NCBI RefSeq assembly: GCF_021631985.1
Contig: NZ_CP070225.1
Location: 4,588,001-4,652,000 of the forward strand
Direction of reading: 5' to 3'
Source: Sandaracinus amylolyticus
GTDB taxonomy: Bacteria > Myxococcota_A > Polyangia > Polyangiales > Sandaracinaceae
Length of the DNA: 64,000 nucleotides
The notes under the pieces are model-generated. The model worked only from the letters and a program-made list of their open reading frames with translations, made no database searches and was not told where the DNA came from. The position numbers and the translations under genes were made by a program. Shown piece by piece: positions 1 to 64,000 of this stretch. The stretch's first letter is position 1. Each line of letters opens with the position of its first letter.

Positions 1-195
1 CGCGCCGACGAGCTCGGTCTACGGCTCGTGCGCGCGGGCACGGTGGGCACGCATCCCGCGTTCGTCGCGGGGTTGCGCGAGCTGGTGCAGGAGAAGATCG
101 CCGGCGCGCCGAAGCGCGCGCTCACGACGCTCGGGGTCGATCACGATCCGTGCGCCGCGTCGTGCTGTCCGGCGCCCCAGCGGCCCTCGCGCTGA
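1..195 (+). CDS. hemH: Ferrochelatase, C-terminal fragment (cut by window start)
   Basis: The reading frame is open from the first base and ends at TGA 193-195, giving the last 64 residues of a protein. The stretch ELGLRLVRAGTVGTHPAFV followed by a short helix matches the C-terminal end of ferrochelatases of the actinobacterial/myxobacterial kind, and the tail has a CAASCC cysteine cluster as in ferrochelatases that bind a [2Fe-2S] cluster. Ferrochelatase inserts iron into protoporphyrin IX in the last step of haem synthesis. The catalytic part lies outside the window, so the call rests on the tail only. The last 55 bp overlap the end of the convergent gene on the other strand. Confidence 0.6.
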   Translation, partial: RADELGLRLVRAGTVGTHPAFVAGLRELVQEKIAGAPKRALTTLGVDHDPCAASCCPAPQRPSR

Positions 196-644
196 GCGCG
201 ACGACGGCGCGCGAGCGGGAGCAGGAACCACGTGACCAGCGCGGCCGTGAGCACCACGAGCGCCGCGATCGTGCCGAGCGTGCGCTGGTAGACGAACGAG
301 CCGACGACGAACATCGACGCGGAGAGCGCGATCGCGAGCAGCGCGAGCGCGGCGATCGTCTGATGGCCCGCGGTGCGCACGAGCCCGTGTTTGTCGTAGG
401 GATGGCCGCGCAGCCGGTGGTACGCGCTCGGGCCGACGAGCAACACGATGGCGAGCCCCGACGCGAGGAACGCGGTGAAGAACACCGCGTGCTCGAGCTC
501 CGGCAGCGCGTCCCAGCGATCCGCGAAGGGCACCGTGAGCAGGAACGCGAAGAGCACGGTCGCGCCGGGCAGGACCACACGGAGCTCGCCGACGAGCTCG
601 TTCAGCTCGCGATCGTCGCGCTCGTGCCGGCTCTCTCTGCGCAT
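141..644 (-). CDS. DUF6328-like four-helix membrane protein
   Basis: A 167-residue protein with a short charged N-terminus and four hydrophobic segments at about residues 27-45, 52-72, 93-113 and 120-142, ending in an Arg-rich and His-containing cytoplasmic tail. The conserved start (ELxxELRVVLPGATVLFAFLL) and the GPSAYHRL stretch after the second helix resemble the DUF6328 family, which has no known biochemical role. The start ATG at 644 has no strong ribosome-binding site. The gene converges on ferrochelatase with a 55-bp overlap and lies just downstream of the ICMT-like gene on the same strand. Function unknown. Confidence 0.7.
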   Translation of the reverse strand: MRRESRHERDDRELNELVGELRVVLPGATVLFAFLLTVPFADRWDALPELEHAVFFTAFLASGLAIVLLVGPSAYHRLRGHPYDKHGLVRTAGHQTIAALALLAIALSASMFVVGSFVYQRTLGTIAALVVLTAALVTWFLLPLARRRRAQREGRWGAGQHDAAHGS

Positions 645-659
645 GTCCCGAGCACATAG

Positions 660-1259
660 TCACGCGAGGCGCCCGAGGCCGGGCACGAAACGTCCGACGC
701 GGCGCGCGTAGGCGCGATAGGCCTCGCCGTGCACCCGCGCGAGGTACGGCTCCTCGACGACGCGCACCTGGATCTCGAGCGCGACCAGCAGCGCGATCGG
801 CGCGAGCAGCCCGAGCACGCTGGGGCACGCGAGCCCGAGGCCGAGGCTCGCGAGGATCATCGCCGTGAAGATCGGGTTGCGCACCAGACGGAAGGGACCG
901 CGCACCACGAGCTCGGTGCGCGCGCCGGGATCGACGCCGATGCGCCACGAGTCGCGCATCGCGATCTGCGCGTGCAGGGTCGCGGCCGTGCCGAGCGCGA
1001 TCAGCGCGCCGCCGGTGAGCGCCAGCGGGGCGCTCTCGACCACGATCACGTCGAGCCCGAGCCACACCGCGATCGGCGCGAAGAGCGACGCGAGGAACGC
1101 GAGGACCATCAGCACGCCCGCGAAGCGCTCGAGCATCCCCGCGCCACGACGCAGACCGACGAACCCGCTCTCGCCGGTCGCGCGGATCTGCATCCACGTA
1201 CGCAGCCCGAACGCGATCCCCACGTAGACGATCCAACCGATCAGCGCGATCCCCGGCAT
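660..1259 (-). CDS. Isoprenylcysteine carboxyl methyltransferase (ICMT) family membrane protein
   Basis: A 199-residue integral membrane protein. The C-terminal half has the ICMT/PEMT signature: RGPFRLVRNPIFTAMILA followed by two hydrophobic segments and a closing VEEPYLARVHGEAYRAYARRV, the SAM-binding E-E-x2-L and AYxxY pattern of the family. In bacteria these enzymes are SAM-dependent methyltransferases of small or lipid substrates; the substrate here is unknown. The ATG at 1259 is preceded by GAGGAGG, which fixes the start. It is divergent from the TetR gene at 1332 with a palindromic operator between them, so it is probably a target of that repressor. Confidence 0.85.
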   Translation of the reverse strand: MPGIALIGWIVYVGIAFGLRTWMQIRATGESGFVGLRRGAGMLERFAGVLMVLAFLASLFAPIAVWLGLDVIVVESAPLALTGGALIALGTAATLHAQIAMRDSWRIGVDPGARTELVVRGPFRLVRNPIFTAMILASLGLGLACPSVLGLLAPIALLVALEIQVRVVEEPYLARVHGEAYRAYARRVGRFVPGLGRLA

Positions 1260-1287
1260 GCCGCACCTCCTCTCGACACGAGGAAGA

Positions 1288-1307
1288 ATCCGAGCAATTG
1301 CTCGGAT
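1288..1307. promoter_or_regulatory. 20-bp perfect palindrome, probable TetR operator
   Basis: The sequence ATCCGAGCAATTGCTCGGAT is its own reverse complement. It lies in the 72-bp gap between the divergent ICMT-like gene (start 1259) and the TetR gene (start 1332), about 25-45 bp from each start codon. Size, symmetry and position fit a TetR-family operator controlling both genes. A partial half-site (ACTCGGAT) follows at 1313-1320. Confidence 0.65.
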
Positions 1308-1331
1308 CGACGACTCGGATCCGGAGGCCCG

Positions 1332-1967
1332 ATGGCGCGCGCGACCGCTGCTCGTTTCCGCCCCAGAAGAGCGCCGATCCAGCGACGATCGACGCAGACG
1401 GTCGAGGCCATCCTCGGCGCGGCTGCTCGGATCCTGGTGAGCCGCGGGTGGAGCGAGCTGACGACGAACCACGTCGCGAAGCGGGCGGGCGTGTCGATCG
1501 GAACGCTCTACGAGTACTTTCCGGGCAAGGAGGCGCTGGTGACCGCGCTGGTCGAGCGGCACCTCGAGCGCGCCGAGGCGCTCCTCGCGGCGCGCGCGAG
1601 CGAGCTCGCGACGGGATGCCCGAGCGTCGATGCCCTCTCGCGCGCGATCGTGGAGACGATGGTCGCGCTGCACGAGGACGCGCCGCGCCTTCACCGCGCG
1701 CTCTTCGAGGAAGTGCCGCACCCGCCGGCGGTCCGCGCGCGAGTGCGCGCGATCGAAGCGCGGCACACCGAGGCGCTCGCGATGCTGCTCGCAGCGATGC
1801 CCGACGTCGACGTGCCCGACGTGCACGTTGCCGCGCGCATCGTCGTCGACGTGCTCGAGTCCGCGGTGCACCGCTGGGCGTGCGATCCGTCGGGCGATCC
1901 GATCCCCCGCGAGCAGCTGATCGACGAGCTCGCGCGACTGGTGCGGCGCTACCTGTCGCGCGTCTGA
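1332..1967 (+). CDS. TetR/AcrR-family transcriptional regulator
   Basis: A 211-residue regulator. Residues about 22-70 form the TetR helix-turn-helix: TVEAILGAAARILVSRGW, then TTNHVAKRAGVSIGTLYEYF and the trailing PGKEALV. The rest is an all-helical ligand-binding and dimerisation domain without recognisable ligand residues. The ATG at 1332 lies before an Arg-rich extension that is common in this family; an upstream in-frame start would run over the operator and was not chosen. It is divergent from the ICMT-like gene and faces the palindrome at 1288-1307, so autorepression and control of the methyltransferase are likely. Confidence 0.92.
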   Translation: MARATAARFRPRRAPIQRRSTQTVEAILGAAARILVSRGWSELTTNHVAKRAGVSIGTLYEYFPGKEALVTALVERHLERAEALLAARASELATGCPSVDALSRAIVETMVALHEDAPRLHRALFEEVPHPPAVRARVRAIEARHTEALAMLLAAMPDVDVPDVHVAARIVVDVLESAVHRWACDPSGDPIPREQLIDELARLVRRYLSRV

Positions 1968-1975
1968 TCAGCGCG

Positions 1976-3253
1976 TCATCGCCACGGCACCACGAGCGCG
2001 TCTGCCAGCGCTCTCGCTTCGACGATGTTGTCCTCGATGCTGCAGTAGGTCCACGACCCGTAGCGGCCGATCGAGTACACGCCGCGCGACTCCAGGATGC
2101 GCTTCTTCGCCGCGACGTCCTTCAGCGAGGCGCGCGTGATGTGCACGTACGCCGGGTCCATCACGACCGAGTGCGACGACACCAGGCGATGGTCGGTCAC
2201 GATCCCCGCCTCGACGAGATCCTCGATCACGTGCGCTCGCGCGCTCTCGATCGCGGCCGCGTCGATCGTCGTGTCCTTCGGGTGACCGATCTCCACGTAG
2301 AGGCTCATGCGATCGGTGCCGAAGATGTTGTCGTAGAAGCCGATCCGATAGAACGAGAGCTCGCGCTGCGGGAAGTACATCCAGTGCACGCTCTCGGGGC
2401 CCTTGCGATCGAACCCGAGGTTGAACACGAGGACCTTGTTCCACGTGTACGTGCTCGGCTCGTGCGGCAGCGCGCTCATCTCGAGCAGCTTCACGAAGGG
2501 CGCCGAGCTGACGAGGTACTCGAACGCGATCTCGCGGCCCTTCGAGGTGCGCGCGACCTTGCGCCGCAGATCGATGCTCTGGACGCGCTCCGACAGCGCG
2601 ATGCGCGCGGGATCGACGCCGCTCGCGATCGCGTGCACGTACTGGATCGCGCCGCCCTCGGGGTACGTGAACGTCGAGTTGTACGAGGCGTTGTCGGGCT
2701 GCGTGAAGTTGCGGAGGATCTCGTCCTCGTCGGCGTAGGGGAAGAAGCGCCCCATCGCGTCGACGTCGAGCACCGCGAGGTCCGTCGCGTAGAGCTTCTC
2801 GTTGTAGGGAACGAGGAACTTCTCGGCGATGCCGCGCCCGAACTTCGCGTAGAGCATGTCGCGGAAGCTCGCGGGCTTCGCGCTGCGATCACGGAAGTGC
2901 AGATCGTGCAGGCACTCCAGGAACTCCTCGCGCGGGAGCTGGTGGATGTTCTTCTGGAACGGGAAGTCGATCCACGTGCCGTCCTTCCAGAAGATCCGCG
3001 AGTCCTTCTGCACGCGCAGGATGCGCTGGCCGTGCATGCGGGTGACGAGGTCGTGCTCGATCTCGCTGTGCTTGAAGTGGAAGAAGTGGCCCGAGTAGTC
3101 CCAGGTGAAGCCGTCCTGCGCGACGGTCTTGCAGTACCCGCCGATCTCCGCGTCGGCCTCGAGCACCAGGTAGTCCTCGCCCTTGCCGAGGCGATCGGCG
3201 TACGCGAGCCCCGAGATCCCTGCGCCGACCACGAGATGACGAACGCGCTCCAT
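1976..3253 (-). CDS. FAD-dependent NAD(P)-binding oxidoreductase, UDP-galactopyranose mutase/protoporphyrinogen-oxidase-like
   Basis: A 425-residue flavoprotein. The N-terminus has the dinucleotide-binding fold [12 protein letters not shown], an acidic residue ending the second strand ([13 protein letters not shown]), and a C-terminal FAD motif around [17 protein letters not shown] with the invariant late Gly. The fold is that of amine-oxidase-like flavoproteins used for sugar-nucleotide rearrangement or porphyrin oxidation, often in polysaccharide clusters. The start ATG at 3253 is preceded by GGAGGAG. It is divergent from a glycosyltransferase and polysaccharide deacetylase, so a role in surface glycan synthesis is inferred. 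Reaction and substrate cannot be set from sequence. Confidence 0.8.
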
Positions 3254-3330
3254 CGCTCCTCCAGCCGGAAAGGTCGAGAGAGTAGCGCCTTGACGCACGC
3301 GCGGCTGCGCGGGAAATACCGCGCGCCCGC

Positions 3331-4041
3331 ATGGCCAGCCCGCACGTCAGCATCGTCATCCCGGTCTACAACGAGGAGCCGATCCTCCAGTCCGCAGTGA
3401 TCGACCTGATCGATCGCCTGCGCGAGTTCCCCTGGGACTACGAGCTGATCATCGCGGAGAACGGCTCGCGCGACGCGACCGTCGAGCTCGCGGAGAAGCT
3501 CTCGCAGCGCTTCCCCCAGGTACGCTCGTTCAGCTTCGGCCAGCCGAACTACGGCGGCGCCCTCAAGCGCGGCATCCTCGAGGCGCGCGGCGAGTACGTC
3601 ATCTGCGACGAGATCGATCTCTGCGACACCGACTTCTACCGTCGCGCGCTCGCGGTGCTCGACAGCGGCGAGGCGGACCTCGTCGTCGGCAGCAAGGCGA
3701 TGCGCGGCGCGAGCGACGAGCGCCCCTTCGTGCGCCGGCTCGGCACCCAGGTGATCAACGGGATGCTGCGCGCCTCGCTCGGCTTCACCGGCACCGACAC
3801 CCACGGCCTGAAGGCGTTCCGCCGCGAGAAGCTCGTCCCGATCGCGCGCGCGTGCATCGTCGACAAGGACCTCTTCGCGAGCGAGTTCGTCATCCGCGCC
3901 GAGCGCGCGAAGCTCGCGGTGGTGGAGATCCCGGTGCGCGTGCTCGAGAAGCGCGTGCCCACGATCGGCCTCTTCCGCCGCGTGCCGAACGTGATGAAGA
4001 ACCTCGGCAAGCTGGTCTGGGCGATCCGTATCCAGGGTTGA
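3331..4041 (+). CDS. Family 2 glycosyltransferase (DPM1/PgaC-like)
   Basis: A 236-residue soluble GT-A glycosyltransferase. It begins [15 protein letters not shown], the nucleotide-sugar-binding start of GT2 enzymes, followed by the ENGSRDAT loop. The usual DXD metal site appears as CDEIDLCD. The length and the [11 protein letters not shown] and [13 protein letters not shown] segments resemble dolichyl- or polyprenyl-phosphate sugar transferases, although there is no C-terminal membrane helix. The downstream polysaccharide deacetylase starts 10 bp after its stop, so both are probably cotranscribed in a surface glycan pathway. Donor and acceptor are unknown. Confidence 0.88.
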
Positions 4042-4051
4042 GGGCCGCGCG

Positions 4052-4972
4052 GTGAAGCTCGCTGCGATCAGCGTCGATCTCGACGAGATCCCCTGCTACG
4101 CCGCGATCCACGGGCTCGACGTGCCCTCGGGCAGCGAGCACGCGATCTACGACCGCGCGCTGCCTCGGCTCGCCGCGCTCTTCGCGCGCGAGAGCGTGCC
4201 GGCGACGTTCTTCGCGATCGGGCGCGATCTCGACCGCGAGGAGAACCGCACGCGTGTCCGGGCGCTCGCGGAGTCGGGCCACGAGATCGCGAACCACTCG
4301 TGGCGTCACTTCTACGACCTCACGAAGCGCCCGCGCGGCGAGGTGCTCGAGGAGATTGCGAAGGGTGGCGAGGCGATCGTGCGCGCGACCGGGATCGCGC
4401 CCGTCGGCTTCCGCGCGCCCGGCTACACGATCGACGACGACGTGTTCGAGGTCCTCGAGGAGCTCGGCTACACGTACGACTCGAGCGTGTTCCCCTGCCC
4501 CGCGTACTACAGCGCGAAGACCCTCGCGATCGGCGCGATCCGCGCGCGCGGCCGGCAGAGCCACAGCATCGTCGACGATCCGCGGGTGCTGATCGCGCCT
4601 GCCGATCCGTATCGGCGCGGGCATCCGTACTGGACGCGCGGCAAGGGCCTGCTCGAGCTCCCGATCGGCGTCACGCGCGACGGCACCGGGCGCATGCCGT
4701 ACATCGGGACGAGCGTCGTGCTCAGCGGCGAAGCGGGCGCGCGCGTGCTCACCGAGATGATCGCGGGGCGCCCCTTCGTGAACCTCGAGCTGCACGGGAT
4801 CGATCTCGCCGATGCCGACGAGGACGGGCTCACCTGGCTGAAGCCGCACCAGCCCGACGTCCGCCGCACCGCGCGCGCGAAGGAAGCCGCGCTCGAGAGC
4901 GCGATCCGCACGCTGCGCCGCCACGGCTACGAGCTCGTCACGATCGCGGAAGCGGCGCGCCGCTTCGCATGA
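4052..4972 (+). CDS. Polysaccharide deacetylase (NodB/CE4 family)
   Basis: A 306-residue protein of the NodB-homology (CE4) family, metal-dependent enzymes that remove N- or O-acetyl groups from glycans. Visible motifs are the catalytic Asp pair in AISVDLDEIP, the metal-binding histidines in HEIANHSWRHFYD (H-x3-H), and the arginine motif VGFRAPGYTIDD. A late His (NLELHGIDLAD) completes the site. There is no signal peptide, so it may act on a lipid-linked or cytoplasmic substrate, as in polymer-precursor deacetylases. The GTG start lies 10 bp after the glycosyltransferase stop. The last 35 bp overlap the convergent membrane-protein gene. Confidence 0.88.
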   Translation: MKLAAISVDLDEIPCYAAIHGLDVPSGSEHAIYDRALPRLAALFARESVPATFFAIGRDLDREENRTRVRALAESGHEIANHSWRHFYDLTKRPRGEVLEEIAKGGEAIVRATGIAPVGFRAPGYTIDDDVFEVLEELGYTYDSSVFPCPAYYSAKTLAIGAIRARGRQSHSIVDDPRVLIAPADPYRRGHPYWTRGKGLLELPIGVTRDGTGRMPYIGTSVVLSGEAGARVLTEMIAGRPFVNLELHGIDLADADEDGLTWLKPHQPDVRRTARAKEAALESAIRTLRRHGYELVTIAEAARRFA

Positions 4973-5369
4973 GGCCCGGCGAGCTCGAGATCTTCGCGCG
5001 CACCTGATGGATGCGCGCGTCGAGCGCGCGCCGCTCGCGGCGCAGGTCGTGCGCCCAGCGCAGCCCGGGCATCAGGAGCCCGACGCCTGCCGCGCCGAGC
5101 ACCGCCGCGATCTCGAGGCAGCGCACCTCGACGAGCGACGCGAGGAACGCCACGACCAGCGCGGCCAGGCCGAGCGCGATCAGCACGCGCGGAGGGTGAT
5201 CGTCGAGGCGCGCACGCGTGCGCACGAGCAGCTCGAGCGTCGCGCTCGGCGACGCGATCGGAACGGTCTCGTCGTCGCCGTCGCTCGGACCGGCGCGACG
5301 CGCCGAGTCGATCAGCGCAGCGAGCGCGGCTGCGGCGAGCACGGACAGCGAGAGCAGCTCGAGTCGCAC
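4938..5369 (-). CDS. Hypothetical two-helix membrane protein
   Basis: A 143-residue protein of unknown family. An N-terminal hydrophobic segment (about residues 2-20) is followed by a soluble acidic linker (about 25-60), a hydrophobic hairpin (about 62-105) and a basic C-terminal region likely to be a helix (RWAHDLRRERRALDARI). The GTG start at 5369 is chosen because GAGGAGG precedes it by 6 bp; a longer frame upstream lacks such a site. It converges on the deacetylase with a 35-bp overlap. No function can be given. Confidence 0.55.
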   Translation of the reverse strand: MRLELLSLSVLAAAALAALIDSARRAGPSDGDDETVPIASPSATLELLVRTRARLDDHPPRVLIALGLAALVVAFLASLVEVRCLEIAAVLGAAGVGLLMPGLRWAHDLRRERRALDARIHQVRAKISSSPGLMRSGAPLPRS

Positions 5370-5473
5370 CGAGTTCCTCCTCGGTGCGCTCTCGCAGCAT
5401 GCCGCGTGCCCGTGGAAAACCTCGGCGATCGCGAGATCACCGCGCGCCGGCGTGCAGCGCGCTGCACAACCGA

Positions 5474-5914
5474 CTACGCGCCGATCGGCATGATCGGACG
5501 AACCAGCACCGCGCGCTTCACCTGCGTGAGCGGGATCGGCGAGGCGCGCGTCGCGTCCCAGCGCACGCGCCGGGGCACGAGCGGGAGCTCGCGCAGATCG
5601 ATGCCGAGCGCGAGCCGATCGCGGCGATCGAACGCGGTGAAGCGCAGCCCCGCGCAGTGCCCGGGATCCCCCTCGCGCTCGCCGCGCACGACGCGCACGA
5701 CCTCGGTCTCCGCGTCGAACACGAGCTCGCTCCCCGGCACCGGGAAGGACACGAAGACGCGCTGCCCGAGCTCCACGCGCTCGTCGCACGCGACGAGCAC
5801 ACCCTCGCCCGACGCGTCGAGGACGCGATCGCCGATCAGCTGGAGACCGTCGAGCGTCGTCGCGCGGCCGTGCGATCCGACGACGTAGCGATCGAGACGA
5901 CGAAACCGGGCCAT
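5474..5914 (-). CDS. PilZ-domain protein
   Basis: A 146-residue small protein with PilZ-like architecture: an N-terminal RFRRLDRYVV stretch, a VLDASGEGVLVACDERVELGQRVFVSFPVPG core, and a later strand-rich part (HCAGLRFTAFDRRDR). PilZ domains bind cyclic di-GMP through RxxxR and (D/N)xSxxG motifs. Here the second appears as DASGEG and the first may be RFRRLDR, though spacing is not canonical, so binding is uncertain. The second in-frame ATG (5914) is chosen over 5935 because GGAGG sits 7 bp upstream of it. A GGDEF protein elsewhere in the window (30218-31117) is a possible source of the ligand. Confidence 0.6.
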   Translation of the reverse strand: MARFRRLDRYVVGSHGRATTLDGLQLIGDRVLDASGEGVLVACDERVELGQRVFVSFPVPGSELVFDAETEVVRVVRGEREGDPGHCAGLRFTAFDRRDRLALGIDLRELPLVPRRVRWDATRASPIPLTQVKRAVLVRPIMPIGA

Positions 5915-5972
5915 GCGAGAACCTCCGACGCTCATGGTAGGTCGATATCCTACATGAGCGCCAGAATCGCGC

Positions 5973-6728
5973 TCAGGCCCGCTTCTTCTCCATCCAGCCG
6001 CTCGACCTGCGCCCGCTCACCGCGTCGCGCGCGAGCTCGTCGGCGCGCTCGTTCCCCGCGAACCCCGAGTGCCCGGGCACGTAGATGAGGTGCACCTCGG
6101 GCACGCCCGCGAGCGCCTTCTTCACCTGCGCGACGAGATCGGTGTTCGCCTTCGCCTTCCAGCCCTTCGCCAGCACGCCGATCGAGTACTGGCTGTCGGT
6201 GCGGATCTCGATCGGGCGCGCATCACCCTGGTAGCGCTCGGCGACACGGAGGATCGCGGTGAGCTCGGCGACATTGTTGGTCGCCTGACCAAGATACTCG
6301 CTGAGCTCGCGGCGCGTGCCGTCGTCGTCGATCACCACGCCGAGCCCCGCCGGGCCGGGATTGCCGCTGCACGCGCCGTCGGCGTACGCGACCACCGCGC
6401 CGTCGCGCGCCTTCTGCTCGCCGGCCGCGATCGCCGCGGTCTTGCGCGGTCCGGCCTTCGATGCGCCGCCGCTCTTCGCGCTCGACGTCTTCGTGGTCGT
6501 CGCCGCGGCGCCGCTCTTCGGCGCGTCCTCCGCGGGCGCGCAGTGATCGTCGGGGAGCACCTCGGCGTCGGCGATCGCCTCGAGGTTCGCGGGCAGCGCG
6601 CGATAGGCGCGACCGTCGTTCGGCTTGTATCGGATCTCGACGCGGCCGCTCTCGGCCTGCGGCGTGCCCGCCTCGTCGCACCGCACGAGCACCTTCTGCC
6701 CGCGCAGACGCATCGTCGTCCACGGCAT
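5973..6728 (-). CDS. rnhA: Ribonuclease HI with N-terminal extension
   Basis: A 251-residue protein whose C-terminal 145 residues are RNase H type 1, which cuts the RNA strand of RNA-DNA hybrids. The four acidic catalytic residues are visible in AYADGACSGNPGP, NNVAELTAIL, RTDSQYSIGV and GNERADELARD. The N-terminal ~70 residues form a strand-rich domain (VLVRCDEAG, GRVEIRYKPNDGRAYR), joined by an Ala/Thr/Ser/Lys linker. This extension is not the HBD domain of eukaryotic RNase H and its role is unknown. The start ATG at 6728 was chosen over an in-frame ATG five codons later. It is divergent from the phosphoesterase gene at 6770. Confidence 0.9.
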   Translation of the reverse strand: MPWTTMRLRGQKVLVRCDEAGTPQAESGRVEIRYKPNDGRAYRALPANLEAIADAEVLPDDHCAPAEDAPKSGAAATTTKTSSAKSGGASKAGPRKTAAIAAGEQKARDGAVVAYADGACSGNPGPAGLGVVIDDDGTRRELSEYLGQATNNVAELTAILRVAERYQGDARPIEIRTDSQYSIGVLAKGWKAKANTDLVAQVKKALAGVPEVHLIYVPGHSGFAGNERADELARDAVSGRRSSGWMEKKRA

Positions 6729-6769
6729 GGCCGCGACGTGTAGCACAGGAGGTGGGTAGACTCGCGGCC

Positions 6770-8059
6770 ATGCGCGCTGTGCTCCCGTGCTCGCTCGTGC
6801 TCGTGCTCTGCGTCGCGTGCGGCGACGACGACGTGGCTCCGCCCGACGCGGGACAACCGGTGATCGACGCGGGCCCGCCCGACGCCGGTCCACCGCCCGA
6901 CGACTCGCCGCTCAAGGGCCCGTGGACGCTGCGCCCCGACGTCGATCGCATCGTGGTGCGATGGGAGTCGCGCCTCGCGCCCGAGCCCGTCGCGCTCGAG
7001 GTGCACCCCGAGGGCAGCGACGAGATCACGACCCACGAGGGCACCTCGCGCGAGACGATCGTGCAGCTCTCGTATGGCGTCGGCAGCGCCGCGATCCGCG
7101 AGCCCGACCATCCCGGCACCTACTTCGTCAACGAGGTCGAGATCACCGGGCTCACGCCCGCGACCTGTTACGAGTACTCGATCGCCGGCTATCCCGAGGA
7201 AGGCGGGCGCTTCTGCACGATGCACGCGCCCGACGATCACACGACGCCGATCACGTTCTATGCGATCGGCGACACGTCTCCCGCGGTGATGGGCACGGTG
7301 CGACTGATCACGAGCGAAGATCCCGCGCAGGCCGAGTTCACCGTGCACGTCGGCGACATCCAGTACTACTCGACCGTGATCGAGACGCACCAGGCGTGGT
7401 TCCGCCTGATGCGCCCGCTGCTGCGCGCGAACGCGTTCCTGCCCTGCGTCGGCAACCACGAGGTCGACGAGGTCCCGCACGAGTACGACGACTACTACCT
7501 TCGTCTCTTCTCGCCCGCGGGCCGCGACGGAACGAACGAGTGGTACCACTACCAGACCGGCGGCGTTCACTTCTTCTCGCTCTCGAGCGAGCACGATCTC
7601 GATCTCGGATCGACGCAGATCGACTGGCTCGAAGAGGAGCTCGCCGAGGCCGAGGCGGATCCGAATTACCGCTTCTCGATCGTCTATCTGCACCGGCCGC
7701 TCTACTCGGTCGGCGACTATCGTCCGCGCGAGAACCAGCGCGCGTCGCTGCTGCCGATCATCGACGGGCATCGCATCCCGCTCGTGCTCGCCGGGCACAT
7801 GCACGGCTACGAGCGCTTCGAGGTCGGCGACGTCACGTACATCACGACCGGCGCGGGTGGGTTCGTCGACGCGAACATCGACGATCTCGTGGACGAGCTG
7901 CCCGAGGACGCCGCGCTGCGCGTCGCGTCGGGCTCGTTCCTCCAGGCGATGTTCGTGGAGATCGTGCAGGACGGCGAAGGACGCGACGTGATCCGCGGGC
8001 GCGTGGTCGACGACGTCGGCGTGGAGCGCGACACGTTCGAGCACGTGGTGGCGCCGTGA
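6770..8059 (+). CDS. Purple-acid-phosphatase-like metallophosphoesterase lipoprotein
   Basis: A 429-residue exported lipoprotein. The signal peptide ends in a lipobox (CVACGDDD), and a linker rich in Pro, Asp, Ala and Gly follows. Residues about 50-150 look like the fibronectin-III-like domain of purple acid phosphatases. The rest is a calcineurin-like phosphoesterase with all metal motifs: AIGDTS, HVGDIQYY, VGNHEVDE, YLHRPLYS and AGHMHGYER. It probably hydrolyses phosphate esters outside the cytoplasmic membrane; the substrate is unknown. The ATG at 6770 has AGGAGG upstream at a longer than usual spacing. The next gene overlaps its stop in a GTGA. Confidence 0.88.
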   Translation: MRAVLPCSLVLVLCVACGDDDVAPPDAGQPVIDAGPPDAGPPPDDSPLKGPWTLRPDVDRIVVRWESRLAPEPVALEVHPEGSDEITTHEGTSRETIVQLSYGVGSAAIREPDHPGTYFVNEVEITGLTPATCYEYSIAGYPEEGGRFCTMHAPDDHTTPITFYAIGDTSPAVMGTVRLITSEDPAQAEFTVHVGDIQYYSTVIETHQAWFRLMRPLLRANAFLPCVGNHEVDEVPHEYDDYYLRLFSPAGRDGTNEWYHYQTGGVHFFSLSSEHDLDLGSTQIDWLEEELAEAEADPNYRFSIVYLHRPLYSVGDYRPRENQRASLLPIIDGHRIPLVLAGHMHGYERFEVGDVTYITTGAGGFVDANIDDLVDELPEDAALRVASGSFLQAMFVEIVQDGEGRDVIRGRVVDDVGVERDTFEHVVAP

Positions 8060-9483
8060 GGCGCGCGCTGGTGCTCGCCGTGCTGCTGAGCGCGTGCGGC
8101 GGTGACGACGACGTCGCGCCGCGCGATGCCGCGGTCGGGGTCGACGCGCTCACCACCGTCGACGCGCAGGTCGCGCAGGGGGATGCGCCGGGTCGCGCGG
8201 TGACGTGGACCGAGAGCGATGCGCCGCTGCTCGGTCCCGAGCGCGGCTTCTATCGCTACGTCGACATCGCGAGCGATCGAGACTTCGCGTTCGTGCGCGA
8301 GGGCGGCGACACGCTGGTCTACAGCTACGTGCGGCTCGATGCGTACCGCGACGCGCCGATCGCCGAGAGCCTGCTCGACGACGTGCAGGCCGGGCTCGAC
8401 GCGGCGCGCGCTGCGGGGATCAAGGTGATCCTCCGGTTCGCGTACAACGAGGGCCCCTACCCCGACTCCGAGCCCGACGCGCCGCTCGAGCGCGTGCTCG
8501 CGCACATCACGCAGGTCACGCCGCTGCTCCGCGCGAACGAAGACGTGATCGCGGTGCTGCAGGCGGGCTTCATCGGCGCGTGGGGCGAGTGGCACACCTC
8601 GACGAACGGCCTCGACGACGATCCCGACGCACGCCGCGCGATCCTCGAGGCGCTGCTCGACGCACTGCCCGGGAGCCGCAGCACGCAGGTCCGTTATCCC
8701 GCGTACAAAGAGGCGATCTACGGCGAGCCGCTCGACGCGCGCGACACGGGCGACGAGTCGCGCATCGGGCACCACAACGACTGCTTCGTCGCGAGCGACA
8801 GCGACATGGGCACGTACCCCGAGGGCGAGCGCGATCGCTGGGTCGCGTACGTCGGCGCGGACACGCGCTTCGTGCCGATGGGCGGCGAGACGTGCGCGGT
8901 GTTCCCCTCGCGCTCGACGTGCTCGTTCGTGCCGGGCGAGATGGAGCGACTTCACGTCTCGTTCATCAACCGCGACTACCACCCCGACGTCGTCGCGTCG
9001 TGGTCGAGCGGCGGATGCGAGGACGAGATCGAGGCGCGGCTCGGATATCGCTTCGTGCTCGTCGACGGAGAGCTCCCCGAGTCGGTGCGCCCCGGAGGCT
9101 CGTTCCGGGTGCACGTGAGCGTGCGCAACGAGGGCTACGCCGCGCCGTTCAACCCGCGCCCGGTGTGGCTCGCGCTCGAGGGAGCCGGCGCAGTCGCGAT
9201 CCCGGAGAGCGACGTGCGCCGCTGGGCCGCCGGCGAGACGAGCGAGATCGACGTGCGGGTGCGACTGCCGGCAGCGGTGCCCGCGGGCGAGCACGCGATC
9301 GCGCTGTGGATGCCCGATGCGAGCGAGCGCATCGCGATGCGCGCGGACTACGCGATCCGCACGGCGAACGAAGGAACGTGGGACGCCGAGCGCGGGTGGA
9401 ACGTCCTCGGGACGATCCGGATCGACGATGCCGCGGAGGGCGGTGCGGATCCGGGGGCGACGGAGATGGCGATCCTGGAGTGA
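8056..9483 (+). CDS. DUF4874/DUF4832-type lipoprotein
   Basis: A 475-residue lipoprotein translationally coupled to the phosphoesterase: its GTG (8056-8058) overlaps the previous TGA. The signal peptide ends in LLSACGGDDD. The body opens with PERGFYRYVDI and continues as a barrel-like stretch (YVRLDAYRDAPI, VILRFAYNEG, VLQAGFIGAWGEWHTSTNG), the pattern of the DUF4874 (N-terminal) and DUF4832 (C-terminal) pair. That pair resembles glycoside hydrolase barrels, with possible acid/base residues in GEWH, but activity has not been shown. Its C-terminal ~150 residues look like a beta-sandwich. The terminator at 9484-9518 closes the two-gene unit. Confidence 0.75.
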   Translation: MRRALVLAVLLSACGGDDDVAPRDAAVGVDALTTVDAQVAQGDAPGRAVTWTESDAPLLGPERGFYRYVDIASDRDFAFVREGGDTLVYSYVRLDAYRDAPIAESLLDDVQAGLDAARAAGIKVILRFAYNEGPYPDSEPDAPLERVLAHITQVTPLLRANEDVIAVLQAGFIGAWGEWHTSTNGLDDDPDARRAILEALLDALPGSRSTQVRYPAYKEAIYGEPLDARDTGDESRIGHHNDCFVASDSDMGTYPEGERDRWVAYVGADTRFVPMGGETCAVFPSRSTCSFVPGEMERLHVSFINRDYHPDVVASWSSGGCEDEIEARLGYRFVLVDGELPESVRPGGSFRVHVSVRNEGYAAPFNPRPVWLALEGAGAVAIPESDVRRWAAGETSEIDVRVRLPAAVPAGEHAIALWMPDASERIAMRADYAIRTANEGTWDAERGWNVLGTIRIDDAAEGGADPGATEMAILE

Positions 9484-9518
9484 ACGGCCGTGCACGAGCA
9501 CGTGCACGGCTGTTTCTT
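9484..9518 (+). terminator. Intrinsic terminator
   Basis: The hairpin starts right after the stop codon of the DUF4832-like gene. A perfect 10-bp stem (GCCGTGCACG with CGTGCACGGC, loop AGCA) extends to 13 bp with one G-T pair and is followed by a T-rich tail (TGTTTCTT). It ends the phosphoesterase/DUF4832 transcription unit and insulates the sigma-factor gene at 9567. Confidence 0.85.
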
Positions 9519-9566
9519 CCGGCCCCCGAAATACCCACCCGAGGCCCCCCGTAGGGACCTCCCGAC

Positions 9567-10202
9567 ATGATCGCGCTCACCGCTCCCTTGCCCTCGCTCC
9601 CGCGCGCGGCAACCTCGGCTCGGTCGGGGAGAGGCACCATCGAAGACTCGCTCGAAGGCCGCGCGTCGCGCGGCGATCGTCGCGCGCTCGAGGCGCTCCT
9701 GCGCGAGCACGCGCGGGCGGTGCACGATCTCTGTCGTTATCTCGCCGGCCCCACCGAAGGGCGCGATGCCGCCCAGGAGTCGCTCGAGAAGATCGTCACC
9801 TCGATCACCCGGTTCGATCCCGCCAAGGGGTCGTTCCGCGGGTGGGCGCTCACCCTCGCCCGCAACGTGTGCCGCGATCGCCTGCGCCGCCGCGGGCTCG
9901 AGCGACGCACCTTCGTCGGCGAGGGCGACGAGGTCACCGCGACCACCGCGAGCGAAGCGCCCGACGTCGAGCGGGTCGCGCTCGCGCGCATCGAGAGCCG
10001 CCGCCTCGCCGCCGCGCTCGAGACCCTCCCAGAGGGCATGAGGCTCGCGGTCGTCCTCTTCCACGTGCACGATTCGACGTACGAGGAGATCGCGACCGCC
10101 CTCGAGGTCCCGATCGGCACGGTGATGACCTGGCTCCATCGCGGCAGGAAGCGGTTGCGCGCAGCGCTCGAGAGCGACACGACGACGGGAGGCGCGCCGT
10201 GA
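9567..10202 (+). CDS. ECF-type RNA polymerase sigma factor
   Basis: A 211-residue sigma-70-family factor of the ECF kind. Region 2 spans about residues 45-110 (HARAVHDLCRYL, then FRGWALTLARNVCRDRLRRR), and region 4 spans about 145-200 (LPEGMRLAVVLFHVHDSTY, then EEIATALEVPIGTVMTWLHR). There is no region 3. It directs transcription of a small regulon, normally held by an anti-sigma factor. The next gene overlaps its stop (GTGA at 10199) and encodes a membrane protein that is the likely anti-sigma partner. The ATG at 9567 follows a GGGACCTCC-type site. Confidence 0.9.
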   Translation: MIALTAPLPSLPRAATSARSGRGTIEDSLEGRASRGDRRALEALLREHARAVHDLCRYLAGPTEGRDAAQESLEKIVTSITRFDPAKGSFRGWALTLARNVCRDRLRRRGLERRTFVGEGDEVTATTASEAPDVERVALARIESRRLAAALETLPEGMRLAVVLFHVHDSTYEEIATALEVPIGTVMTWLHRGRKRLRAALESDTTTGGAP

Positions 10203-11998
10203 GCGGAGATCGTCGTCCCACCGAGTCGGAGCTCGAAGCGCTCGCGCACGGCCGTCGCGATCTGGTGCGCGACGAGATCGCGCGCGCAGTGGACGAGGAC
10301 GCCGCGCTCTCCGCGTGGCTCGAGCGCGAGCGCGAGGACGCCCGCGAGACCTCGGTCGCGCTCAAGCGCGCGGCCCCCGAGATCGACGACTTCGACGCGC
10401 TGATCGCGGGCGCGATGAAGCACGCGCCGAGCGAGCACCCGAGCCCTTCGCGCGCGAGCCTCTGGACCGGCGCCGCGATCGGCACCGCGGTCGCGCTCGT
10501 GTCGGGGCTCGCCTCGGTGCTCGCGAGCGCCGAGCCCACCGTGCTCGCGCGCGAGGCGTGGTCCGATCTCACCGCGATCGCGCGGCTCGGCGTCACGCTC
10601 GCGACCGCGCTCGATCGCATCGCGGCGATGCTCCCCGGGGGCTGGGCCGCGATCGCGGCGATCGGGCTCGCGTTCTTCGCGCTGCTCGCGCTCCCGCTGC
10701 GCGCGATCGCGGGCGGCGGGTGGTCGCGCGCGCCGTCCTCGGCGGCGCTGATGCTCGCGGTGCTCGGCGCCACCACGAGCGCACACGCCTACGACCTCGA
10801 GGGCGCGTGGCCCGAGCCCGACGTCACGGTGTCGGTCGACGTCGAGCGCACGCCGCTCTCGGAGGCGCTGCGCCAGGCGCTCGCGTCGGCGCAGCTCGGG
10901 CTCGCGTACACGCTCCCCGACGATCCCCAGGTCACGCTGCACGTGCGCGACGCGCCGCTGCGCGAGGTCCTCGACGCGCTGCTCGCCGACGTGCCGGCGC
11001 GCGTGCGGCACAGCGGTCACCTGCTCGTGGTGCGTCCCGCCGTCGAGTCGCCGCAGGCGATCGCCACGACCGCGCCGAGCCCTCCGCCGCTCGTGCTCCC
11101 GCCTCCGCCGCCGCTCCCCGCGGCGCCGCCCGCACCGCCGCCGCCGGGCGACGAGCTGCGCGACCTCGTCACGTTCGGAGGCGATGCGCGCGTGCTCCCC
11201 GATCAGCGCGTGCGCGACGTCATCACGATGGGCGGCAACGCGCGCGTCGAGGGCCAGGCGTTCGGCAACGTGGTCACGATGGGCGGCGACGCCGACGTGC
11301 GCGGCACCGTCGTCGGCGACGTGGTCACGATGGGCGGCGACATCCACGTCGCGCGCGGCGGTCACGTGCACGGCCAGCTCAACGCGATGGGCGGCAACAT
11401 CGCGGTCGACGAGCCGGTGCGCGATCACCAGGGCTCGATCTCGCTCTCGGTGACCAGCGCGCCCGACACCACGCGCGCCGCCTCGCACCACGACGACGAC
11501 GAGAGCCGCGGATGGGTCGGCGAGACGCTCGAGGCCGCGATGCGCCACGCGCTGCTCTTCCTGCTCGGCCTGGTGTTCATGGGGCTCGCGCCGGCACGCC
11601 TCTCGATGCTGCAGAGCACGCTCGTGAAGCAGCCGCTGCGCGTGCTCGCGTCGGGCTTCCTCGGCGTGATCGCGGGCGCGGTGCTCACGCTCGTGCTGGT
11701 GATCACGATCCTCGGCATCCCCGCGGCGATCGTGCTCGCGCTCGGGCTCTTCCTCGGCGCGTACCTCGGGCTCGCGGCCACGGCGTCGGTCATCGGCGCG
11801 GCGCTGCCGATCGCGGCGCTGAAGGACCGACCGGTGCTGCAGCTCGCGGTCGGCGTCGCCATCTTGTTCGTGGTCTCGCGCGTGCCGGTGATCGGCGGAC
11901 TGCTCGTGGTGGGCGCGACGCTCGCGGGGCTCGGAGCCGTGATCCTCACGCGCGGTGGGGCGCGGGCCATCGTCGGCGAGATGCCGATCGCTCGCTAG
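10199..11998 (+). CDS. Membrane protein: anti-sigma-like N-terminus, STN domain, bactofilin-like repeats, multi-TM C-terminus
   Basis: A 599-residue mosaic coupled to the ECF sigma gene. Residues about 1-85 are cytoplasmic and helical and could bind sigma; no zinc-binding HC2 motif is visible. Hydrophobic segments follow at about 92-110, 140-165 and 180-198. Residues about 205-285 match a secretin/TonB short N-terminal (STN) domain (VDVERTPLSEALRQAL, VTLHVRDAPLREVLDALL). After a Pro-rich linker, short repeats ending in TMGGD or TMGGN (about 320-400) look like a small beta-helix of the bactofilin type. The C-terminus (about 440-599) has four or five membrane helices. The role as anti-sigma sensor is inferred from position only. 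Confidence 0.7.
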   Translation: MSGDRRPTESELEALAHGRRDLVRDEIARAVDEDAALSAWLEREREDARETSVALKRAAPEIDDFDALIAGAMKHAPSEHPSPSRASLWTGAAIGTAVALVSGLASVLASAEPTVLAREAWSDLTAIARLGVTLATALDRIAAMLPGGWAAIAAIGLAFFALLALPLRAIAGGGWSRAPSSAALMLAVLGATTSAHAYDLEGAWPEPDVTVSVDVERTPLSEALRQALASAQLGLAYTLPDDPQVTLHVRDAPLREVLDALLADVPARVRHSGHLLVVRPAVESPQAIATTAPSPPPLVLPPPPPLPAAPPAPPPPGDELRDLVTFGGDARVLPDQRVRDVITMGGNARVEGQAFGNVVTMGGDADVRGTVVGDVVTMGGDIHVARGGHVHGQLNAMGGNIAVDEPVRDHQGSISLSVTSAPDTTRAASHHDDDESRGWVGETLEAAMRHALLFLLGLVFMGLAPARLSMLQSTLVKQPLRVLASGFLGVIAGAVLTLVLVITILGIPAAIVLALGLFLGAYLGLAATASVIGAALPIAALKDRPVLQLAVGVAILFVVSRVPVIGGLLVVGATLAGLGAVILTRGGARAIVGEMPIAR

Positions 11999-12017
11999 CC
12001 GAGCCTCGGAGGCTCGG
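11999..12017 (+). terminator. Hairpin after the sigma operon (no T tract)
   Basis: CCGAGCCTC pairs perfectly with GAGGCTCGG around a single base (in practice a 7-8 bp stem with a short loop), starting at the base after the stop codon. No T run follows, so it may act in RNA stability rather than as a true terminator. Confidence 0.4.
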
Positions 12018-12044
12018 TCGGCAGCCCCGAGACCTGGCGGGGCA

Positions 12045-12121
12045 GTCCCTCGCTGTGCTCGATCGGAGACATCGAGGCCTGGCTCTGCCGTCCCTCGCCG
12101 TGCTCGATCGGAGACATCGAG
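12045..12121. repeat. 45-bp tandem duplication
   Basis: A 32-bp block (12045-12076) recurs at 12090-12121 with one mismatch. Both copies contain GTGCTCGATCGGAGACATCG. The 300-bp intergenic stretch 11999-12298 holds this repeat and two hairpins but no convincing gene. Confidence 0.7.
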
Positions 12122-12148
12122 AGGCTCGATCTTCGTCGCCATTCGCGG

Positions 12149-12170
12149 GCGTCGCGAAGACGCGTGTTTT
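12149..12170 (+). terminator. Possible intrinsic terminator
   Basis: A short stem (GCGTC with GACGC, loop GCGAA) is followed by GTGTTTT and a second T-rich stretch up to 12181. An alternative stem (TTCGCG with CGCGAA) overlaps it. It lies 150 bp downstream of the membrane-protein gene and is one of the few T-rich sites in this GC-rich region. Confidence 0.4.
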
Positions 12171-12298
12171 CATTGTGTTTTCCGCGCACGGCATCGCGCG
12201 AATCGGCCTCCGGTCGATCGAAATCTCGTGAGACGCGCGCGTCGCGCGCCGGAATTCGTGGTCGACGCGCCGCGAGTGACGTGCGACGAGCGTCGTTC

Positions 12299-13417
12299 AT
12301 GCCGAAGAAGGCCTCGAATGCTCCGGTTCTGTCGCGACGCGCGGTCGGTCGCGCGACGCTCGCGCGTCAGATGCTCCTCGAGCGTGAGAAGACGAGCACG
12401 CTCGACGCGATCGAGCGCTTGATCGGCGTGCAGGCGCAGCTCCCGAGGCCGCCCTTCGTCGGGCTGTGGTCGCGGGTCGAGGGCTTTCGTCGCGAGGACC
12501 TCGCCGATCTGCTGCGACGACGCGAGGTGGTGCGCGCGACCTCGCTGCGCACGACGCTGCACCTGATGAGCGCGCGCGACTACGTCGCGCTGCGCGGCGT
12601 GATCGCCCCGGTGCTCGCGCGCGCGCTCGCGTCGATCACGAAGGCGCGAGGCGCGACGCTCGACGTCGATCAGCTCGTCGCCGAGGCGCGCCCGTTCTTC
12701 GCCGCGGAGCCGCGCGACTTCGAGGCGGTGCGCGCGCACCTCGCGGCGCTGCATCCCGACGCCGACGATCGCGCGATGGGCTACGCGATCCGCACGTCGC
12801 TGCCGCTGGTGCAGGTGCCGACCGACGACGCGTGGTCGTTCCCGGCGCAGGCCGACTTCGCGCTCGCCGACGCGTGGCTCGGCACGACGATCGACGCGCG
12901 AGAGACGGCGCCCGACGCGCTGGTGCGTCGCTACCTCGCGGCGTACGGCCCGGCGAGCGTCGCCGACGCGCAGGCGTGGACGGGCCTCGGTGGTCTGCGC
13001 CCGACGTTCGACGCGATGAAGGACGAGCTCCGCGTGCTCGCCGACGAGCGCGGCCGCGAGCTCTTCGATCTCGAGGACGCGCCGCGCCCGGGCGAGGACG
13101 CGAGCGCGCCGCTGCGCTTCCTGCCCGAGTGGGACGGCGCGATCGTCGCGCGCGCCGACGAGCGCTTCGTCGCGGCGGAGCACCGCCAGCACGTGTTCCT
13201 CAGCGCGCTGCGCGTCGCGCCCACGGTGCTGATCGACGGCGTCGTCGCGGCGACGTGGAAGATCGATCGCAAGAAGACGGGCGCGACGCTGACGGTCACG
13301 CCGTTCGACACGATCGCGAAGAAGGTGCGCCCCGAGCTCGAGCAGGAAGCCGACGCGCTCCTCGCGTTCCACGAGCCCGACGCGCCGAAGCGCGAGCTCA
13401 AGATCGCGAGCCTCTGA
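12299..13417 (+). CDS. Winged-helix DNA-binding domain protein (AlkZ/HTH_42-like)
   Basis: A 372-residue protein of the winged-helix superfamily that includes the DNA glycosylase AlkZ/YcaQ. It starts LSRRAVGRATLARQML, with IERLIGVQAQLPRPPFVGLWSR and ATSLRTTLHLMSARDY as in this family; QAQ and RTTLHL are typical. The C-terminal part contains AYGPASVADAQAWTGL and a late RFLPEWDGAIVARADE segment. Family members bind DNA and some unhook interstrand crosslinks, but the catalytic QxQ/QxD motif cannot be assigned with certainty. The ATG at 12299 is chosen; upstream sequence in frame looks non-coding. It stands alone between intergenic repeats and a convergent gene. Confidence 0.75.
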   Translation: MPKKASNAPVLSRRAVGRATLARQMLLEREKTSTLDAIERLIGVQAQLPRPPFVGLWSRVEGFRREDLADLLRRREVVRATSLRTTLHLMSARDYVALRGVIAPVLARALASITKARGATLDVDQLVAEARPFFAAEPRDFEAVRAHLAALHPDADDRAMGYAIRTSLPLVQVPTDDAWSFPAQADFALADAWLGTTIDARETAPDALVRRYLAAYGPASVADAQAWTGLGGLRPTFDAMKDELRVLADERGRELFDLEDAPRPGEDASAPLRFLPEWDGAIVARADERFVAAEHRQHVFLSALRVAPTVLIDGVVAATWKIDRKKTGATLTVTPFDTIAKKVRPELEQEADALLAFHEPDAPKRELKIASL

Positions 13418-13507
13418 GCGCTTCAGTAGTGCCCCTCGGCGATCTGCGCGGACGTCGCGGGCCGTCCGGACGCACGCGCACGCGTCAGCCGCGCTCCGCC
13501 CCCTGCG

Positions 13508-14230
13508 TCACTCGGTGACCGAGATCCCCCAGAACGTGCCGGCGCCGGTGCCGAGCCATCCGACGAGCTGCGCCGCGAGCACCCACGCGCAGAGCGCGAA
13601 GGTCGCGGCGACGAGCATCGCGGAGCGGCGCCCGCGCTCGCTGCGCACGAGCCCGAGCGCCTCGAGCGCAGCGGGGATCGCCACGACGAGGTGCAGCGAG
13701 ATCGCGGTGAGACCGACCGCGTGCAGAACGAGCACCTCGGGACGACCGAGCGCGTGCGTGAGCGTGACCCACTGCGCGACGAGATCGGCGCCCGCGAGCT
13801 TCGGCGCCCACATCGTCGCGACGTGGATCGCGAGGAACACGATCGACGCGATCGACACGACGGGCGCGAGGCGCCCCAGCGCGCGCACGATGCCCGCGTC
13901 GTCCTCGCGCGCCGCGCCGGACAGCGCGTCGCGTCGCACCAACGCGCGCACCGTGAGCACGGCCCACGCGCTCAGCGCGCCGATCACGACGAGCTCGATC
14001 GCGATCGCGAGCGGTCCGCGCGACGTGGACTGCATCCGCGCGATCCACGCGTCGCGCCCGCCGAACACGCTCCACTGCTCTCCGAGGTGGAAGGCGAGCC
14101 AGAGCGCGAGCGGCAGCGCCGCGAGCACTGCCTGGACGGCCGGAGCGTGGAGGCGCGGAGACGGACGCACGAAGGCCGCGCCGAGCATAGAGCTGGGCGC
14201 GGCCTCCGGTCGAGTTCGCGGTGTGGTCAC
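13508..14230 (-). CDS. Five-helix membrane protein, succinate dehydrogenase cytochrome b-like
   Basis: A 240-residue protein with five hydrophobic segments and conserved histidines: HLGEQWSVFGG after helix 1, IHVATMWAP in helix 3 and LHAVGLTAISLHLVV in helix 4. This layout resembles the b558-type SdhC haem-binding subunit of succinate dehydrogenase/fumarate reductase, but no flavoprotein or iron-sulfur subunit gene is nearby, so the role is open. The GTG at 14230 overlaps the stop of the Dps gene (GTGA). An ATG at 14188 is an alternative start, 14 codons downstream. It is probably cotranscribed with dps. Confidence 0.55.
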   Translation of the reverse strand: MTTPRTRPEAAPSSMLGAAFVRPSPRLHAPAVQAVLAALPLALWLAFHLGEQWSVFGGRDAWIARMQSTSRGPLAIAIELVVIGALSAWAVLTVRALVRRDALSGAAREDDAGIVRALGRLAPVVSIASIVFLAIHVATMWAPKLAGADLVAQWVTLTHALGRPEVLVLHAVGLTAISLHLVVAIPAALEALGLVRSERGRRSAMLVAATFALCAWVLAAQLVGWLGTGAGTFWGISVTE

Positions 14231-14718
14231 TCGTCGAGCGTCGCGCGGAGCATCCACGCGGTCTTCTCGTGCTCGTCGGCGCGCGCGATCAACATGTCAT
14301 GGGTCACGCCATCGCCCGCGTCGTCGGCGATCTGCGCGGCACGACGCGCGTCGCGCGCGAGGTGCTCGTGGCCGCGCAGCAGGATCTCCACCATCCCGCG
14401 CGCGCCGGGCGCGCCGTGATCGAGCGGGATGCGCGCGATGCTCGCGATCTGTCCGAGCGAGGTCGGCGCCAGCGCGCCCAGCGCGCGCACGCGCTCCGCG
14501 AGCACGTCGACCGCCTCGGCGAGCTGGTCGTACTGCTCCTCGAACATCTTGTGCAGCGAGTGGAAGTGCGGGCCGCGCACGTTCCAGTGGAACGACTGCG
14601 TCTGGAAGTAGAGCACGTAGGTGTCGGCCATCACGTGCGTCACGATCTCGCTGATCTCGCGGCGTCCGGTCTCCGCCGTGGCACGGCGGCCGTCGTCGAT
14701 TCCGATTCGGGGCTCCAT
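14227..14718 (-). CDS. dps: Dps/ferritin-like DNA-protection protein
   Basis: A 163-residue four-helix Dps. The ferroxidase residues characteristic of the inter-subunit site are visible in TQSFHWNVRGPHFHSLHKMFEEQYDQL (written in two parts: the His of SFHWNV and the Asp/Glu of MFEEQYD). The BC helix and C-terminal helices follow (GHEHLARDARRAAQIADDAG, DEHEKTAWMLRATL). Dps oligomers store iron, use hydrogen peroxide as oxidant and shield DNA. The N-terminus is short, with two arginine pairs that could contact DNA. The ATG at 14718 has GGAGGA upstream. Its neighbours (AhpD-like, AhpC) are also peroxide-related. Confidence 0.92.
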   Translation of the reverse strand: MEPRIGIDDGRRATAETGRREISEIVTHVMADTYVLYFQTQSFHWNVRGPHFHSLHKMFEEQYDQLAEAVDVLAERVRALGALAPTSLGQIASIARIPLDHGAPGARGMVEILLRGHEHLARDARRAAQIADDAGDGVTHDMLIARADEHEKTAWMLRATLDE

Positions 14719-14828
14719 GTTCGTCCTCCCTGTGCCGCGTGCGCGGCGTGTCTGGTGGCTCGCCGACCCGGTGCTGCTGAGGCGGTCGTTCTCGAGCGTG
14801 AGCTCGGCGGAAGGTACTTCGACCCGGA

Positions 14829-14848
14829 CCCCCTCGTCGTCGAGGGGG
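14829..14848. other. Perfect hairpin between ahpD-like gene and dps
   Basis: CCCCCTCG pairs with CGAGGGGG around TCGT. It sits in the 181-bp gap between the stop of the AhpD-like gene (14900) and the dps start (14718). There is no T tract; it may be a processing or attenuation hairpin. Confidence 0.4.
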
Positions 14849-14899
14849 CACCGGACGAAATGTTCGTCGCTCCGCGGGCTCATCGCCGCGGAGGGTCGA

Positions 14900-15463
14900 T
14901 CACGTCGAGAGCGCGACCGCGACGCCGTGGACCGTCGCGGCGATGCGCACGGCATCGTGGATCGCAGCCTCGGTCACACCGCCCTTGTTCAGCACCTCCT
15001 CGTGCGAGCGGATGCACGTCTCGCAGTTGCCGATCGCCGAGACCGCGAGGCAGAAGAGCTCGAAGTCGAGCTTCGGCCCCTTGGTGCGCGCGATGCGCTG
15101 CATGCGCAGGCGCGCCGGCATCTGCGAGTACGACTCCTTCGCGACGAGGTGTCGGAAGCGGTAGTAGACGTTGTTCATGCCCATCAGCGCCGCGGCGGCG
15201 CGCGCATCGTCGATCGCGGGATCGAGGAGCGCGGGCTCCACCTGGGCGCGGGCGGTGGTGATCAGCGCGCGCACGAGATCGCTGTCGCGCGATGCATGGG
15301 CGCACGCGATGGCGACGCCGTAGCGCTGCACCGGCGTGAGCGCGCCGTCACCGAGCACGCTCTGCAGGTTCAGGCGCAGATCCGAGGCGGCCTCGGGGAG
15401 CGCGTCACGGATGCGCTCGACGTCGACCGTCGCGCTCTCGGTCGCGGGCGAGAGCGGGCTCAC
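14900..15463 (-). CDS. ahpD: Carboxymuconolactone decarboxylase/AhpD-family alkylhydroperoxidase
   Basis: A 187-residue AhpD-like protein. The thiol active site is visible as GNCETCIRSHEEVL: a C-x2-C pair followed by the catalytic His, with the conserved upstream Glu in KLDFELFCLAV. In its family AhpD reduces the partner peroxiredoxin AhpC through a lipoyl adaptor. The GTG start at 15463 overlaps the ahpC stop (GTGA) and has AAGGAGG upstream, so the two are translated as a coupled pair. Both are probably driven by the sigma-54-type promoter upstream of ahpC. Confidence 0.88.
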   Translation of the reverse strand: MSPLSPATESATVDVERIRDALPEAASDLRLNLQSVLGDGALTPVQRYGVAIACAHASRDSDLVRALITTARAQVEPALLDPAIDDARAAAALMGMNNVYYRFRHLVAKESYSQMPARLRMQRIARTKGPKLDFELFCLAVSAIGNCETCIRSHEEVLNKGGVTEAAIHDAVRIAATVHGVAVALST

Positions 15464-16011
15464 GCGGCCTCCTTCTTCGGCGTGAGGGTCGCTTCGCCCT
15501 TCTTCCAGTTGCACGGGCAGAGCTCGTCGGTCTGCAGCGCGTCGAGCACGCGCAGCACCTCGTCGACGCTGCGGCCGACCGAGAGATCGTTCACCGAGGC
15601 CCAGCGGATGATGCCGTCGGGATCGACGATGAAGGTCGCACGGAGCGGCACGCCGTCCTGCTTGTGCAGGATGCCGAGCGCCTGGCTCAGCTCGCGCTTG
15701 GTGTCGGCGAGCATCGGGAAGGGCAGCGCGCGCAGATCGGGGTGCTGCTTGCGCCACGCGAGGTGGACGTAGTGGGTGTCGGTGCTGGCACCGAGCACGA
15801 CCGCATCGCGATCGGTGAAGTCGCGGTGGCGGCGACCGAACTCGGCGATCTCGGTCGGGCAGATGAACGTGAAGTCCATCGGCCAGAAGAAGAGCACCTG
15901 CCAGCGTCCGGCGTGGCTGCGATCGCCGAGGGTCTCGAACTCGCGGCCCTCGTCGAGCGAGACGACGGACTGGAGCGAGAAGGCGGGAAGCTTGTCTCCG
16001 ACGGTCAACAT
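15460..16011 (-). CDS. ahpC: Peroxiredoxin (AhpC type)
   Basis: A 183-residue typical 2-Cys peroxiredoxin that reduces hydrogen peroxide and alkyl hydroperoxides. The peroxidatic cysteine lies in FFWPMDFTFICPTEIAEF, the supporting Arg is in GVPLRATFIVDPDGIIRW, and the resolving-cysteine region is TDELCPCNWKKGE. The start ATG at 16011 (MLTVGDKLPAF) is chosen over one 12 codons upstream because AGGAG precedes it at 9 bp. It is the first gene of a pair with ahpD and is divergent from a sigma-54 activator at 16140. Confidence 0.93.
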   Translation of the reverse strand: MLTVGDKLPAFSLQSVVSLDEGREFETLGDRSHAGRWQVLFFWPMDFTFICPTEIAEFGRRHRDFTDRDAVVLGASTDTHYVHLAWRKQHPDLRALPFPMLADTKRELSQALGILHKQDGVPLRATFIVDPDGIIRWASVNDLSVGRSVDEVLRVLDALQTDELCPCNWKKGEATLTPKKEAA

Positions 16012-16046
16012 TCCGGGTTTCTCCTGGTGTGGATGGCCAGGGCTCA

Positions 16047-16063
16047 TTGCGCGGAGCGTGCCA
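16047..16063 (-). promoter_or_regulatory. Sigma-54 (RpoN) promoter in front of ahpC
   Basis: Read on the minus strand: TGGCACG, 4 bp, GCGCA. The -24 box is perfect and the -12 box keeps the critical GC and A but has GC where the consensus has TT. It lies 36-52 bp before the ahpC start codon, so the leader would be about 25 nt and include the AGGAG site. A sigma-54 activator gene sits divergently behind it. Confidence 0.6.
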
Positions 16064-16099
16064 GCCGAAAACCCTGTGGATTCAACGAATCACACCGAC

Positions 16100-16121
16100 G
16101 ATCACCGACCTGACGGTGATC
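16100..16121. promoter_or_regulatory. Inverted repeat, candidate activator-binding site
   Basis: GATCACCG and CGGTGATC form 8-bp arms around a 6-bp spacer. The centre is about 73 bp upstream of the predicted ahpC transcription start and 30 bp from the start of the divergent sigma-54 activator gene. Further CACCGA words at 16093 and 16127 flank it. The position fits an enhancer element that could also feed back on the activator gene. Confidence 0.5.
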
Positions 16122-16139
16122 TCGACCACCGACTAATGG

Positions 16140-17741
16140 GTGACGGATGCGCCATCGACATTTCGGTGGAGCGGTGCCACAACTCTCGACGTGCCCGACT
16201 CCACGCTCGATCTCACCCGCGATCTCGCCGACCTCGCGACCCTCGCCACGAGCGACGAAGCGGACCTCGACGACATGCTTCGTCGCGGGCTCGACTGGCT
16301 CGCGAAGCTCGCGCCCTACGACCTCGCGTGCGTGTTCCAGCTCGAGGGCGATCAGCTCGTGGTGCGCGCGATGCGCGGCCCGCTGGCGCGCGCCGAGGTG
16401 CGCTCGCATCGCCTCGACCTCGACGCGTTCCCGACGATCCGCGAGGCGCTGGAGACGCGACGTGCCCGCGCGTACACCGAGGACGATCACGCGCACGGCG
16501 ACGGCGATCCCTTCGACGGAGTGATCGATCTGCCCGCGGGCCACGCGTGCATGGTCGTGCCGCTCGCCGCGGGCGAGCGCGCGTTCGGCGTGCTCTCGCT
16601 CGATCGCCGCGAGTGCGTGACGTATCCGCAGGCCGTCGTCGATCTCGTCGAGATCTACGGGCGCATCCTGGCCCTCGCGATCCGCAGCGCGGAGCAGAGC
16701 GCGTCGCTCGCGCGGCTCGGCGCGCAGAGCCGCGAGCACGCGCGCCTGCTCGAGGAGCGCATCGAGGGCGGCGAGGAGGGCGGCGTGCTCGAGACGAGCG
16801 CGAGCCCGGCGGTGCGCGAGCTCGCGCGCAAGGCGCGGCAGGTCGCGGCGACGACGACGCCGGTGCTGATCCTCGGCGAGACCGGCACCGGCAAGGAGCG
16901 GCTCGCGCACGCGATCCATCGATGGAGCGCGCGGCGCGATCGGCCCTTCGTCGTGGTGAACTGCGCGGCGATCCCCGAGGGCCTGCTGGAGAGCGAGCTC
17001 TTCGGGCACGACCGCGGCGCGTTCACCGGCGCGACGCGGGAGCGCAGCGGACGCTTCCGCACGGCGAACGGCGGGACGCTGTTCCTCGACGAGATCGGCG
17101 AGCTGCCGCTCGAGCTGCAGGCGAAGCTGCTGCGCGTGCTGCAGACCGGCGAGCTGCAGTCGGTGGGCAGCGATCGGACGATCAAGGTCGACGTGCGCAT
17201 CGTCGCGGCGACGCACGTGGACCTCGCGCGCGCGGTGGAGGAAGGACGCTTCCGCGAGGACCTCTACTACCGGCTCGACGTGTTCCCGCTGCGTCTTCCC
17301 GCGCTGCGCGAGCGGCTCGAGGATCTGCCCGCGCTGTGCGAGCACCTGCTCGCAGACCAGCGCGCGCGCACGGGACGTCGCGGCGTGCACGCGACGCGCG
17401 AGGCCATCGAGGCGCTCGCGCGACATCGCTGGCCGGGCAACATCCGCGAGCTCGCGAACGTGCTCGAGCGCGCGGCGATCCTCAGCGCGAGCGGGGCGCT
17501 CGGTCCGGTCGATCTCGGGATGAGCGAGCGCGCGCCGGTGAGCACGAAGAAGGCGCGCGGCGGCGACGGAGAGCTGGTGTCGCTCGCGGAGAACGAGCGA
17601 CGGCACATCGCGGCGGTGCTGCGCGCGACCGAGGGGCGCATCTACGGCGAGCGTGGCGCGGCGAAGATCCTCGGCGTGCCTCCGAGCACGCTGCAGTCGC
17701 GCATGAAGAAGCTCGGACTGGACCCGGCGGGCGCGCGGTAG
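16140..17741 (+). CDS. Sigma-54-dependent transcriptional activator with GAF domain (NorR/FhlA-like)
   Basis: A 533-residue enhancer-binding protein. Residues about 30-185 are a GAF-like sensor domain ([41 protein letters not shown]). The AAA+ domain follows at about 215-440, with Walker A GETGTGKE, the sigma-54 contact loop GAFTGA, Walker [13 protein letters not shown] and the arginine finger region. A FIS-type helix-turn-helix closes the protein ([20 protein letters not shown]). There is no receiver domain, so the signal is probably a small molecule or redox change sensed by GAF. The GTG start at 16140 lies 128 bp from ahpC, divergently, and the gene is the likely activator of ahpC-ahpD. 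Confidence 0.93.
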
Positions 17742-17758
17742 CTGCTACAACGGCGCGG

Positions 17759-18031
17759 ATGAGCTTCGGAAAGAACCCTCACGTCGCGAAGGCAGAGGCG
17801 GCCGTGCAGAAGGCGGAGGCCGCGCGGGACGGCGATGCGCGCAAGCGCGCGTACCTCGAGGCCGCGCATCTCTGGGAGCGCGCCGCGGAGCGCGAGAAAC
17901 CGGGCAAGAAGCGCGACGAGTACCTCGCGAACGCGGAGCGCGATCGCGGTCTCGCAGAAGGCGACGAGCGCGACGAGGCCGAGATCGAGACGGCGAAGGT
18001 GATCCCGTTCCGACCGCGAAAGAGCGAGTAG
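17759..18031 (+). CDS. Small charged helical protein, unknown
   Basis: A 90-residue protein rich in Ala, Lys, Glu and Arg with no hydrophobic segment. It reads as two or three long charged helices (VAKAEAAVQKAEAARDGDAR, AYLEAAHLWERAAEREKPGK) and ends in VIPFRPRKSE. The helix pattern is vaguely like a TPR/MIT helix pair, but no family is recognised. It starts 17 bp after the sigma-54 activator stop without a clear ribosome-binding site, so it may be a read-through partner of that gene. Confidence 0.6.
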   Translation: MSFGKNPHVAKAEAAVQKAEAARDGDARKRAYLEAAHLWERAAEREKPGKKRDEYLANAERDRGLAEGDERDEAEIETAKVIPFRPRKSE

Positions 18032-18038
18032 CGCGCGA

Positions 18039-18551
18039 TCAGCCGCGCGCGCTACACGGCACCGGAAGGAGCCAGATCGCGCGGCCGTTCGCGCCCTCGA
18101 GCGCGCGCTCGAAGGGGCATCGGGCGTGCGCGAACGGGCACGCGAAGTCCGCGGGGATCACGCCGGTGCGCGCGACCTCGCGGGCCGTCGCGTGGGCCCG
18201 ACAGATGTGGAAGGTCCGGTGCACGAGGAAGAAATCCACGTCCTCGTGCGAGTTGATGTACTCGGTGAGATCGCGGGTCCACATCGCGTTCTCGCGGTGC
18301 GTCTCGGGATCGACGAAGTACGCGCGCAGCTGGATCGGCAGCTCGTGCCACTCGGTCCTGCCGCGCTCGTCGACGGTCGCGTAGTACGCGGTGTCGTCGG
18401 AGCGCGCGTCCCAGAGACGCGCGAACTCGTCGCGCGCGTCGTCGTCGAGCTCGGCCCACCAGGCCTCGACGGTCTCGCGCTGCGGCGCGCTGAGCGTCGC
18501 GGTGACTCCCTCGGGCAGCGATCGCGTGCGCACGGCGCGATGGTAGCTCAA
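18039..18551 (-). CDS. Hypothetical protein with C-terminal cysteine cluster
   Basis: A 170-residue soluble protein of no recognised family. The N-terminal half is acidic (AWWAELDDDARDEFARLWDA) and the C-terminal half carries FHICRAHATA and CPFAHARCPFERAL, where three cysteines and three histidines could bind a metal. The TTG at 18551 overlaps the stop of the upstream gene (TTGA); a GTG at 18533 is the alternative start and neither has a strong ribosome-binding site. It probably forms a unit with the 351-residue gene before it. Confidence 0.6.
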   Translation of the reverse strand: MSYHRAVRTRSLPEGVTATLSAPQRETVEAWWAELDDDARDEFARLWDARSDDTAYYATVDERGRTEWHELPIQLRAYFVDPETHRENAMWTRDLTEYINSHEDVDFFLVHRTFHICRAHATAREVARTGVIPADFACPFAHARCPFERALEGANGRAIWLLPVPCSARG

Positions 18552-19603
18552 CGCGACGTGGGCACGACCAGCGCGACCTGGTCAGCCGGTGCGTGGCGGA
18601 GCAGCACGTCGGCGATCGCCTCGCGCGGGAGCGCGAGCGCGAGCAGGTGATCGCGCACCTCGGAGAGCAGCATCGCGCGCCCGAGCAGCGACGCGACCAT
18701 CCGATCGACGCTCCATCCGTGCGCACCGAGGAGGCTCAGCGCGGCACTGGATCGCACGCCGTTCTCGAGCAGCGCGCGCAGCACGTCGTCGTCGCCGTAG
18801 CCCGCCTCGTGCAGCGTGCGCGCGATCTCGGGCGTCGGCGTGGGCGGGTCGCGCTCGACGAGATGGAGCGCGACGGCGCTCGCGCCGAGGCCGTGACGGC
18901 GCAGGAGCGGCGCCCACGCCGTGACGTGCGTGCGCGCGCTCGCGAAGGGGATCCCGTCGCGCACGGGACGCGATCCCTGCGCGCACAGCCGCGCGTAGAC
19001 GTCGATCAACGCGAGCTCCGTGTCCTGCTCCCGCGATATGGCAAGAGCGTCGACGAGCCGCGATGCATCCGGTCCGACGTCCTCGAGAGCGCGCAGCACT
19101 TGGCTCGGCTCCCAGCGGACGTGCACGCCACTCGGGGCACGGTCGCCGAGCGCGAGCAGGAGCTTCGCCGAGTCGAGCGCGGTTCGCCGCCGGAACGCTG
19201 CTTCGACGAGGCGCACCCTCTCGCTGTCGATGATCGCATCGTCCGTGACGAGACGTGCGAGCTCCGCCGTCGGCGCGTCGCGCTCGATCGCGGCCCACGC
19301 GGCGCGCACCGCGCGGTGTCGCGCGACGTGACGGGCGACATCGGTGCCGCAGAACCTCGTGGTCCGGTCGAGCACACGCTGCGCGCGCTCGATCGAGCCG
19401 CAGTGCTCGACGAGCGCGACCACGCCGTCAGGGACGTCCCACTCCTCGTCGTCGAGGAAGATCCATCCGCTCGCGTCGCGCTCGAACGGGATCGCTTCGA
19501 ACGCCGATTCCAGCGCGAAACCGGCCTCCTCGGCACGCGCGAAGTAGCGCTCGAGCGGCTCGTCCGCCTGGAGCGTCGCGATGAGCAGACGTTCGAGCTG
19601 CAT
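18548..19603 (-). CDS. Hypothetical 351-residue helical protein
   Basis: No known family. The N-terminus (about residues 1-75) is acidic and may be a small mixed domain; the rest is built of helical segments rich in Ala, Leu and Arg, with spacing suggestive of an alpha-solenoid (for example RTLHEAGYGDDDVLRALLEN and ALSLLGAHGWSVDRMVASLL). There is no signal peptide or membrane segment. The ATG at 19603 is separated by only 40 bp from a divergent small gene. It is followed with a 4-bp overlap by the cysteine-cluster gene. Confidence 0.7.
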   Translation of the reverse strand: MQLERLLIATLQADEPLERYFARAEEAGFALESAFEAIPFERDASGWIFLDDEEWDVPDGVVALVEHCGSIERAQRVLDRTTRFCGTDVARHVARHRAVRAAWAAIERDAPTAELARLVTDDAIIDSERVRLVEAAFRRRTALDSAKLLLALGDRAPSGVHVRWEPSQVLRALEDVGPDASRLVDALAISREQDTELALIDVYARLCAQGSRPVRDGIPFASARTHVTAWAPLLRRHGLGASAVALHLVERDPPTPTPEIARTLHEAGYGDDDVLRALLENGVRSSAALSLLGAHGWSVDRMVASLLGRAMLLSEVRDHLLALALPREAIADVLLRHAPADQVALVVPTSR

Positions 19604-19643
19604 GCGACGAGCGTAGCCAGCGACCGCGTCGCATGCTCGCGTG

Positions 19644-20087
19644 ATGGACTTCCTCCCACTCCCACGCGGCGCGACGGGGCTCCGTCACGTCCGCGACGAG
19701 CCCTTGCCCTTCATCACGCTCGACGATGCGCGGCGCGCGATCGGGACGATGCTGGCCCCTTCGGGCGCGATCACGTTCGAGCCCGATCCGAAGCCGTGGA
19801 GCGTGAAGAGCTTCTACGATCTCCGCGTGCGTCAGCGGGCTTCGACGCTGCGCGTGCTCGTGCACCGCACGCATCCGTGGATCGTGTTCGCCGACGCCGG
19901 CCTGCGCTTCGTCGCGCCGCCGCGCGATGCGCTCCCGCCTTCACCATTCGTGCTCGTGCCGCTCGAGGTCCTCGGACATCCCGCGGACGCTGCCGCGCTG
20001 TCTCGGCTGGCGCGCGCCGAGATGCAGCAGGTCGCGTACTGGAAGCCGCGCACCGTGGGCGACGTCGTCTTCCAGCACTGGGACTGA
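19644..20087 (+). CDS. Hypothetical 147-residue protein
   Basis: A soluble protein with no recognised family. It reads as a mixed alpha/beta fold: PFITLDDARRAIGTMLAPS, then strand-rich KSFYDLRVRQRASTLRVLVH and HPWIVFADAGLRFVAPP, and a closing helix (AAALSRLARAEMQQVAYWKP). GTG 19641 and ATG 19644 are adjacent in-frame starts; the ATG is taken. It is convergent with the lipoprotein gene at 20090, with 2 bp between stops. Confidence 0.65.
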   Translation: MDFLPLPRGATGLRHVRDEPLPFITLDDARRAIGTMLAPSGAITFEPDPKPWSVKSFYDLRVRQRASTLRVLVHRTHPWIVFADAGLRFVAPPRDALPPSPFVLVPLEVLGHPADAAALSRLARAEMQQVAYWKPRTVGDVVFQHWD

Positions 20088-20089
20088 GA

Positions 20090-20539
20090 TCAGAGCGCGT
20101 GCAGCACGTGGTTCGCGGGGATCTCGAGCTGGGTCACCGGCTCGAGCTCACCGATGCCCGTCTGCTCGTCGACGTCGGCGCGCAGCACCTCGAGCACCTC
20201 GCCGTTGCGACGCACCACCACGATCGCGCCCTGCCCCGCCCACCAGCACCGCGCACGCAGCAGCGCGCCCTCGCTCGCCTCGTCGTTGAAGCACGCGCCG
20301 ACCTCGGTGCCGATCGCGACCGTCTGGATCGGCTCGTCCTCGCAGATCAGCACGAGGCCGATCGCGGTGCGCGGCATCTCCTCGTCGCTCGTCTGCGCGA
20401 CCTCGGGCTCCGCGAAGCGCAACGCGGCGGTGCACTCGCGCCGCGGCGCGTCCTCGGGTGTCGTGGTGCCGACGTTCGTCGCGCCGCCGCACGCGGCCAG
20501 GAGCGCGGCCACCGCGATCATCCACGCCCGCACGATCAC
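20090..20539 (-). CDS. Small lipoprotein, unknown
   Basis: A 149-residue exported protein. The signal peptide ends in a lipobox (AVAALLAACGG), so the mature protein is lipid-anchored. The body is strand-rich with three or more cysteines (RRECTAAL, LICEDEP, ACFNDEA, RCWWAGQG) that may form disulfides. The GTG at 20539 overlaps the stop of the NtrC-type regulator gene (GTGA), so it is cotranslated with the kinase/regulator pair and could be a sensed or controlled envelope component. No family recognised. Confidence 0.7.
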   Translation of the reverse strand: MIVRAWMIAVAALLAACGGATNVGTTTPEDAPRRECTAALRFAEPEVAQTSDEEMPRTAIGLVLICEDEPIQTVAIGTEVGACFNDEASEGALLRARCWWAGQGAIVVVRRNGEVLEVLRADVDEQTGIGELEPVTQLEIPANHVLHAL

Positions 20540-21942
20540 TCGTCTCCCGCCGCGATGCCGTAGCTGCGCAGCTTCCGCTGCAGCGTGCGGCGATCGATCC
20601 CGAGGCTCGTCGCGGCCTTCGTGATGTTGCCGCCCATGCGCGCGAGCGTCCGCTCGATGTGCGTGCGCTCGAGCTCGGCGAGGCTCATCTCCTCGTCGCT
20701 CGACGCCGGCGCGCTCGGCGCGACCACGCGCACGGCGGGAGTCGATGCGCGGGTCGTCGTCGCGCTCGGATGCGCGAACACGCTCGCCGCGATCATCCGG
20801 CGGACCAGCTCGCCGTCGAGCACCTCGCCGGTCGCGAAGAGCGACGCGCGGCGCAGCACGTTGAGCAGCTCGCGCACGTTGCCCGGCCACTCGTAGCTGG
20901 TGAGCGCCTTGATCGCGTCGGCCGCGAGCTGCCGCGGCGCGCCGCCGATGCGCTCGAGCAGGTGCACCGCGAGCTCGGGCACGTCCTCGACGCGCTCGCG
21001 CAGCGGAGGAAGGCGGAGCGGGAACACCTGCAGGCGGAAGTAGAGATCCTCGCGGAAGCGGCCCGCCTGGACCTCGCTCCACAGATCGCGATTCGTCGCC
21101 GCGACGATGCGCACATCGACCGGGATCTCGCGTGCCTCGCCGATGCCGCGCACCTTCCGCTCCTCGAGCGCGCGCAAGAGCTTCGCCTGCGACTCGAGCG
21201 GGAGCTCGCCGAGCTCGTCGATGAAGAGCGTGCCGCCGTTCGCCTCGCGGAAGAGCCCGAGGCGATCGCCCGTCGCGCCGGTGAACGCGCCCTTCTTGTG
21301 GCCGAAGAGCTCGCTCTCGAAGAGATCGCGCGGGACGCACGCCGCGTTGAGCGCGACGAAGCGCCCGTTCTTGCGGGGCGAGCGCAGGTGCAGGTGGCGC
21401 GCGACGACCTCCTTGCCGGTGCCGGTCTCGCCGTAGAGCGCGACGGTCTCGTCGGTCGGTCCGACCCGCGCGACGAACGAGCGCACCTCCTCCATCGCCG
21501 CGCTGGTCCCGACGAGCGGCGGCGCGAAGTCGCTCGCCGCGCTGCCCGCATCGACCGCGCCACGGCCACGGCGCGCCTCGGCGATCGCCTGATCGAGCAG
21601 CGGCTGCAGGATGTCGGCGTCGACGGGCTTCTCGAGGAACGAGAACGCGCCGAGCTTCATCGCCTGCACGGCCGCGTCGACCGAGCCGTGCCCGGTGAGC
21701 ACGACGAACTTCGTGGGCACGCGCGAGCAGCGGCGCAGCACCTCGAGCCCGTCGAGATCGTCCATCCGCAGATCGAGCAGCGCCGCATCGGGCGGATCGC
21801 CTGCCTCCAGCTTGCGCACGCCCTCGTGCCCACCGGCTGCTTCGTCGACGCGATAGCCGAGGCGACCGAGCGCCTTGCGCATCGCGAAGCGGAACGCTGC
21901 GTCGTCGTCGACGACCAGCACGCGACCGTCGCTGGTGCTCAC
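20536..21942 (-). CDS. NtrC-family sigma-54 response regulator
   Basis: A 468-residue regulator in three parts. The receiver domain (about 1-125) has the acidic pocket in VLVVDDDAAF, the phospho-acceptor Asp in ALLDLRMDDL, Thr in VVLTGHGSV and Lys in FLEKPVDA. The AAA+ domain (about 145-375) has [14 protein letters not shown] and GGTLFIDELGEL. The FIS-type helix-turn-helix is at the C-terminus (ITKAATSLGIDRRTLQRKL). It drives sigma-54 promoters when phosphorylated. The GTG start overlaps the stop of the histidine kinase gene (GTGA), so that kinase is its partner. Confidence 0.95.
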   Translation of the reverse strand: MSTSDGRVLVVDDDAAFRFAMRKALGRLGYRVDEAAGGHEGVRKLEAGDPPDAALLDLRMDDLDGLEVLRRCSRVPTKFVVLTGHGSVDAAVQAMKLGAFSFLEKPVDADILQPLLDQAIAEARRGRGAVDAGSAASDFAPPLVGTSAAMEEVRSFVARVGPTDETVALYGETGTGKEVVARHLHLRSPRKNGRFVALNAACVPRDLFESELFGHKKGAFTGATGDRLGLFREANGGTLFIDELGELPLESQAKLLRALEERKVRGIGEAREIPVDVRIVAATNRDLWSEVQAGRFREDLYFRLQVFPLRLPPLRERVEDVPELAVHLLERIGGAPRQLAADAIKALTSYEWPGNVRELLNVLRRASLFATGEVLDGELVRRMIAASVFAHPSATTTRASTPAVRVVAPSAPASSDEEMSLAELERTHIERTLARMGGNITKAATSLGIDRRTLQRKLRSYGIAAGDE

Positions 21943-23810
21943 GCCGGGACCTCCCGGGCGAGGCCCTCGCGCGGTGCGCTGCTCGCCGTGCGGATCGCGC
22001 CTGCGCGCGCGGCGGGCAGCACCACGCGCGCCCGCGTGCCTCCACCCTCGCGCGGCACCAGCTCGATGGTTCCCTGCATGGCGCGAACGAGCATGTACGA
22101 GGTGTAGAGCCCGAGTCCCGTGCCCTGTCCAGGCGGCTTCGTCGTCGCGAACGGCTCGAACAGACGCTGCCGGAATTCTTCGGAGATCCCCGGCCCGTCG
22201 TCGTCGATGACGAGCTCCACGCGACCCTCTGCCTCGTCGTAGCGCGCCGAGACGTAGACGCGCCCGTCGTCCTGCTCGCGCACCGCGTCGTACGCGTTCT
22301 GCAGCAGGTTCACGATGACCTGCACCAGTCGATCACGATCCGCGACCACACCGAGCTGATCGACGCCCTCGCCGATCTCGACCGGAGGCGCGCGACGCAT
22401 GCCCGCGAACACCAGCGCGCGGGCGCGCTCGACGACCGCGGCGAGCGGGACCTCGCCCTGCATCTCGGCGCGCACCACGTCGCCGCCGGTCAGGAGGCCC
22501 TGCGTGATGCGGCCGAGGCGGCGCGTCTCGTCCTGCACGATCGCCGCGCTCTCCGCGGCATCCGCGATCAAGCGCGAGCGCGTGTCGGCCGCGCTCTCGT
22601 GCTCGAGGTCGCGCAGCACCTTCTGCATGTCGGCGGCGAGCGTGCGGATCGTCGCGAGCGGCGTGTTGAGCTCGTGCGCGACGCCGGTGGTCACGCGACC
22701 GAGGCTCGCGAGACGCTCCGCGAGGATGAGGCCGCGCTCGTCGATCACGCTGCTGGTGCGGTCGAGGTAGAGGTTCATCGCGCGGCGCGGACCACCCTTG
22801 CGCGCGCCCGCCGTCGCGAGCGGGAACACGAGCATCTCGTACACGCGCTCGATGCCCTCGACCGTCGCGGCGAAGCGACAACGCCCGGGCTCCGACGCCG
22901 CGAGCGCGCGCCGCACCGGACACTCGCCCTCGACCTTGCCCTGACAGGGACGATGCTCGCCGGGACAGCTCCAGATCCCCCCGGCCTGCGCGTACGGCGA
23001 GAGCTCCGCCGCGCGCTTGTTGCGCCAGATCACCGTGCCGTCGCCGTCGACGACCTCGAGGCCTGCGTCGAGCTCGCTGAGCGTGTTCGAGAGCACCTCG
23101 TACTCGAGCGCCACCGCATCGCCGATGCGCGCCAGTGCGAGCTCGCGCTCGCGCAGCTCGCGCACCGCGTGCGACACGATGTACGCGACGGCGCCGAGCA
23201 CACCACCGAACGCGACGAGCTCGCTGATCAGATCCCACGGCGCGACGGGATCCCACGTCGCGATGCGCAGCGCCGAGACGTGCTCCGTCGCCCAGAGCGC
23301 CGCGCTCGCGAGGAGCGCGACGCCGGCCGCGATGAACGTCGCGCGCGCCCCGCCGAGGATGCCCACGACCGCGACGTGGAAGATGTAGTTCGCGATGAAC
23401 GGCGTGTGGACGCCGCCCGAGGCCCACAGGACCGCGGTGAGGATCGCCATGTCGACGATGGCGTGCACGATGCCCGCGCGCGGATGGTGGGTGCGGCGGA
23501 TCGCGAGGATCGTGTTGTACCCGGCCGCGACGATCGCGATGCACGCGAGCATCGGCGCGTGGAGCCCCGGGAAGAGCCCGGCCCACGAGAAGATCGCGCC
23601 GAGCGCGATGAACGTGATCGCGCCCCACCGCAGCCGGATGAGCCAGCGCACGCGCGAGTCGCGGAAGTCGTCGGGCTCGGTGGCGAAGGCACCACTGTCG
23701 GCAGCGCCCTCGGCCCCGTGGAGGAGGGCATGCCACTGCGACGCGGACGACATCGCCGGGATCTCGGGCCGTTCGGCGGAGCCGAAAAGAGGGTTCGGCG
23801 AGGACGGCAT
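21939..23810 (-). CDS. Membrane histidine kinase with cysteine-containing PAS-like domain
   Basis: A 623-residue sensor kinase. Residues about 55-230 contain five or six membrane helices. A PAS-like domain follows (about 235-345, EYEVLSNTLSELDAGLEVVD) and carries an unusual cysteine series: CPGEHRPCQGKVEGEC and one more Cys 14 residues later. The transmitter has the H box GVAHELNTPLATIRT and an ATPase domain with NLLQNAYDAV, DDDGPGIS and GTGLGLY. It phosphorylates the coupled NtrC-type regulator. The start at 23810 has GGAAGAGAG upstream but leaves only 14 bp to the divergent ClC gene; an ATG at 23753 is an alternative. Confidence 0.93.
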   Translation of the reverse strand: MPSSPNPLFGSAERPEIPAMSSASQWHALLHGAEGAADSGAFATEPDDFRDSRVRWLIRLRWGAITFIALGAIFSWAGLFPGLHAPMLACIAIVAAGYNTILAIRRTHHPRAGIVHAIVDMAILTAVLWASGGVHTPFIANYIFHVAVVGILGGARATFIAAGVALLASAALWATEHVSALRIATWDPVAPWDLISELVAFGGVLGAVAYIVSHAVRELRERELALARIGDAVALEYEVLSNTLSELDAGLEVVDGDGTVIWRNKRAAELSPYAQAGGIWSCPGEHRPCQGKVEGECPVRRALAASEPGRCRFAATVEGIERVYEMLVFPLATAGARKGGPRRAMNLYLDRTSSVIDERGLILAERLASLGRVTTGVAHELNTPLATIRTLAADMQKVLRDLEHESAADTRSRLIADAAESAAIVQDETRRLGRITQGLLTGGDVVRAEMQGEVPLAAVVERARALVFAGMRRAPPVEIGEGVDQLGVVADRDRLVQVIVNLLQNAYDAVREQDDGRVYVSARYDEAEGRVELVIDDDGPGISEEFRQRLFEPFATTKPPGQGTGLGLYTSYMLVRAMQGTIELVPREGGGTRARVVLPAARAGAIRTASSAPREGLAREVPA

Positions 23811-23824
23811 CTCTCTTCCGAATC

Positions 23825-25900
23825 ATGACACCGCCGGAGCGGGCGTTCATCGACCCGGGAACGTTGCGCCGGCGCGCGTCGCATGGGCACCCTCGCGCGG
23901 TGAGCCGATGGGACCGCGCCCGAGAGCGTGCACGCTTCGCGATCGCGGTGGTGGTCACCAGCGTGCTCGGCGCGGCGTTCGCGGTCGTCGTGCGCGGCGG
24001 CATCGAGCGGGCGACCGAAATGCTCTTCGGAGATCGCGAGGTGGTCGCGGCCTTCCGTGCGCTCCCCGCGTGGGTGTGCCTGGTCGCGCCCGCGCTCGGC
24101 GCGCTGCTCGGCGGGCTGATCGCGATGGCGGCCGCGGCGCGCCTGCCGGCCTCGCACGGCGTCGGCGACGTGATGGAGAGCGTGGTGCTCGGGCGCGGCC
24201 GGGTCTCGCTGCGCGCTGCGCTCGCGAAGACCGCGTCGTCGATCTGCGCGATCGTGTCGGGTGGATCGCTCGGTCGCGAGGGTCCGCTGATCCAGGTGGG
24301 CGCGGCGCTGGGCGGCGCGTGCGGCGGTGTGCTCGGGATGTCGCCCTCGCGCACCCGCATCCTGCTGGCGACGGGCACCGCGGCGGGCTTCGCGGCCGCG
24401 TACAACACGCCGATCGCGGCGACGCTCTTCGTGATCGAGATCGTGACCGGCGTGGTCGCGCTCGAGGTGATCGTGCCGGTGGTCGTGGGCGCGGCGGTCG
24501 CGACCGCGATCTCGCGCATCACGCTGGGCGAATTGCCGTTCTACGGGCTGCGCGACTACGCGCTCGTGACGCCCGGACAGCTCGCGAGCTCGATCGTGCT
24601 CGGTCCGCTCGGCGGCCTCGCGGGCGTGCTCTTCATGCAGATGCTGAGCAGCGGCGAGGCGCTCTTCTCGCGGGTGAAGCTGCCGCTCGCGATGCGCGCC
24701 GCGCTCGGCGGTCTGATCGTCGGCGCGATCGCGATCGAGCTGCCGGCGGTGACCGGCAACGGTGCGGAGCCGATCCGCGAGCTGCTCGACGGGCACGTGG
24801 TCGGGCTCGCGCTGGTGGCGCTGCTCGTCGCGAAGCCGCTCGCGACGACCGCGTCGGTGTCGTCGGGGAGCGCGGGCGGTGTGTTCACGCCGTCGATGTT
24901 CCTCGGCGCGTCGCTCGGCGCAGTGATCGCGTCGATGCTCGCGACCTCGGGGATCGACGCCGAGCGCGAGGCGTTCGTGGGCTCGTTCGCGCTCGTCGGC
25001 ATGGCCGCGGTGGTCGCGGCGACGACCCACGCGCCGCTGATGGCGACGGTGCTCGCGTTCGAGATGAGCGGCGATTACGCGCTCGTGCTCCCGCTGCTCG
25101 CGGCGACGTCGCTCGCGACCGCGACCGCTCGCGCGATGCGCCGCGAGTCGATCTACGGCGCGGAGATGCGGCGCAAGGGCGTGTCGTGGGACGGCTCGCT
25201 CGCGCATCGGCTCGCGCGGGCGGTGCATGCGCGCGACGTGCTCGAGCAAGCGCTGGTGCTTCCGCGCGAGATGCCGCTCGCCGAGGTGCACGCGGAGCTC
25301 GCGGCGCGGCGCGCACGGGTGGCGTACGCGACGATCGACGAGGGTCGCGTCGTCGCCGTGGACTTCCGCGCGCTCGCCGACGCGGACGAGGCCCAGCGGC
25401 GGGCGACGCTCGGGGACGCGGGGACGAAGGTCGATCCGATCGTGCCCGACGACGATCTGCCGCGGATGAGCGAGCGGCTCTGGGACGCCGAGTGGGGCGA
25501 GCTGCCGGTCGTCGATGCGCGCGGCGAGGTGCTCGGCATCGTGACGCGACGCGGTCTGCTCGGCGCGATGGATCGCGAGCTCTTGCAGCGCGATCTGCTG
25601 CTGACGCGCATGACGTGGTCGGAGGCGGAGCCCGGTCGATTGATCGAGCTGCCGCGCAACTACCGCATCGGGCCGATCGACGCGCCCGAGGACGCGGTGG
25701 GCGGCGCGCTGGACCCGAGCGCGGTGCGTCGCGAGCTCGGGCTGTGGGTGCTCGCAGTGCGAACCGGCGGCGCGCGCGCGCCGTGGCGCGACTCGCACGA
25801 GAGCGGCGTGGTCGCGCCCGGCGATCGCTGGCTCGCGATGGGCCCGCGCGACGCGTTCGAGCGACTCGGGCAGCGCACGACGAGGCTCCCCGCCGGGTGA
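23825..25900 (+). CDS. ClC-family chloride transporter/channel with CBS-like C-terminus
   Basis: A 691-residue ClC protein. The anion pathway motifs are visible: SHGVGDVMES (equivalent of GSGIPE), GSLGREGPLIQ with the gating Glu, AAAYNTPIAATLFVIE, and GGVFTPSMFLGA. The second glutamate of the E-E pair that carries protons in antiporters is replaced by Ile (FVIEIV). After the membrane part (to about residue 445) come about 245 cytoplasmic residues with CBS-like halves (LPVVDARGEVLGIVTRRGLL) and a last TrkA-C-like module. The ATG at 23825 lacks a ribosome-binding site; GTG at 23900 is the alternative. Confidence 0.9.
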   Translation: MTPPERAFIDPGTLRRRASHGHPRAVSRWDRARERARFAIAVVVTSVLGAAFAVVVRGGIERATEMLFGDREVVAAFRALPAWVCLVAPALGALLGGLIAMAAAARLPASHGVGDVMESVVLGRGRVSLRAALAKTASSICAIVSGGSLGREGPLIQVGAALGGACGGVLGMSPSRTRILLATGTAAGFAAAYNTPIAATLFVIEIVTGVVALEVIVPVVVGAAVATAISRITLGELPFYGLRDYALVTPGQLASSIVLGPLGGLAGVLFMQMLSSGEALFSRVKLPLAMRAALGGLIVGAIAIELPAVTGNGAEPIRELLDGHVVGLALVALLVAKPLATTASVSSGSAGGVFTPSMFLGASLGAVIASMLATSGIDAEREAFVGSFALVGMAAVVAATTHAPLMATVLAFEMSGDYALVLPLLAATSLATATARAMRRESIYGAEMRRKGVSWDGSLAHRLARAVHARDVLEQALVLPREMPLAEVHAELAARRARVAYATIDEGRVVAVDFRALADADEAQRRATLGDAGTKVDPIVPDDDLPRMSERLWDAEWGELPVVDARGEVLGIVTRRGLLGAMDRELLQRDLLLTRMTWSEAEPGRLIELPRNYRIGPIDAPEDAVGGALDPSAVRRELGLWVLAVRTGGARAPWRDSHESGVVAPGDRWLAMGPRDAFERLGQRTTRLPAG

Positions 25901-25925
25901 AGCGCGCCGCGGACGTATCAAGCGC

Positions 25926-26220
25926 GATGAGAAAGGCGCTCGTCGAAGCGTTCGAGAGCCTTTCGCACGACGAGAGAGAGCCTCTCGAGCCCTTCCAGAG
26001 CCTTGCGCACGACGAGAGAATGCCTCTCGAGCCCTTCCAGAGCCTTGCGCATGACGAGAGAAAGGCTCTCGCGCTCTTCGTCGGGCCTCCGTACGACGAG
26101 AGAAAGCCTCGCGAGCCCGTCGGCGCCCTTCGTCGCGATGAGAGAACGCCGCTCGAGCCCGTCGAGGGCCTTGCGCAAGACGAGAGAACGCCTCTCGAGC
26201 CCCTCGGAGCCTTCCGCTCG
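25926..26220. repeat. Seven-copy 42-bp tandem repeat
   Basis: Units begin at 25926 (43 bp), 25969, 26011, 26053, 26095, 26137 and 26179 and share GACGAGAGAA, CCTCTCGAGCCC and CCTTGCGC blocks. Units 2 and 3 are almost identical; the others differ by 5-15 substitutions. A decayed eighth copy may start at 26221. The array starts 25 bp after the ClC stop. It is open in several frames, but third-position bases are much less GC-rich than in real genes here, so it is read as non-coding. Confidence 0.85.
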
Positions 26221-26360
26221 GCGAGACAAAGCCTCTCGCGCGCTGCGACAGCGCTGCCCGCGACGAGAACGCACGCTGACGCGAGACGACAGATCCGCGC
26301 GTTCGTCGCGCGGCGGGAGACGGGGGCTCAGCGGCGCCCGGTGGCGAGCACGGAGCGGAG

Positions 26361-26414
26361 CGGACTTCGGTCCGTGAGCACCGCGCGCAGACGGCGGGGG
26401 ACGATCAGCCCCCG
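26361..26414. other. Two hairpins in the 25.9-26.45 kb intergenic region
   Basis: CGGAC-TTCG-GTCCG (26361-26374) is a perfect stem with a stable UUCG tetraloop on the plus strand. CGGGGG and CCCCCG (26395-26414) form a second stem with an 8-base loop. They lie between the tandem repeat and the end of the minus-strand TPR-like gene and may act as bidirectional transcript ends. No gene is seen in 26221-26454. Confidence 0.4.
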
Positions 26415-26454
26415 TATCGCGCCGCGTCCTTCCCGGTGGATCCCCGGCTCGCGT

Positions 26455-27018
26455 TCACCGTGAAGCGCTCAAGATCCGCGCGGCGCGGACGCTGAGCGAG
26501 TACGCGAGCTGCGCGCGGCTGTCGGTGCGCGGGTCGGTCACGCCCCACGCGTGCATGCGCGACAGCGCGTTGCGGTGCATCGAGAGCGCCGCGTAGGTGC
26601 GCTCCGAGCAGCTGCGCTCGGGGATCGGGGTCACCGACGACGAGTCCGCGGTGCCGATCGAGCGCGCACAGCGCGCGGCCGCGAGCTCCGCGGTGGCGAG
26701 CGCATCGGCGACGCGACCGCTCTGCTCGTAGGCGCGTGCCAGACGATGTGCGACGGCGGGGTCGGCCTGCACCGATGCGTCGGCGGTGCTCAGGGTCGCG
26801 ACCGCGAGGTCGGGGCGATCGAGGTCGAGGTAGGCGTCGGCGAGGTGCTCGGCCAGCGCGGGGTCCTCGCGATCGCGCGCGAAGCGATCCTCCATGTCCG
26901 CGAGATCACGAGTGAGCTCGGCGTGTGGATCCATCGCGGAGGAGGGCTCGGCCAGGGTCAGCGACGCCCACGCGAGCGCCAGCGTGCAGAGGATCCCGAC
27001 GTTGAGCTTCGCCTCCAT
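26455..27018 (-). CDS. Exported TPR-like protein
   Basis: A 187-residue protein with an N-terminal signal or anchor (LNVGILCTLALAWASLTLAE). The mature part has TPR-like helix pairs (LAEHLADAYLDLDRPDLAVA, HRLARAYEQSGRVADALATA), the tail of a third, and two cysteines near the middle. Such proteins mediate protein contacts in the periplasm. The ATG at 27018 has GGAGGAAGAGG upstream. It is divergent from the RseP-like gene. Confidence 0.65.
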   Translation of the reverse strand: MEAKLNVGILCTLALAWASLTLAEPSSAMDPHAELTRDLADMEDRFARDREDPALAEHLADAYLDLDRPDLAVATLSTADASVQADPAVAHRLARAYEQSGRVADALATAELAAARCARSIGTADSSSVTPIPERSCSERTYAALSMHRNALSRMHAWGVTDPRTDSRAQLAYSLSVRAARILSASR

Positions 27019-27222
27019 CCGCCTCTTCCTCCCGCTGAGAGCGTTCGCGGCGGTCAGTCCGCGAACCAGGAACACTGTGACCCCGGCGTGCGAGGAGGCT
27101 TGGACAGCGCTCCTCGGCGAAAGTTCCCGGCGCTTTTCGTACCCCGGCGCCGCGAGGTTCTCCCTCGGGGCCCGAACGGCGAGCGTGCCACGCGGGCCCG
27201 ATGCGGTCATCCTCGGGGCGGC

Positions 27223-28884
27223 GTGGCGGTCGTCTACTTCGTCGTCCTGGTCGGCGTGCTCATCTTCGTGCACGAGCTCGGCCACTTCGCGTGGGCGAAG
27301 TTCTTCGGGGTGAAGGTCCTGAAGTTCTCGCTGGGCTTCGGACCGCGCATCGCCGGCGTGCAGCGCGGCGACACCGAGTACGTCATCGCGGCGTTCCCGC
27401 TCGGCGGGTACGTGCGGATGCTCGGCGAGAACCCGAACGACACGGTCTCGCCGGAGGACGCGGGGCGCTCGTTCGCGGAGCAGCCGCTGTGGAAGCGCTT
27501 CGTGATCGTGCTCGCGGGGCCGGCGATGAACCTCGCGTTCCCGATCCTCCTCTACTTCGTCGTGTTCCTCGGCGTCGCGGCCGAGCGCACGCCGCCGGTG
27601 ATCGGCACGGTGTTCCCCGATCGCCCCGCGGCGGAGCACCTCATGCCCGGCGACCGCATCGTCGCGATCGACGGCGACGAGATCGCGACCTGGGACGGGC
27701 TCGGCGAGCACGTCGAGCCGAGCGCGGGTCGCGCGCTGGTGTTCACGATCGAGCGCGACGGGCAGCAGCTCGAGCGCTCGATCACGCCGACGTGGAGCGA
27801 AGAGGAGCGACCGCTCGAGCTGAGCGCGCGCCTCGGGCGCATCGGCGTCATGCCGTACCACCCGCTCGCGGTGATCGGCATCACGTCACCGTCGCAGCCC
27901 GCCGCGGCGGCGGGGCTCCGCAGCTTCGATCGCGTGGTCGCGGCCGGAGGTCGTCCCATCGAGCGATGGATCGATCTGCAGGCGGTCCTCGAGCGGAACC
28001 GCGGCTCGATGCTGCCCATCACGTACCTGCGCCCGCAGCGCCTCACCGACGTGCTGTCGGGGCTCGCCGATCTCGATCTCTACGAGCCCCACGTCGCGAC
28101 GCTCACGCCCGAGGGTGGCTCGGGGAGCGGCATCGATCGCGCCGGGCTCGAGAGCAGCGATCTCTACGTCGCACGCGTGGTCGCGGGGTCGGCCGAGCAT
28201 CGCGCCGGGCTGCTCCCGGGGGATCGGCTGCTGACGCTCGACGACCAGCCGATCCGCATGTGGGCGCAGTTCCTCGAGGACGTGCGCGCGCACGCGGGCG
28301 ACGAGCGCACGCTCGCCTGGAAGCACAACGATCAGGAGATCACGCGTCGCATCCGGCTCACCTGCGATCGCACGGTCGAGGGCGGTGTGATCTCGTATCG
28401 CTACGGGATCGAGCACTTCGCGCCGACGACGGTGGACGCGCCGGTGCCGCATCCCTCGCCCGTGAGCTTCGCGCTCCGCGAGTCGCTGAGCGCGACGTGG
28501 CAGATGATCGAGCTCACCGGCGTGTCGCTGGTGCGCCTCTTCCAGGGGCGCGTCTCGCCGCGCGAGGTCGGGGGACCGCTCGAGATCGCGCGTCAGGCGC
28601 AGATCGCGGCGCGCGGAGGGTCGCTCGACTTCCTCGCGCTCATGGCGTTCATCTCGATCAACCTCGGCCTGCTGAACCTCTTGCCGATCCCGGTGCTCGA
28701 CGGTGGGCACCTCTTCTTCTTCGCGGTCGAGGGCGTGTCGCGTCGTCCGGTGAGCCGGCGCTTGCGCGAGCTCGCGTCGCTCACCGGGCTCGCGATGCTC
28801 GTCATCGTGATGGTGCTCGTCTTCACGAACGACGTCGCGCGGCAGTGGCCGGACATCGTGGCGGCGTTCGAAGCGCTGGAGTGA
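27223..28884 (+). CDS. rseP: RIP site-2 zinc metalloprotease, RseP-like
   Basis: A 553-residue intramembrane protease. The zinc-binding HELGH is in the first membrane helix (IFVHELGHFAWAKFFGVKV), and the third zinc ligand lies in NLLPIPVLDGGHLFFF. Between them are PDZ-like domains (VFPDRPAAEHLMPGDRIVAI; RVVAGSAEHRAGLLPGDRLL), where two are usual, and a further PDZ-like region. The length exceeds the E. coli enzyme by about 100 residues because of an extended periplasmic part. RseP cleaves membrane-anchored anti-sigma factors after a first cut, so it may act on the two ECF systems in this window. The GTG at 27223 is the chosen start. It is followed at 3 bp by rsmB. Confidence 0.92.
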   Translation: MAVVYFVVLVGVLIFVHELGHFAWAKFFGVKVLKFSLGFGPRIAGVQRGDTEYVIAAFPLGGYVRMLGENPNDTVSPEDAGRSFAEQPLWKRFVIVLAGPAMNLAFPILLYFVVFLGVAAERTPPVIGTVFPDRPAAEHLMPGDRIVAIDGDEIATWDGLGEHVEPSAGRALVFTIERDGQQLERSITPTWSEEERPLELSARLGRIGVMPYHPLAVIGITSPSQPAAAAGLRSFDRVVAAGGRPIERWIDLQAVLERNRGSMLPITYLRPQRLTDVLSGLADLDLYEPHVATLTPEGGSGSGIDRAGLESSDLYVARVVAGSAEHRAGLLPGDRLLTLDDQPIRMWAQFLEDVRAHAGDERTLAWKHNDQEITRRIRLTCDRTVEGGVISYRYGIEHFAPTTVDAPVPHPSPVSFALRESLSATWQMIELTGVSLVRLFQGRVSPREVGGPLEIARQAQIAARGGSLDFLALMAFISINLGLLNLLPIPVLDGGHLFFFAVEGVSRRPVSRRLRELASLTGLAMLVIVMVLVFTNDVARQWPDIVAAFEALE

Positions 28885-28887
28885 TCG

Positions 28888-30228
28888 GTGGTCGCGCCTG
28901 CTTCTCCTGCGCGCGTCGTGGCGACGCGCGTGCTTCATCGGATCGGCACCGAGGGCGCGTGGGCATCGCCCGCGCTCGACGCGGAGATCGAGCGCGCCGG
29001 GCTCGACGCACGCGACGCCGCGCTCGCGACCGAGATCGTCTACGGCACGCTGCGCACGTTGCCCTCGATCGATCGCGCGCTCGCGTCGAAGCAGACGAAG
29101 AAGGGCGAGCTCGAGCCGCTCACGCGCGCGGCGCTGCGCGCGGCGCAGTACCAGCTCGCGCATCTGTCGGGCGCGCCCTCGCACGCCGTCGTCTCCGACG
29201 CGGTGTCGATCGTGCGTGCGCAGCGCGGCGAAGGGCTCTCTCGCTTCGCGAACGCGGTGCTGCGCGCGCTCGCGCGCGAGCGCCCGGCCTCGCCCGAGCG
29301 CGCGACGAGGCTCGAAGTGCCGAAGTGGCTCGAGGGCGAGATGACGCGCGGCCTCGGCGCCGAGCGCGCCGAGGCGTTCCTGCGCGCGCGTCCGCTGCCG
29401 CCGCCGATCGCGCTGCGCGTCGAGCTCGGGCGCACCACCCGCGAAGCGCTCGCTGCGCGCATCCGCGAGGCGCGTCCCAGCGGCGCCGTGCGCGAGGGCG
29501 TGCTCTCGGCGCGCGCGCTGCTCGTCAGCGGCGTGGGCGATCCGCGCGCGCTGCCCGGATGGGACGAGGGGCTCTTCGCGGTGCAGGACGAGGGCTCGCA
29601 GGTCGTCGCATCGCTGCTCGACGCGCACGCGGGCGAGTCGATCGCGGATGCGTGCGCGGGCCGAGGCGGGAAGACCGCGCTCCTCGTCTCGCAGGTCGGC
29701 GCGAGCGGGAGCGTGACCGCGATCGATCTCCACGAGCGCAAGCTCGAGCAGATCGACGGCGAGCTCGCGCGGCTCGGGCTCCCGCGCGATCATGCGCGCA
29801 TCGAGGCGCGCGATCTCTCGGTCGGCGCCGGTGGGCTCGAGCGCGCGTTCGATCGTGTGCTCGTCGATGCGCCGTGCACCGGCCTCGGCACGATCCACCG
29901 CCGCCCCGAGCTGCTCCTGCGCCTCACGCCCGCCGATCCTGCCCGCATGGGCGCGCTGCAGATCGCGATCGCGCGCAACGCCGCGAAGATGGTGAAGCCC
30001 GGCGGCGTGCTCGCGTTCGCGGTGTGCTCACCGACGCGCGCCGAGGGGCCCGAGGTCGCGGCGCGCATGGAGCGCGAGATCGCGGGGCTCACGCGTCTGG
30101 TCGATCGCGTCGAGGGCGTGCCCCTCGCGCCCGACGACGATGGCGTGTGGCGCATCGGGCCGTTCGGCATCGCGAGCGACGAGGGCCCGGACGCCTACCA
30201 GGTCGTGCGCTTCCGCGTCACGTCCTGA
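28888..30228 (+). CDS. rsmB: 16S rRNA (cytosine-C5)-methyltransferase RsmB
   Basis: A 446-residue NOL1/NOP2/Sun-family methyltransferase. The N-terminal ~140 residues are the NusB-like RNA-binding domain (ATRVLHRIGTEGAWASPAL, LAHLSGAPSHAVVSDAVSIV). The C-terminal methyltransferase has a SAM-binding loop in DACAGRGGKTALL, the VDAPCTGLGTIHRRPE motif with the enzyme-release Cys, and the second Cys in AFAVCSPTRAEG. It methylates C967 of 16S rRNA in E. coli. The GTG start is 3 bp after the rseP-like stop, so the two are probably cotranscribed. It overlaps the convergent GGDEF gene by 11 bp. Confidence 0.9.
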   Translation: MVAPASPARVVATRVLHRIGTEGAWASPALDAEIERAGLDARDAALATEIVYGTLRTLPSIDRALASKQTKKGELEPLTRAALRAAQYQLAHLSGAPSHAVVSDAVSIVRAQRGEGLSRFANAVLRALARERPASPERATRLEVPKWLEGEMTRGLGAERAEAFLRARPLPPPIALRVELGRTTREALAARIREARPSGAVREGVLSARALLVSGVGDPRALPGWDEGLFAVQDEGSQVVASLLDAHAGESIADACAGRGGKTALLVSQVGASGSVTAIDLHERKLEQIDGELARLGLPRDHARIEARDLSVGAGGLERAFDRVLVDAPCTGLGTIHRRPELLLRLTPADPARMGALQIAIARNAAKMVKPGGVLAFAVCSPTRAEGPEVAARMEREIAGLTRLVDRVEGVPLAPDDDGVWRIGPFGIASDEGPDAYQVVRFRVTS

Positions 30229-31117
30229 CGACGCCGCGTCCTTCGTTCTTCGCGCGGAAGAGCGCTTCGTCGGCGGCGCGGAGCAGCGTGAACACCTCGT
30301 CGCCCTGCGCCGGCCCGACCGCCACACCCGCCGACGCGCCGACCCCGAGCCGCTCGCCGAGGTGCATCACGCGCATCGCCGCGATCGCGTCGAGCACGCG
30401 CTGCGCGAGCGCCTCGATCGCGCGCACATCCGCGCCCGGCAGCGCGACCGCGAACTCGTCGCCGCCCAGCCGGCACGCGAATGCGGGCGCGACCACCGTC
30501 GCGCCGATCACCCTCCCGACCTCGGTGATCACACGCGCGCCGACGAGGTGCCCGTGCACGTCGTTGATCTGCTTCAGCCGATCGAGATCGATCACCGCGA
30601 GCCCGATCGCGGGACCCGCACCTGCGCGCGCGGCGTCGAGGCGCGCCGCGACCTCGAGCTCGAGCTTGCGACGCGACATCAGGCCCGTGAGATCGTCGCG
30701 CCAGAGCCGCTCCTCGACCTCCGCGTCGAACGCCTGCTCCACCGCGCCGTGCAGCTCGAAGCGCAGCACCGTCGCGCCGATCTGGATGCGATCCGCCGCC
30801 GACAACAAGAGCTTCGCGACGCGCATCCCGTCGACCTCGACGCCGTGCTGGCCGAGATCGACCACGCTCCAGCCCTCGGGCCCGGGCTCGATGCGCGCGT
30901 GGCGCCACGCGATCCCGGGATCGCGCAGCGGGAGATCGCACGAGGGGTCGCGACCGATCTCGATCGCGCTCTCGTCGAGCGCGAGGCGAAGGCCGATCTG
31001 CGGGCCGTTGAGCACCACGAGCACCGGCCTCTTTGCCGCCCCGTCCGTGCCGTTCCGGGGAGCGCCATCGACGTCGGTCTCGGGCACCGTCGCCCGACCT
31101 CGCGGCGGCCAGGTCAC
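30218..31117 (-). CDS. FHA-GGDEF diguanylate cyclase
   Basis: A 299-residue cytoplasmic protein. Residues about 30-125 form an FHA domain, which binds phosphothreonine, with the IGRDPSCDLPL strand-loop and RHARIEP. Residues about 140-299 are GGDEF with an intact signature RLGGDEFAVALPGADV and the DDLTGLMSRRKLE start. The RxxD product-inhibition site is not visible upstream of GGDEF. It should make cyclic di-GMP, with activity or location set by phosphoprotein binding; the Ser/Thr kinase at 34055-35956 is a possible source of that mark. Codon 1 is GTG. Confidence 0.9.
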   Translation of the reverse strand: MTWPPRGRATVPETDVDGAPRNGTDGAAKRPVLVVLNGPQIGLRLALDESAIEIGRDPSCDLPLRDPGIAWRHARIEPGPEGWSVVDLGQHGVEVDGMRVAKLLLSAADRIQIGATVLRFELHGAVEQAFDAEVEERLWRDDLTGLMSRRKLELEVAARLDAARAGAGPAIGLAVIDLDRLKQINDVHGHLVGARVITEVGRVIGATVVAPAFACRLGGDEFAVALPGADVRAIEALAQRVLDAIAAMRVMHLGERLGVGASAGVAVGPAQGDEVFTLLRAADEALFRAKNEGRGVVRT

Positions 31118-31232
31118 GGCGCCGATCGTAGCAGGTCGCCTTTGTACGCGACGGTTTCGTTCACCGCGCGATCACGTCGCCCGATCGACGCTGGCGGGAG
31201 CGCGCCGCGGGCCCCACGATCGCCGGCTCCCG

Positions 31233-31817
31233 ATGAACGATCCGCTCGCCGCACATCGCGCGCTCGTCGCGAAGGTCGACGCCTTCGAGGGCGCGGTGCG
31301 CGCGCGCCGCGATGCCTCGATGGCGTGCCGCGCGGGCTGCAGCGCGTGCTGTCACGCCGAGCTCTCGGTGTGCGACGTCGAGGCCGCCCTCGTGCGCGAA
31401 GGGCTCGCCGTGCTCGACGACGCGGCGCGCGCACACATCGCCGAGCGCGTCGACGTGCACGACGGTCGCTGCGTGATGCTCGACCACGAGGGTCGCTGCG
31501 CGATCTACGACGCGCGACCGCTGGTCTGCCGCACCCAGGGCCTGCCCCTGCGCTACCCCGACGGCGTGATCCCCGAGGCCGCGATCATGGCGCGCGGCAA
31601 GGGCGCGAACGGCGGTGCGCTCACCTGGTGCCCGCTCAACTTCCAGGGCGACGATCACGCGCCGCGCGCCGAGGACGTGCTCGACGCGGAGCGCGTCGAC
31701 GCGATGCTCGCGCTCTCGAACCGCGAGCACGGAGGCGACCCTTCGCGACGCACCTCGCTGCGCGCGCTCGCGCGCGAGATCACGGCCGAATTGAACGAGG
31801 GAAACGCACTGTGCTAG
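31233..31817 (+). CDS. YkgJ-family cysteine cluster protein
   Basis: A 194-residue protein with the CxxC-x2-CC pattern of the putative Zn/Fe-binding YkgJ (CxxCxxCC) family: CRAGCSACCHAELSVC, then GRCVMLDHEGRCAIYDARPLVC and a last TWCPLNF. Eight cysteines could bind a metal or Fe-S cluster. Family members have no firm function. It is 43 bp upstream of the second sigma-54 activator and may be cotranscribed with it. Confidence 0.85.
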   Translation: MNDPLAAHRALVAKVDAFEGAVRARRDASMACRAGCSACCHAELSVCDVEAALVREGLAVLDDAARAHIAERVDVHDGRCVMLDHEGRCAIYDARPLVCRTQGLPLRYPDGVIPEAAIMARGKGANGGALTWCPLNFQGDDHAPRAEDVLDAERVDAMLALSNREHGGDPSRRTSLRALAREITAELNEGNALC

Positions 31818-31860
31818 CGTGCCGGCCCCGATGCGGATGGGCTCCGAGGAAGGCAGCGTG

Positions 31861-33108
31861 ATGGCGAGCGAGGGCGATGCGGCACCTTCTTCCGGCCGCG
31901 CCCAGATGAGCGCCCCCCGCGCCGGAGCTGCGCGCGCCGAGCTCACGCTGCGCGACGGAGCGCGCGTCGCGATCGAGGTGCTCGACCACGACGACGCGGA
32001 TCGCCTCGCGAACCGCGGGCTCGCGGCGGCGACGACCGAGATCGAGCGCGCGCTCGGTCATCGCGAGGAGCCGGTCTCGCACCACCCGAAGATCGTCGGG
32101 CGCAGCGCGCCGATGCTCGCGCTCTTCCGCATGCTCGAGCGCATCCGGAACAGCGACGCGACGGTGCTCGTGCTCGGCGAGAACGGCACCGGCAAGGAGC
32201 TCGTCGCGCGCTCGATCCACGATCAGAGCCGCCGCGGCAACAAGCCCTTCGTCGCGACGAACTGCAGCGCGTTCAACGACAACCTGCTGGAGAGCGAGCT
32301 CTTCGGGCACAAGCGCGGCGCGTTCACCGGCGCGGTGAACGACAAGCCGGGCCTCTTCGAGGTCGCCAACGGCGGCACGTTCTTCATGGACGAGGTCGGC
32401 GACATGTCGCCGGGCATGCAGGTGAAGCTCCTGCGCGTCCTCCAGGAGGGCGTGTTCATGCCGGTCGGCGGCACCGAGCCCAAGCACGTCGACGTCCGCA
32501 TCATCGCGGCGACGAACCGCGATCTCGCGTCGATGGTGCGCCAGGGCACGTTCCGCGAGGACCTCTACTACCGCCTCCACGTCGTGTCGGTGCGCGTGCC
32601 GCCGCTGCGCGAGCGTCGCGACGACGTGCCGGTGCTCGTGAGCCACTTCCTCGGGAAGCTCGGCAAGCGCGACAAGCGCGAGAAGCTGCTCACGCCGCGC
32701 ACCCTCGAGCGCCTCGTCGCGCACGAGTGGCCGGGCAACGTGCGCGAGCTCGAGAACGAGATGGAGCGCCTCTGGGTGCTCTCGGGCGACGATCGCGTCA
32801 TCGACGAGGACCTGCTCAGCCCCGCGATCGGAAAGCGCCGCGCGCCGATCGCGCCGCAGCCCGCAGCCGAGCCCACCGCGCCGATCGCGACCAGCGCCGA
32901 GCCGGTGACCGCGGGACCGCCGCCCTCGCTGCCCGACGCGGTCGAGACGCTCGAGCGCCGCATGATCACCGAGGAGCTGCGCCGCGCGCGCGGCAACAAG
33001 ACGAAGGCCGCGGAGGCGCTGGGCATCAGCCGCCGCAACCTGATCCGCAAGGTGCAGGCGTACGGGCTCGAGGACGCGGGCAAGTCCCGCCCCGGCCCGC
33101 GTCCCTGA
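31861..33108 (+). CDS. Sigma-54-dependent activator without a classical sensor domain
   Basis: A 415-residue enhancer-binding protein. The N-terminal ~75 residues (RAELTLRDGARVAIEVL, DRLANRGLAAATTEIERAL) match no known sensor. The AAA+ domain has GENGTGKEL, GAFTGA and GGTFFMDEVGDM; Walker A reads GENGTGKE rather than the usual GETGTGKE. A Pro/Ala linker leads to the FIS-type helix-turn-helix (NKTKAAEALGISRRNLIRKV). The ATG at 31861 has GAGGAAGG upstream; ATG 31831 and GTG 31819 are alternatives. The following gene (21-bp gap) is a receiver protein, likely its partner. Confidence 0.92.
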   Translation: MASEGDAAPSSGRAQMSAPRAGAARAELTLRDGARVAIEVLDHDDADRLANRGLAAATTEIERALGHREEPVSHHPKIVGRSAPMLALFRMLERIRNSDATVLVLGENGTGKELVARSIHDQSRRGNKPFVATNCSAFNDNLLESELFGHKRGAFTGAVNDKPGLFEVANGGTFFMDEVGDMSPGMQVKLLRVLQEGVFMPVGGTEPKHVDVRIIAATNRDLASMVRQGTFREDLYYRLHVVSVRVPPLRERRDDVPVLVSHFLGKLGKRDKREKLLTPRTLERLVAHEWPGNVRELENEMERLWVLSGDDRVIDEDLLSPAIGKRRAPIAPQPAAEPTAPIATSAEPVTAGPPPSLPDAVETLERRMITEELRRARGNKTKAAEALGISRRNLIRKVQAYGLEDAGKSRPGPRP

Positions 33109-33129
33109 ACGACGGAGAGGCGCTCGCCC

Positions 33130-34044
33130 GTGAACGCGCTCGTCCTCATCGCAGAGCCGGATCCCTTCAACCTCCGGCTCTTGCAGGAGGTCTGCGAGGC
33201 CGCGGGGCACGAGGTCGTCACCGCGCTCGAGGGCGGCGCCGCGCTGGATCTCGTCGCGCGCAAGCGCCCGGACCTCGCGCTGATCGACGTGGGGCTGCCG
33301 ATGCACGTGCCCGCGCCCGTCGCGCTGCCGAAGGGCGACGAGCCGCTGGGTGGGCTCGAGGTGCTTCGCGTGCTCAAGGCGGATCCCGAGCTCAAGGCGA
33401 TCCCCGTCCTCGTCACCACGCCCGCCGACGACGTGGAGAGCCGGCGCGCGTCGATCGTGCTCGGCGCCGAAGACTACGTCGCGCGCCCCTATCGCGTGTT
33501 CGAGATCCAGCAGCGCATCCGCAACGCGCTGCGCCGGGTGATCGCCGAGCGCCGGCTGCTCTCGCTCGGCGACGAGGAGCTGCTCGATCCGCTCACCCGC
33601 GCGGGCAGCGCGGCGCAGATGCAGATCAGCATCGAGTACGAGATGACGCGCGCGGTGCGCTACGGGCATCCGCTCTCGTGCGTGAGCCTGCGCGTCGCGG
33701 GGCTCGGCCGCGTGATCGCGGAGCTCGGGCGCGAGGCGGGCGACGGCGTGCTCGTGCAGCTCACGCAGGGCGTGCGCGGCTGCATCCGCGCGATCGATCA
33801 CCTGTTCCGCGCCGATCGCGACGAGCTCGTGGTGCTGCTGCCCGAGACGAGCGCGGGCGATGCGAAGACCGTCGTGCGGCGGCTGCGCGAGCGCGAGGAG
33901 AGCGGAGGGCTCGCGGGAGCGGCGATCGGCGCGCCGCTCGGGCTCGAGATCGGCCTGGCGGGACGGCCCGAGTCGCGCGCCACCGATGGGCCCGCGTTGC
34001 TCGCCGCCGCACGCTCGACCCGCCGTCCGCTCGCCAAGAGCTGA
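33130..34044 (+). CDS. Receiver-domain protein with degenerate GGDEF-like C-terminus
   Basis: A 304-residue protein. The receiver domain (about 1-135) has the acidic pair in VLIAEPDPFN (one acid lost in E-P-D), the phospho-acceptor Asp in LALIDVGLPM, and a 15-residue insert (HVPAPVALPKGDEPL) before the alpha-3 helix. The C-terminal ~150 residues have a GGDEF fold without its signature: where GGDEF belongs there is FRADRDELVVLLP. It should not make cyclic di-GMP. It follows the sigma-54 activator by 21 bp. A degenerate domain of this kind may bind nucleotides or proteins. Confidence 0.75.
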   Translation: MNALVLIAEPDPFNLRLLQEVCEAAGHEVVTALEGGAALDLVARKRPDLALIDVGLPMHVPAPVALPKGDEPLGGLEVLRVLKADPELKAIPVLVTTPADDVESRRASIVLGAEDYVARPYRVFEIQQRIRNALRRVIAERRLLSLGDEELLDPLTRAGSAAQMQISIEYEMTRAVRYGHPLSCVSLRVAGLGRVIAELGREAGDGVLVQLTQGVRGCIRAIDHLFRADRDELVVLLPETSAGDAKTVVRRLREREESGGLAGAAIGAPLGLEIGLAGRPESRATDGPALLAAARSTRRPLAKS

Positions 34045-34054
34045 CGCTACGCGC

Positions 34055-35956
34055 TCACGGGCAGGTGAGGCCCATGCCCGCGAGCTGCTCGCGCACCGTC
34101 GAGATCGCCGGGTGATCGGGCGCGATCTGGCAGAAGCGCTGGTAGTCGCGGATCGCGTCGGCGCGTCGGCCGGCGCGCAGCTCGCAGTCGGCGCGTCGCT
34201 TGATCGCGAAGGGCGTCGCGCCGTGCGCGATCAGCTGGTCGAGGATCGTGATGCAGAGGTTCGGATCGCCCTCGGCCAGCGCGCGCGAGGCGAGCTCGAG
34301 CGGATCGAGCGTCGTGGGCGCGGGCTCGGGCTCCACCGGCGCGGGCTCGGGCGCGGCGGTGCGCTCGCGGCGCGTGCGACGCGTCGTCGGGCGCGGCGCT
34401 TCCTCGGGCACGTCGGGCGCGACCGGGAGCTCGTCGGCGCTCTCGGGCTCGGCCTCGTCGGGCGCGGGCTCGGGGCTCACGGGCGGCGGCGTGACGCTGG
34501 GCGCCGGTGCGCTGGTCGCCGGCGTGGGCGTCGTCGCGGGCGGAGCGGGCGCGTCGGGCGCGCGCATGTAGTGCAGCGCGGCGACCGCGATCGCCGCGCT
34601 GATCGCGCCCGCGACCAGGCCCGCGACGATCAGCAGCAGCCGACCGAGCATCGGGTTGCTCGGCGGCGCGGGCGACGGTGCGTCCCATCCGCTCGAGCTC
34701 GCCGTCGCCGACGCGCGCGGAGGCGACTGCGTCTGCTCGCGCCACGAGTCCGACGCGCCGCGCGATGCGCTCGGAGCGACCTCGGGGCGCGCGGCGACCG
34801 GCACCGCCACCGGCGACGGCGCGTCCGCGCTCGCCATCACCAGCGTCGCCGGCGCGGGCTTCGGGCCCGGCACCGACGCGCGCAGCTCGGTCTCGTCGAT
34901 CACGCCGAACGCGCTGAACGTGCCCGGTCGCAGCGCATCCGACGATGCACCCGCGCGCGGCGCCGGGCTCGGCACCATCGCGCTCGCAGGCGGCGGGTGC
35001 GCGGGCTGGGGCGGCGGAGGCACGCTCCCGGGCCCGACGAGCCCGGCCCCGCCGAGCGCCTGGGTGCGCAGCACCTTCTTCGGCAGCGCGCGCGCCCGCG
35101 ACGTCGCGCCCGCCGCGTCGAGGAACGCATCCGCGAGATCGGTCGCGCTCGCCCAGCGCGCCTCTCTCGCGCGCGCCATCGCGCGCATCACCACCGCCTC
35201 GATCGCCGACGTGAGGTCGGGACGCAGCGAGCGCAGCGGCGCGACCTTGCCGTGCAGGATCGCGACGATGAGATCGGTCGGCGTCGACGCGAGGAACGGC
35301 GGCTTCGCCGCCATCGCCTCGTAGAGGATCACGCCCAGCGCGTAGACGTCGGCGCGCGGATCGATGTCGGGCTCGGCACCGAGCTGCTCGGGCGACATGT
35401 AGCGCGGCGTCCCGAGCACCTCGCCGGTGTACGTGAGGCGATCGCCGCCGAAGACCTTCGAGATGCCGAAGTCGAGCAGCTTCACCTGCTGCTCACCCGC
35501 GCCGCCGCTCGCGAGCGGCACCAGGAACACGTTGTCGGGCTTGAGGTCGCGATGGACGATGCTCTTCGCGTGCGCCGCCGCGAGCGCCGCGCACGTGCCC
35601 GTGACGATCGGCGCGAGCTCGAGCGGCTGCATCGGTCCGCGCCGCATGCGCGCGCCGAGGGTCTCGCCCTCGAGCAGCTCCATGGCGACGAACACCGAGT
35701 TGTTGTCGAGCTGCCCGTAGGTCTCGACCCGCACGATCGCGGGGTGCGAGAGCGCGCTCAGGACCTCGCCCTCGCGCTTGAGGCGCTGCATCGCCTCGGC
35801 GCTCGCGGCGATCTGCGGGCGCAGCAGCTTCAGCGCGACCGGCCGCTGCGTCGCGAGATCCTGGGCGCGCCACACGTCCGCCATGCCGCCCGATCCGAGC
35901 GGGAGCTCGAGGCGGAAGCGACCCGCGACCACCGCGCCCGGCGCGACGTTCACCAC
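34055..35956 (-). CDS. Transmembrane serine/threonine protein kinase
   Basis: A 633-residue Hanks-type kinase. The kinase domain (about 10-275) shows the glycine loop LGSGGMADVW, catalytic Lys in VALKLLRP, HRDLKPDN, DFGIS and an APE-equivalent MSPEQ. A Pro/Ser/Ala-rich linker of about 160 residues leads to one membrane helix (about 435-460). The outer part is Pro/Glu-rich and ends in helical repeats (GDPNLCITILDQLIA, KRRADCELRAGRRADAI) of TPR type. It would phosphorylate cytoplasmic targets on an envelope signal, perhaps FHA proteins such as that at 30218-31117. Start is GTG. Confidence 0.93.
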   Translation of the reverse strand: MVNVAPGAVVAGRFRLELPLGSGGMADVWRAQDLATQRPVALKLLRPQIAASAEAMQRLKREGEVLSALSHPAIVRVETYGQLDNNSVFVAMELLEGETLGARMRRGPMQPLELAPIVTGTCAALAAAHAKSIVHRDLKPDNVFLVPLASGGAGEQQVKLLDFGISKVFGGDRLTYTGEVLGTPRYMSPEQLGAEPDIDPRADVYALGVILYEAMAAKPPFLASTPTDLIVAILHGKVAPLRSLRPDLTSAIEAVVMRAMARAREARWASATDLADAFLDAAGATSRARALPKKVLRTQALGGAGLVGPGSVPPPPQPAHPPPASAMVPSPAPRAGASSDALRPGTFSAFGVIDETELRASVPGPKPAPATLVMASADAPSPVAVPVAARPEVAPSASRGASDSWREQTQSPPRASATASSSGWDAPSPAPPSNPMLGRLLLIVAGLVAGAISAAIAVAALHYMRAPDAPAPPATTPTPATSAPAPSVTPPPVSPEPAPDEAEPESADELPVAPDVPEEAPRPTTRRTRRERTAAPEPAPVEPEPAPTTLDPLELASRALAEGDPNLCITILDQLIAHGATPFAIKRRADCELRAGRRADAIRDYQRFCQIAPDHPAISTVREQLAGMGLTCP

Positions 35957-36025
35957 GGGGCCTTCGCGCGGGCGGGGCGGACGCTCATCGATGAGCCGAC
36001 ATGATCGAAGCGACGCTCGACGCCG

Positions 36026-38275
36026 TCAACCGTGATGCGCGCGCCGGCGGCGCATCGCGATGGCGAGCCCGAGCGCAGCGAGGAGGCCGAGCGCGGCCCT
36101 CGCTTCGCCGCGACCACGTGCGCCCGCGGCGCGGCAGCTGCAGCCCTCGTCGCCGTCGACGGATCCACCGCCGTCGGCGGCACCTCCGTCGCGACGCCCC
36201 GCGTCGCTCCCGACGCTCGCGTCATCGGTCACGGCCGCGTCCTCGTCGGTCGCCCCCGCGTCGCACGTCTCGCCGGGGATCCCGACGCACGTGCCCTCCG
36301 CGTCGCACGCGTCGCCGGTGGTGCAGCCGTTGCCGTCGTCGCACGCGACGCCTGCCGCGACAGGCTCGGTCGTGCAGCCCGTCGCGGGGTCGCACGCGCT
36401 CGTCGTGCAGGGGCTCGTGTCCTCGCAGGTGAGCGGCGTTCCCGCGACGCACGCGCCCGACGCGGCGCACGTCTCGTCGCCGTCGCACCTGTCCTCGTCC
36501 GCGCAGGTCGCGCCTGCCGCTGCGAGGGGGTTCGTGCACGCGCCGGTCGCGGGCGCGCACACGTCGTCGGTGCAGAGATCGTCGTCGCTGCAGTCGACCG
36601 GAGTGCCCGCCACGCAGTTGCCCGCCGCGTCGCAGGCCTCCGCGCCGTCGCAGAGATCCGCGTCGGCGCACGCGGTGCCGGCGGAGGCGGGATCGTGGTC
36701 GCAGCCGGTCGCCGCCACGCACGCGTCGTCGGTGCACGGGTTCGAGTCGTCGCACTCGAGCGGCGTCGTCGCGTCGAGGCAGTTGCCGGTCGCGTCGCAC
36801 GTCTCCTCGCCGTCGCAGAGATCCGCGTCGGGGCACGCGGTGCCCGCGGCCCTCACCTCGCAGCTGAACAGCGCCGCGCACTCGTAGCAGCCCCCACACG
36901 TCGCCGGCTCCGCGCGATCACACGTCGCGACCACGCTCGAGAAGTCGGTCGCGGTGTCGTCGGTGTCGCGCGTCGCGGGACCGCGGATCGCGACCTGACC
37001 TTCCATCGGCGGGCTCAGCGCGGCCACGCCGAACGCGTTCGACGTGCCCCACGTCACGACGTCGACGATCGTGTCGCGCGCATCGACCACCAGGATCTCG
37101 TCGGCGCCGTTGCCGAGCCCGGCCGCGCCCGGCGTGCCGGTGAACCACGCCAAGTACGGCGTGAGATCGGGGACCGCGGGATCGCTCGCTTCCATCTCGT
37201 AGTCGGGCGGCGCACCGAAGCTCGTCGCGAACACCATCGCGCGGCGCGCGATCACGATCGTGTCGCCCGCCGCGATCGTCGAGCCCGCGGGGAACGACAG
37301 CATCGCCTCGGCGCCGTTGCTCGTGCGGATCGTCTCCTCGTCGCCGACCTTCACGCCCGCGAGCGAGAGCGCCGACCCGGTCTGGTTGAAGATCGCGAGC
37401 CACTCGTCGGGCTCCGCCGATCCCGCGGTGTTCGACGCGAAGCGCGCCACCAGCAGCGGCGCGACCACCTCGCCGCTCGTGGTGTCGAAGAAGACGTCGA
37501 GGTGGTGATCGACGTCGCCGTCCATCACCTCGTCCCACGTGTTCCCGGTGCGTGCCGGGCCGCCGTAATTCGTCAGCGCGTCGAGCGCGTTCGAGATCGA
37601 TGCATCGCCGATCGCGCGCGTGTTCCCGGTGCTCGTGTCCTCGCGGAACGTCGCGACCGTCAGCCGCATCGCCGCCGGCGGGCCGGTGCGCGAGAGCGCC
37701 GCCCACGGGATCGTGATCTCCATCGCGCCCGTCGCCGCCTGATCGATCGTGCCGGTGCCGACCTGTGCGAACGCCGTGCTCAGCACCCGCACGCTCGGTG
37801 CGCCGCCGGTGCGCTGCGTCTGCACCAGGAATTCCCACTCCGCGTCCGCCGCGACCGTCGTGTCCGCGAAGCCGCCGAAATTCGCCTCGCCGCTGCCGCT
37901 CGTCCGATCGAGATCGATCGCGATCTGCACCTGCGTCGGATCGCCACCGATCGGATCGGGCCCGACCACCACGAGGAAGTGAAGCCCCGCCGCCGAGCTC
38001 GTCACCGCGAAGCGCGAGAGGTCCGCCGGGATCTCCGGCCCCGGCGCCGACAGATCGGTGCGGGTGTCGCCCGGCGCGTCGCTCCAGACCAGCTCACCGG
38101 CCGGGTCGATCGTGCGCACGACGAGCGCGAGGTTGGTCACGCCCGGCGGCGGTGTGCGCGACGACCACTCCGCCGTGTTGCCGTCGACGGTCACGTCGTG
38201 CGCGCTCGCGACCCTCGGCAGCGCGGCCATCGCCGCGAAGATCGAGACGAAGCACAAGCCCTCTCTGGCTCTCAC
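36026..38275 (-). CDS. MYXO-CTERM surface protein with lamin-tail-like and cysteine-rich repeats
   Basis: A 749-residue exported protein. A signal peptide is followed by a beta-rich domain (about 30-250) resembling carbohydrate- or dockerin-type modules. An LTD-like (lamin tail) domain follows (DEWLAIFNQTGSALSLAGVK). About residues 460-690 hold repeats of C-x4-6-C modules (ACADADLCDGAEACDAAGNC) like those in myxobacterial surface adhesins. The C-terminus has CSCRAAGARGR, a hydrophobic stretch and MRRRR, the MYXO-CTERM pattern for outer-surface anchoring. The GTG start at 38275 has GGAGG upstream. Function is probably binding or adhesion. Confidence 0.8.
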   Translation of the reverse strand: MRAREGLCFVSIFAAMAALPRVASAHDVTVDGNTAEWSSRTPPPGVTNLALVVRTIDPAGELVWSDAPGDTRTDLSAPGPEIPADLSRFAVTSSAAGLHFLVVVGPDPIGGDPTQVQIAIDLDRTSGSGEANFGGFADTTVAADAEWEFLVQTQRTGGAPSVRVLSTAFAQVGTGTIDQAATGAMEITIPWAALSRTGPPAAMRLTVATFREDTSTGNTRAIGDASISNALDALTNYGGPARTGNTWDEVMDGDVDHHLDVFFDTTSGEVVAPLLVARFASNTAGSAEPDEWLAIFNQTGSALSLAGVKVGDEETIRTSNGAEAMLSFPAGSTIAAGDTIVIARRAMVFATSFGAPPDYEMEASDPAVPDLTPYLAWFTGTPGAAGLGNGADEILVVDARDTIVDVVTWGTSNAFGVAALSPPMEGQVAIRGPATRDTDDTATDFSSVVATCDRAEPATCGGCYECAALFSCEVRAAGTACPDADLCDGEETCDATGNCLDATTPLECDDSNPCTDDACVAATGCDHDPASAGTACADADLCDGAEACDAAGNCVAGTPVDCSDDDLCTDDVCAPATGACTNPLAAAGATCADEDRCDGDETCAASGACVAGTPLTCEDTSPCTTSACDPATGCTTEPVAAGVACDDGNGCTTGDACDAEGTCVGIPGETCDAGATDEDAAVTDDASVGSDAGRRDGGAADGGGSVDGDEGCSCRAAGARGRGEARAALGLLAALGLAIAMRRRRAHHG

Positions 38276-38347
38276 GCAGGACCTCCCCCGGGGCCCCCGC
38301 CCCGCTCCGCGAAGCGGCGAGGCCCCCGTCCCGCGAATGGCCGCGCG

Positions 38348-41020
38348 CTACTTCGCTTCCCCCCAGCTCCGACCGACGCCGATCTCGACGACCAGCGGAA
38401 CACGCAGGTCGGACCACGGGCGCTCCATCTCGCCACGGATGACGGCGCTGGCAAGCTCCACCTCCGCGGGCGGCGCCTCGAACACCAGCTCGTCGTGCAC
38501 CTGCAGCAGCATGCGCGTGCTCGGCGCGACCTCGGGCAGCCGGCGCGCGATCGCGAGCATCGCGAGCTTGCAGAGGTCCGCGGCCGAGCCCTGGATCGGC
38601 GTGTTCGCCGCGATGCGCTCGCCGGTCGCGCGATCGGTCGAGTTCAGGCTCGAGAGCTCGGGGATGTAGCGGCGACGACCGAGCAGGGTCTCGACGTAGC
38701 CGGTCTCGTGCGCCCTCGCGATGGTGCGATCGAGCCACGCGCGCACGCCCGCGTAGTGCTCGAAGTACTGCTCGATGTAGCGCTGCGCGTCCTTGCGCGG
38801 GATGCCGAGGATCTGCCCGAGCGCGGTCGCGCCCTGCCCGTAGATCGTCGCGAAGTTCACGGTCTTCCCGATGTTGCGCTGCTCGGACGTGACGTCCTCG
38901 GGCGCGATCGAGAAGAGCAGCGACGCGGTGCGACGATGCAGGTCGAGGTTCTCGCGGAACGCCTCGAGCAGCCGCGCGTCGTCGGAGAACTGAGCGAGGA
39001 CGCGCAGCTCGATCTGGCTCCAGTCCGCGGCGATCAGCACCGTGCCCTCGGGCGCGACGAACGCCTTGCGGATGCGCTTGCCCTCGGGCGTGCGCACCGG
39101 CGTGCGCTGCAGATCGGGATCGGTCGTGATGAGCCGCCCCGACACCCCGGTCGTCTGCAGGAAGCTCGCGTGCACCCGCCCGGTCTCGGGCGAGACCGCC
39201 TCGCGCAGAACGTCGGTGTACGTGTTGATCAGCTTCGCGAGCTCGCGCTGCTGGAGGATGAGGCGCGCGATCTCGTGCTTGGGCGCGAGCCGCTCCAGCA
39301 CCTCGGCGTCGGTGCTGTAGCCGGTCTTCGTCTTCTTCACGACCGGCAGCTTCAGCTCCTCGAAGAGCACGTCGGCGAGCTGCTTGGTCGAGCCGATGTT
39401 GAACTCGTGGCCCGCGAGCGCGTAGATGCGCTGCTCGATCTCGGCCTTGCGCGCCTTGAACTCCTCGCTCATCGCGCCGAGGTCGGCCTGGTCGACCCGG
39501 ATGCCCGCGAGCTCCATCGACGCGAGCACGCTCGAGAGCGGGCGCTCGACCTTCTCGTAGACCCCGCGCTGCCCTTCCTTCTCGAGCCGCTCGCGCAGCA
39601 CCGGCGCGAGCGCGAGCACCACGTCGGCGAGCTGCCCGGCCCACGACGCGGCCTCCTCGCACGTCGCCTCGCTCGGCTTGCGCTCCTTCTGCCCGCTGCC
39701 GACCAGCGACTTCAGCGGCGGCACACCGCGCTGCACGTACTCCTTCGCGACCTGATCGAGCCGGTGCGGGATGCACTTGTTCGGCTCGACGAGGAACGAC
39801 GCGAGCATCGTGTCGAACACGTCGCCGCGCAGCGTGACGTTCTCGCGGCGCAGCAGGATCTCGAGCTGCTTCGCGTCGTGCACCGCCTTGGGTCGCGACG
39901 CGTCCTCGAAGAACGGGCGCACCAGCGCGAGCCCTTCCTCGCCGAGGCACGCGCCCTGTCCGGTGAGCGGCAGATAGAACGGGTCGCCGGCCGTCGCGGC
40001 GAACGCGAGCCCGACGAGATCGCCGCGCACCACGTGCGCGATCGGCTCGAAGACCGGCTGCACCGCGACGTCGCGATCGCGCGGCAGCGCGTCCATCGCG
40101 GCGCGCGCCGCGTCGAGGGTGCCGAGGCAGCGCACCGCGCTCGTCGTGGTGTCGCTCGCGCGCGCTTCGTCGCCGCCCGAGAGCAGCGAGTAGAACTCGA
40201 GCTCGCGGTAGAGCGCGTCGAGCTCGGTGCGATCGGGCGGCGCGATGATCAGCGCGTCGAGCGAGACGTCGAGCGGCACGTCGGGATCGATCGTCGCGAG
40301 CTCGCGATAGAGCTTCACCTCCTCGGCGTGCTCGATCAGCGTGGCCTTCTGCTTGCCCTTGAGCTGCTCGACGTTCGCGAGGATCCCGTCGATCGATCCG
40401 TAGGTCTCGAGGAGCTGCGCCGCGCCCTTCTGACCGATGCCGGGCACGCCGGGGATGTTGTCGACGTTGTCGCCCATCAGCGCGAGCAGGTCGGGGATGC
40501 GCTGCGGGGGCACGCCCCACTTCTTGCGCACGAGCTCGGCGTCGTAGACGACGTCCTTCATCGTGTCCTGCATGCGGATGCCCTCGCGCACCATCTGCGC
40601 GAGGTCCTTGTCGCCTGCGACGATCACGACCTCCATGCCCATCTCGAGCCCGCGCTTCGCGAGCGTCGCGATGACGTCGTCGGCCTCGTAGCCGGGCACC
40701 CGCAGCATCGGGAAGTGGTTCGCGCTCACCACGCGATCGATCCACGCCAGCTGCTCGCGCAGCTCACCCGCGATCGGCGGGCGCTGCGCCTTGTACTGCG
40801 GGAACTTCTCCTCGCGCACCGTCGCGCCCGGCGCGTCGAACACGACGGCGCCGCGATCGGGCATGCGCCCCGAGAAGAGCTTCCGGAACATCGTCGCGAA
40901 CCCGAAGGTCGCGTTGGTGTGCAGCCCGGTGCGCGTCGCGAGATTCGACGGGAGGCCGAAGAAGGCGCGGAAGACGAGCCAGCTGCCGTCGACCAGGACG
41001 AGGCGTTCTGTGCGAGCCAT
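38348..41020 (-). CDS. polA: DNA polymerase I
   Basis: A 890-residue DNA polymerase I. The N-terminal 5'-3' exonuclease (about 1-300) starts MARTERLVLVDGSWLVFRAF and has the flap-nuclease acids (VPGYEADDVIATLA, VIVAGDKDL). The middle domain (about 315-490) lacks the DxE proofreading pair (VAVQPVFEPIAHVV instead). The polymerase domain has motif A DWSQIELRVLAQFS, motif B RNIGKTVNFATIYG and motif C LLQVHDELVFEA. It fills gaps and removes primers. Loss of the proofreading acids suggests no 3'-5' activity, as in Taq and Bacillus enzymes. The 500-bp region before it (41021-41523) holds only repeats and hairpins. Confidence 0.95.
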   Translation of the reverse strand: MARTERLVLVDGSWLVFRAFFGLPSNLATRTGLHTNATFGFATMFRKLFSGRMPDRGAVVFDAPGATVREEKFPQYKAQRPPIAGELREQLAWIDRVVSANHFPMLRVPGYEADDVIATLAKRGLEMGMEVVIVAGDKDLAQMVREGIRMQDTMKDVVYDAELVRKKWGVPPQRIPDLLALMGDNVDNIPGVPGIGQKGAAQLLETYGSIDGILANVEQLKGKQKATLIEHAEEVKLYRELATIDPDVPLDVSLDALIIAPPDRTELDALYRELEFYSLLSGGDEARASDTTTSAVRCLGTLDAARAAMDALPRDRDVAVQPVFEPIAHVVRGDLVGLAFAATAGDPFYLPLTGQGACLGEEGLALVRPFFEDASRPKAVHDAKQLEILLRRENVTLRGDVFDTMLASFLVEPNKCIPHRLDQVAKEYVQRGVPPLKSLVGSGQKERKPSEATCEEAASWAGQLADVVLALAPVLRERLEKEGQRGVYEKVERPLSSVLASMELAGIRVDQADLGAMSEEFKARKAEIEQRIYALAGHEFNIGSTKQLADVLFEELKLPVVKKTKTGYSTDAEVLERLAPKHEIARLILQQRELAKLINTYTDVLREAVSPETGRVHASFLQTTGVSGRLITTDPDLQRTPVRTPEGKRIRKAFVAPEGTVLIAADWSQIELRVLAQFSDDARLLEAFRENLDLHRRTASLLFSIAPEDVTSEQRNIGKTVNFATIYGQGATALGQILGIPRKDAQRYIEQYFEHYAGVRAWLDRTIARAHETGYVETLLGRRRYIPELSSLNSTDRATGERIAANTPIQGSAADLCKLAMLAIARRLPEVAPSTRMLLQVHDELVFEAPPAEVELASAVIRGEMERPWSDLRVPLVVEIGVGRSWGEAK

Positions 41021-41310
41021 GGCCGCGGAGTGTAGAGCGATGAGACCGCGCGGGGAGAGGCGTCGGTAGGGGCGCGGTGCGGGGGTCCGTGCTCGGGCAG
41101 TCCTCGAGGATCGCTTGCGATGCGCAGCGAGGTGGCGGGCGAGGTGGTGTCGTGCGCGCGATCGCTTCGCGCTCGCGTGCACTGGCTCGCGCGGCGCTCT
41201 GGATGGCTGGTGGGCCTCTGCGGAATCTGCGCGCGGACCCCCGCACCGCGCCCCGGCTGGTGAGGCTTCGGCCGCGCGGGGAGGAAGAGCGCGCCTCTTT
41301 CTTTGGTGGG

Positions 41311-41357
41311 GAAAGAGCGAGACGCACGAGCCCGCTCTGCGGGCTCGTACGTCTCGC
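41311..41357 (-). terminator. Long hairpin and T-rich tail, terminator of the lipid-kinase unit
   Basis: Bases 41317-41357 form an 18-bp stem with one mismatch around a TCT loop (core ACGAGCCCGC with GCGGGCTCGT). Read on the minus strand it is followed by TCTTTC. It sits about 165 bp after the stop of the lipid-kinase gene. A second hairpin (CTCTTTC with GAAAGAG, 41295-41317) touches it and a third (GAGTCGG with CCGACTC) lies at 41411-41428. No gene is seen in 41021-41523. Confidence 0.55.
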
Positions 41358-41445
41358 GGGCCGGGCTCGCGCTGCGCGCATCGCCCATCTCGAGAGCCGC
41401 TCGCACGTCAGAGTCGGGTCTCCGACTCGCACCCGCCATCGCCCG

Positions 41446-41514
41446 CGCCCTCGCCCTCGCCCTCGCCCTCGCCCTCGCCCTCGCCCTCGCCCTCGCCCTC
41501 GCCCCCGCCCTCGC
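41446..41514. repeat. Hexanucleotide array (GCCCTC)n
   Basis: About eleven units of GCCCTC in a row, with single-base variants at both ends. The array ends 9 bp before the 3' end of the lipid-kinase gene (stop at 41524). It is perfectly regular in its centre, as in slipped-strand microsatellites. Confidence 0.9.
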
Positions 41515-41523
41515 CGCCGCGCG

Positions 41524-42411
41524 TCAGCGCGGCGCCCTTATCGCCAACCCTCGCGGCACGATCTCGATCTCCACCGGCGTCGTCCCGATCACGTCGCCGT
41601 CGACCAGCACGTGCTGCGGCGGCTCCGCGATGATCCGCGCCTTCTTGCACCGCGCCCAGCCGACGTGCGGCCCCGTCGCCTCCGCGCCGACCAGCGTCGA
41701 CGCGACGAGCTCCATCCCTGCTGCCAGCGCGCCGAGCGGCGTCTCTGCGCTCACCAGCGTCAGGTCGAGCCAGCCGTCGTCGGGCACCAGCTCGGGCGCG
41801 CCGTGCGCGAAGAGCGTCTCGGGCGGCGCGAGGTTCGCGATCGTGAGCGCCATCGCGCGCAGGTCGGTGCTGCCGTGCTCGGTCTCGATGCGCGCGTCGA
41901 AGCTCTCGAACTCGCCGAGGTGCGCCAGGCCGCGCATCACGTACGCGAGCTTGCCGAGCGTGCTCTTCGACTCGCTCGTCGTGCTCTCGATCGTGTCGGC
42001 GTGGAACCCGATCGACGCGAGCAGCACCATCGCGTGCCCGCCGACGCGCGCCGCGTCGATCCACCGCGGCCCACCGCTCGCGATCACCTCGCACGCGCCC
42101 TCGACGTCGGTGGGCAGCCCGAGCGCGCGCGCGAACGAGTTGCTCGTCCCGCAGGGCACGATCGCGAGCTCGGCGCGGGTGCCCAGAACCGCGCTCGCGC
42201 AGGTCGAGACCGTGCCGTCCCCACCCGCCGCGACGATCACCTCGACGCCGCGCGCGATCGCCTCGCGCACCGCGGGCGTCGCCGACGCGCCCTCCTCGAG
42301 CTCGTGGATCTCGAGGTCGAGCGAGCGCCCGAGCAGCGACACGATCTGCTCGCAGCGCGCGTCATCCTGCGCGCCGGCGCGTGCGTTCCAGACGAGGAGC
42401 CCGCGTTGCAT
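41524..42411 (-). CDS. Diacylglycerol/lipid kinase family protein
   Basis: A 295-residue protein of the DagK/YegS/BmrU family. It starts LLVWNARAGAQDD and has the nucleotide-binding motif EVIVAAGGDGTVSTCASAV with GGDGT, then CGTSNSFARALGLP. The C-terminal beta-sandwich includes DDGWLDLTLVSAETPL and HVLVDGDVIGTTPVEIEIVP. Family members phosphorylate diacylglycerol or related lipids. The ATG at 42411 is 17 bp after the sulfatase-like gene, so the two are probably cotranscribed. The stop codon lies next to the hexanucleotide array. Confidence 0.88.
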   Translation of the reverse strand: MQRGLLVWNARAGAQDDARCEQIVSLLGRSLDLEIHELEEGASATPAVREAIARGVEVIVAAGGDGTVSTCASAVLGTRAELAIVPCGTSNSFARALGLPTDVEGACEVIASGGPRWIDAARVGGHAMVLLASIGFHADTIESTTSESKSTLGKLAYVMRGLAHLGEFESFDARIETEHGSTDLRAMALTIANLAPPETLFAHGAPELVPDDGWLDLTLVSAETPLGALAAGMELVASTLVGAEATGPHVGWARCKKARIIAEPPQHVLVDGDVIGTTPVEIEIVPRGLAIRAPR

Positions 42412-42427
42412 CGATCCGGGCACATAG

Positions 42428-43582
42428 TCACGGCAGGCACGGCGCATGCGGCAGCGGATCCGAGGACTCGCGGAGCACCTCGTCGGCGCTCGGGTACTCG
42501 TCGCAACGCACGCCGTAGTAGAGCGCGGTCAGCTGGAGGCAGAGCTCGCGCGTCATCACCGAGCCGGGCGAGTGATAACGCACCGGCTCGGACTGCGGCG
42601 CCCGCAGCCGCTGCGGCCCGAAGCTGCGGCCCTCGAAGCGCTCGGGGATCGCGACGCCGAGCGCCTCGAGCACCGTCGGTGCGACGTCGCGCGTGCTCAC
42701 CACCTCGTCGCTCGCCGGCGGACGCGCCGGACCGACGAAGAGCAGCGGGACCTCCAGCAGCTCGTCGTGGGCGTCCCGCTCCGGCGCGCCGCGTCCCACG
42801 AGCCCTCGCTCGCCGAGCAGCTCGCCGTGGTCGGAGGTGATCACCACCAGCGTCGACGCGCCGAGCCCGAGCCCGTCGAGCTGCTCGAAGAAGCGCGCGA
42901 GCGCCGCGTCCACCGCGCGCACCGCCTCCGCGTACCGCGCGCGCAGTGTCGCGCTCTCGGCGTCGGTCGGGGGCGCGCCGCGCTGGTGGATCGACGACGC
43001 GAGCTCGCCGACCGCGAGGTGCGGATCGATGAGCTGCGCGTAGACGAAGAAGCGCCGCGTCGTCCGTGCCGCCATCCACGCGAGCGCGTCGTCGAGGACG
43101 TCTTCCGCGGGCGCTGGCCCGCCGGCGCGCACGTAGTTCACGTGGTGATCCCAGCCCTGCGCGAAGCCGAAGCGCTCGGACAGCCAGCCGTTCGAGAAGA
43201 AGCTCGCCGTCTCGAAGCCCTCGCACCGGAGCACCTCGGGCAGCGTCCACACCGCGGACGAGAGCACCGCGACATCGGTGGTCGCGCCATGTCGCTCGGG
43301 GTCGAGCGACGTCAGCAGCGACGCGACCGCGGGCTTGCACCACGTCGCGGCGCTGCGCGCCTCGAACGCCGTGCCGCGCTCGGCGAGCCGCGCGAAGGTG
43401 GGGGTCGCGCTCGGGTCGAGGATCGCGTCGGCGCGCAGCGAGTCGACGACGATCCAGACGACGTTCTCGGCGCGCGTCGCGGCGCGCCGTGGCGCCATCG
43501 CGCGCTCCGGCTCGCGCTCACCGCCGCCACACCCCGTGACGAGCACGACGACGGCGACGAGCGCGAGCCGGCCCGCGCTCAT
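42428..43582 (-). CDS. Sulfatase-like alkaline-phosphatase-superfamily lipoprotein
   Basis: A 384-residue lipoprotein with lipobox LVTGCGGG. The sulfatase fold is seen in VVWIVVDSLRADAI (metal Asp), in ATWCKPAVASLLTSLDPERHG (active-site loop) and in VVITSDHGELLGERG (metal Asp-His). The active-site loop keeps Cys and Pro of the C-x-P-x-R signature but has Val in place of the Arg, so conversion of Cys to formylglycine is doubtful. It may hydrolyse phosphate or sulfate esters, or be inactive. The ATG overlaps the stop of the gene before it (ATGA). Confidence 0.8.
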   Translation of the reverse strand: MSAGRLALVAVVVLVTGCGGGEREPERAMAPRRAATRAENVVWIVVDSLRADAILDPSATPTFARLAERGTAFEARSAATWCKPAVASLLTSLDPERHGATTDVAVLSSAVWTLPEVLRCEGFETASFFSNGWLSERFGFAQGWDHHVNYVRAGGPAPAEDVLDDALAWMAARTTRRFFVYAQLIDPHLAVGELASSIHQRGAPPTDAESATLRARYAEAVRAVDAALARFFEQLDGLGLGASTLVVITSDHGELLGERGLVGRGAPERDAHDELLEVPLLFVGPARPPASDEVVSTRDVAPTVLEALGVAIPERFEGRSFGPQRLRAPQSEPVRYHSPGSVMTRELCLQLTALYYGVRCDEYPSADEVLRESSDPLPHAPCLP

Positions 43583-44235
43583 TCGCCCTTCTTCGTCGTC
43601 TTCTTGCGCGCGGGTCCCTCGACCTCGAAGAGCGCCGCGAAGAGCCCGGTCGCACCGTCGTCCTCGGCGGACTTCGCCGCGCGCTTCAGCGCGCTGAACG
43701 CCTTCTCCCAGCGCGGCCCGATCGCGTCTCGCGCCGCGATCGCCGCCGACCTCTCTCGCGCGAGCGCCGCCAGCGGCTTCTCCGCCGCGAGCAGCTTCTC
43801 CGCCGCGGCGCGCGCCGCGCTCGCTGCCTTCTTCACCCGCGCGTCCGGGTGCTTCGCGCACTTGCTCGCGATCTTGACGAGCTCGCGCGCCTGCTTCTGC
43901 TGCGGCATGCCCGCGAGGTCGCTGGGCGAGTGCTCCGAGTACCCCTGGAACGGCTTCAGCCGCGGCGCGCCGGCGCCGACGAGCGCGCCCGCGAGCTCCC
44001 CGACCGACGCGTCCTGCGCGTCGTCGGCCTCGCCGATCTTGCGCTCCTGCGCGACGTGCGCCGCCACCGCCTTCTGCGCGGCCGCTTGCGCCTTGACCAG
44101 CTCGCGATGCACCTTCGCGAAGCCGTCGACCCGCTTCTTGATCGGCGTGATCGGCGCGCCCTTCGCGCGGTCGAGCACCAAGTCGCCCGCCTTCACTCGC
44201 TGCCCCGGCGAGGTCCCGCTCTGCAGTGTCGCCAT
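43579..44235 (-). CDS. Ala/Lys-rich helical hypothetical protein
   Basis: A 218-residue protein of unknown family, rich in Ala, Lys, Glu and Arg, with long helical stretches (RELVKAQAAAQKAVAAHVAQ, KLLAAEKPLAALARERSAAI) suggesting coiled coils, and a basic C-terminus (ARKKTTKKGE). There is no signal peptide. The ATG at 44235 has GGAGG at 7 bp. The next gene on the strand overlaps its stop, so it opens a unit with the sulfatase-like lipoprotein and the lipid kinase. Right upstream, the repeat island begins. Confidence 0.7.
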   Translation of the reverse strand: MATLQSGTSPGQRVKAGDLVLDRAKGAPITPIKKRVDGFAKVHRELVKAQAAAQKAVAAHVAQERKIGEADDAQDASVGELAGALVGAGAPRLKPFQGYSEHSPSDLAGMPQQKQARELVKIASKCAKHPDARVKKAASAARAAAEKLLAAEKPLAALARERSAAIAARDAIGPRWEKAFSALKRAAKSAEDDGATGLFAALFEVEGPARKKTTKKGE

Positions 44236-44307
44236 GTCCGTGCCTCCCGTGTGTGTGTGGCGGCGAGGGGAGCACGGACGCACGGGGACGCGCAACGAAG
44301 CGGGCAG

Positions 44308-44525
44308 CGTTCGTGTTCGTGTTCGCGTGAGCGTGAGCGTGGGCGTGAGCGTGGGCGTGGGCGTGAGCGTGGGCGTGGGCGTGAGCGTGAGCGTGGGCGT
44401 GAGCGTGAACGGGAGCGTGAGCGTGGGCGTGAGCGTGAACGGGAGCGGGAGCGGGAGCGTGAGCGTGGGCGTGGGCGGTGAGCGTTCGCGTGGGCGTGAG
44501 CGCGAGCGGGGCGGGAGCGGGAGCG
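44308..44525. repeat. Hexanucleotide array (CGTGAG/CGTGGG)n
   Basis: About 35 units of CGTGRG with occasional CGGGAG and CGTGAA variants. The unit is the reverse complement of that in the two arrays downstream (CTCACG), so it is inverted relative to them. It begins about 70 bp upstream of the helical hypothetical gene start. No gene is seen in 44236-45131 apart from repeats. Confidence 0.9.
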
Positions 44526-44698
44526 GGCTTCTCGGCTGGGAGCTCGGGCGCGCGCGGAGAGAGGCGCTCGGATCAGGCGGCGCGCCGTTCTCGCCCTGGA
44601 CCAGCCTTCCGTGATGCGAGCGGGGATCAGGTGCTCCGGAAGCTCGAGCGGACGCTGACGCAGCGCTGACCGTCGTCGCGCCCGCACAGCGCGTCGTC

Positions 44699-44907
44699 GA
44701 TGGGGTGCGGGATCGTGCCGTGCCCCGTCGCCGCGTCGCCGATGCGGTGCGGGATCGTGCCGTGCCCCGTCGCCGCGTCGCCGATGGGGCACGGGATCGT
44801 GCCGTGCCCCGTCGCCGCGTCGTCGAAGGGGTGCGGGATCGTGCCGTGCCCCGTCGCCGCGTCGTCGAAGGGGTACCGGATCGTGCCGCGCCCCGGTCGC
44901 CGCGTCT
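44699..44907. repeat. Five-copy 42-bp minisatellite
   Basis: Units start at 44699, 44741, 44783, 44825 and 44867. Each contains GGGATCGTGCCGTGCCCCGT and CGCCGCGTCG; the variable part is the first 10 bp. The last copy has small changes. The period is the same (42 bp) as in the array at 25926-26220, though the sequence differs. Confidence 0.9.
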
Positions 44908-45053
44908 CACGCTCACCCGACACGCTCACGCGCACCCGACACGCTCACGCTCACGCTCACGCTCACCCGACACGCTCACGCTCACGCTCACGCTCACGCT
45001 CACCCGACACGCTCACGCTCACGCTCACGCTCACCCGACACGCTCACGCCGAC
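44906..45053. repeat. Hexanucleotide array (CTCACG)n with GACACG variants
   Basis: About 24 units; runs of CTCACG are broken every three to five units by CCCGACACG. It follows directly on the 42-bp minisatellite and ends 80 bp before the stop of the four-helix-bundle gene. Confidence 0.9.
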
Positions 45054-45131
45054 GCCTTCGCGCGCCGGCCGCGCGGCTGCGCACGCGATCGTGCGCGACG
45101 GGCGCCGCGTCCGACGCCCGCCGCGCCTGTC

Positions 45132-45458
45132 TCAACGCACTCCGCGCGCCACGCGCACGGTCACGCCGACCACGTGATTCAGCTCCGCGCGCAGGCTCGG
45201 ATCCACGTCGCGCACGTATCCGAGGTCTTCTGCGCAATCGAGGCATCCGAGCACCTCGTTCGCGCTGCCCGCGGCATTCCAGTAGCGGGCGTTTCGATTC
45301 CGACCTTGTGATTGCGATCCTTCGCGGAGATTGAGCAACACCGACGTTCCCGCGCGTCGCATCTGTCGCGCGAGATCTCCGTCGTGCTTCTCGATCAGAG
45401 TGGCAATCGCGCCGATTCGTCGGAGTGCTTGGCGTGCGACCGTGTAGACCTTCAGCAT
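45132..45458 (-). CDS. Four-helix-bundle protein (S23/IVS-protein family)
   Basis: A 108-residue helical protein of the family known as 23S rRNA intervening-sequence protein or four-helix bundle (TIGR02436-like). Typical pieces are RQMRRAGTSVLLNLREGSQS and ARYWNAAGSANEVLGCLDCA. Relatives include Avd, the accessory protein of diversity-generating retroelements, but there is no reverse transcriptase here. The ATG at 45458 has GAGGAGGT upstream. It is the only gene inside the repeat island (44.3-46.2 kb). Function unknown. Confidence 0.88.
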   Translation of the reverse strand: MLKVYTVARQALRRIGAIATLIEKHDGDLARQMRRAGTSVLLNLREGSQSQGRNRNARYWNAAGSANEVLGCLDCAEDLGYVRDVDPSLRAELNHVVGVTVRVARGVR

Positions 45459-45735
45459 CGTGACCTCCTCGCCCTCTCTCGGGCGCCCCACCCCCGCCAC
45501 GGCGCGCAGGACGGGTCGGGGACGCGGAGCGAGGACGAGCGCAGCTCGCCCGCAGCGCAGCGCCGCGCGGAGCAGCGCGCAGCCACGCGCAGCGCAGCGA
45601 GCATGGCGAGCACTGCGAGCACGGCGGTCGCGAAGCGACCGTCCTCGACGCGTCCGAGCACCGCGGCACGATGAGGATCCCGAGCGGCTCTCCTCCGCGC
45701 GCGTCAGAGACGGCAGATCCCTCTCGGCCGAGAAC

Positions 45736-46191
45736 CACGCTCACGCTCACGCTCACGCTCACGCTCACGCTCACGCTCACGCGACACGCTCACGCCCACG
45801 CTCACGCTCACGCGACACGCTCACGCGACACGCTCACGCCCACGCGACACGCAACACGCAACACGCGACACGCTCGCGCCCACGCTCACGCTCGCGCCCA
45901 CGCGACACGCTCACGCTCACGCGACACGCTCACGCCCACGCCCACGCCCACGCCCACGCTCACGCTCACGCTCACGCCCACGCTCACGCGACACGCTCAC
46001 GCTCACGCTCACGCTCACGCTCACGCTCACGCGACACGCTCACGCTCACGCTCACGCGACACGCTCACGCTCACGCTCACGCTCACGCTCACGCGACACG
46101 CTCACGCTCACGCTCACGCTCACGCTCACGCTCACGCTCACGCGACACGCTCACGCTCACGCTCACGCGACACGCTCACGCGACACGCTCA
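45736..46191. repeat. Long hexanucleotide array (CTCACG)n with GCGACACG interruptions
   Basis: About 75 units over 455 bp. CTCACG runs alternate with GCGACACG, CCCACG and AACACG variants, with higher-order spacing of the interruptions. The array ends in the stop codon of the 1023-residue exported-protein gene. Bases 45459-45735 hold neither gene nor repeat that I recognise. Confidence 0.92.
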
Positions 46192-49100
46192 CGAGGCCGG
46201 CGGCCCCTCGGGCGGCGCCCCCGCCGGCGCCACCTTCGCTCGCACGCTCGCGAGCCACGCCGCGATCCTCCTCCTCCCCGCGATCACCAGCCCGATCGCG
46301 AGCATCGCCGACATCCCCACCGGCCCCCACGCGCTGCTCTCGAGCCACCCCAGCGCGAGCACCAGCAGCGCCGCGCCGACGATCGCGCTCGCCGCCAGCA
46401 TCGCGATGCCGCGCCTCGTGGTCGTCGCGCGCTGCGCGCTCGCCGCCACGCGGTACGTCGCGAGCTCCACCGTGCCCGCCGCACCCTCTTCCGGCACCAC
46501 GATCACCCCGGTGCGCGCCATCACGAGCCCGAGCAGCCCGACCCACACCAAGAGCGCGCCCACGATCCCCATCAGCCACCCGACCCACACCCCCGCGCCC
46601 GACGCGTACGCGATCGACACGCTCGGCGCGCGCCCCTCGCGCCCGGCGAACAGCCCCTCCAGCACCACGCGCTCGCCGCCCCGCATCGTGATCCCGTGCA
46701 CGAAGGGCGCCTCGCCGATCGCCGGGCCGCGCTCGCGCAGCGCGAGCTCGCTCGAAGGCGCGCTCCACCGCACGCCCTCGGGCAGCAGCACCTCCCATCG
46801 CGTGCGCGCCGCGATCGCCTCGGGACGCGCCAGCGGCAGCGCGAGACGCCCCAGCGCGCCGAGCCGCGCGATCGGCGTCGCGTAGACGATCTCCACCGGG
46901 AACGCGCCCTCGGCGCGCACCACGCCGATCATCAGCACGTCGCCCGCGATCGCCGGCGTCTCCGCGCGACCGCCGACCTGCGCCGACCACAGCTCGGAGC
47001 CCGCGGGCAGCGCGACGCGCAGGAACTGCTCGCGCTCGTTGCGCACCATCCACGTCGCGACCGTCACCGCGAGGCCGTCGCTGGTGACCAGGGTGCGATA
47101 GGTCGCGTCGTCGATCGCGGCCTCGCGCAGCTCGGCGCGGCGGTGTCGCGCGACCCGCAGCGCGAGGCGCGGCGCCGGCGAGGCGTGGGCCCAGCGGTAC
47201 GCGAGCAGCACCGGGCTCTCGCTGCGCACCACCAGCTCCTCGGGCAGCTCCGAGACCTCGACCGGCGAGAGCCCCTCGGTGCGCGCGGGCTCGACCTCGA
47301 CCGCCGCGGTGGCCTCGATCGCGACGCGGCCCTGCTCGACGTCGGCGCCCTCGACGTGCGCCATCGGCGCGTCGAGCTCGCTCTCGCCCGCGGCGACGAT
47401 GCGCTCCCAGCGCAGCTCGACGTGCACGTCGCCCTCCATCTCCTGGGTGAACGAGAGCCGCACCCGCGAGCCCTCGAGGCGGTGCTCGCGCAGCGAGGGC
47501 GCGACGACGTCGAGCAGGCTCGCGCCCTCGGGCAGCGCGATCACGAGCTCGGAGAGGCTGCCCGACTTCACGCGCACGTCGATCGCGGCCCACGCGGTGG
47601 TCGAGGCGTCGCCGAGCGACACCAGCGCGTCGAGGCGAGCGTCGAAGCGCGCGGCCTCGCGGGGACGCGTCGCGGTGCTCGCGCGCAGCGCGGGCGGGGC
47701 GTCGGACCACCGGAAGACGTGGGCGATCGTCGCGTCGATGCGGGCGCGGATCGCGGCGGGCAGCTGGTTCTCGCCGACCCGCACCAGGCCCTCTTCCGAG
47801 GCGGGCTCGAGCACGAGGTCGCGGGTCGCGAGCAGCGCCGCGAGGCCGCGCTGGCGACGCACCCCGCGCGCCTCGAGCAGCGGCACCTCGAAGGGCCCGG
47901 CGCGCCCGAGCAGCACCTCGTAGTCGATCTCGAGCGAGACCACGTCCTGCACCGCGCGATCGAGGAACACGGTGAGCACGCGCTCGCGCTCTCCGGTGAC
48001 CCGGAAGTCGGCGACCTCGGCGGCGTCGGCGCGCACCGCGTCGACCTCGACGCCGTGGGGCACGCGCAGCTCGAGGCGCGACGCGCTGCCGCGCGCGAGC
48101 TGGTACTCGACGTGCGCGGTCGCGCGGAGCAGGCCCTCCTCGGCGCGCACGACGTGCACGAGGGTCGCGGCGGCGCGCAGCTCGGGCTCGCCGGTCGCGC
48201 TCTCGGGCAGCGCCTCGGGCCACGCGAGCTGCACCTCGGCGCTCATCGGCACGTGGAAGCTGACGAGCGTGCTCGCGCCGCGGCGGGCGCGATGCACCGC
48301 GACCGCGGGCTCGACCCGCACGTCCTTGTCGCCCGGGATCGCGAGCTCGAAGCGCGACACCGGCACCTCGGGGATCGGCACCCGCGCCCCGGGCAGGCCG
48401 CGCTCCGAGGTGATCGGCACCTCGAACGTGGCGTGCAGCACGTGGCGCCCGCGGCCGCGCACCAGGGCGGCGAGGCGGCCGTCGTCGGTGGTGCGGATCG
48501 GCGAGGCGGCGCGATCGACCTCGAGCACCGCGAGCGCGACGTCGCGGGGGAAGAGCGGCACCAGCACCGCCTCGTCGCGCGCGAGCTCGACGTCGAGCTC
48601 GGCCTCGAAGCGCACCGCGCCGTCGATCAGCTCGCCGCGGTACAGCGCGCGGCTGGGCGCGGGGGCGGCGCCGGTGCCATCGAGGGTGCGCCACGCGAGC
48701 AGCGCGCCGGTGCCGCTGGTGGTCGCCTCGAGCACGCCGTCCAGGAAGTACGAGCTGACCGCGGGGACGACGCTGGCCGAGGCCGCGTCGGGAGGGAGCT
48801 CGGCGCGCACCCGCACCGAGGGCGCGAGCGGGAGCGGGATGCCGATCGACGCGCCGTGCTCGTCGCGAGCGCCGGTCACGTCGTAGACGAGCTCGAGCGA
48901 GCGCGAGCCCGCGGTCTCGACGATCCACACCAGGCCCTCGCGGGTGGGCACGAGATCGATCGGCGTGCCGTCCGCGCTGGCCTGGTGCACCACGACGCCG
49001 GGCGGGAGCACGAGCGCCTCGGCACCGTCGACGCGGGCGCGGATCGCGAGGGTGGCGCGCACCGTCGCGACGAGCTCGCCGTCGATGCCGATCGCGACGC

Positions 49101-49260
49101 TGGTCGCGCCGATCGAGGCGCGGGGCGCGGAGGGCGGAGACGCGAGCTGCTGCCAGGTCGCGAGCGGCACCCGCACCGTGCCTTCCTGCGCGTGCGAGAG
49201 CGACGACGAGAGGACGGACGCCGACAGCGCGGCGGCCGCGACGAAGCGGGCCAGCGACAT
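46189..49260 (-). CDS. Large exported membrane-anchored protein, third gene of the ECF operon
   Basis: A 1023-residue protein with a signal peptide (ALSASVLSSSLSHAQ). Most of it is a series of beta-rich domains with no recognised family (for example GELVATVRATLAIRARVDGA, PLLARDEAVLVPLF-type strands, SLSELVIALPEGASLLDVVA). The last 140 residues have four hydrophobic segments (GVWVGWLMGIVGALLVWVGL; GPVGMSAMLAIGLVIAG), so the C-terminus is in the membrane. It lies 23 bp after the zinc-finger/vWA gene and has GAGGT upstream of ATG 49260. It may be an envelope partner of that sensor. The stop codon is fused with the repeat array. Confidence 0.75.
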   Translation of the reverse strand: MSLARFVAAAALSASVLSSSLSHAQEGTVRVPLATWQQLASPPSAPRASIGATSVAIGIDGELVATVRATLAIRARVDGAEALVLPPGVVVHQASADGTPIDLVPTREGLVWIVETAGSRSLELVYDVTGARDEHGASIGIPLPLAPSVRVRAELPPDAASASVVPAVSSYFLDGVLEATTSGTGALLAWRTLDGTGAAPAPSRALYRGELIDGAVRFEAELDVELARDEAVLVPLFPRDVALAVLEVDRAASPIRTTDDGRLAALVRGRGRHVLHATFEVPITSERGLPGARVPIPEVPVSRFELAIPGDKDVRVEPAVAVHRARRGASTLVSFHVPMSAEVQLAWPEALPESATGEPELRAAATLVHVVRAEEGLLRATAHVEYQLARGSASRLELRVPHGVEVDAVRADAAEVADFRVTGERERVLTVFLDRAVQDVVSLEIDYEVLLGRAGPFEVPLLEARGVRRQRGLAALLATRDLVLEPASEEGLVRVGENQLPAAIRARIDATIAHVFRWSDAPPALRASTATRPREAARFDARLDALVSLGDASTTAWAAIDVRVKSGSLSELVIALPEGASLLDVVAPSLREHRLEGSRVRLSFTQEMEGDVHVELRWERIVAAGESELDAPMAHVEGADVEQGRVAIEATAAVEVEPARTEGLSPVEVSELPEELVVRSESPVLLAYRWAHASPAPRLALRVARHRRAELREAAIDDATYRTLVTSDGLAVTVATWMVRNEREQFLRVALPAGSELWSAQVGGRAETPAIAGDVLMIGVVRAEGAFPVEIVYATPIARLGALGRLALPLARPEAIAARTRWEVLLPEGVRWSAPSSELALRERGPAIGEAPFVHGITMRGGERVVLEGLFAGREGRAPSVSIAYASGAGVWVGWLMGIVGALLVWVGLLGLVMARTGVIVVPEEGAAGTVELATYRVAASAQRATTTRRGIAMLAASAIVGAALLVLALGWLESSAWGPVGMSAMLAIGLVIAGRRRIAAWLASVRAKVAPAGAPPEGPPAS

Positions 49261-49283
49261 GAGTGACCTCGTGATGGACGGAG

Positions 49284-51566
49284 CTAGAACGCGTCGGGGA
49301 CGACGACGTGGCGGCGCGACGCGTAGCGGAGCGACGCGACGAGGACGGCGGAGGGCGACACGAGCGCGGCGTCGACGCGGTCGAGCAGCGCGCGCTCGGC
49401 GATCAGCGTGGTGTCGCGCGCCAGCTCGGGGTGCGCGGCGATGGCGCCGTCGAGGCGAGCGCGGGCCTGCGACGCGCGGTCGCGGGCGGCGGCGTGATCG
49501 CCGCGCTCGAGGTGATCGGCGGCCTCGTCGAGCGCGGTCGCGATCTCGGTCGAGACCAGGCGCGCGAGGACGCGGAGCTCGGCGGGGCCACGCTCGGGGC
49601 GACCGCGGGCGATCGAGAGCGCGCCGGTCGCGCGGCCGTTGCGGAGGCGCACGAGATCCTTGAACCGCACGTCGGCCTCGAGCACCGGGCCCGGGCCCGA
49701 GACGAGGAGATCGAGGAGCACCGCGTGCGACGCGCCGGCGTGGAACGCGGGGACGTAGATCACGACGCCCTCGCCCGCGTCGTCGCGATCCGCGGTGATG
49801 CCGAGGCTCGACGCGAGCTCGCGATCGACGGTGCGCTCGGCCTCGCGGGCGCGGGCGGTGCGCTCGTCGTCGAGGGGTCGCGAGCCGACGACGTCGACGA
49901 GCTGCACGCCCTCGGCGAGGCGCAGCTCGACGCGCACCGCGCGAGCGACGACGCGCGAGGCGATCTCGAGCTCGTCGCGCACCGCACGCTCGGCGTCGGC
50001 GTCGTCGACCAGCGCGCGGCGGCGGCCTTGGCCGGTGAGCGCGATGCGATCGAGCGCGGCGAGGGGCGCCGCGGCGTCGAGCGCGAGCGCGGTGGTGGGC
50101 ACGCCCGCGAGGGCCCCGGCGTGCACCGCCGACTCGCTGCCGGCGTCGAAGGTGCCGTCGGGGGTGAGCAAGAGGACGAGGCCCGCGCCCTCCCCGCCGC
50201 CCGCCGCGCGCATCGCGGCGGCGAGCGCGTCGGCGAGCGAGACGTCGGGCTCGTCGGCGGCGATGACCGCGAGATCGCGGAGCGCGACCTCGACCTCGCC
50301 GTGGCGCAGCGCGCCGAGCGGGACGAGCTCGCCGCCGCCCACGCCTGCGGCGTGGAGCGCGATGCGATCACGCGCGCCACGCGCCCTACCGAGCGCGGCG
50401 AGCACGGCCCGGGCGCGACGCTGCGCGGCGTCGTCGAGCCCGTGGCGCGCGTCGATCACGACCGCGACGTGCATCGGATCGCGGCGTCCCGCGGGGCGCT
50501 CGATGCCGCGCAGCGCGAGCTCGACCCGGACCCGGCGCGCGTCCTCGGTGGCGCGCACGTCGGCGCGGACCCCGAGGGCGAGCGCGGCGTCGCGCGGCGC
50601 GGCGAGCGCAGGCGTGGTGGGCGACGCGAGCTCGGCGAGGGCGAGGGCGTCGGGGCGCGACGCGAGGCGCGCATGGAGCACGCGCAGCGCGGGATCGCCG
50701 GGCACGTACGTGTTCTCCCACCAGCCGGTGCGGGGCTGGGTCGGGACGTCGACGTGATCGAGCGAGGCGAGCCATCCGTCGTAGCCCGCGATCGTCTGGG
50801 CGCGCTGCTGCCCGAGGGCGCTCGAGAGCAGCGCATCGACCTCGGAGGCGCCCGCGGTGACCGTCGATCGGGGCGGCGACTCGCCGGTCTCGGTCTGGTC
50901 GTCGCACGTCCCGTCGAAGTACCCGAGGGAGCGGAGCTGGGCGCAGGTCTCGGCGTCGATGACGGCCTCGCTGCCGCTCGGACCGCGCGACTCCTCGAGC
51001 CCCGTCGCGAAGCGCCCGTCGATGTCGTGCTCGTTCCACGCGAAGTAGCCGGACTCGCCGTCCTCGTCGCGGCGTGCTTCGTCTTCACCGCCGAGATCGC
51101 CGTCGATCACGACGCCGTCGACGATCTCGGGGACCACGGCGACCGTCGCGTCGGCGTGGGTCACGACGTCGACGCGCGCGCTGCGCACCGTCACCAGCGC
51201 GACGGTCGCCGCGCCGAGCGCGGTCGCGCCGAGCGCGAGCCCCGCGCGCTTCGGGGTCGCGAGCCAGCGCAGCAGCGCGAAGGGCGCCTGCACCAGCGCG
51301 ATCACCGCCGCGACGAGCGCCGCGAGGGCGAGCCGTCCCGCGGGCACCGGCGCGCTGGCCGCGTTCGCGCGCTCGATCGTCGCGCGCACCAGCGCGGGCG
51401 GCGCGCTCCGCTCGGGCATCGCCGCGAGCGCGGTGTCGATCTCGACCAGCGAAGCCGCGATCGCGCGGCACGCATCGCAGGTGGCGAGATGGGCCGCGAG
51501 CTCGCCCTCGGCGAACGGCTCGCCGTCGGCGATACGATCGCGCACGTCGTCGCACGAGAGGCTCAT
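49284..51566 (-). CDS. Anti-sigma factor (zf-HC2) fused to vWA-like extracytoplasmic region
   Basis: A 760-residue protein. Residues about 1-60 are a zinc-binding anti-sigma domain with H-x3-C-x2-C (AAHLATCDACRA). Two hydrophobic segments follow (about 78-97 and 110-130). An acidic linker leads to a YfbK-type start (GWWENTYVPGDPALRVLHAR) and a von Willebrand A-like domain (MHVAVVIDARHGLDDAAQ, LVLLLTPDGTFDAGSES). The metal-site DxSxS reads DARHG, so metal binding is probably lost. The C-terminus has helical repeats. The ATG overlaps the sigma-factor stop (ATGA). It should hold the sigma factor until an envelope signal is received. Confidence 0.82.
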   Translation of the reverse strand: MSLSCDDVRDRIADGEPFAEGELAAHLATCDACRAIAASLVEIDTALAAMPERSAPPALVRATIERANAASAPVPAGRLALAALVAAVIALVQAPFALLRWLATPKRAGLALGATALGAATVALVTVRSARVDVVTHADATVAVVPEIVDGVVIDGDLGGEDEARRDEDGESGYFAWNEHDIDGRFATGLEESRGPSGSEAVIDAETCAQLRSLGYFDGTCDDQTETGESPPRSTVTAGASEVDALLSSALGQQRAQTIAGYDGWLASLDHVDVPTQPRTGWWENTYVPGDPALRVLHARLASRPDALALAELASPTTPALAAPRDAALALGVRADVRATEDARRVRVELALRGIERPAGRRDPMHVAVVIDARHGLDDAAQRRARAVLAALGRARGARDRIALHAAGVGGGELVPLGALRHGEVEVALRDLAVIAADEPDVSLADALAAAMRAAGGGEGAGLVLLLTPDGTFDAGSESAVHAGALAGVPTTALALDAAAPLAALDRIALTGQGRRRALVDDADAERAVRDELEIASRVVARAVRVELRLAEGVQLVDVVGSRPLDDERTARAREAERTVDRELASSLGITADRDDAGEGVVIYVPAFHAGASHAVLLDLLVSGPGPVLEADVRFKDLVRLRNGRATGALSIARGRPERGPAELRVLARLVSTEIATALDEAADHLERGDHAAARDRASQARARLDGAIAAHPELARDTTLIAERALLDRVDAALVSPSAVLVASLRYASRRHVVVPDAF

Positions 51567-52237
51567 CGTGCGCCCTCCTCTCTCTCTTCGCGCAGCGCTC
51601 GACGCGCGCGCGCTTCGGCGAGCGCGAGCCGCGCGCGTCGCACCCGCGTCTTCACGGTGTCGGCGGGGACGCCGAGCGCCTCGGCCGCGTCGCGCAGCTC
51701 GAGCCCGTGCACGGTGCACAGGAGGAGCGCCTCGCGCTGCTCGAGGGGGAGCCGCGCGATCTGCGCCTCGACCCACTCGGTCGTCTCGCGCATCACCAGC
51801 GCGCCCTCGGGGCTCGGCGCGTGATCGGCGGTCGCGTCGCCCGCGTCGTCGCGCAGCGAGACCACGGCGCGCACCTTCACCTTGCGGAAGTGGCTGCGCA
51901 CGGCGTTGACGGCGATCGCGAAGATCCACGGGCCGAGCGGGCCGCGTGGGAGCCCGTCGTCGGTGCTCTCGGTGCCGCGCAGCGCGCGGTGCACGCGGAG
52001 GAAGACCTCTTGGAAGAGATCGTCGCGCTCGGGCGCGGCGACGCCGGAGCGCGCGAGGTAGCCGTGGATCGGCCCCTGCCAGGTCTCGATCAGCTCGGCG
52101 AACGCCGCGGGATCGCCGCCGCGATGTCGGTCGAGGAGCGTGCGCTCGCTCTGCGAAGGAGCGGGGAGCGCGACCACGCGCGCTCCCTGTTGCTCCCCCT
52201 CCGGGACTGCGTCCGTGCTCGCCAAGGCCCCCCGCAT
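51563..52237 (-). CDS. ECF-type RNA polymerase sigma factor
   Basis: A 224-residue sigma factor. Region 2 (about 40-115) contains RDDLFQEVFLRVHRALRG and LGPWIFAIAVNAVRSHFRK; region 4 (about 150-205) contains LPLEQREALLLCTVHGLEL and RDAAEALGVPADTVKTRVRR. The ATG at 52237 has GGGAGAG upstream; a GTG at 52267 would lie in the promoter-like site and is not chosen. The next two genes encode the anti-sigma/vWA protein and a large exported protein, so the operon is sigma, sensor, effector. An ECF-type promoter may precede it. Confidence 0.9.
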   Translation of the reverse strand: MRGALASTDAVPEGEQQGARVVALPAPSQSERTLLDRHRGGDPAAFAELIETWQGPIHGYLARSGVAAPERDDLFQEVFLRVHRALRGTESTDDGLPRGPLGPWIFAIAVNAVRSHFRKVKVRAVVSLRDDAGDATADHAPSPEGALVMRETTEWVEAQIARLPLEQREALLLCTVHGLELRDAAEALGVPADTVKTRVRRARLALAEARARRALREEREEGAR

Positions 52238-52252
52238 CGTCGCTCTCCCGGG

Positions 52253-52281
52253 TAGAACGCGCGACACGCGAGGGCGGGTTC
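52253..52281 (-). promoter_or_regulatory. Possible ECF-type promoter of the sigma operon
   Basis: On the minus strand GAACC (52281-52277) and CGTTCTA (52259-52253) are 17 bp apart, the usual layout of ECF promoters (GAAC and CGTC/CGTT). The start would lie near 52246, leaving a leader of about 10 nt before ATG 52237. That is short, so the call is tentative; autoregulation would be typical for this sigma class. Confidence 0.35.
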
Positions 52282-52293
52282 ACGATTTTTCGA

Positions 52294-52737
52294 TCACGAC
52301 GCGCGGGCGTACGACGCAGTGCTCGACGGCAGGGCCTTGGTCTGCTGCCAGGTGTCGACCGCCTGCGTCGCGGCCTCGAGGTTGCCCGGGATCTCGAGGA
52401 ACCCGCCGCGCATCGCGAGCGAGAGCCGCACCTCGCCCGCCTCGAGGGTGAGCTTCTTCTTCATGAAGAGGCCGCTCACCTTCAGCTTCTGCACCTGGCT
52501 CCAGGCGACGCTCTTCACCTCTTCCATGCGGTCGCCGGTGACCCATCCGCGCTTGTGTCGCACCAGCACCGCGCGCTGGTTGGTGACGAGGACGAGGTAG
52601 TGGCTCGAGAGCATCGGGATGCCCATCGACCACCACGGCACGTCCATGCCGCTGGCGCGCGCGACGAGGCGCTCACCGGGCGCGAGCAGCGCCTTCGAGA
52701 GGGTGTCGACGTAGAGATCGCTGAAGAACATCGCCAT
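52294..52737 (-). CDS. PH-like-domain cytoplasmic protein
   Basis: A 147-residue protein without signal or membrane helix. It resembles a bacterial PH/GRAM-like fold: strands in SSHYLVLVTNQRAVLVRHKR, EEVKSVAWSQVQKLKVSGLF and KLTLEAGEVRLSLAMRGGFL, then a C-terminal helix (NLEAATQAVDTWQQTKAL). The start ATG at 52737 (MAMFFSDLYVDTL) has GAGGACC upstream; a second ATG lies two codons on. It stands between the sigma operon and an exported protein. The role is unknown. Confidence 0.6.
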   Translation of the reverse strand: MAMFFSDLYVDTLSKALLAPGERLVARASGMDVPWWSMGIPMLSSHYLVLVTNQRAVLVRHKRGWVTGDRMEEVKSVAWSQVQKLKVSGLFMKKKLTLEAGEVRLSLAMRGGFLEIPGNLEAATQAVDTWQQTKALPSSTASYARAS

Positions 52738-52861
52738 GGGTTCGGTCCTCGTTCGTGCGGGCGACGACGTGCCGCCCTCGTTGCGCGATGGAGTACCGGG
52801 ACCCTCGGATCGCCCCTCCCTCAAAGGCGATCAAACGCGATCAAAGAGCGGAAGAGACGGG

Positions 52862-53302
52862 TCAGAAGCGACCGGAGAGCAGGAAGCTCGCGCCGTCGCG
52901 CGTGGGCGCGATCGAGACGTCGACGCCGGTGCGCTCGCGCAGGTCGCGGCGACGGACGCCGGAGTCGACGTCGAGCCCGATCGCGGTGAAGAACACCGCG
53001 AGGCCGAGCCCGGAGACGCCGAGCAGCACGGGCTCGACCCATCCGTCGTCGACGACGGGGCACGAGCCGCTGAACGAGATGCAGAACGACGCGAGCCCGT
53101 ACGCGACGGCGCCGCCGAGCCCGGCGACGTGGACGGTGAGCCCGCCGATGTAGAGCGCAGTGGCGACGTCGGCCTGGGTCTCGATCGCGGAGAGCTCGTC
53201 GCGGTCTTCGACCGAGAGCAGGTCGACGTCGTCCTGCGCGAGCGCGGGCAGCGCGTGGAACGAGAGGGACGCGAAGAGGGCGAAGACGAAGAGGTGTCGC
53301 AT
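52862..53302 (-). CDS. Exported protein with two membrane segments, unknown
   Basis: A 146-residue protein with a signal peptide (FVFALFASLSFHALPALAQ), an acidic mature N-terminus (DDVDLLSVEDRDELSAI) and two hydrophobic stretches (TALYIGGLTVHVAGLGGAVA; EPVLLGVSGLGLAVFFTAIG) separated by a cysteine pair (SFCISFSGSCP). The C-terminus is strand-like and may be periplasmic. No family is recognised. The ATG at 53302 has no strong ribosome-binding site. Confidence 0.6.
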   Translation of the reverse strand: MRHLFVFALFASLSFHALPALAQDDVDLLSVEDRDELSAIETQADVATALYIGGLTVHVAGLGGAVAYGLASFCISFSGSCPVVDDGWVEPVLLGVSGLGLAVFFTAIGLDVDSGVRRRDLRERTGVDVSIAPTRDGASFLLSGRF

Positions 53303-53550
53303 GGCGCGGCCCCGTCGCACCCTGCGTGCCTCGTGGATTCCGCGGCGTTCTCGTGCGGCGCGTGCAAGCGGATGCGCTGGTGCGCGCAGCGTGGTGCACG
53401 GCGGGCGCGCTTCGTGCTCGGCGGGCGCGCGGCGGGCCCCGGCGGTCGTCCATGCGCGCGTTCCGGCGCGTGATGGCGTGCGGGCTCGTCCGAGCAATCC
53501 TTGCGCGCGCGTGAGCCACGTCGGCACGCTCGCGCGCTCTCCGGAGGCCG

Positions 53551-55665
53551 ATGCGCTCTCGAACCTTTTCGTCGTCGGTCTGCGCGCTGGTGTGGATCAC
53601 CGCGTGCGGCGGAGAGCCCGCGGCGCCCGCGCCCGTCGAGCACGCGGCGGCACCTCCGAGCGCGCCTCCGCCCGAGGTCGCACCGGCTGCGCCGACCGGC
53701 GCGCCCAGCGATCTGGTCGAGCTCGCGGCGGGCGCGTCGCACGTCTGTGGTCTCCGTCGCGACGGTCGCGTGACGTGCTGGGGCGATGCGCATCTCGGCG
53801 CGCTCGGACCGCCCGCGACGCGCGATGCGACGCCGACGATCGTGCCCTTCGTGAGCGACGCGATCGCGGTGCTCGCGGGCGAGGACCGATCGTGCGCGGT
53901 GGAGCGCGGGGGTCGTCTCGTGTGCTGGGGCGGGAGCCACGAGCTCGCGGGCGCGATGCACGAGCTCGCGAGCGGCGCCGACGAGAGCGCGAGCGTCGCG
54001 CTCGGGTTCGAGACGCTCGCGCTGACGCGTCGTGGCGCGCCGATCGTCGCCGACCGATACGCGAGCGATCCGCCGCGCATCGAAGGCGCGGTGGAGATCA
54101 CCGGCAGCTCGAGCTGGATGTGCGCGCGCGACGAGGTCGGCGCGGTGCGCTGTCGCTCCGAGGGCAGCGAGCTGGTGACGCTGATCGAGTCGGGCGCGCG
54201 CGCGGTGGAGATGGGCGCGGAGCGCGTCTGCGTGATCGACGCCGAGCGACGGGTGCGCTGCAACGCGGGAGGCACCGAGCCGCCCGCGCTGGTGGCGGGA
54301 ATCGACGACGCGCACGAGCTCGCGGTCGGCGAGCGCTTCGGGTGCGTGCGGCACGGCGACGCGCGCGTGAGCTGCTGGGGCGAGAACCTCGTCGGGCAGC
54401 TCGGCCGCGGCTTCGCGTCGCAGACCGAGGATGCAGGGCCGGTCCCCGGCATCGACGACGCGGAGGAGCTCGTCGGCGGACGCGACTTCGCGTGCGTGCG
54501 ACGCCGCGGAGGACCGATCGTGTGCTGGGGGCACATACCGGTCGGTCCGCACCGTCACGGCGACGTGCGCGGGCTCTGGCGCGACGATCGACCGCGCAGT
54601 TGGATCCGCGACGAGACCGCCGCGCTGCACGCAGCGGCGCCACGACGGGTCGAGGGCATCGACGACGCGAGCGCGGTGGTCGCGACGCGACACAGCACGT
54701 GTGCGCTGCGGCGCGACGGACACGTCGCGTGCTGGGGCGGCGCGTGGTGGGGCAACAACGGCGACGGCACCCGCATCAACCGCGCGCGTCCGGTCGCGGT
54801 CTCGGATCTCGACGACGCGGTCGAGCTCGCCGCCACGTCGAACGCGGTGTGCGCGCGGCGACGCGCGGGGCGCGTCGCGTGCTGGGGGCGTGCGATCGGC
54901 GCGAGCCACGACGAGATGCACACGACGCCGGTCGAGGTCGAGGGCATCGAGGACGCGCAGGCGCTGCTCGCGGGGCTCGCCTCGGTGTGCGCGCGACGCG
55001 CGGACCGAACGACGTGGTGCTGGGGACGCTCGGGCCTGCTCGGCGCGCGCGGCACCACCACGCCGATCGCGATGCCGTCGCTCGACGGGGCGCGCTCGCT
55101 CGCCGAGGGCGCGAACCTCTCGTTCGTGCTCGACGACGGCGGCGCGGTGACGCGCTACGCGCCCGGCGCTTCGACCGGCGAGCCCGCGTTCGCCGATCTG
55201 CAGGGCGCACGCTCGCTCGCAGCGGGCCACGATCACGCGTGCCTCGTGAGCGCCGACGCGAGCGTCGTGTGCTGGGGCCAGAACGATCGCGGTCAGCTCG
55301 GCTACGAGGGTCGATGGACGCCGGGCTCGCGCACGCCGATCCCGAACCTCGACCAAGCGACCGCGGTGGTGAACGGCGACGGCTTCGGATGCGCGCTGCA
55401 CCGCGGCGGCGTCGCGTGCTGGGGCGACAACGGCTACGGCCAGCTCGGGCGCGAGATCCGGCGCGATCACCGGACGACGGCGGTCGACGTCGCGTCGCCG
55501 CTCACGACCCACGTCGTGTCGCTCGCGGCGGGCACGAACCACGTGTGCGCGGTGCGCCGCGACGGCAGCGTGTGGTGCTGGGGCGACGGCACCCACGGTC
55601 AGCTCGGCGACGGTCGCGCGTCGTACCACGTCGAGCCCACCGAGGTGGTCCTGCCCGAGCCGTGA
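53551..55665 (+). CDS. RCC1-repeat lipoprotein
   Basis: A 704-residue lipoprotein (lipobox VWITACGGE, then a Pro/Ala linker). About ten blades of an RCC1/BNR-type propeller follow; most have the form C-x-R-x2-G-x-V-x-C-W-G (CGLRRDGRVTCWG, CALRRDGHVACWG, CAVRRDGSVWCWG). The two cysteines per blade could form a disulfide, as is common in exported bacterial RCC1 proteins. RCC1 propellers bind proteins or nucleic acids, and extracellular ones in myxobacteria are of unknown role. It stands alone; the next gene starts 20 bp after its stop. Confidence 0.88.
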   Translation: MRSRTFSSSVCALVWITACGGEPAAPAPVEHAAAPPSAPPPEVAPAAPTGAPSDLVELAAGASHVCGLRRDGRVTCWGDAHLGALGPPATRDATPTIVPFVSDAIAVLAGEDRSCAVERGGRLVCWGGSHELAGAMHELASGADESASVALGFETLALTRRGAPIVADRYASDPPRIEGAVEITGSSSWMCARDEVGAVRCRSEGSELVTLIESGARAVEMGAERVCVIDAERRVRCNAGGTEPPALVAGIDDAHELAVGERFGCVRHGDARVSCWGENLVGQLGRGFASQTEDAGPVPGIDDAEELVGGRDFACVRRRGGPIVCWGHIPVGPHRHGDVRGLWRDDRPRSWIRDETAALHAAAPRRVEGIDDASAVVATRHSTCALRRDGHVACWGGAWWGNNGDGTRINRARPVAVSDLDDAVELAATSNAVCARRRAGRVACWGRAIGASHDEMHTTPVEVEGIEDAQALLAGLASVCARRADRTTWCWGRSGLLGARGTTTPIAMPSLDGARSLAEGANLSFVLDDGGAVTRYAPGASTGEPAFADLQGARSLAAGHDHACLVSADASVVCWGQNDRGQLGYEGRWTPGSRTPIPNLDQATAVVNGDGFGCALHRGGVACWGDNGYGQLGREIRRDHRTTAVDVASPLTTHVVSLAAGTNHVCAVRRDGSVWCWGDGTHGQLGDGRASYHVEPTEVVLPEP

Positions 55666-55685
55666 TCGGGGGTACGCTGCGCGGG

Positions 55686-57050
55686 ATGGAGGAGAGCGCT
55701 CCCACCTTCCCGGTCTGCACGTTCAAGCGGGTGTTCGACACCGAGCCGCTCTCGGAGGTGCTCACGCTGTCGGAGCTCGCGGCGTGCTTCCGCCGATTCG
55801 AGCTCAAGCCGCAGCTGCACCAGAAGATCGCGCGCGAGATGGCGCGCATCGATCGTGCGCTCGAGCAAGCGCTCGCGGGGGAGCCCGCGGTGGGCGAGCG
55901 GCTCGTCGCGATCCTCGAGGCCGGCGCGAAGGCGCGCGCCGGCGGTCACGATCCGACGCCCGCGATGCGCGCCCGCGCCGAGGAGATGCGCTTCCACGCG
56001 CGCGCGTCGGCGAAGCGCGATCTGCGCCTGTGGTCGCCCGCGGTGTACCGCGAGGGATGGAAGGAGCGCGGCAGCGAGGGCGTGACGCACGTCTCGTGTC
56101 TGGTGCTCGACTACGACAAGGGCGTGCGCATCCCCGACGCGATCGCACTCTGGCAGGACTGGTTCCACCTCGTGCACACGACGTGGTCGCACACCCCGGA
56201 GCACCCGAAATTCCGGGTGATCCTGCCGCTCGCGGTGCCGGTGCCCGCGGCGAAGTGGGAGTCGGTCTGGGCGTGGGCGGAGCGCCAGGCGGCGGGCGAG
56301 ATCGATCCCTCGATGAAGGGCGTGGCGGCGACGTACGCGCTGCCCGCGGTGCCGCACGCCGAGCACCCGCGCGAGGCGCTCACGCGCGCTGCGCCGCTGC
56401 TCGATCCGCGCGAGCTCGGCGTCGACGTCGGCGAGGTGCTGCGGGTGCCGGTGCGCCACGCGCCGGTCTCTCCGATGCTCGGCGATCCCGAGAAGGAGTA
56501 CGTCACGCACGAGACGACCGAGACGGTCTACGTCTACGACGATCCCACCGACGACGCGGCGTGGTACGGCGACGCGCAGCCCTCGCACGCGCACGACGTC
56601 GAGCCGCCGACCGCGTGGCTCCCCGAGCCCACGCCGCCGCCCGAGCCCGCGCCCGCGAAGCGCGCGCGCAAGCCTCGCAAGACGCGGCGCGACACGGTGT
56701 GCGTCGACTTCGACGGCGTGCTCCACAGCTACACCTCGGGCTGGAAGGGCGGCACCGTGATCCCCGATCCGCCGGTGCCCGGCGCGATCGAGTGGCTCAC
56801 GAAGCTCTACGAGTCGTTCGAGATCGCGATCCTCTCGACGCGCACCCGCGAGCCCGGCGCCGCGGACGCGATGCGCGAGTGGCTGCGCGCGTACGGGCTC
56901 GCGCCCGAGCTCGTCGATCGCATCTCGTTCCCGCGCAGCAAGCCGCCGGCGCGCGTCTACATCGACGATCGCGGCTGGCGCTTCGAGGGCACGTTCCCGA
57001 AGATCGAAGAGATCGAGCGCTTCGAGCCCTGGAACAAGCGCACGCGCTGA
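55686..57050 (+). CDS. Fusion of AEP primase-polymerase-like domain and HAD-type phosphatase domain
   Basis: A 454-residue protein in two halves. The N-terminal half (about 100-270) resembles archaeo-eukaryotic primases of phages and plasmids: an acidic D-x-D motif in VLDYDKG, the TTWSHT motif with Ser-His, the HPKFRVILPLAVPVPAA strand, and a DPSMKGVAATYALPAVP segment. The C-terminal half (about 340-454) is a HAD-type phosphatase: VCVDFDGVLHSYTSGW, ILSTRT, and YIDDRGWRF. Phage proteins carry a similar DFDGVLHSY domain. Activity is inferred, not shown. The linker is Pro/Glu/Lys-rich. Its 3' end overlaps the convergent protease gene by 94 bp. Confidence 0.6.
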   Translation: MEESAPTFPVCTFKRVFDTEPLSEVLTLSELAACFRRFELKPQLHQKIAREMARIDRALEQALAGEPAVGERLVAILEAGAKARAGGHDPTPAMRARAEEMRFHARASAKRDLRLWSPAVYREGWKERGSEGVTHVSCLVLDYDKGVRIPDAIALWQDWFHLVHTTWSHTPEHPKFRVILPLAVPVPAAKWESVWAWAERQAAGEIDPSMKGVAATYALPAVPHAEHPREALTRAAPLLDPRELGVDVGEVLRVPVRHAPVSPMLGDPEKEYVTHETTETVYVYDDPTDDAAWYGDAQPSHAHDVEPPTAWLPEPTPPPEPAPAKRARKPRKTRRDTVCVDFDGVLHSYTSGWKGGTVIPDPPVPGAIEWLTKLYESFEIAILSTRTREPGAADAMREWLRAYGLAPELVDRISFPRSKPPARVYIDDRGWRFEGTFPKIEEIERFEPWNKRTR

Positions 57051-58552
57051 AGCAGCGCGAGCACGATCACGAGCAGCCCGACCGGCACCGCGCGCGGCCC
57101 ACGACCCGCGCTCGAGCACGCACAGCCCGAGGGCTCGTCGGCGGGCGCGGGGCCCGCATCGCCGACGCCGGCATCGGGCTGCGGATGCGCGGCGAGCAGG
57201 CGCTCGAGCGCGGCGCCCGGATCGACGACGCCGAAGCCGTAGATCGGGTCGTGGCCGTTCTCGTCGGGCGTCGCGTAGGGCGCGCGGCGCGCGGTCGCGA
57301 TCAGCGCGTCGTGCACCTCCTGCGCGGTCGCCTCGGGGACCGCCGCGAAGAGCAGCGCCGCGACGCCCGAGACCACCGGCGCCGCGGCGGAGGTGCCGCC
57401 GAAGAGCGCAGTGTAGTCGGTCTCGTCGTTCCCGTCGGTGCCGGTGATGTCGGTCGTGACCGTGCCCGTCGGCGCGCTGAGATCGACGCTCGCACCGCGG
57501 TTCGTGAACGACGTCGCCTCGTCGCGGCTGCGCAGCGCACCGATCGTGAGCACGCCGCGCACCGCGGTGAGCTCTTCGTCGCCGAGCTCGCGATCGTCGT
57601 TGCCCGCCGCGAACACCACGAGCGCGCCGCGCCCTCCGCGCCCTTCGACGAACACCGCCTCGACGGCCTCGGCGAGCGGCGCGGGCACCGGCACGCGCTC
57701 GACGAAGCCCCAGCTGTTCGACACGACCGCATCACCGCGATCGATCGCGAGCTGGAACGCCTCGATGTCGGCGGAGAGCGGGATCTCGCTCTCGCCCGCC
57801 GCGAGCAGGCGCACGCAGCGCAGCGAGCACTCGGGGCACGCACCGGCGATCCCGATCGCGTCGTCGCCGCGCGCCCCTGCGATCCCCGCGCACGCGGTGC
57901 CGTGCTCGTTGCCCGTCGCGAGCGGCACGTACGAGGGATCGTCGTCGCCGTCGAGCACGTCGCGCCCGGGGAGCAGCTGCGGCGCGAGATCGGGGTGCGC
58001 GAGATCGCACCCGTTGTCGACGATCGTGATCGTGACGCTCGGATCGCCGGTCTCGATGCGCCACGCGCGCTCGATGTCGATGCGCGCGAGGTACCACTGC
58101 GCGCCGTAGCGCGGGTCGTCGGGCGGGACGTCGATCGCGGCGACACGACGGCGCAGGCGCAGATCGGGCACCGCGTAGCGCAGCTCGTGATCGACGTGCG
58201 CCGCGAGGCGCGAAGCGAGCGCGATGCCGTCCTCGTCGCGGCGCGAGCGCACGAGCGCGACGCCGCGCCGCTCGCTGAGCACGCGCACCACCTCGACGTC
58301 GAGCGCATCGAGCGACGAGAGCGAGCCCGCGACGATCGCCTCGGCACCGACGCGCGCGACGAACGTGCGGCCCTCGCTGGTGATCGACACCGACCCGTCG
58401 TCGCGCGGATGGGCGCTCATCACGCGCGCACCGTCGCGCCACGTGATCGGCGCGCGCTCGACCATGTGATGATCGGGCGCGAGCTGCGCGGACGCGACTG
58501 GCGCTCCGGCGAAGCAGGCGAGCGCGAGGGCGAGTCGGACGGTGGCGCGCAT
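56957..58552 (-). CDS. Subtilisin-like (S8) serine protease with MYXO-CTERM-like tail
   Basis: A 531-residue exported protease. After the signal peptide (ALALACFAGAPVASAQ) comes a prodomain-like region (about 25-130), then the catalytic domain with the triad Asp (TIVDNGCDLAHPD), His (GNEHGTACAGIAG) and Ser (FGGTSAAAPVVSG). The C-terminus has CACSSAGRGPR and a hydrophobic stretch followed by QRVRLFQGSKR, similar to a MYXO-CTERM signal but extended by about 25 residues that overlap the primase/HAD gene antisense. It starts at ATG 58552, divergent from the HmuY-like gene. Confidence 0.88.
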   Translation of the reverse strand: MRATVRLALALACFAGAPVASAQLAPDHHMVERAPITWRDGARVMSAHPRDDGSVSITSEGRTFVARVGAEAIVAGSLSSLDALDVEVVRVLSERRGVALVRSRRDEDGIALASRLAAHVDHELRYAVPDLRLRRRVAAIDVPPDDPRYGAQWYLARIDIERAWRIETGDPSVTITIVDNGCDLAHPDLAPQLLPGRDVLDGDDDPSYVPLATGNEHGTACAGIAGARGDDAIGIAGACPECSLRCVRLLAAGESEIPLSADIEAFQLAIDRGDAVVSNSWGFVERVPVPAPLAEAVEAVFVEGRGGRGALVVFAAGNDDRELGDEELTAVRGVLTIGALRSRDEATSFTNRGASVDLSAPTGTVTTDITGTDGNDETDYTALFGGTSAAAPVVSGVAALLFAAVPEATAQEVHDALIATARRAPYATPDENGHDPIYGFGVVDPGAALERLLAAHPQPDAGVGDAGPAPADEPSGCACSSAGRGPRAVPVGLLVIVLALLQRVRLFQGSKRSISSIFGNVPSKRQPRSSM

Positions 58553-58572
58553 CCCGACGAGGATAGCGCACG

Positions 58573-58593
58573 TTGACTTTGAGAACCGTTCTC
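58573..58593 (+). promoter_or_regulatory. Fur-box-like palindrome and -35 element of hmuY-like gene
   Basis: TTGACT (58573-58578) is followed by GAGAACCGTTCTC (58581-58593), a perfect 6-1-6 palindrome resembling the central part of Fur boxes. The start codon of the HmuY-like gene follows 17 bp on. No convincing -10 hexamer is seen. Regulation of a haem-binding lipoprotein by Fur would make sense. Confidence 0.5.
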
Positions 58594-58609
58594 GACAAGG
58601 TGGTGGGCG

Positions 58610-59443
58610 ATGAAGTCGATGCAGATCGGTTCGTTCTTGCTCTCGATGCTGGCGCTCGCCGCGTGCGGCGACGACGACGGCCCCGCTCCAACGGACGACG
58701 GCGGCGTCGACGACGCGGGCTCGGACGCCGGCCCCGCGCCCCAGTGCACCGCGCACGACGTGCGCTGCCAGGAGGCCTCGATCACCGAGCTCCGCCTCTT
58801 CGAGCCCTCCGCGCTCGCCGGCCTCGTGACCGAGGAAGGCACGACCGCGGGCGAGTTCACGACGCACGTCGACGCGACCGCGATGCCGGTCGGCGGCACC
58901 TCGCCGACGACCTCGTACGTCTACGCGCGCTTCACCGAGACCGGCCTCGAGCAGGTCGAGATCGGCGACGAGGACGCGCTGCTCTCGAGCGGATGGGACA
59001 TCGCGTTCCGCCGCTACGTCATCCGCCTCAACAGCGGCATCTCGGGCCCCTCGTGCGTGACCGGCGCGCGCCTTCCGCCGACCGCCGAGGGCGAGCCGCC
59101 GACCTTCGAGAGCGTCACCGAGGTGCCCGCGGATCTCGAGCTCTTCGAGGAGGAGTACTTCACCGAGGCGAGCCCCGGCGAGTGCACGCTCGTGAGCGAC
59201 GGCAGCGGTCTTCCGGGCGCGCCCGACACGATCCTCGCGGGCTACTGGCGCTACTCGCCGACGATGTGCCTGATGATGACGGGGAACGTCTACGTGCTGC
59301 AGCTCCGCGAAGGGCGGCACGTGAAGCTCGAGGTGATCTCGTACTACTCGCCGGAGAACCAGGAAGCGTGCAACTCGGGCGGCAGTCCGACCTCGCCGAG
59401 CGGATCGGCGAACATGCGCGTACGCTGGGCCTTCCTGGACTGA
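58610..59443 (+). CDS. HmuY-family haem-binding lipoprotein
   Basis: A 277-residue lipoprotein (lipobox MLALAACGDDD, Asp/Pro-rich linker). The mature part resembles HmuY: DALLSSGWDIAFRRYVIRLN, then SGISGPSCVTGARLP, and a YYSPENQEAC segment. HmuY of Bacteroidetes binds haem at the cell surface, and relatives occur in myxobacteria. Haem ligands cannot be assigned. The ATG at 58610 has AAGGTGG upstream. A Fur-box-like palindrome lies 17-30 bp before the start, and a metalloprotease gene follows 2 bp after its stop. Confidence 0.75.
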   Translation: MKSMQIGSFLLSMLALAACGDDDGPAPTDDGGVDDAGSDAGPAPQCTAHDVRCQEASITELRLFEPSALAGLVTEEGTTAGEFTTHVDATAMPVGGTSPTTSYVYARFTETGLEQVEIGDEDALLSSGWDIAFRRYVIRLNSGISGPSCVTGARLPPTAEGEPPTFESVTEVPADLELFEEEYFTEASPGECTLVSDGSGLPGAPDTILAGYWRYSPTMCLMMTGNVYVLQLREGRHVKLEVISYYSPENQEACNSGGSPTSPSGSANMRVRWAFLD

Positions 59444-59445
59444 CG

Positions 59446-60966
59446 ATGCGTCTGCACGCGATCGCGCTCGGAGCACTCGTCGCGTCGTGCGCTCCGCCAG
59501 TCGTGGGGAGCGCGGAGATCGCGCTGCGTCCCGACGACGTGCGCGCGATCGCGCCGCGCTTCGCCGAGGGCGACGTCGTCGAGCGCTTCGACTCGCCGGG
59601 CGGTGCGTTCGCGATCCACTTCACGCGCGCGGGCGCGCACGTCGTGCCCCTCGCCGACCTCGACGCCGACGGCGTGCCCGACTTCGTGCAGGAGGTCGCG
59701 ACCGCCTATGACGAAGCGCTCGCGTACTACGTCTCCCTCGGGCTGCGCGCGCCGCTCGGCGACGAAGGCGTGCCCGACGGCGACGGCGGCGACGGTCGCT
59801 TCGACGTGTACCTCGTCGACTTCGCGGGTGGCTCGACCGGCGCGTTCCGCCACGACACCTGCAACGGCGCGACGTGCATCGGCCACGTCGTGCAGGAGAA
59901 CGACTTCGCGGGATACGGGTTCGCGAGCCGCCGCAGCGCGATCCGGATCCTCGCGAGCCACGAGCTCTTCCACGCGGTGCAGGCCGCGTACGACGCCGAG
60001 CAGTCCGCGGTGTTCGGCGAGGGCAGCGCGGTGTGGGCGAGCGAGGCGTTCGATCCGGCGCTCGAGGATCTCGAGGCGTTCTCGGACTCCTACCTCGGCG
60101 CGACCGATCGCTCGATCGAGCAGTCGGCGACCGGGCCCGTCGATCCGTTCACGTACGGCGCGGGCGTGTTCTTCGAGTTCCTCGCCGAGCGCTACGGGCC
60201 CGAGCTGGTCGCGGGCGTGGTGCGCGACGTCGAGGACGGCGCGCACGGCGTGGGCGATCCGCGGTGGCTCGATGTGCTCTCGAGCGCGCTCGAGCGCGAT
60301 CATGCGACGACGTTCGAGGCGGCGTGGCTCGAGCACGCGCGATGGAACCTGCGCACCGGGCGGCGCGCCGATCCCGAGGCGAGCTACGAGCGCGGCGCGA
60401 TGCTCGCGGAGCTCGCGATCGAAGCGCTGCCCGTGCCGTACGCGGACACCCGCGTGCGCATGCTCCGCGGTTCGTCGCGCTCGTATCGCGTGATGCTCGC
60501 GGCGCGGGTCGGCGTCGAGCTGCTCGAGCCCGCAGGGCGCGAGGGCGCGACCGAGGGTCTGTTCGTGCTCGTCACGCCCGAGATCGACGGCGCGCTCGGC
60601 GAGACGCGCAGCGCCGCGGCGAGCGATGGTCCGCAGTGGATCGATGCGTCGGAGGGCGAGAGCGCGATCGTCACGATCGTGCGCGCGCTCGACCAGGACG
60701 ACGGAGCGGGCCGCGCGCCCGCGCTCTGCATCGGCAGCGAGGTGGCGCTCGCGGACTGTCGCGCCGCGATGACGGCGACCGACGGCGGCACGTCGAGCGA
60801 CGATGCGGGTGTGGCCGGGGACGCGGCGATCGCGCCTCCGATGCCGGGCTCGGGATGCGACTGCGCGGTCGGACGCGGTGGGGCGTCGCGGGGGTCGCTC
60901 CTGGCGCTCGCGCTCGTGCTCGCGCTGCTGCGCCGTCGTCGCGGAGGTGCGCGGCCGCGCTCGTGA
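59446..60966 (+). CDS. HExxH metalloprotease with MYXO-CTERM tail
   Basis: A 506-residue exported protein with a lipobox-like VASCAPP at the N-terminus. The zinc motif is HELFH in SHELFHAVQAAYDAEQ, with a nearby Glu (FGEGSAVWASEAF) as third ligand. This fits the putative metalloproteases known in myxobacteria as the MXAN_6640 group. The C-terminus has CDCAVGRGGASRG, a Leu/Ala-rich stretch and LLRRRRGGARPRS, a MYXO-CTERM signal. It follows the HmuY-like gene by 2 bp, so both may be expressed under low iron and act together on haemoproteins. That link is inferred. Confidence 0.75.
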   Translation: MRLHAIALGALVASCAPPVVGSAEIALRPDDVRAIAPRFAEGDVVERFDSPGGAFAIHFTRAGAHVVPLADLDADGVPDFVQEVATAYDEALAYYVSLGLRAPLGDEGVPDGDGGDGRFDVYLVDFAGGSTGAFRHDTCNGATCIGHVVQENDFAGYGFASRRSAIRILASHELFHAVQAAYDAEQSAVFGEGSAVWASEAFDPALEDLEAFSDSYLGATDRSIEQSATGPVDPFTYGAGVFFEFLAERYGPELVAGVVRDVEDGAHGVGDPRWLDVLSSALERDHATTFEAAWLEHARWNLRTGRRADPEASYERGAMLAELAIEALPVPYADTRVRMLRGSSRSYRVMLAARVGVELLEPAGREGATEGLFVLVTPEIDGALGETRSAAASDGPQWIDASEGESAIVTIVRALDQDDGAGRAPALCIGSEVALADCRAAMTATDGGTSSDDAGVAGDAAIAPPMPGSGCDCAVGRGGASRGSLLALALVLALLRRRRGGARPRS

Positions 60967-60981
60967 CCGCGCTGCGCTGAC

Positions 60982-62088
60982 TCAGCCGATCGGGCGCACC
61001 AGCGTCGCGAGGTGCGGCTCGAGCTTCGTCGCGAGCTCGCGCACGATCTGCGCGGGGTCCGGCGATTCCAGCGTGGGGAGGCGCACTTGCGGCACGCGCA
61101 CCAGCTCCTTGCCGAGCGCGGCGCTCAGGCGATCGCCCGCGCGCTTTCGCACCTGGAACTCGTGCTCGACCTGCGTCATCGCCTCGGCGAGCGGCGGCCA
61201 GCCCGGCGCTTCGGCGCGCAGCGCGGCGATCCACTCGGGCTCACGCTCGTCGCTGCGGTTGAGCAGGAGCGCGGTGGGCTCGTGATTCAGACGCGCCAGG
61301 CGCTTCGCGAGGAACGACACGTCCGCCTGGGCCGAGCCGGTCGGCGCCGACACGAGCAGGTAGCGCGTGCGCTCGCCGAGCAGCATGCGCTCGCTCATCC
61401 GCGCGAAGCGGGCGAAGCGGTCCTTGATCAGCGCGAGGTCCGCGAAGAGCTGCGCGAGATCCTTCAGCACGCGCGGGTTCAGGATGCGCCCGAACATCGC
61501 CTCGACGCGCTTCTCCATCGACGCGAAGAGCCCGGGGCCACGATCGTCCTGCGCGACGTTCGACGCGAGGTTGCCGAGCCAGCCCACCGCGCGCCCCTCG
61601 AAGAGCACTGCGAGCCGCCCCGGGTACGAGACGAAGTCCAGCGCGTTCCGCGAGGGCGCGGTGTCGATCACGAGGTAGTCGTAGTCGCCCTCGTCGATCG
61701 CCTTCGCGACCAGGATGAGCGAGACGATCTCGTGCATGCCCGCCGCGGCGTCCGCCATCGTCAGGTACACCGGGTTCTTCATCACCCGCGCAAGATCGTC
61801 GGGGCGCCCCTCGTAGAGCACCTTCGCGAACGTCGGCGTCGAGCGACGCGGCTCGGGCATGAGCGCGAAGAGCTTGCCCTCGACCGCCGGCTCCACGTGC
61901 GCGGGCTGGATCTCCTCGGTGACCTCGACGCCCATCGCGTGCGCGAGCCGGCGCGCGGGATCGACGGTGACGATCAGCGTCTTCTTCCCGGTGCGCGCGA
62001 GCGCGACGGCGAGCGCGGCCGACGACGTGGTCTTCCCCACGCCGCCGCCGCCCGCGCAGACGATCGTGACCGGGACCTTCGTCGCCAT
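60982..62088 (-). CDS. ArsA-like ATPase (lacks the signature lysine)
   Basis: A 368-residue P-loop ATPase of the ArsA/Get3 kind. The Walker A region reads CAGGGGVGKTTSSAALAVAL, where the signature Lys of KGGxGKT is Gly; switch I is near VDPARRLAHAMG and switch II in YLVIDTAPSRNAL. No membrane helix or C-terminal metal-binding Cys is seen. Its ATG overlaps the stop of the neighbouring ATPase (TGATG), so the two are coupled and may form a heterodimer. In its family such proteins deliver tail-anchored proteins or pump arsenite, but here the client is unknown. Confidence 0.85.
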   Translation of the reverse strand: MATKVPVTIVCAGGGGVGKTTSSAALAVALARTGKKTLIVTVDPARRLAHAMGVEVTEEIQPAHVEPAVEGKLFALMPEPRRSTPTFAKVLYEGRPDDLARVMKNPVYLTMADAAAGMHEIVSLILVAKAIDEGDYDYLVIDTAPSRNALDFVSYPGRLAVLFEGRAVGWLGNLASNVAQDDRGPGLFASMEKRVEAMFGRILNPRVLKDLAQLFADLALIKDRFARFARMSERMLLGERTRYLLVSAPTGSAQADVSFLAKRLARLNHEPTALLLNRSDEREPEWIAALRAEAPGWPPLAEAMTQVEHEFQVRKRAGDRLSAALGKELVRVPQVRLPTLESPDPAQIVRELATKLEPHLATLVRPIG

Positions 62089-63005
62089 CAGGCTGCGCCC
62101 TCTTCGGTCAGCCACGCGGCCACGTCGGTGGCGCTCGGATCCTCCATCTGCTCGCGGAGGATCAGCGGGCGCGTGTGCAGGCTCGTCTTCACTGCGCTGC
62201 CGAGGATCTCGAGCGCCTCGCGTTGTGCCTCGCGGCGCGCGTCGAGCATGCGCAGGAGCTGCTGCGCCGCGGGCGCGCTCTCACCGCCACGCGCCGTGAT
62301 CGCGCGCGCCGCGTCCCACGCCTCCGCGGGCAGATCGCGCGGAAAACGATTCACCACGAGGCGCGCGGGCGGCAGGCCCACCTCCACCTCGAGCGCGCGA
62401 CAGAGCTCGATCGTCTCCGAGAGCACGAGCCGCTCGGGCAGCGTCACCACCACGACCGAGCAGCGCGACGGCGAGACCAATCGATCGATCAAGCGCTGCG
62501 CGAGATCGTGGATCGGCCCCGACGCGAACATGTCGCGCATCTGCACCGGCAGGCGCAGCCACGCGAGGCCGTGCCCGGTCGCCGGCATGTCGACGACGAC
62601 GCGCGCGCCGGGGTGCTCCTCGGCGTAGATGCGCACCACCTCGAGCATCGCGAGCTCGCGCATCGCGGGCGCGGCGCGCAGCATCGGGCGCACCGCGAAA
62701 TTGCCGATGAAGAGGCGCGCGAGGATGGTCGAGCCGAGGATGTTCGCGACCGCGCGCTCCATCGCGTCGCGTGGATCGACGACGCGATGCGCGACCTTGC
62801 TGCGCGCGCCGAGCATGCGCTTGCCGCTCTCGCCGTCGCCGAACTCGATCAGCACCGCGCGCCCTTCGCGCGCCGCCGCAGCCTCGGCGATGCCCGCGGC
62901 GAGCGTGGTCTTCCCGACTCCGCCCTTGCCGGTGACGAGCACGACCGGTCCGAGAGGCGGGAGCGCGCCGCGAGGCGAGAGCTTGTCCGGGGGAGCCGAG
63001 GCCAT
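62088..63005 (-). CDS. ArsA-like ATPase with canonical P loop
   Basis: A 305-residue ATPase of the ArsA/MinD superfamily. Walker A is GKGGVGKTTLAAGIAEAA with the signature Lys. The switch II region is VVVDMPATGHGLAWLRLPVQ, where the Gly-His-Gly differs from its partner, and the sequence NRFPRDLPAEAWDAA gives a nucleotide-specific loop. It starts at ATG 63005 and precedes the second ATPase with a TGATG overlap. The pair is well known in actinobacteria and myxobacteria without firm function. Confidence 0.87.
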   Translation of the reverse strand: MASAPPDKLSPRGALPPLGPVVLVTGKGGVGKTTLAAGIAEAAAAREGRAVLIEFGDGESGKRMLGARSKVAHRVVDPRDAMERAVANILGSTILARLFIGNFAVRPMLRAAPAMRELAMLEVVRIYAEEHPGARVVVDMPATGHGLAWLRLPVQMRDMFASGPIHDLAQRLIDRLVSPSRCSVVVVTLPERLVLSETIELCRALEVEVGLPPARLVVNRFPRDLPAEAWDAARAITARGGESAPAAQQLLRMLDARREAQREALEILGSAVKTSLHTRPLILREQMEDPSATDVAAWLTEEGAA

Positions 63006-63068
63006 GCGGGCGAACTGGCTCCGAGTCGTAGCAGAATTGCGGTGAGCGTCGAAAGTGCCGTCTCGTGC

Positions 63069-64000
63069 TCACGGATGTGCGGCGCGCGGCTCGCTCTGTC
63101 GGACCAGCCGCTGCGCGGTCGCGATCAGCTCGTCGGGCTCGACCGGCTTCGCGAGATACGCCTGGAAGCCCGACGAGAGCACGCGCAGCCGGTCCGTCGC
63201 GCGCGCGTGCGCGGTCAGCGCGATCGCGGGCGTCGCGCCGCCCTGCGAGATCGGCAGCGCGCGCACCCACGCGAGCAGCTCGTAGCCGTCGGCCTCGGGC
63301 ATCGCGAGATCCGACACCAGCAGGCTCGGCCGGAACGTCTTCACGATCGGCAGCGCCATCGCGGCGGTGCTCGCGGTGCGGACGTCGGCGCCCGCGACGC
63401 TGAGCAGCTCGCGCAACATCTCGAGGCTGTCCGCTTCGTCGTCGACCACGAGCACCTTCGCGCCGCGCAGCGGTGTCTCGTTCGGCGGTCGCGACACGCG
63501 CGCGTCGTTCGGCGCGGGCGTCTCCCGCGCGGGGATCTCTGCGGTCGCGTCCTCGAGCGGCGGGAACCAGCACGTGAAGCGCGAGCCCTTGCCGGGCCCC
63601 TCGCTGTGCGCCGCGATCGATCCGCCGTGCAGCTCGACGAGGTGACGAACGATCGCGAGGCCGAGGCCGAGGCCCGCGTGCTTGCGCGTCATGCCTCCGT
63701 CTTGCTGCCGGAAGCGATCGAACACGTGCGGGAGGAACTCGGGCGCGATGCCCTGCCCCGTGTCCTCCACCTCGATCACCAGCTGTCCCGCGCGCCGCTC
63801 CACCGCCACGCGGATGCGCCCCGCGATCGGCGTGAACTTCACCGCGTTCGAGAGCAGGTTCACCACGATCTGCTTGAGCCGCTCGGGATCGCCCGCGACC
63901 AGATCGGGCCCGGGATCGAAGCGCCGCTCGATGCGGATCTGCTTCTCCACCGCGGTCGGCCCGACGGTGTCGATCGCGCTCTGCACCACCGCGCCGAGCG
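63069..64000 (-). CDS. Hybrid histidine kinase, C-terminal part (cut by window end)
   Basis: The frame is open to the right end of the window. The visible 310 residues begin in the linker before the kinase ATPase domain: NLLSNAVKFTPIAGR (N box), EVEDTGQGIAPEFL (G1), and HAGLGLGLAIVRHLV (G2). A Pro/Glu linker leads to a receiver domain (VLVVDDEADSLEMLRELL, LLVSDLAMPEADGYEL with the phospho-acceptor Asp, and YLAKPVEPDELI). The dimerisation/H-box domain and sensor are outside the window. It is a typical hybrid sensor that may pass phosphate to another protein. Confidence 0.88.
   Translation of the reverse strand, partial: LGAVVQSAIDTVGPTAVEKQIRIERRFDPGPDLVAGDPERLKQIVVNLLSNAVKFTPIAGRIRVAVERRAGQLVIEVEDTGQGIAPEFLPHVFDRFRQQDGGMTRKHAGLGLGLAIVRHLVELHGGSIAAHSEGPGKGSRFTCWFPPLEDATAEIPARETPAPNDARVSRPPNETPLRGAKVLVVDDEADSLEMLRELLSVAGADVRTASTAAMALPIVKTFRPSLLVSDLAMPEADGYELLAWVRALPISQGGATPAIALTAHARATDRLRVLSSGFQAYLAKPVEPDELIATAQRLVRQSEPRAAHP

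Follow-up and report, generated by a model that had tools for sequence, protein, structure and literature searches.

The window, a stretch of 64,000 nucleotides from the soil bacterium Sandaracinus amylolyticus, contains a peroxiredoxin operon and, divergently oriented to it, the gene of an activator that carries a sigma-54 interaction domain. The genes and protein domains of the locus are listed below by their positions in the window.

14227..14718, minus strand: dps, ferritin-like Dps protein (PF00210, 1.5e-27 on the longer frame 14230-14955)
14900..15463, minus strand: ahpD, AhpD-type alkylhydroperoxidase (PF02627), its start overlapping the end of ahpC
15460..16011, minus strand: ahpC, peroxiredoxin of the AhpC/TSA family (PF00578, 1.4e-35), start at ATG 16011, not 16047
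16191..17741, plus strand: activator gene, GAF - AAA+ (sigma-54 interaction) - Fis-type HTH (PF13492/PF13185, PF00158, PF25601, PF02954)
16257..16685, plus strand: GAF domain of the activator (PF13492/PF13185)
16800..17291, plus strand: AAA+ domain of the activator (PF00158, 3.4e-72), with GETGTGKE (Walker A) and GAFTGA (sigma-54 contact loop)
17583..17714, plus strand: Fis-type helix-turn-helix of the activator (PF02954, 2.3e-6)

The start codon ATG 16011 of ahpC is preceded by AGGAG at 16025-16021. The ahpC product belongs to the wider PF00578 family and did not pass the AhpC equivalog model TIGR03137 (148 bits, cut-off 272). The ahpD product passes the core domain model TIGR00778 (42.5 bits, cut-off 27.8) and lies below the longer model TIGR00777 (165.9 bits, cut-off 192). 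The dps gene is located 181 bp downstream of ahpD on the same strand and is probably co-transcribed with ahpC-ahpD. For the activator, the start GTG 16191 is more likely than GTG 16140 because the similarity within the family begins at about residue 21-24 and because the third of the operators described below would otherwise lie inside the gene. The window genome (G000) has 10.96 Mb on two contigs, a single copy of rpoN (PF04552 match, 1.6e-65) and 87 PF00158 activator-domain matches; it belongs to the same family as G185 and to the same order as G164, and G155 is a congener. Another sigma-54 system is encoded nearby, as a pair of an NtrC-type response regulator and a histidine kinase is located at 20536-23810 on the minus strand of the window.

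Predicted promoter and operators between ahpC and the activator gene

The following regulatory elements are predicted in the region between the two divergent genes.

16048..16063, minus strand: -24/-12 (sigma-54) promoter element of ahpC, TGGCACG-CTCC-GCGCA (sequence match; conserved among related upstream regions)
16100-16121: inverted repeat GATCACCG-N6-CGGTGATC, 22 bp, exact, centre about 73 bp before the predicted +1
16103..16118, no strand: operator 1, CACCGACCTGACGGTG, 0 mismatches to CACCG-N6-CGGTG; core of the inverted repeat 16100-16121
16127..16142, no strand: operator 2, CACCGACTAATGGGTG, 1 mismatch to CACCG-N6-CGGTG
16153..16168, no strand: operator 3, CATCGACATTTCGGTG (reverse complement CACCGAAATGTCGATG), 1 mismatch; counterpart of the activator-proximal operator in relatives

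The original prediction had described a promoter-like sequence TGGCACG-N4-GCGCA facing ahpC, and this element was indeed located at 16063-16048 on the minus strand, with the imperfect -12 box (GC in place of TT) that had been pointed out. When the GC is set at -13/-12, the predicted +1 falls on the previously proposed position 16037, which is 26 nt ahead of the preferred start codon of ahpC. By itself, the match is not significant: with up to one mismatch, TGGCACG-N6-GCA has four matches in the window against 7.8 expected, and the one at ahpC alone is exact. The inverted repeat has one exact copy in the window; with up to three mismatches there are 13 matches against 1.0 expected, meaning that near-palindromes of this kind are common in the window. 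Since the statistics of the single sequence are weak, the promoter and the repeat gain their weight from conservation among relatives.

Relatives of the activator were collected in two ways. A search of 192 genomes of the class yielded 27 loci (L002-L028) with a full-length match of at least 46% identity. Moreover, a GAF alignment was used to scan named genome contigs and yielded 130 relatives; the best 80 were retained, and some of these overlap the genomes of the first search. For the promoter and operator counts, 53 ahpC upstream regions were compiled, consisting of L002, L003 and 51 regions from the best 80 of the 130 relatives. The set leaves out L058 (ahpC 872 bp away, behind dps), L114 (ahpC on the same strand), L117 and L128-L131 (a different peroxiredoxin) and the loci without ahpC.

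A -24/-12 site of the form GG-N10-GC, with GG and GC fixed and at least 9 of 12 consensus letters required, is present on the ahpC strand in 45 of the 53 regions, whereas the opposite strand has such sites in two of the 53 and shuffled sequences gave a mean of 2.5 and a maximum of 7. After similar upstream regions had been merged to 19 clusters, the promoter was found in 11.5 clusters versus 1.0. In Myxococcus and Corallococcus, the promoter reads TGGCACGG-N3-CTGCT or similar. No site scoring at least 9 was found in eight regions (L053, L054, L055, L060, L068, L076, L084 and L098), and the best score at L076 and L098 was 8. It might be argued that ahpC has an ordinary promoter and that the -24/-12 match arose by chance in G+C-rich DNA, as the single match is not significant and its -12 box is imperfect. 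However, this explanation is most improbable in view of the strand-specific conservation, and a simple scan of 15900-16300 for promoters of the sigma-70 type, the type that it covered, found none.

The inverted repeat was confirmed as exact and as centred about 73 bp upstream of the predicted +1, but the view of a single repeat has to be revised because it is one of three predicted operators, centred at about -73, -97 and -123. As judged by comparison with the relatives, the repeat is one copy of a conserved operator, CACCG-N6-CGGTG. With up to one mismatch, at least one copy is present in 50 of the 53 ahpC upstream regions (shuffles: mean 1.24, maximum 5) and at least two copies in 32 (shuffles: 0.01, maximum 1). 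The Fis-type helix-turn-helix of the activator would bind these operators. When up to one mismatch was allowed, the best copy of the operator, CACCGAAATGCCAGTG, had a single match in each of 13 of 17 genomes, always in the gap between activator and scavenger gene; a reversed-pattern control had one match over all genomes. Two search patterns were rejected for the window genome. The relaxed core CACCG-N6-CGGTG has 220 occurrences there and is useless alone for a genome-wide search, and CACCGAAATGCCAGTG, with up to one mismatch, has no match in G000, G155, G185 and G187, where the sites are variants.

Scavenger genes near the activator family and probable targets in trans

In the 192 genomes of the class, ahpC is divergent from and adjacent to the activator gene at 15 of the 27 loci, all 15 being among the 17 closest relatives (L002-L018). 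Among the best 80 of the 130 contig relatives, 69 have a divergent scavenger gene within 1.5 kb. The first divergent gene encodes AhpC (51 loci), rubrerythrin (6), cytochrome c peroxidase (4), another peroxiredoxin (3), Dps (2), KatG (2) or superoxide dismutase (SOD; 1). A scavenger gene lies within 3 kb of the AAA+ domain at 72 of these 80 loci versus none of 36 control activators, which were high-scoring PF00158 matches from G000, G187 and G125 with 4 kb flanks rather than randomly chosen activators. For rubrerythrin, SOD and one peroxiredoxin, the queries were drawn from neighbours of the family, so that these classes are post hoc; the same queries were applied to the controls. Pfam searches of representatives identified rubrerythrin, Fe/Mn-SOD, catalase, CCP_MauG, peroxidase (KatG), redoxin and AhpC-TSA domains. 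Some loci deviate from this pattern: no scavenger gene is near in the sequence at hand at L075, L082, L093, L100, L118 and L132, and at L101 and L123 the sequence starts at the end of a contig, so that both were counted as lacking a divergent scavenger gene. At L114, ahpC-ahpD is located upstream on the same strand, at L115 a peroxidase gene is located downstream, and at L129 the scavenger genes are farther off.

The promoter and the operator are also present where ahpC is not the first divergent gene. All 18 divergent scavenger genes of this kind are preceded by a -24/-12 site scoring at least 9 (other strand, 2; shuffles, mean 1.07 and maximum 4). The operator precedes katG (L063, L107), cytochrome c peroxidase genes (L092, L094, L102, L109), dps-ahpC (L058) and rubrerythrin genes in metagenome-assembled genomes (MAGs) of Planctomycetota (L119, L120, L122); among the 18 loci, it is absent at L081, L104, L117, L126-L128, L130 and L131. 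Judging from these comparisons, the operator and the promoter track the activator and not ahpC. At the sequence level, the system is conserved across Myxococcota and is also seen in MAGs of other phyla, with the phyla read from record titles and tree labels, mostly of MAGs, in which single cases may be binning errors.

Other genes recur at these loci as well. An Fe-S protein that has a CCG domain and a motif resembling CHGCRMCFKFCDSFP, possibly an electron donor, is encoded beside the activator at L119, L120, L122, L126, L081, L151 and L155, often together with rubrerythrin. At L143 and L147, a gene for a pyridine nucleotide-disulphide oxidoreductase is divergent from the activator gene; it is possible that the enzyme is a thiol-reducing partner. 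The activator of L067, a record titled Comamonas sp. KCTC 72670, groups in the protein tree with that of Myxococcus xanthus, which probably reflects a mislabelled or mixed assembly, or else a recent transfer.

The more distant Group B activators (L019-L028 and L044; 46-54% identity) have other surroundings. Their neighbours include genes for Prx5 (L036, L040), KatG (L042, L043) and catalase (L044), and no clear scavenger gene was recognised by eye at L034, L035, L037, L038, L039 and L041. The operator, with up to one mismatch, was not found in the activator-scavenger gaps of Group B (L019-L028, L044). In the case of L044 (G188:C53), the activator beside the catalase gene is a second, more distant member of the family; two members per genome are possible.

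A related operator pattern was searched genome-wide in nine genomes, and a subset of the matches was examined. In G164, katG is located far from the activator gene (L240/L244) and has three operator sites upstream, with TGGCACGTCCCCTGCT between the sites and the gene. Moreover, the gene of a di-haem cytochrome c peroxidase of G164 (L223) is preceded by two operator sites and the sigma-54 site CGGCACGGCTTTCGCT. Both suggest a regulon that the activator of G164 would control in trans. Tandem operators were found at three of 30 CCP_MauG (PF03150) loci from eight genomes, namely L250 (G155), L251 (G000) and L252 (G164). The locus of the window genome lies outside the window, in the region C1:5611646-5611821 (L251:2462-2637), and has the following features.

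C1:5611646: gene for the high-potential iron-sulphur protein (HiPIP; PF01355, 24.7 bits, cut-off 22), which is followed by the peroxidase gene
C1:5611708-5611723: -24/-12 site CGGCACGCGTGGTGCT of the HiPIP-peroxidase operon
C1:5611806-5611821 and C1:5611788-5611803: two exact operators upstream of the -24/-12 site

The same arrangement is found in G155. The HiPIP-cytochrome c peroxidase operon is probably a second target of the window activator, regulated in trans. Several other candidates were rejected. The katG gene of the window genome lacks both the operators and a good -24/-12 site, and operators were found at only one of six katG loci, that of G164. The operator matches at L224 and L233 have no scavenger gene nearby, and the operator-like sites on C78 of G164 lie within repeats and without scavenger genes.

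The distant targets also bear on the role of the operators at ahpC. Operator 3, the copy with the strongest conservation, is located less than 40 bp from the start of the activator gene, which would fit operators that mainly serve the autoregulation of the activator gene, with ahpC as a bystander. However, katG and peroxidase operons that lie a long way from an activator gene have the same operators upstream, and we consider this explanation very unlikely. Four observations support the claim that the divergent GAF activator places ahpC under sigma-54 control: the -24/-12 site conserved on the ahpC strand, the conserved operators upstream of it, the single rpoN gene and the GAFTGA loop of the activator. 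A motif of the GAFTGA type, variants included, is present in 76 of 82 relatives.

The GAF domain and its resemblance to NorR

According to the protein comparisons, the activator and its relatives form a distinct family with the GAF-AAA-Fis layout. In a protein tree calculated with a quick method, in which NorR forms a long branch, the branch that sets the family apart from NorR and 32 other activators has an SH-aLRT value of 100. One row labelled as a control, L156, had been retrieved with the GAF search and falls inside the family on a very long branch. The closest NCBIfam model is that of NorR, the NO-responsive activator of E. coli (NF003451), which the activator does not pass (398.4 bits, cut-off 476). 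By sequence, the nearest solved structure is 3o5y, the GAF domain of a sensor protein (E 3e-5).

The iron site of NorR includes D96 and D131. Further residues of this site are R75, D99, H111 and C113, of which R75 is the postulated ligand that is displaced by NO (accessible text of PMC2941729). The residues D123, D126, H135, C137 and D155 of the window activator (numbering from 16140) match D96, D99, H111, C113 and D131 of NorR. In an alignment of the 28 members from the whole-protein search, the equivalents of D96, H111, C113 and D131 are invariant and that of D99 is kept in 26; H117 and C159 are likewise invariant, and both are missing from NorR. In an alignment of 82 rows, the equivalents of D96, H111, C113 and D131 as well as H117 and C159 are each found in 82, and that of D99 in 74 (it is replaced in eight), with the limit that the 80 contig loci were fetched with patterns covering some iron-site residues, so that only D155 and C159 are independent there. 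The 28-row alignment was made without residue patterns and agrees with these counts. R75 of NorR is kept in none of the 82 rows, being replaced by T or S in 73 and by other residues in nine. We infer that the GAF domain contains a NorR-like iron site with other chemistry.

NorR shares with the activator family the GAF-AAA-Fis layout, a divergent target operon and a sigma-54 promoter; in contrast to NorR, the family has lost R75, has gained the invariant H117 and C159, and has peroxide scavengers as its predicted targets. Thus, the earlier comparison with NorR holds for the fold and most of the iron-site residues and fails for the NorR model and R75. The activator could nevertheless be a sensor of NO, or of peroxynitrite, that induces ahpCD as a defence against peroxynitrite. 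AhpC and AhpD together can indeed remove peroxynitrite as a peroxynitrite reductase, and both the closest model and the conserved iron-site residues are those of NorR. Against this explanation, the postulated NO-displaced ligand is replaced throughout, other members of the family neighbour the genes for KatG, catalase, rubrerythrin, SOD and cytochrome c peroxidase, and E. coli NorV, NorW and Hmp had no match in any family locus examined (tblastn, E 1e-6). An NO or peroxynitrite sensor is therefore unlikely. The original prediction had left open whether the GAF domain senses peroxide or NO; the scavenger neighbours and the lack of NorV, NorW and Hmp matches lean towards peroxide or oxidative stress and speak against NO.

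Alternation with OxyR and a model of peroxide control

OxyR and PerR are the regulators to which bacterial peroxide defence is usually ascribed, with OhrR acting on organic peroxides. At E 1e-35, OxyR was detected in 63 of the 192 genomes of the class, in a scan that scored the best 12 candidates per genome and all candidates in G000, G155 and G185. None of the 17 genomes with a close activator has OxyR at this threshold versus 63 of the 175 others (Fisher p 0.0009, treating genomes as unrelated; about 0.02 by genus), and OxyR is present in two of the ten genomes that have only the distant form of the activator (G010, G069). In the window genome, OxyR was not found among 74 scored candidates, of which the best reached 1.7e-21 (27% identity); the best matches in G155 and G185 were 1.1e-29 and 2.7e-21. 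The alternation is also visible within families: of five genomes of family f1, three have the activator and two OxyR, the numbers in f5 are four and two, and no genome has both.

OxyR adjoins orthologues of ahpC-ahpD at seven of the 16 OxyR loci that were inspected, and katG or catalase genes at some others. Thus, this LysR-type regulator occupies the same place beside orthologous genes in other genomes of the class, but it belongs to a different protein family from the GAF-AAA-Fis activator, and the operators of the activator family are found at none of the seven ahpC loci. A -24/-12 match of 9 is present at one of the seven, with the first T missing and at a distance of 194 bp. OxyR recognises a different DNA site and acts at a sigma-70-type promoter. 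Very probably, the activator fills the role that OxyR plays in neighbouring genera. As a further explanation, the activator may sense oxygen, iron or the general redox state, the scavengers being part of a shift to aerobic life. A GAF domain with an iron site could sense O2 or the iron supply, and the rubrerythrin and SOD neighbours would fit an oxygen response; however, the KatG, AhpC, catalase and peroxidase targets and the alternation with OxyR point to peroxide, and we regard this possibility as rather unlikely.

Sigma-54 control of peroxiredoxins has precedents in other contexts. The prxS-rpoN2 genes of Mesorhizobium loti and Rhizobium etli include a peroxiredoxin gene under a sigma-54 promoter, ATGGCACGGCGCTTGCG; prxS is activated by NifA as part of nitrogen fixation and not by a dedicated stress activator encoded next to it (accessible text of PMC3538637). 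Moreover, in alpha-, beta- and gamma-proteobacteria the predicted sigma-54 targets are reported to be enriched in the peroxiredoxin group COG0450 (excerpts of PMC12316311). The same paper reports that M. xanthus does not survive deletion of rpoN. The RNA repair activator RtcR of E. coli is a sigma-54 activator as well, and its target is induced on deletion of ahpC (excerpts of PMC9650030); RtcR differs from the window activator in its CARF sensor and its RNA-repair targets and has no control of scavengers. A dedicated peroxide activator is not described in the accessible portions of PMC12316311 or PMC3538637, and no description of the activator family was found in a search that covered mainly the open-access literature.

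The conservation of the promoter, the operators, the gene neighbourhoods and the GAF residues is established at the level of sequence. In our judgement, these features are with high probability best explained by a sigma-54 promoter with its own enhancer and a divergently encoded, peroxide-responsive GAF-AAA-Fis activator of ahpC-ahpD. This one-component activator would bind the three 16-bp operators upstream of the ahpC start. In unstressed cells, the GAF domain would keep the AAA+ ring switched off, and the sigma-54 polymerase would remain in a closed, silent complex at TGGCACG-N4-GCGCA. The signal perceived by the GAF domain would be peroxide or one of its immediate effects; the most likely sensing site is a mononuclear iron held by D123, D126, H135, C137 and D155, in which C159 or H117 may take part. 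Once the repression is lifted, ATP hydrolysis would open the promoter, so that AhpC and AhpD, and probably Dps too, would be made. The activator may also regulate its own gene. Sigma-54 promoters need ATP-driven opening, and expression of the defence genes would therefore be very low in the off-state and rise steeply once switched on.

A sigma-54 activator thus appears to hold the place of OxyR or PerR in peroxide defence. With somewhat less confidence, we favour the view that the whole family may act as a master regulator of the peroxide response, both in some Myxococcota and in lineages that belong to other phyla. The regulator would be a NorR-type iron GAF protein without the labile arginine and with an extra cysteine and histidine, and it would stand in for OxyR with a lineage-dependent regulon of ahpCD, katG, HiPIP-cytochrome c peroxidase, rubrerythrin, SOD or Dps. 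If so, a function could be given to one of the numerous activators found in myxobacteria, including the member of Myxococcus xanthus AM003 (L062). Moreover, NorR and the activator family would form a natural series for studying how the iron site of a GAF domain chooses between NO and peroxide.
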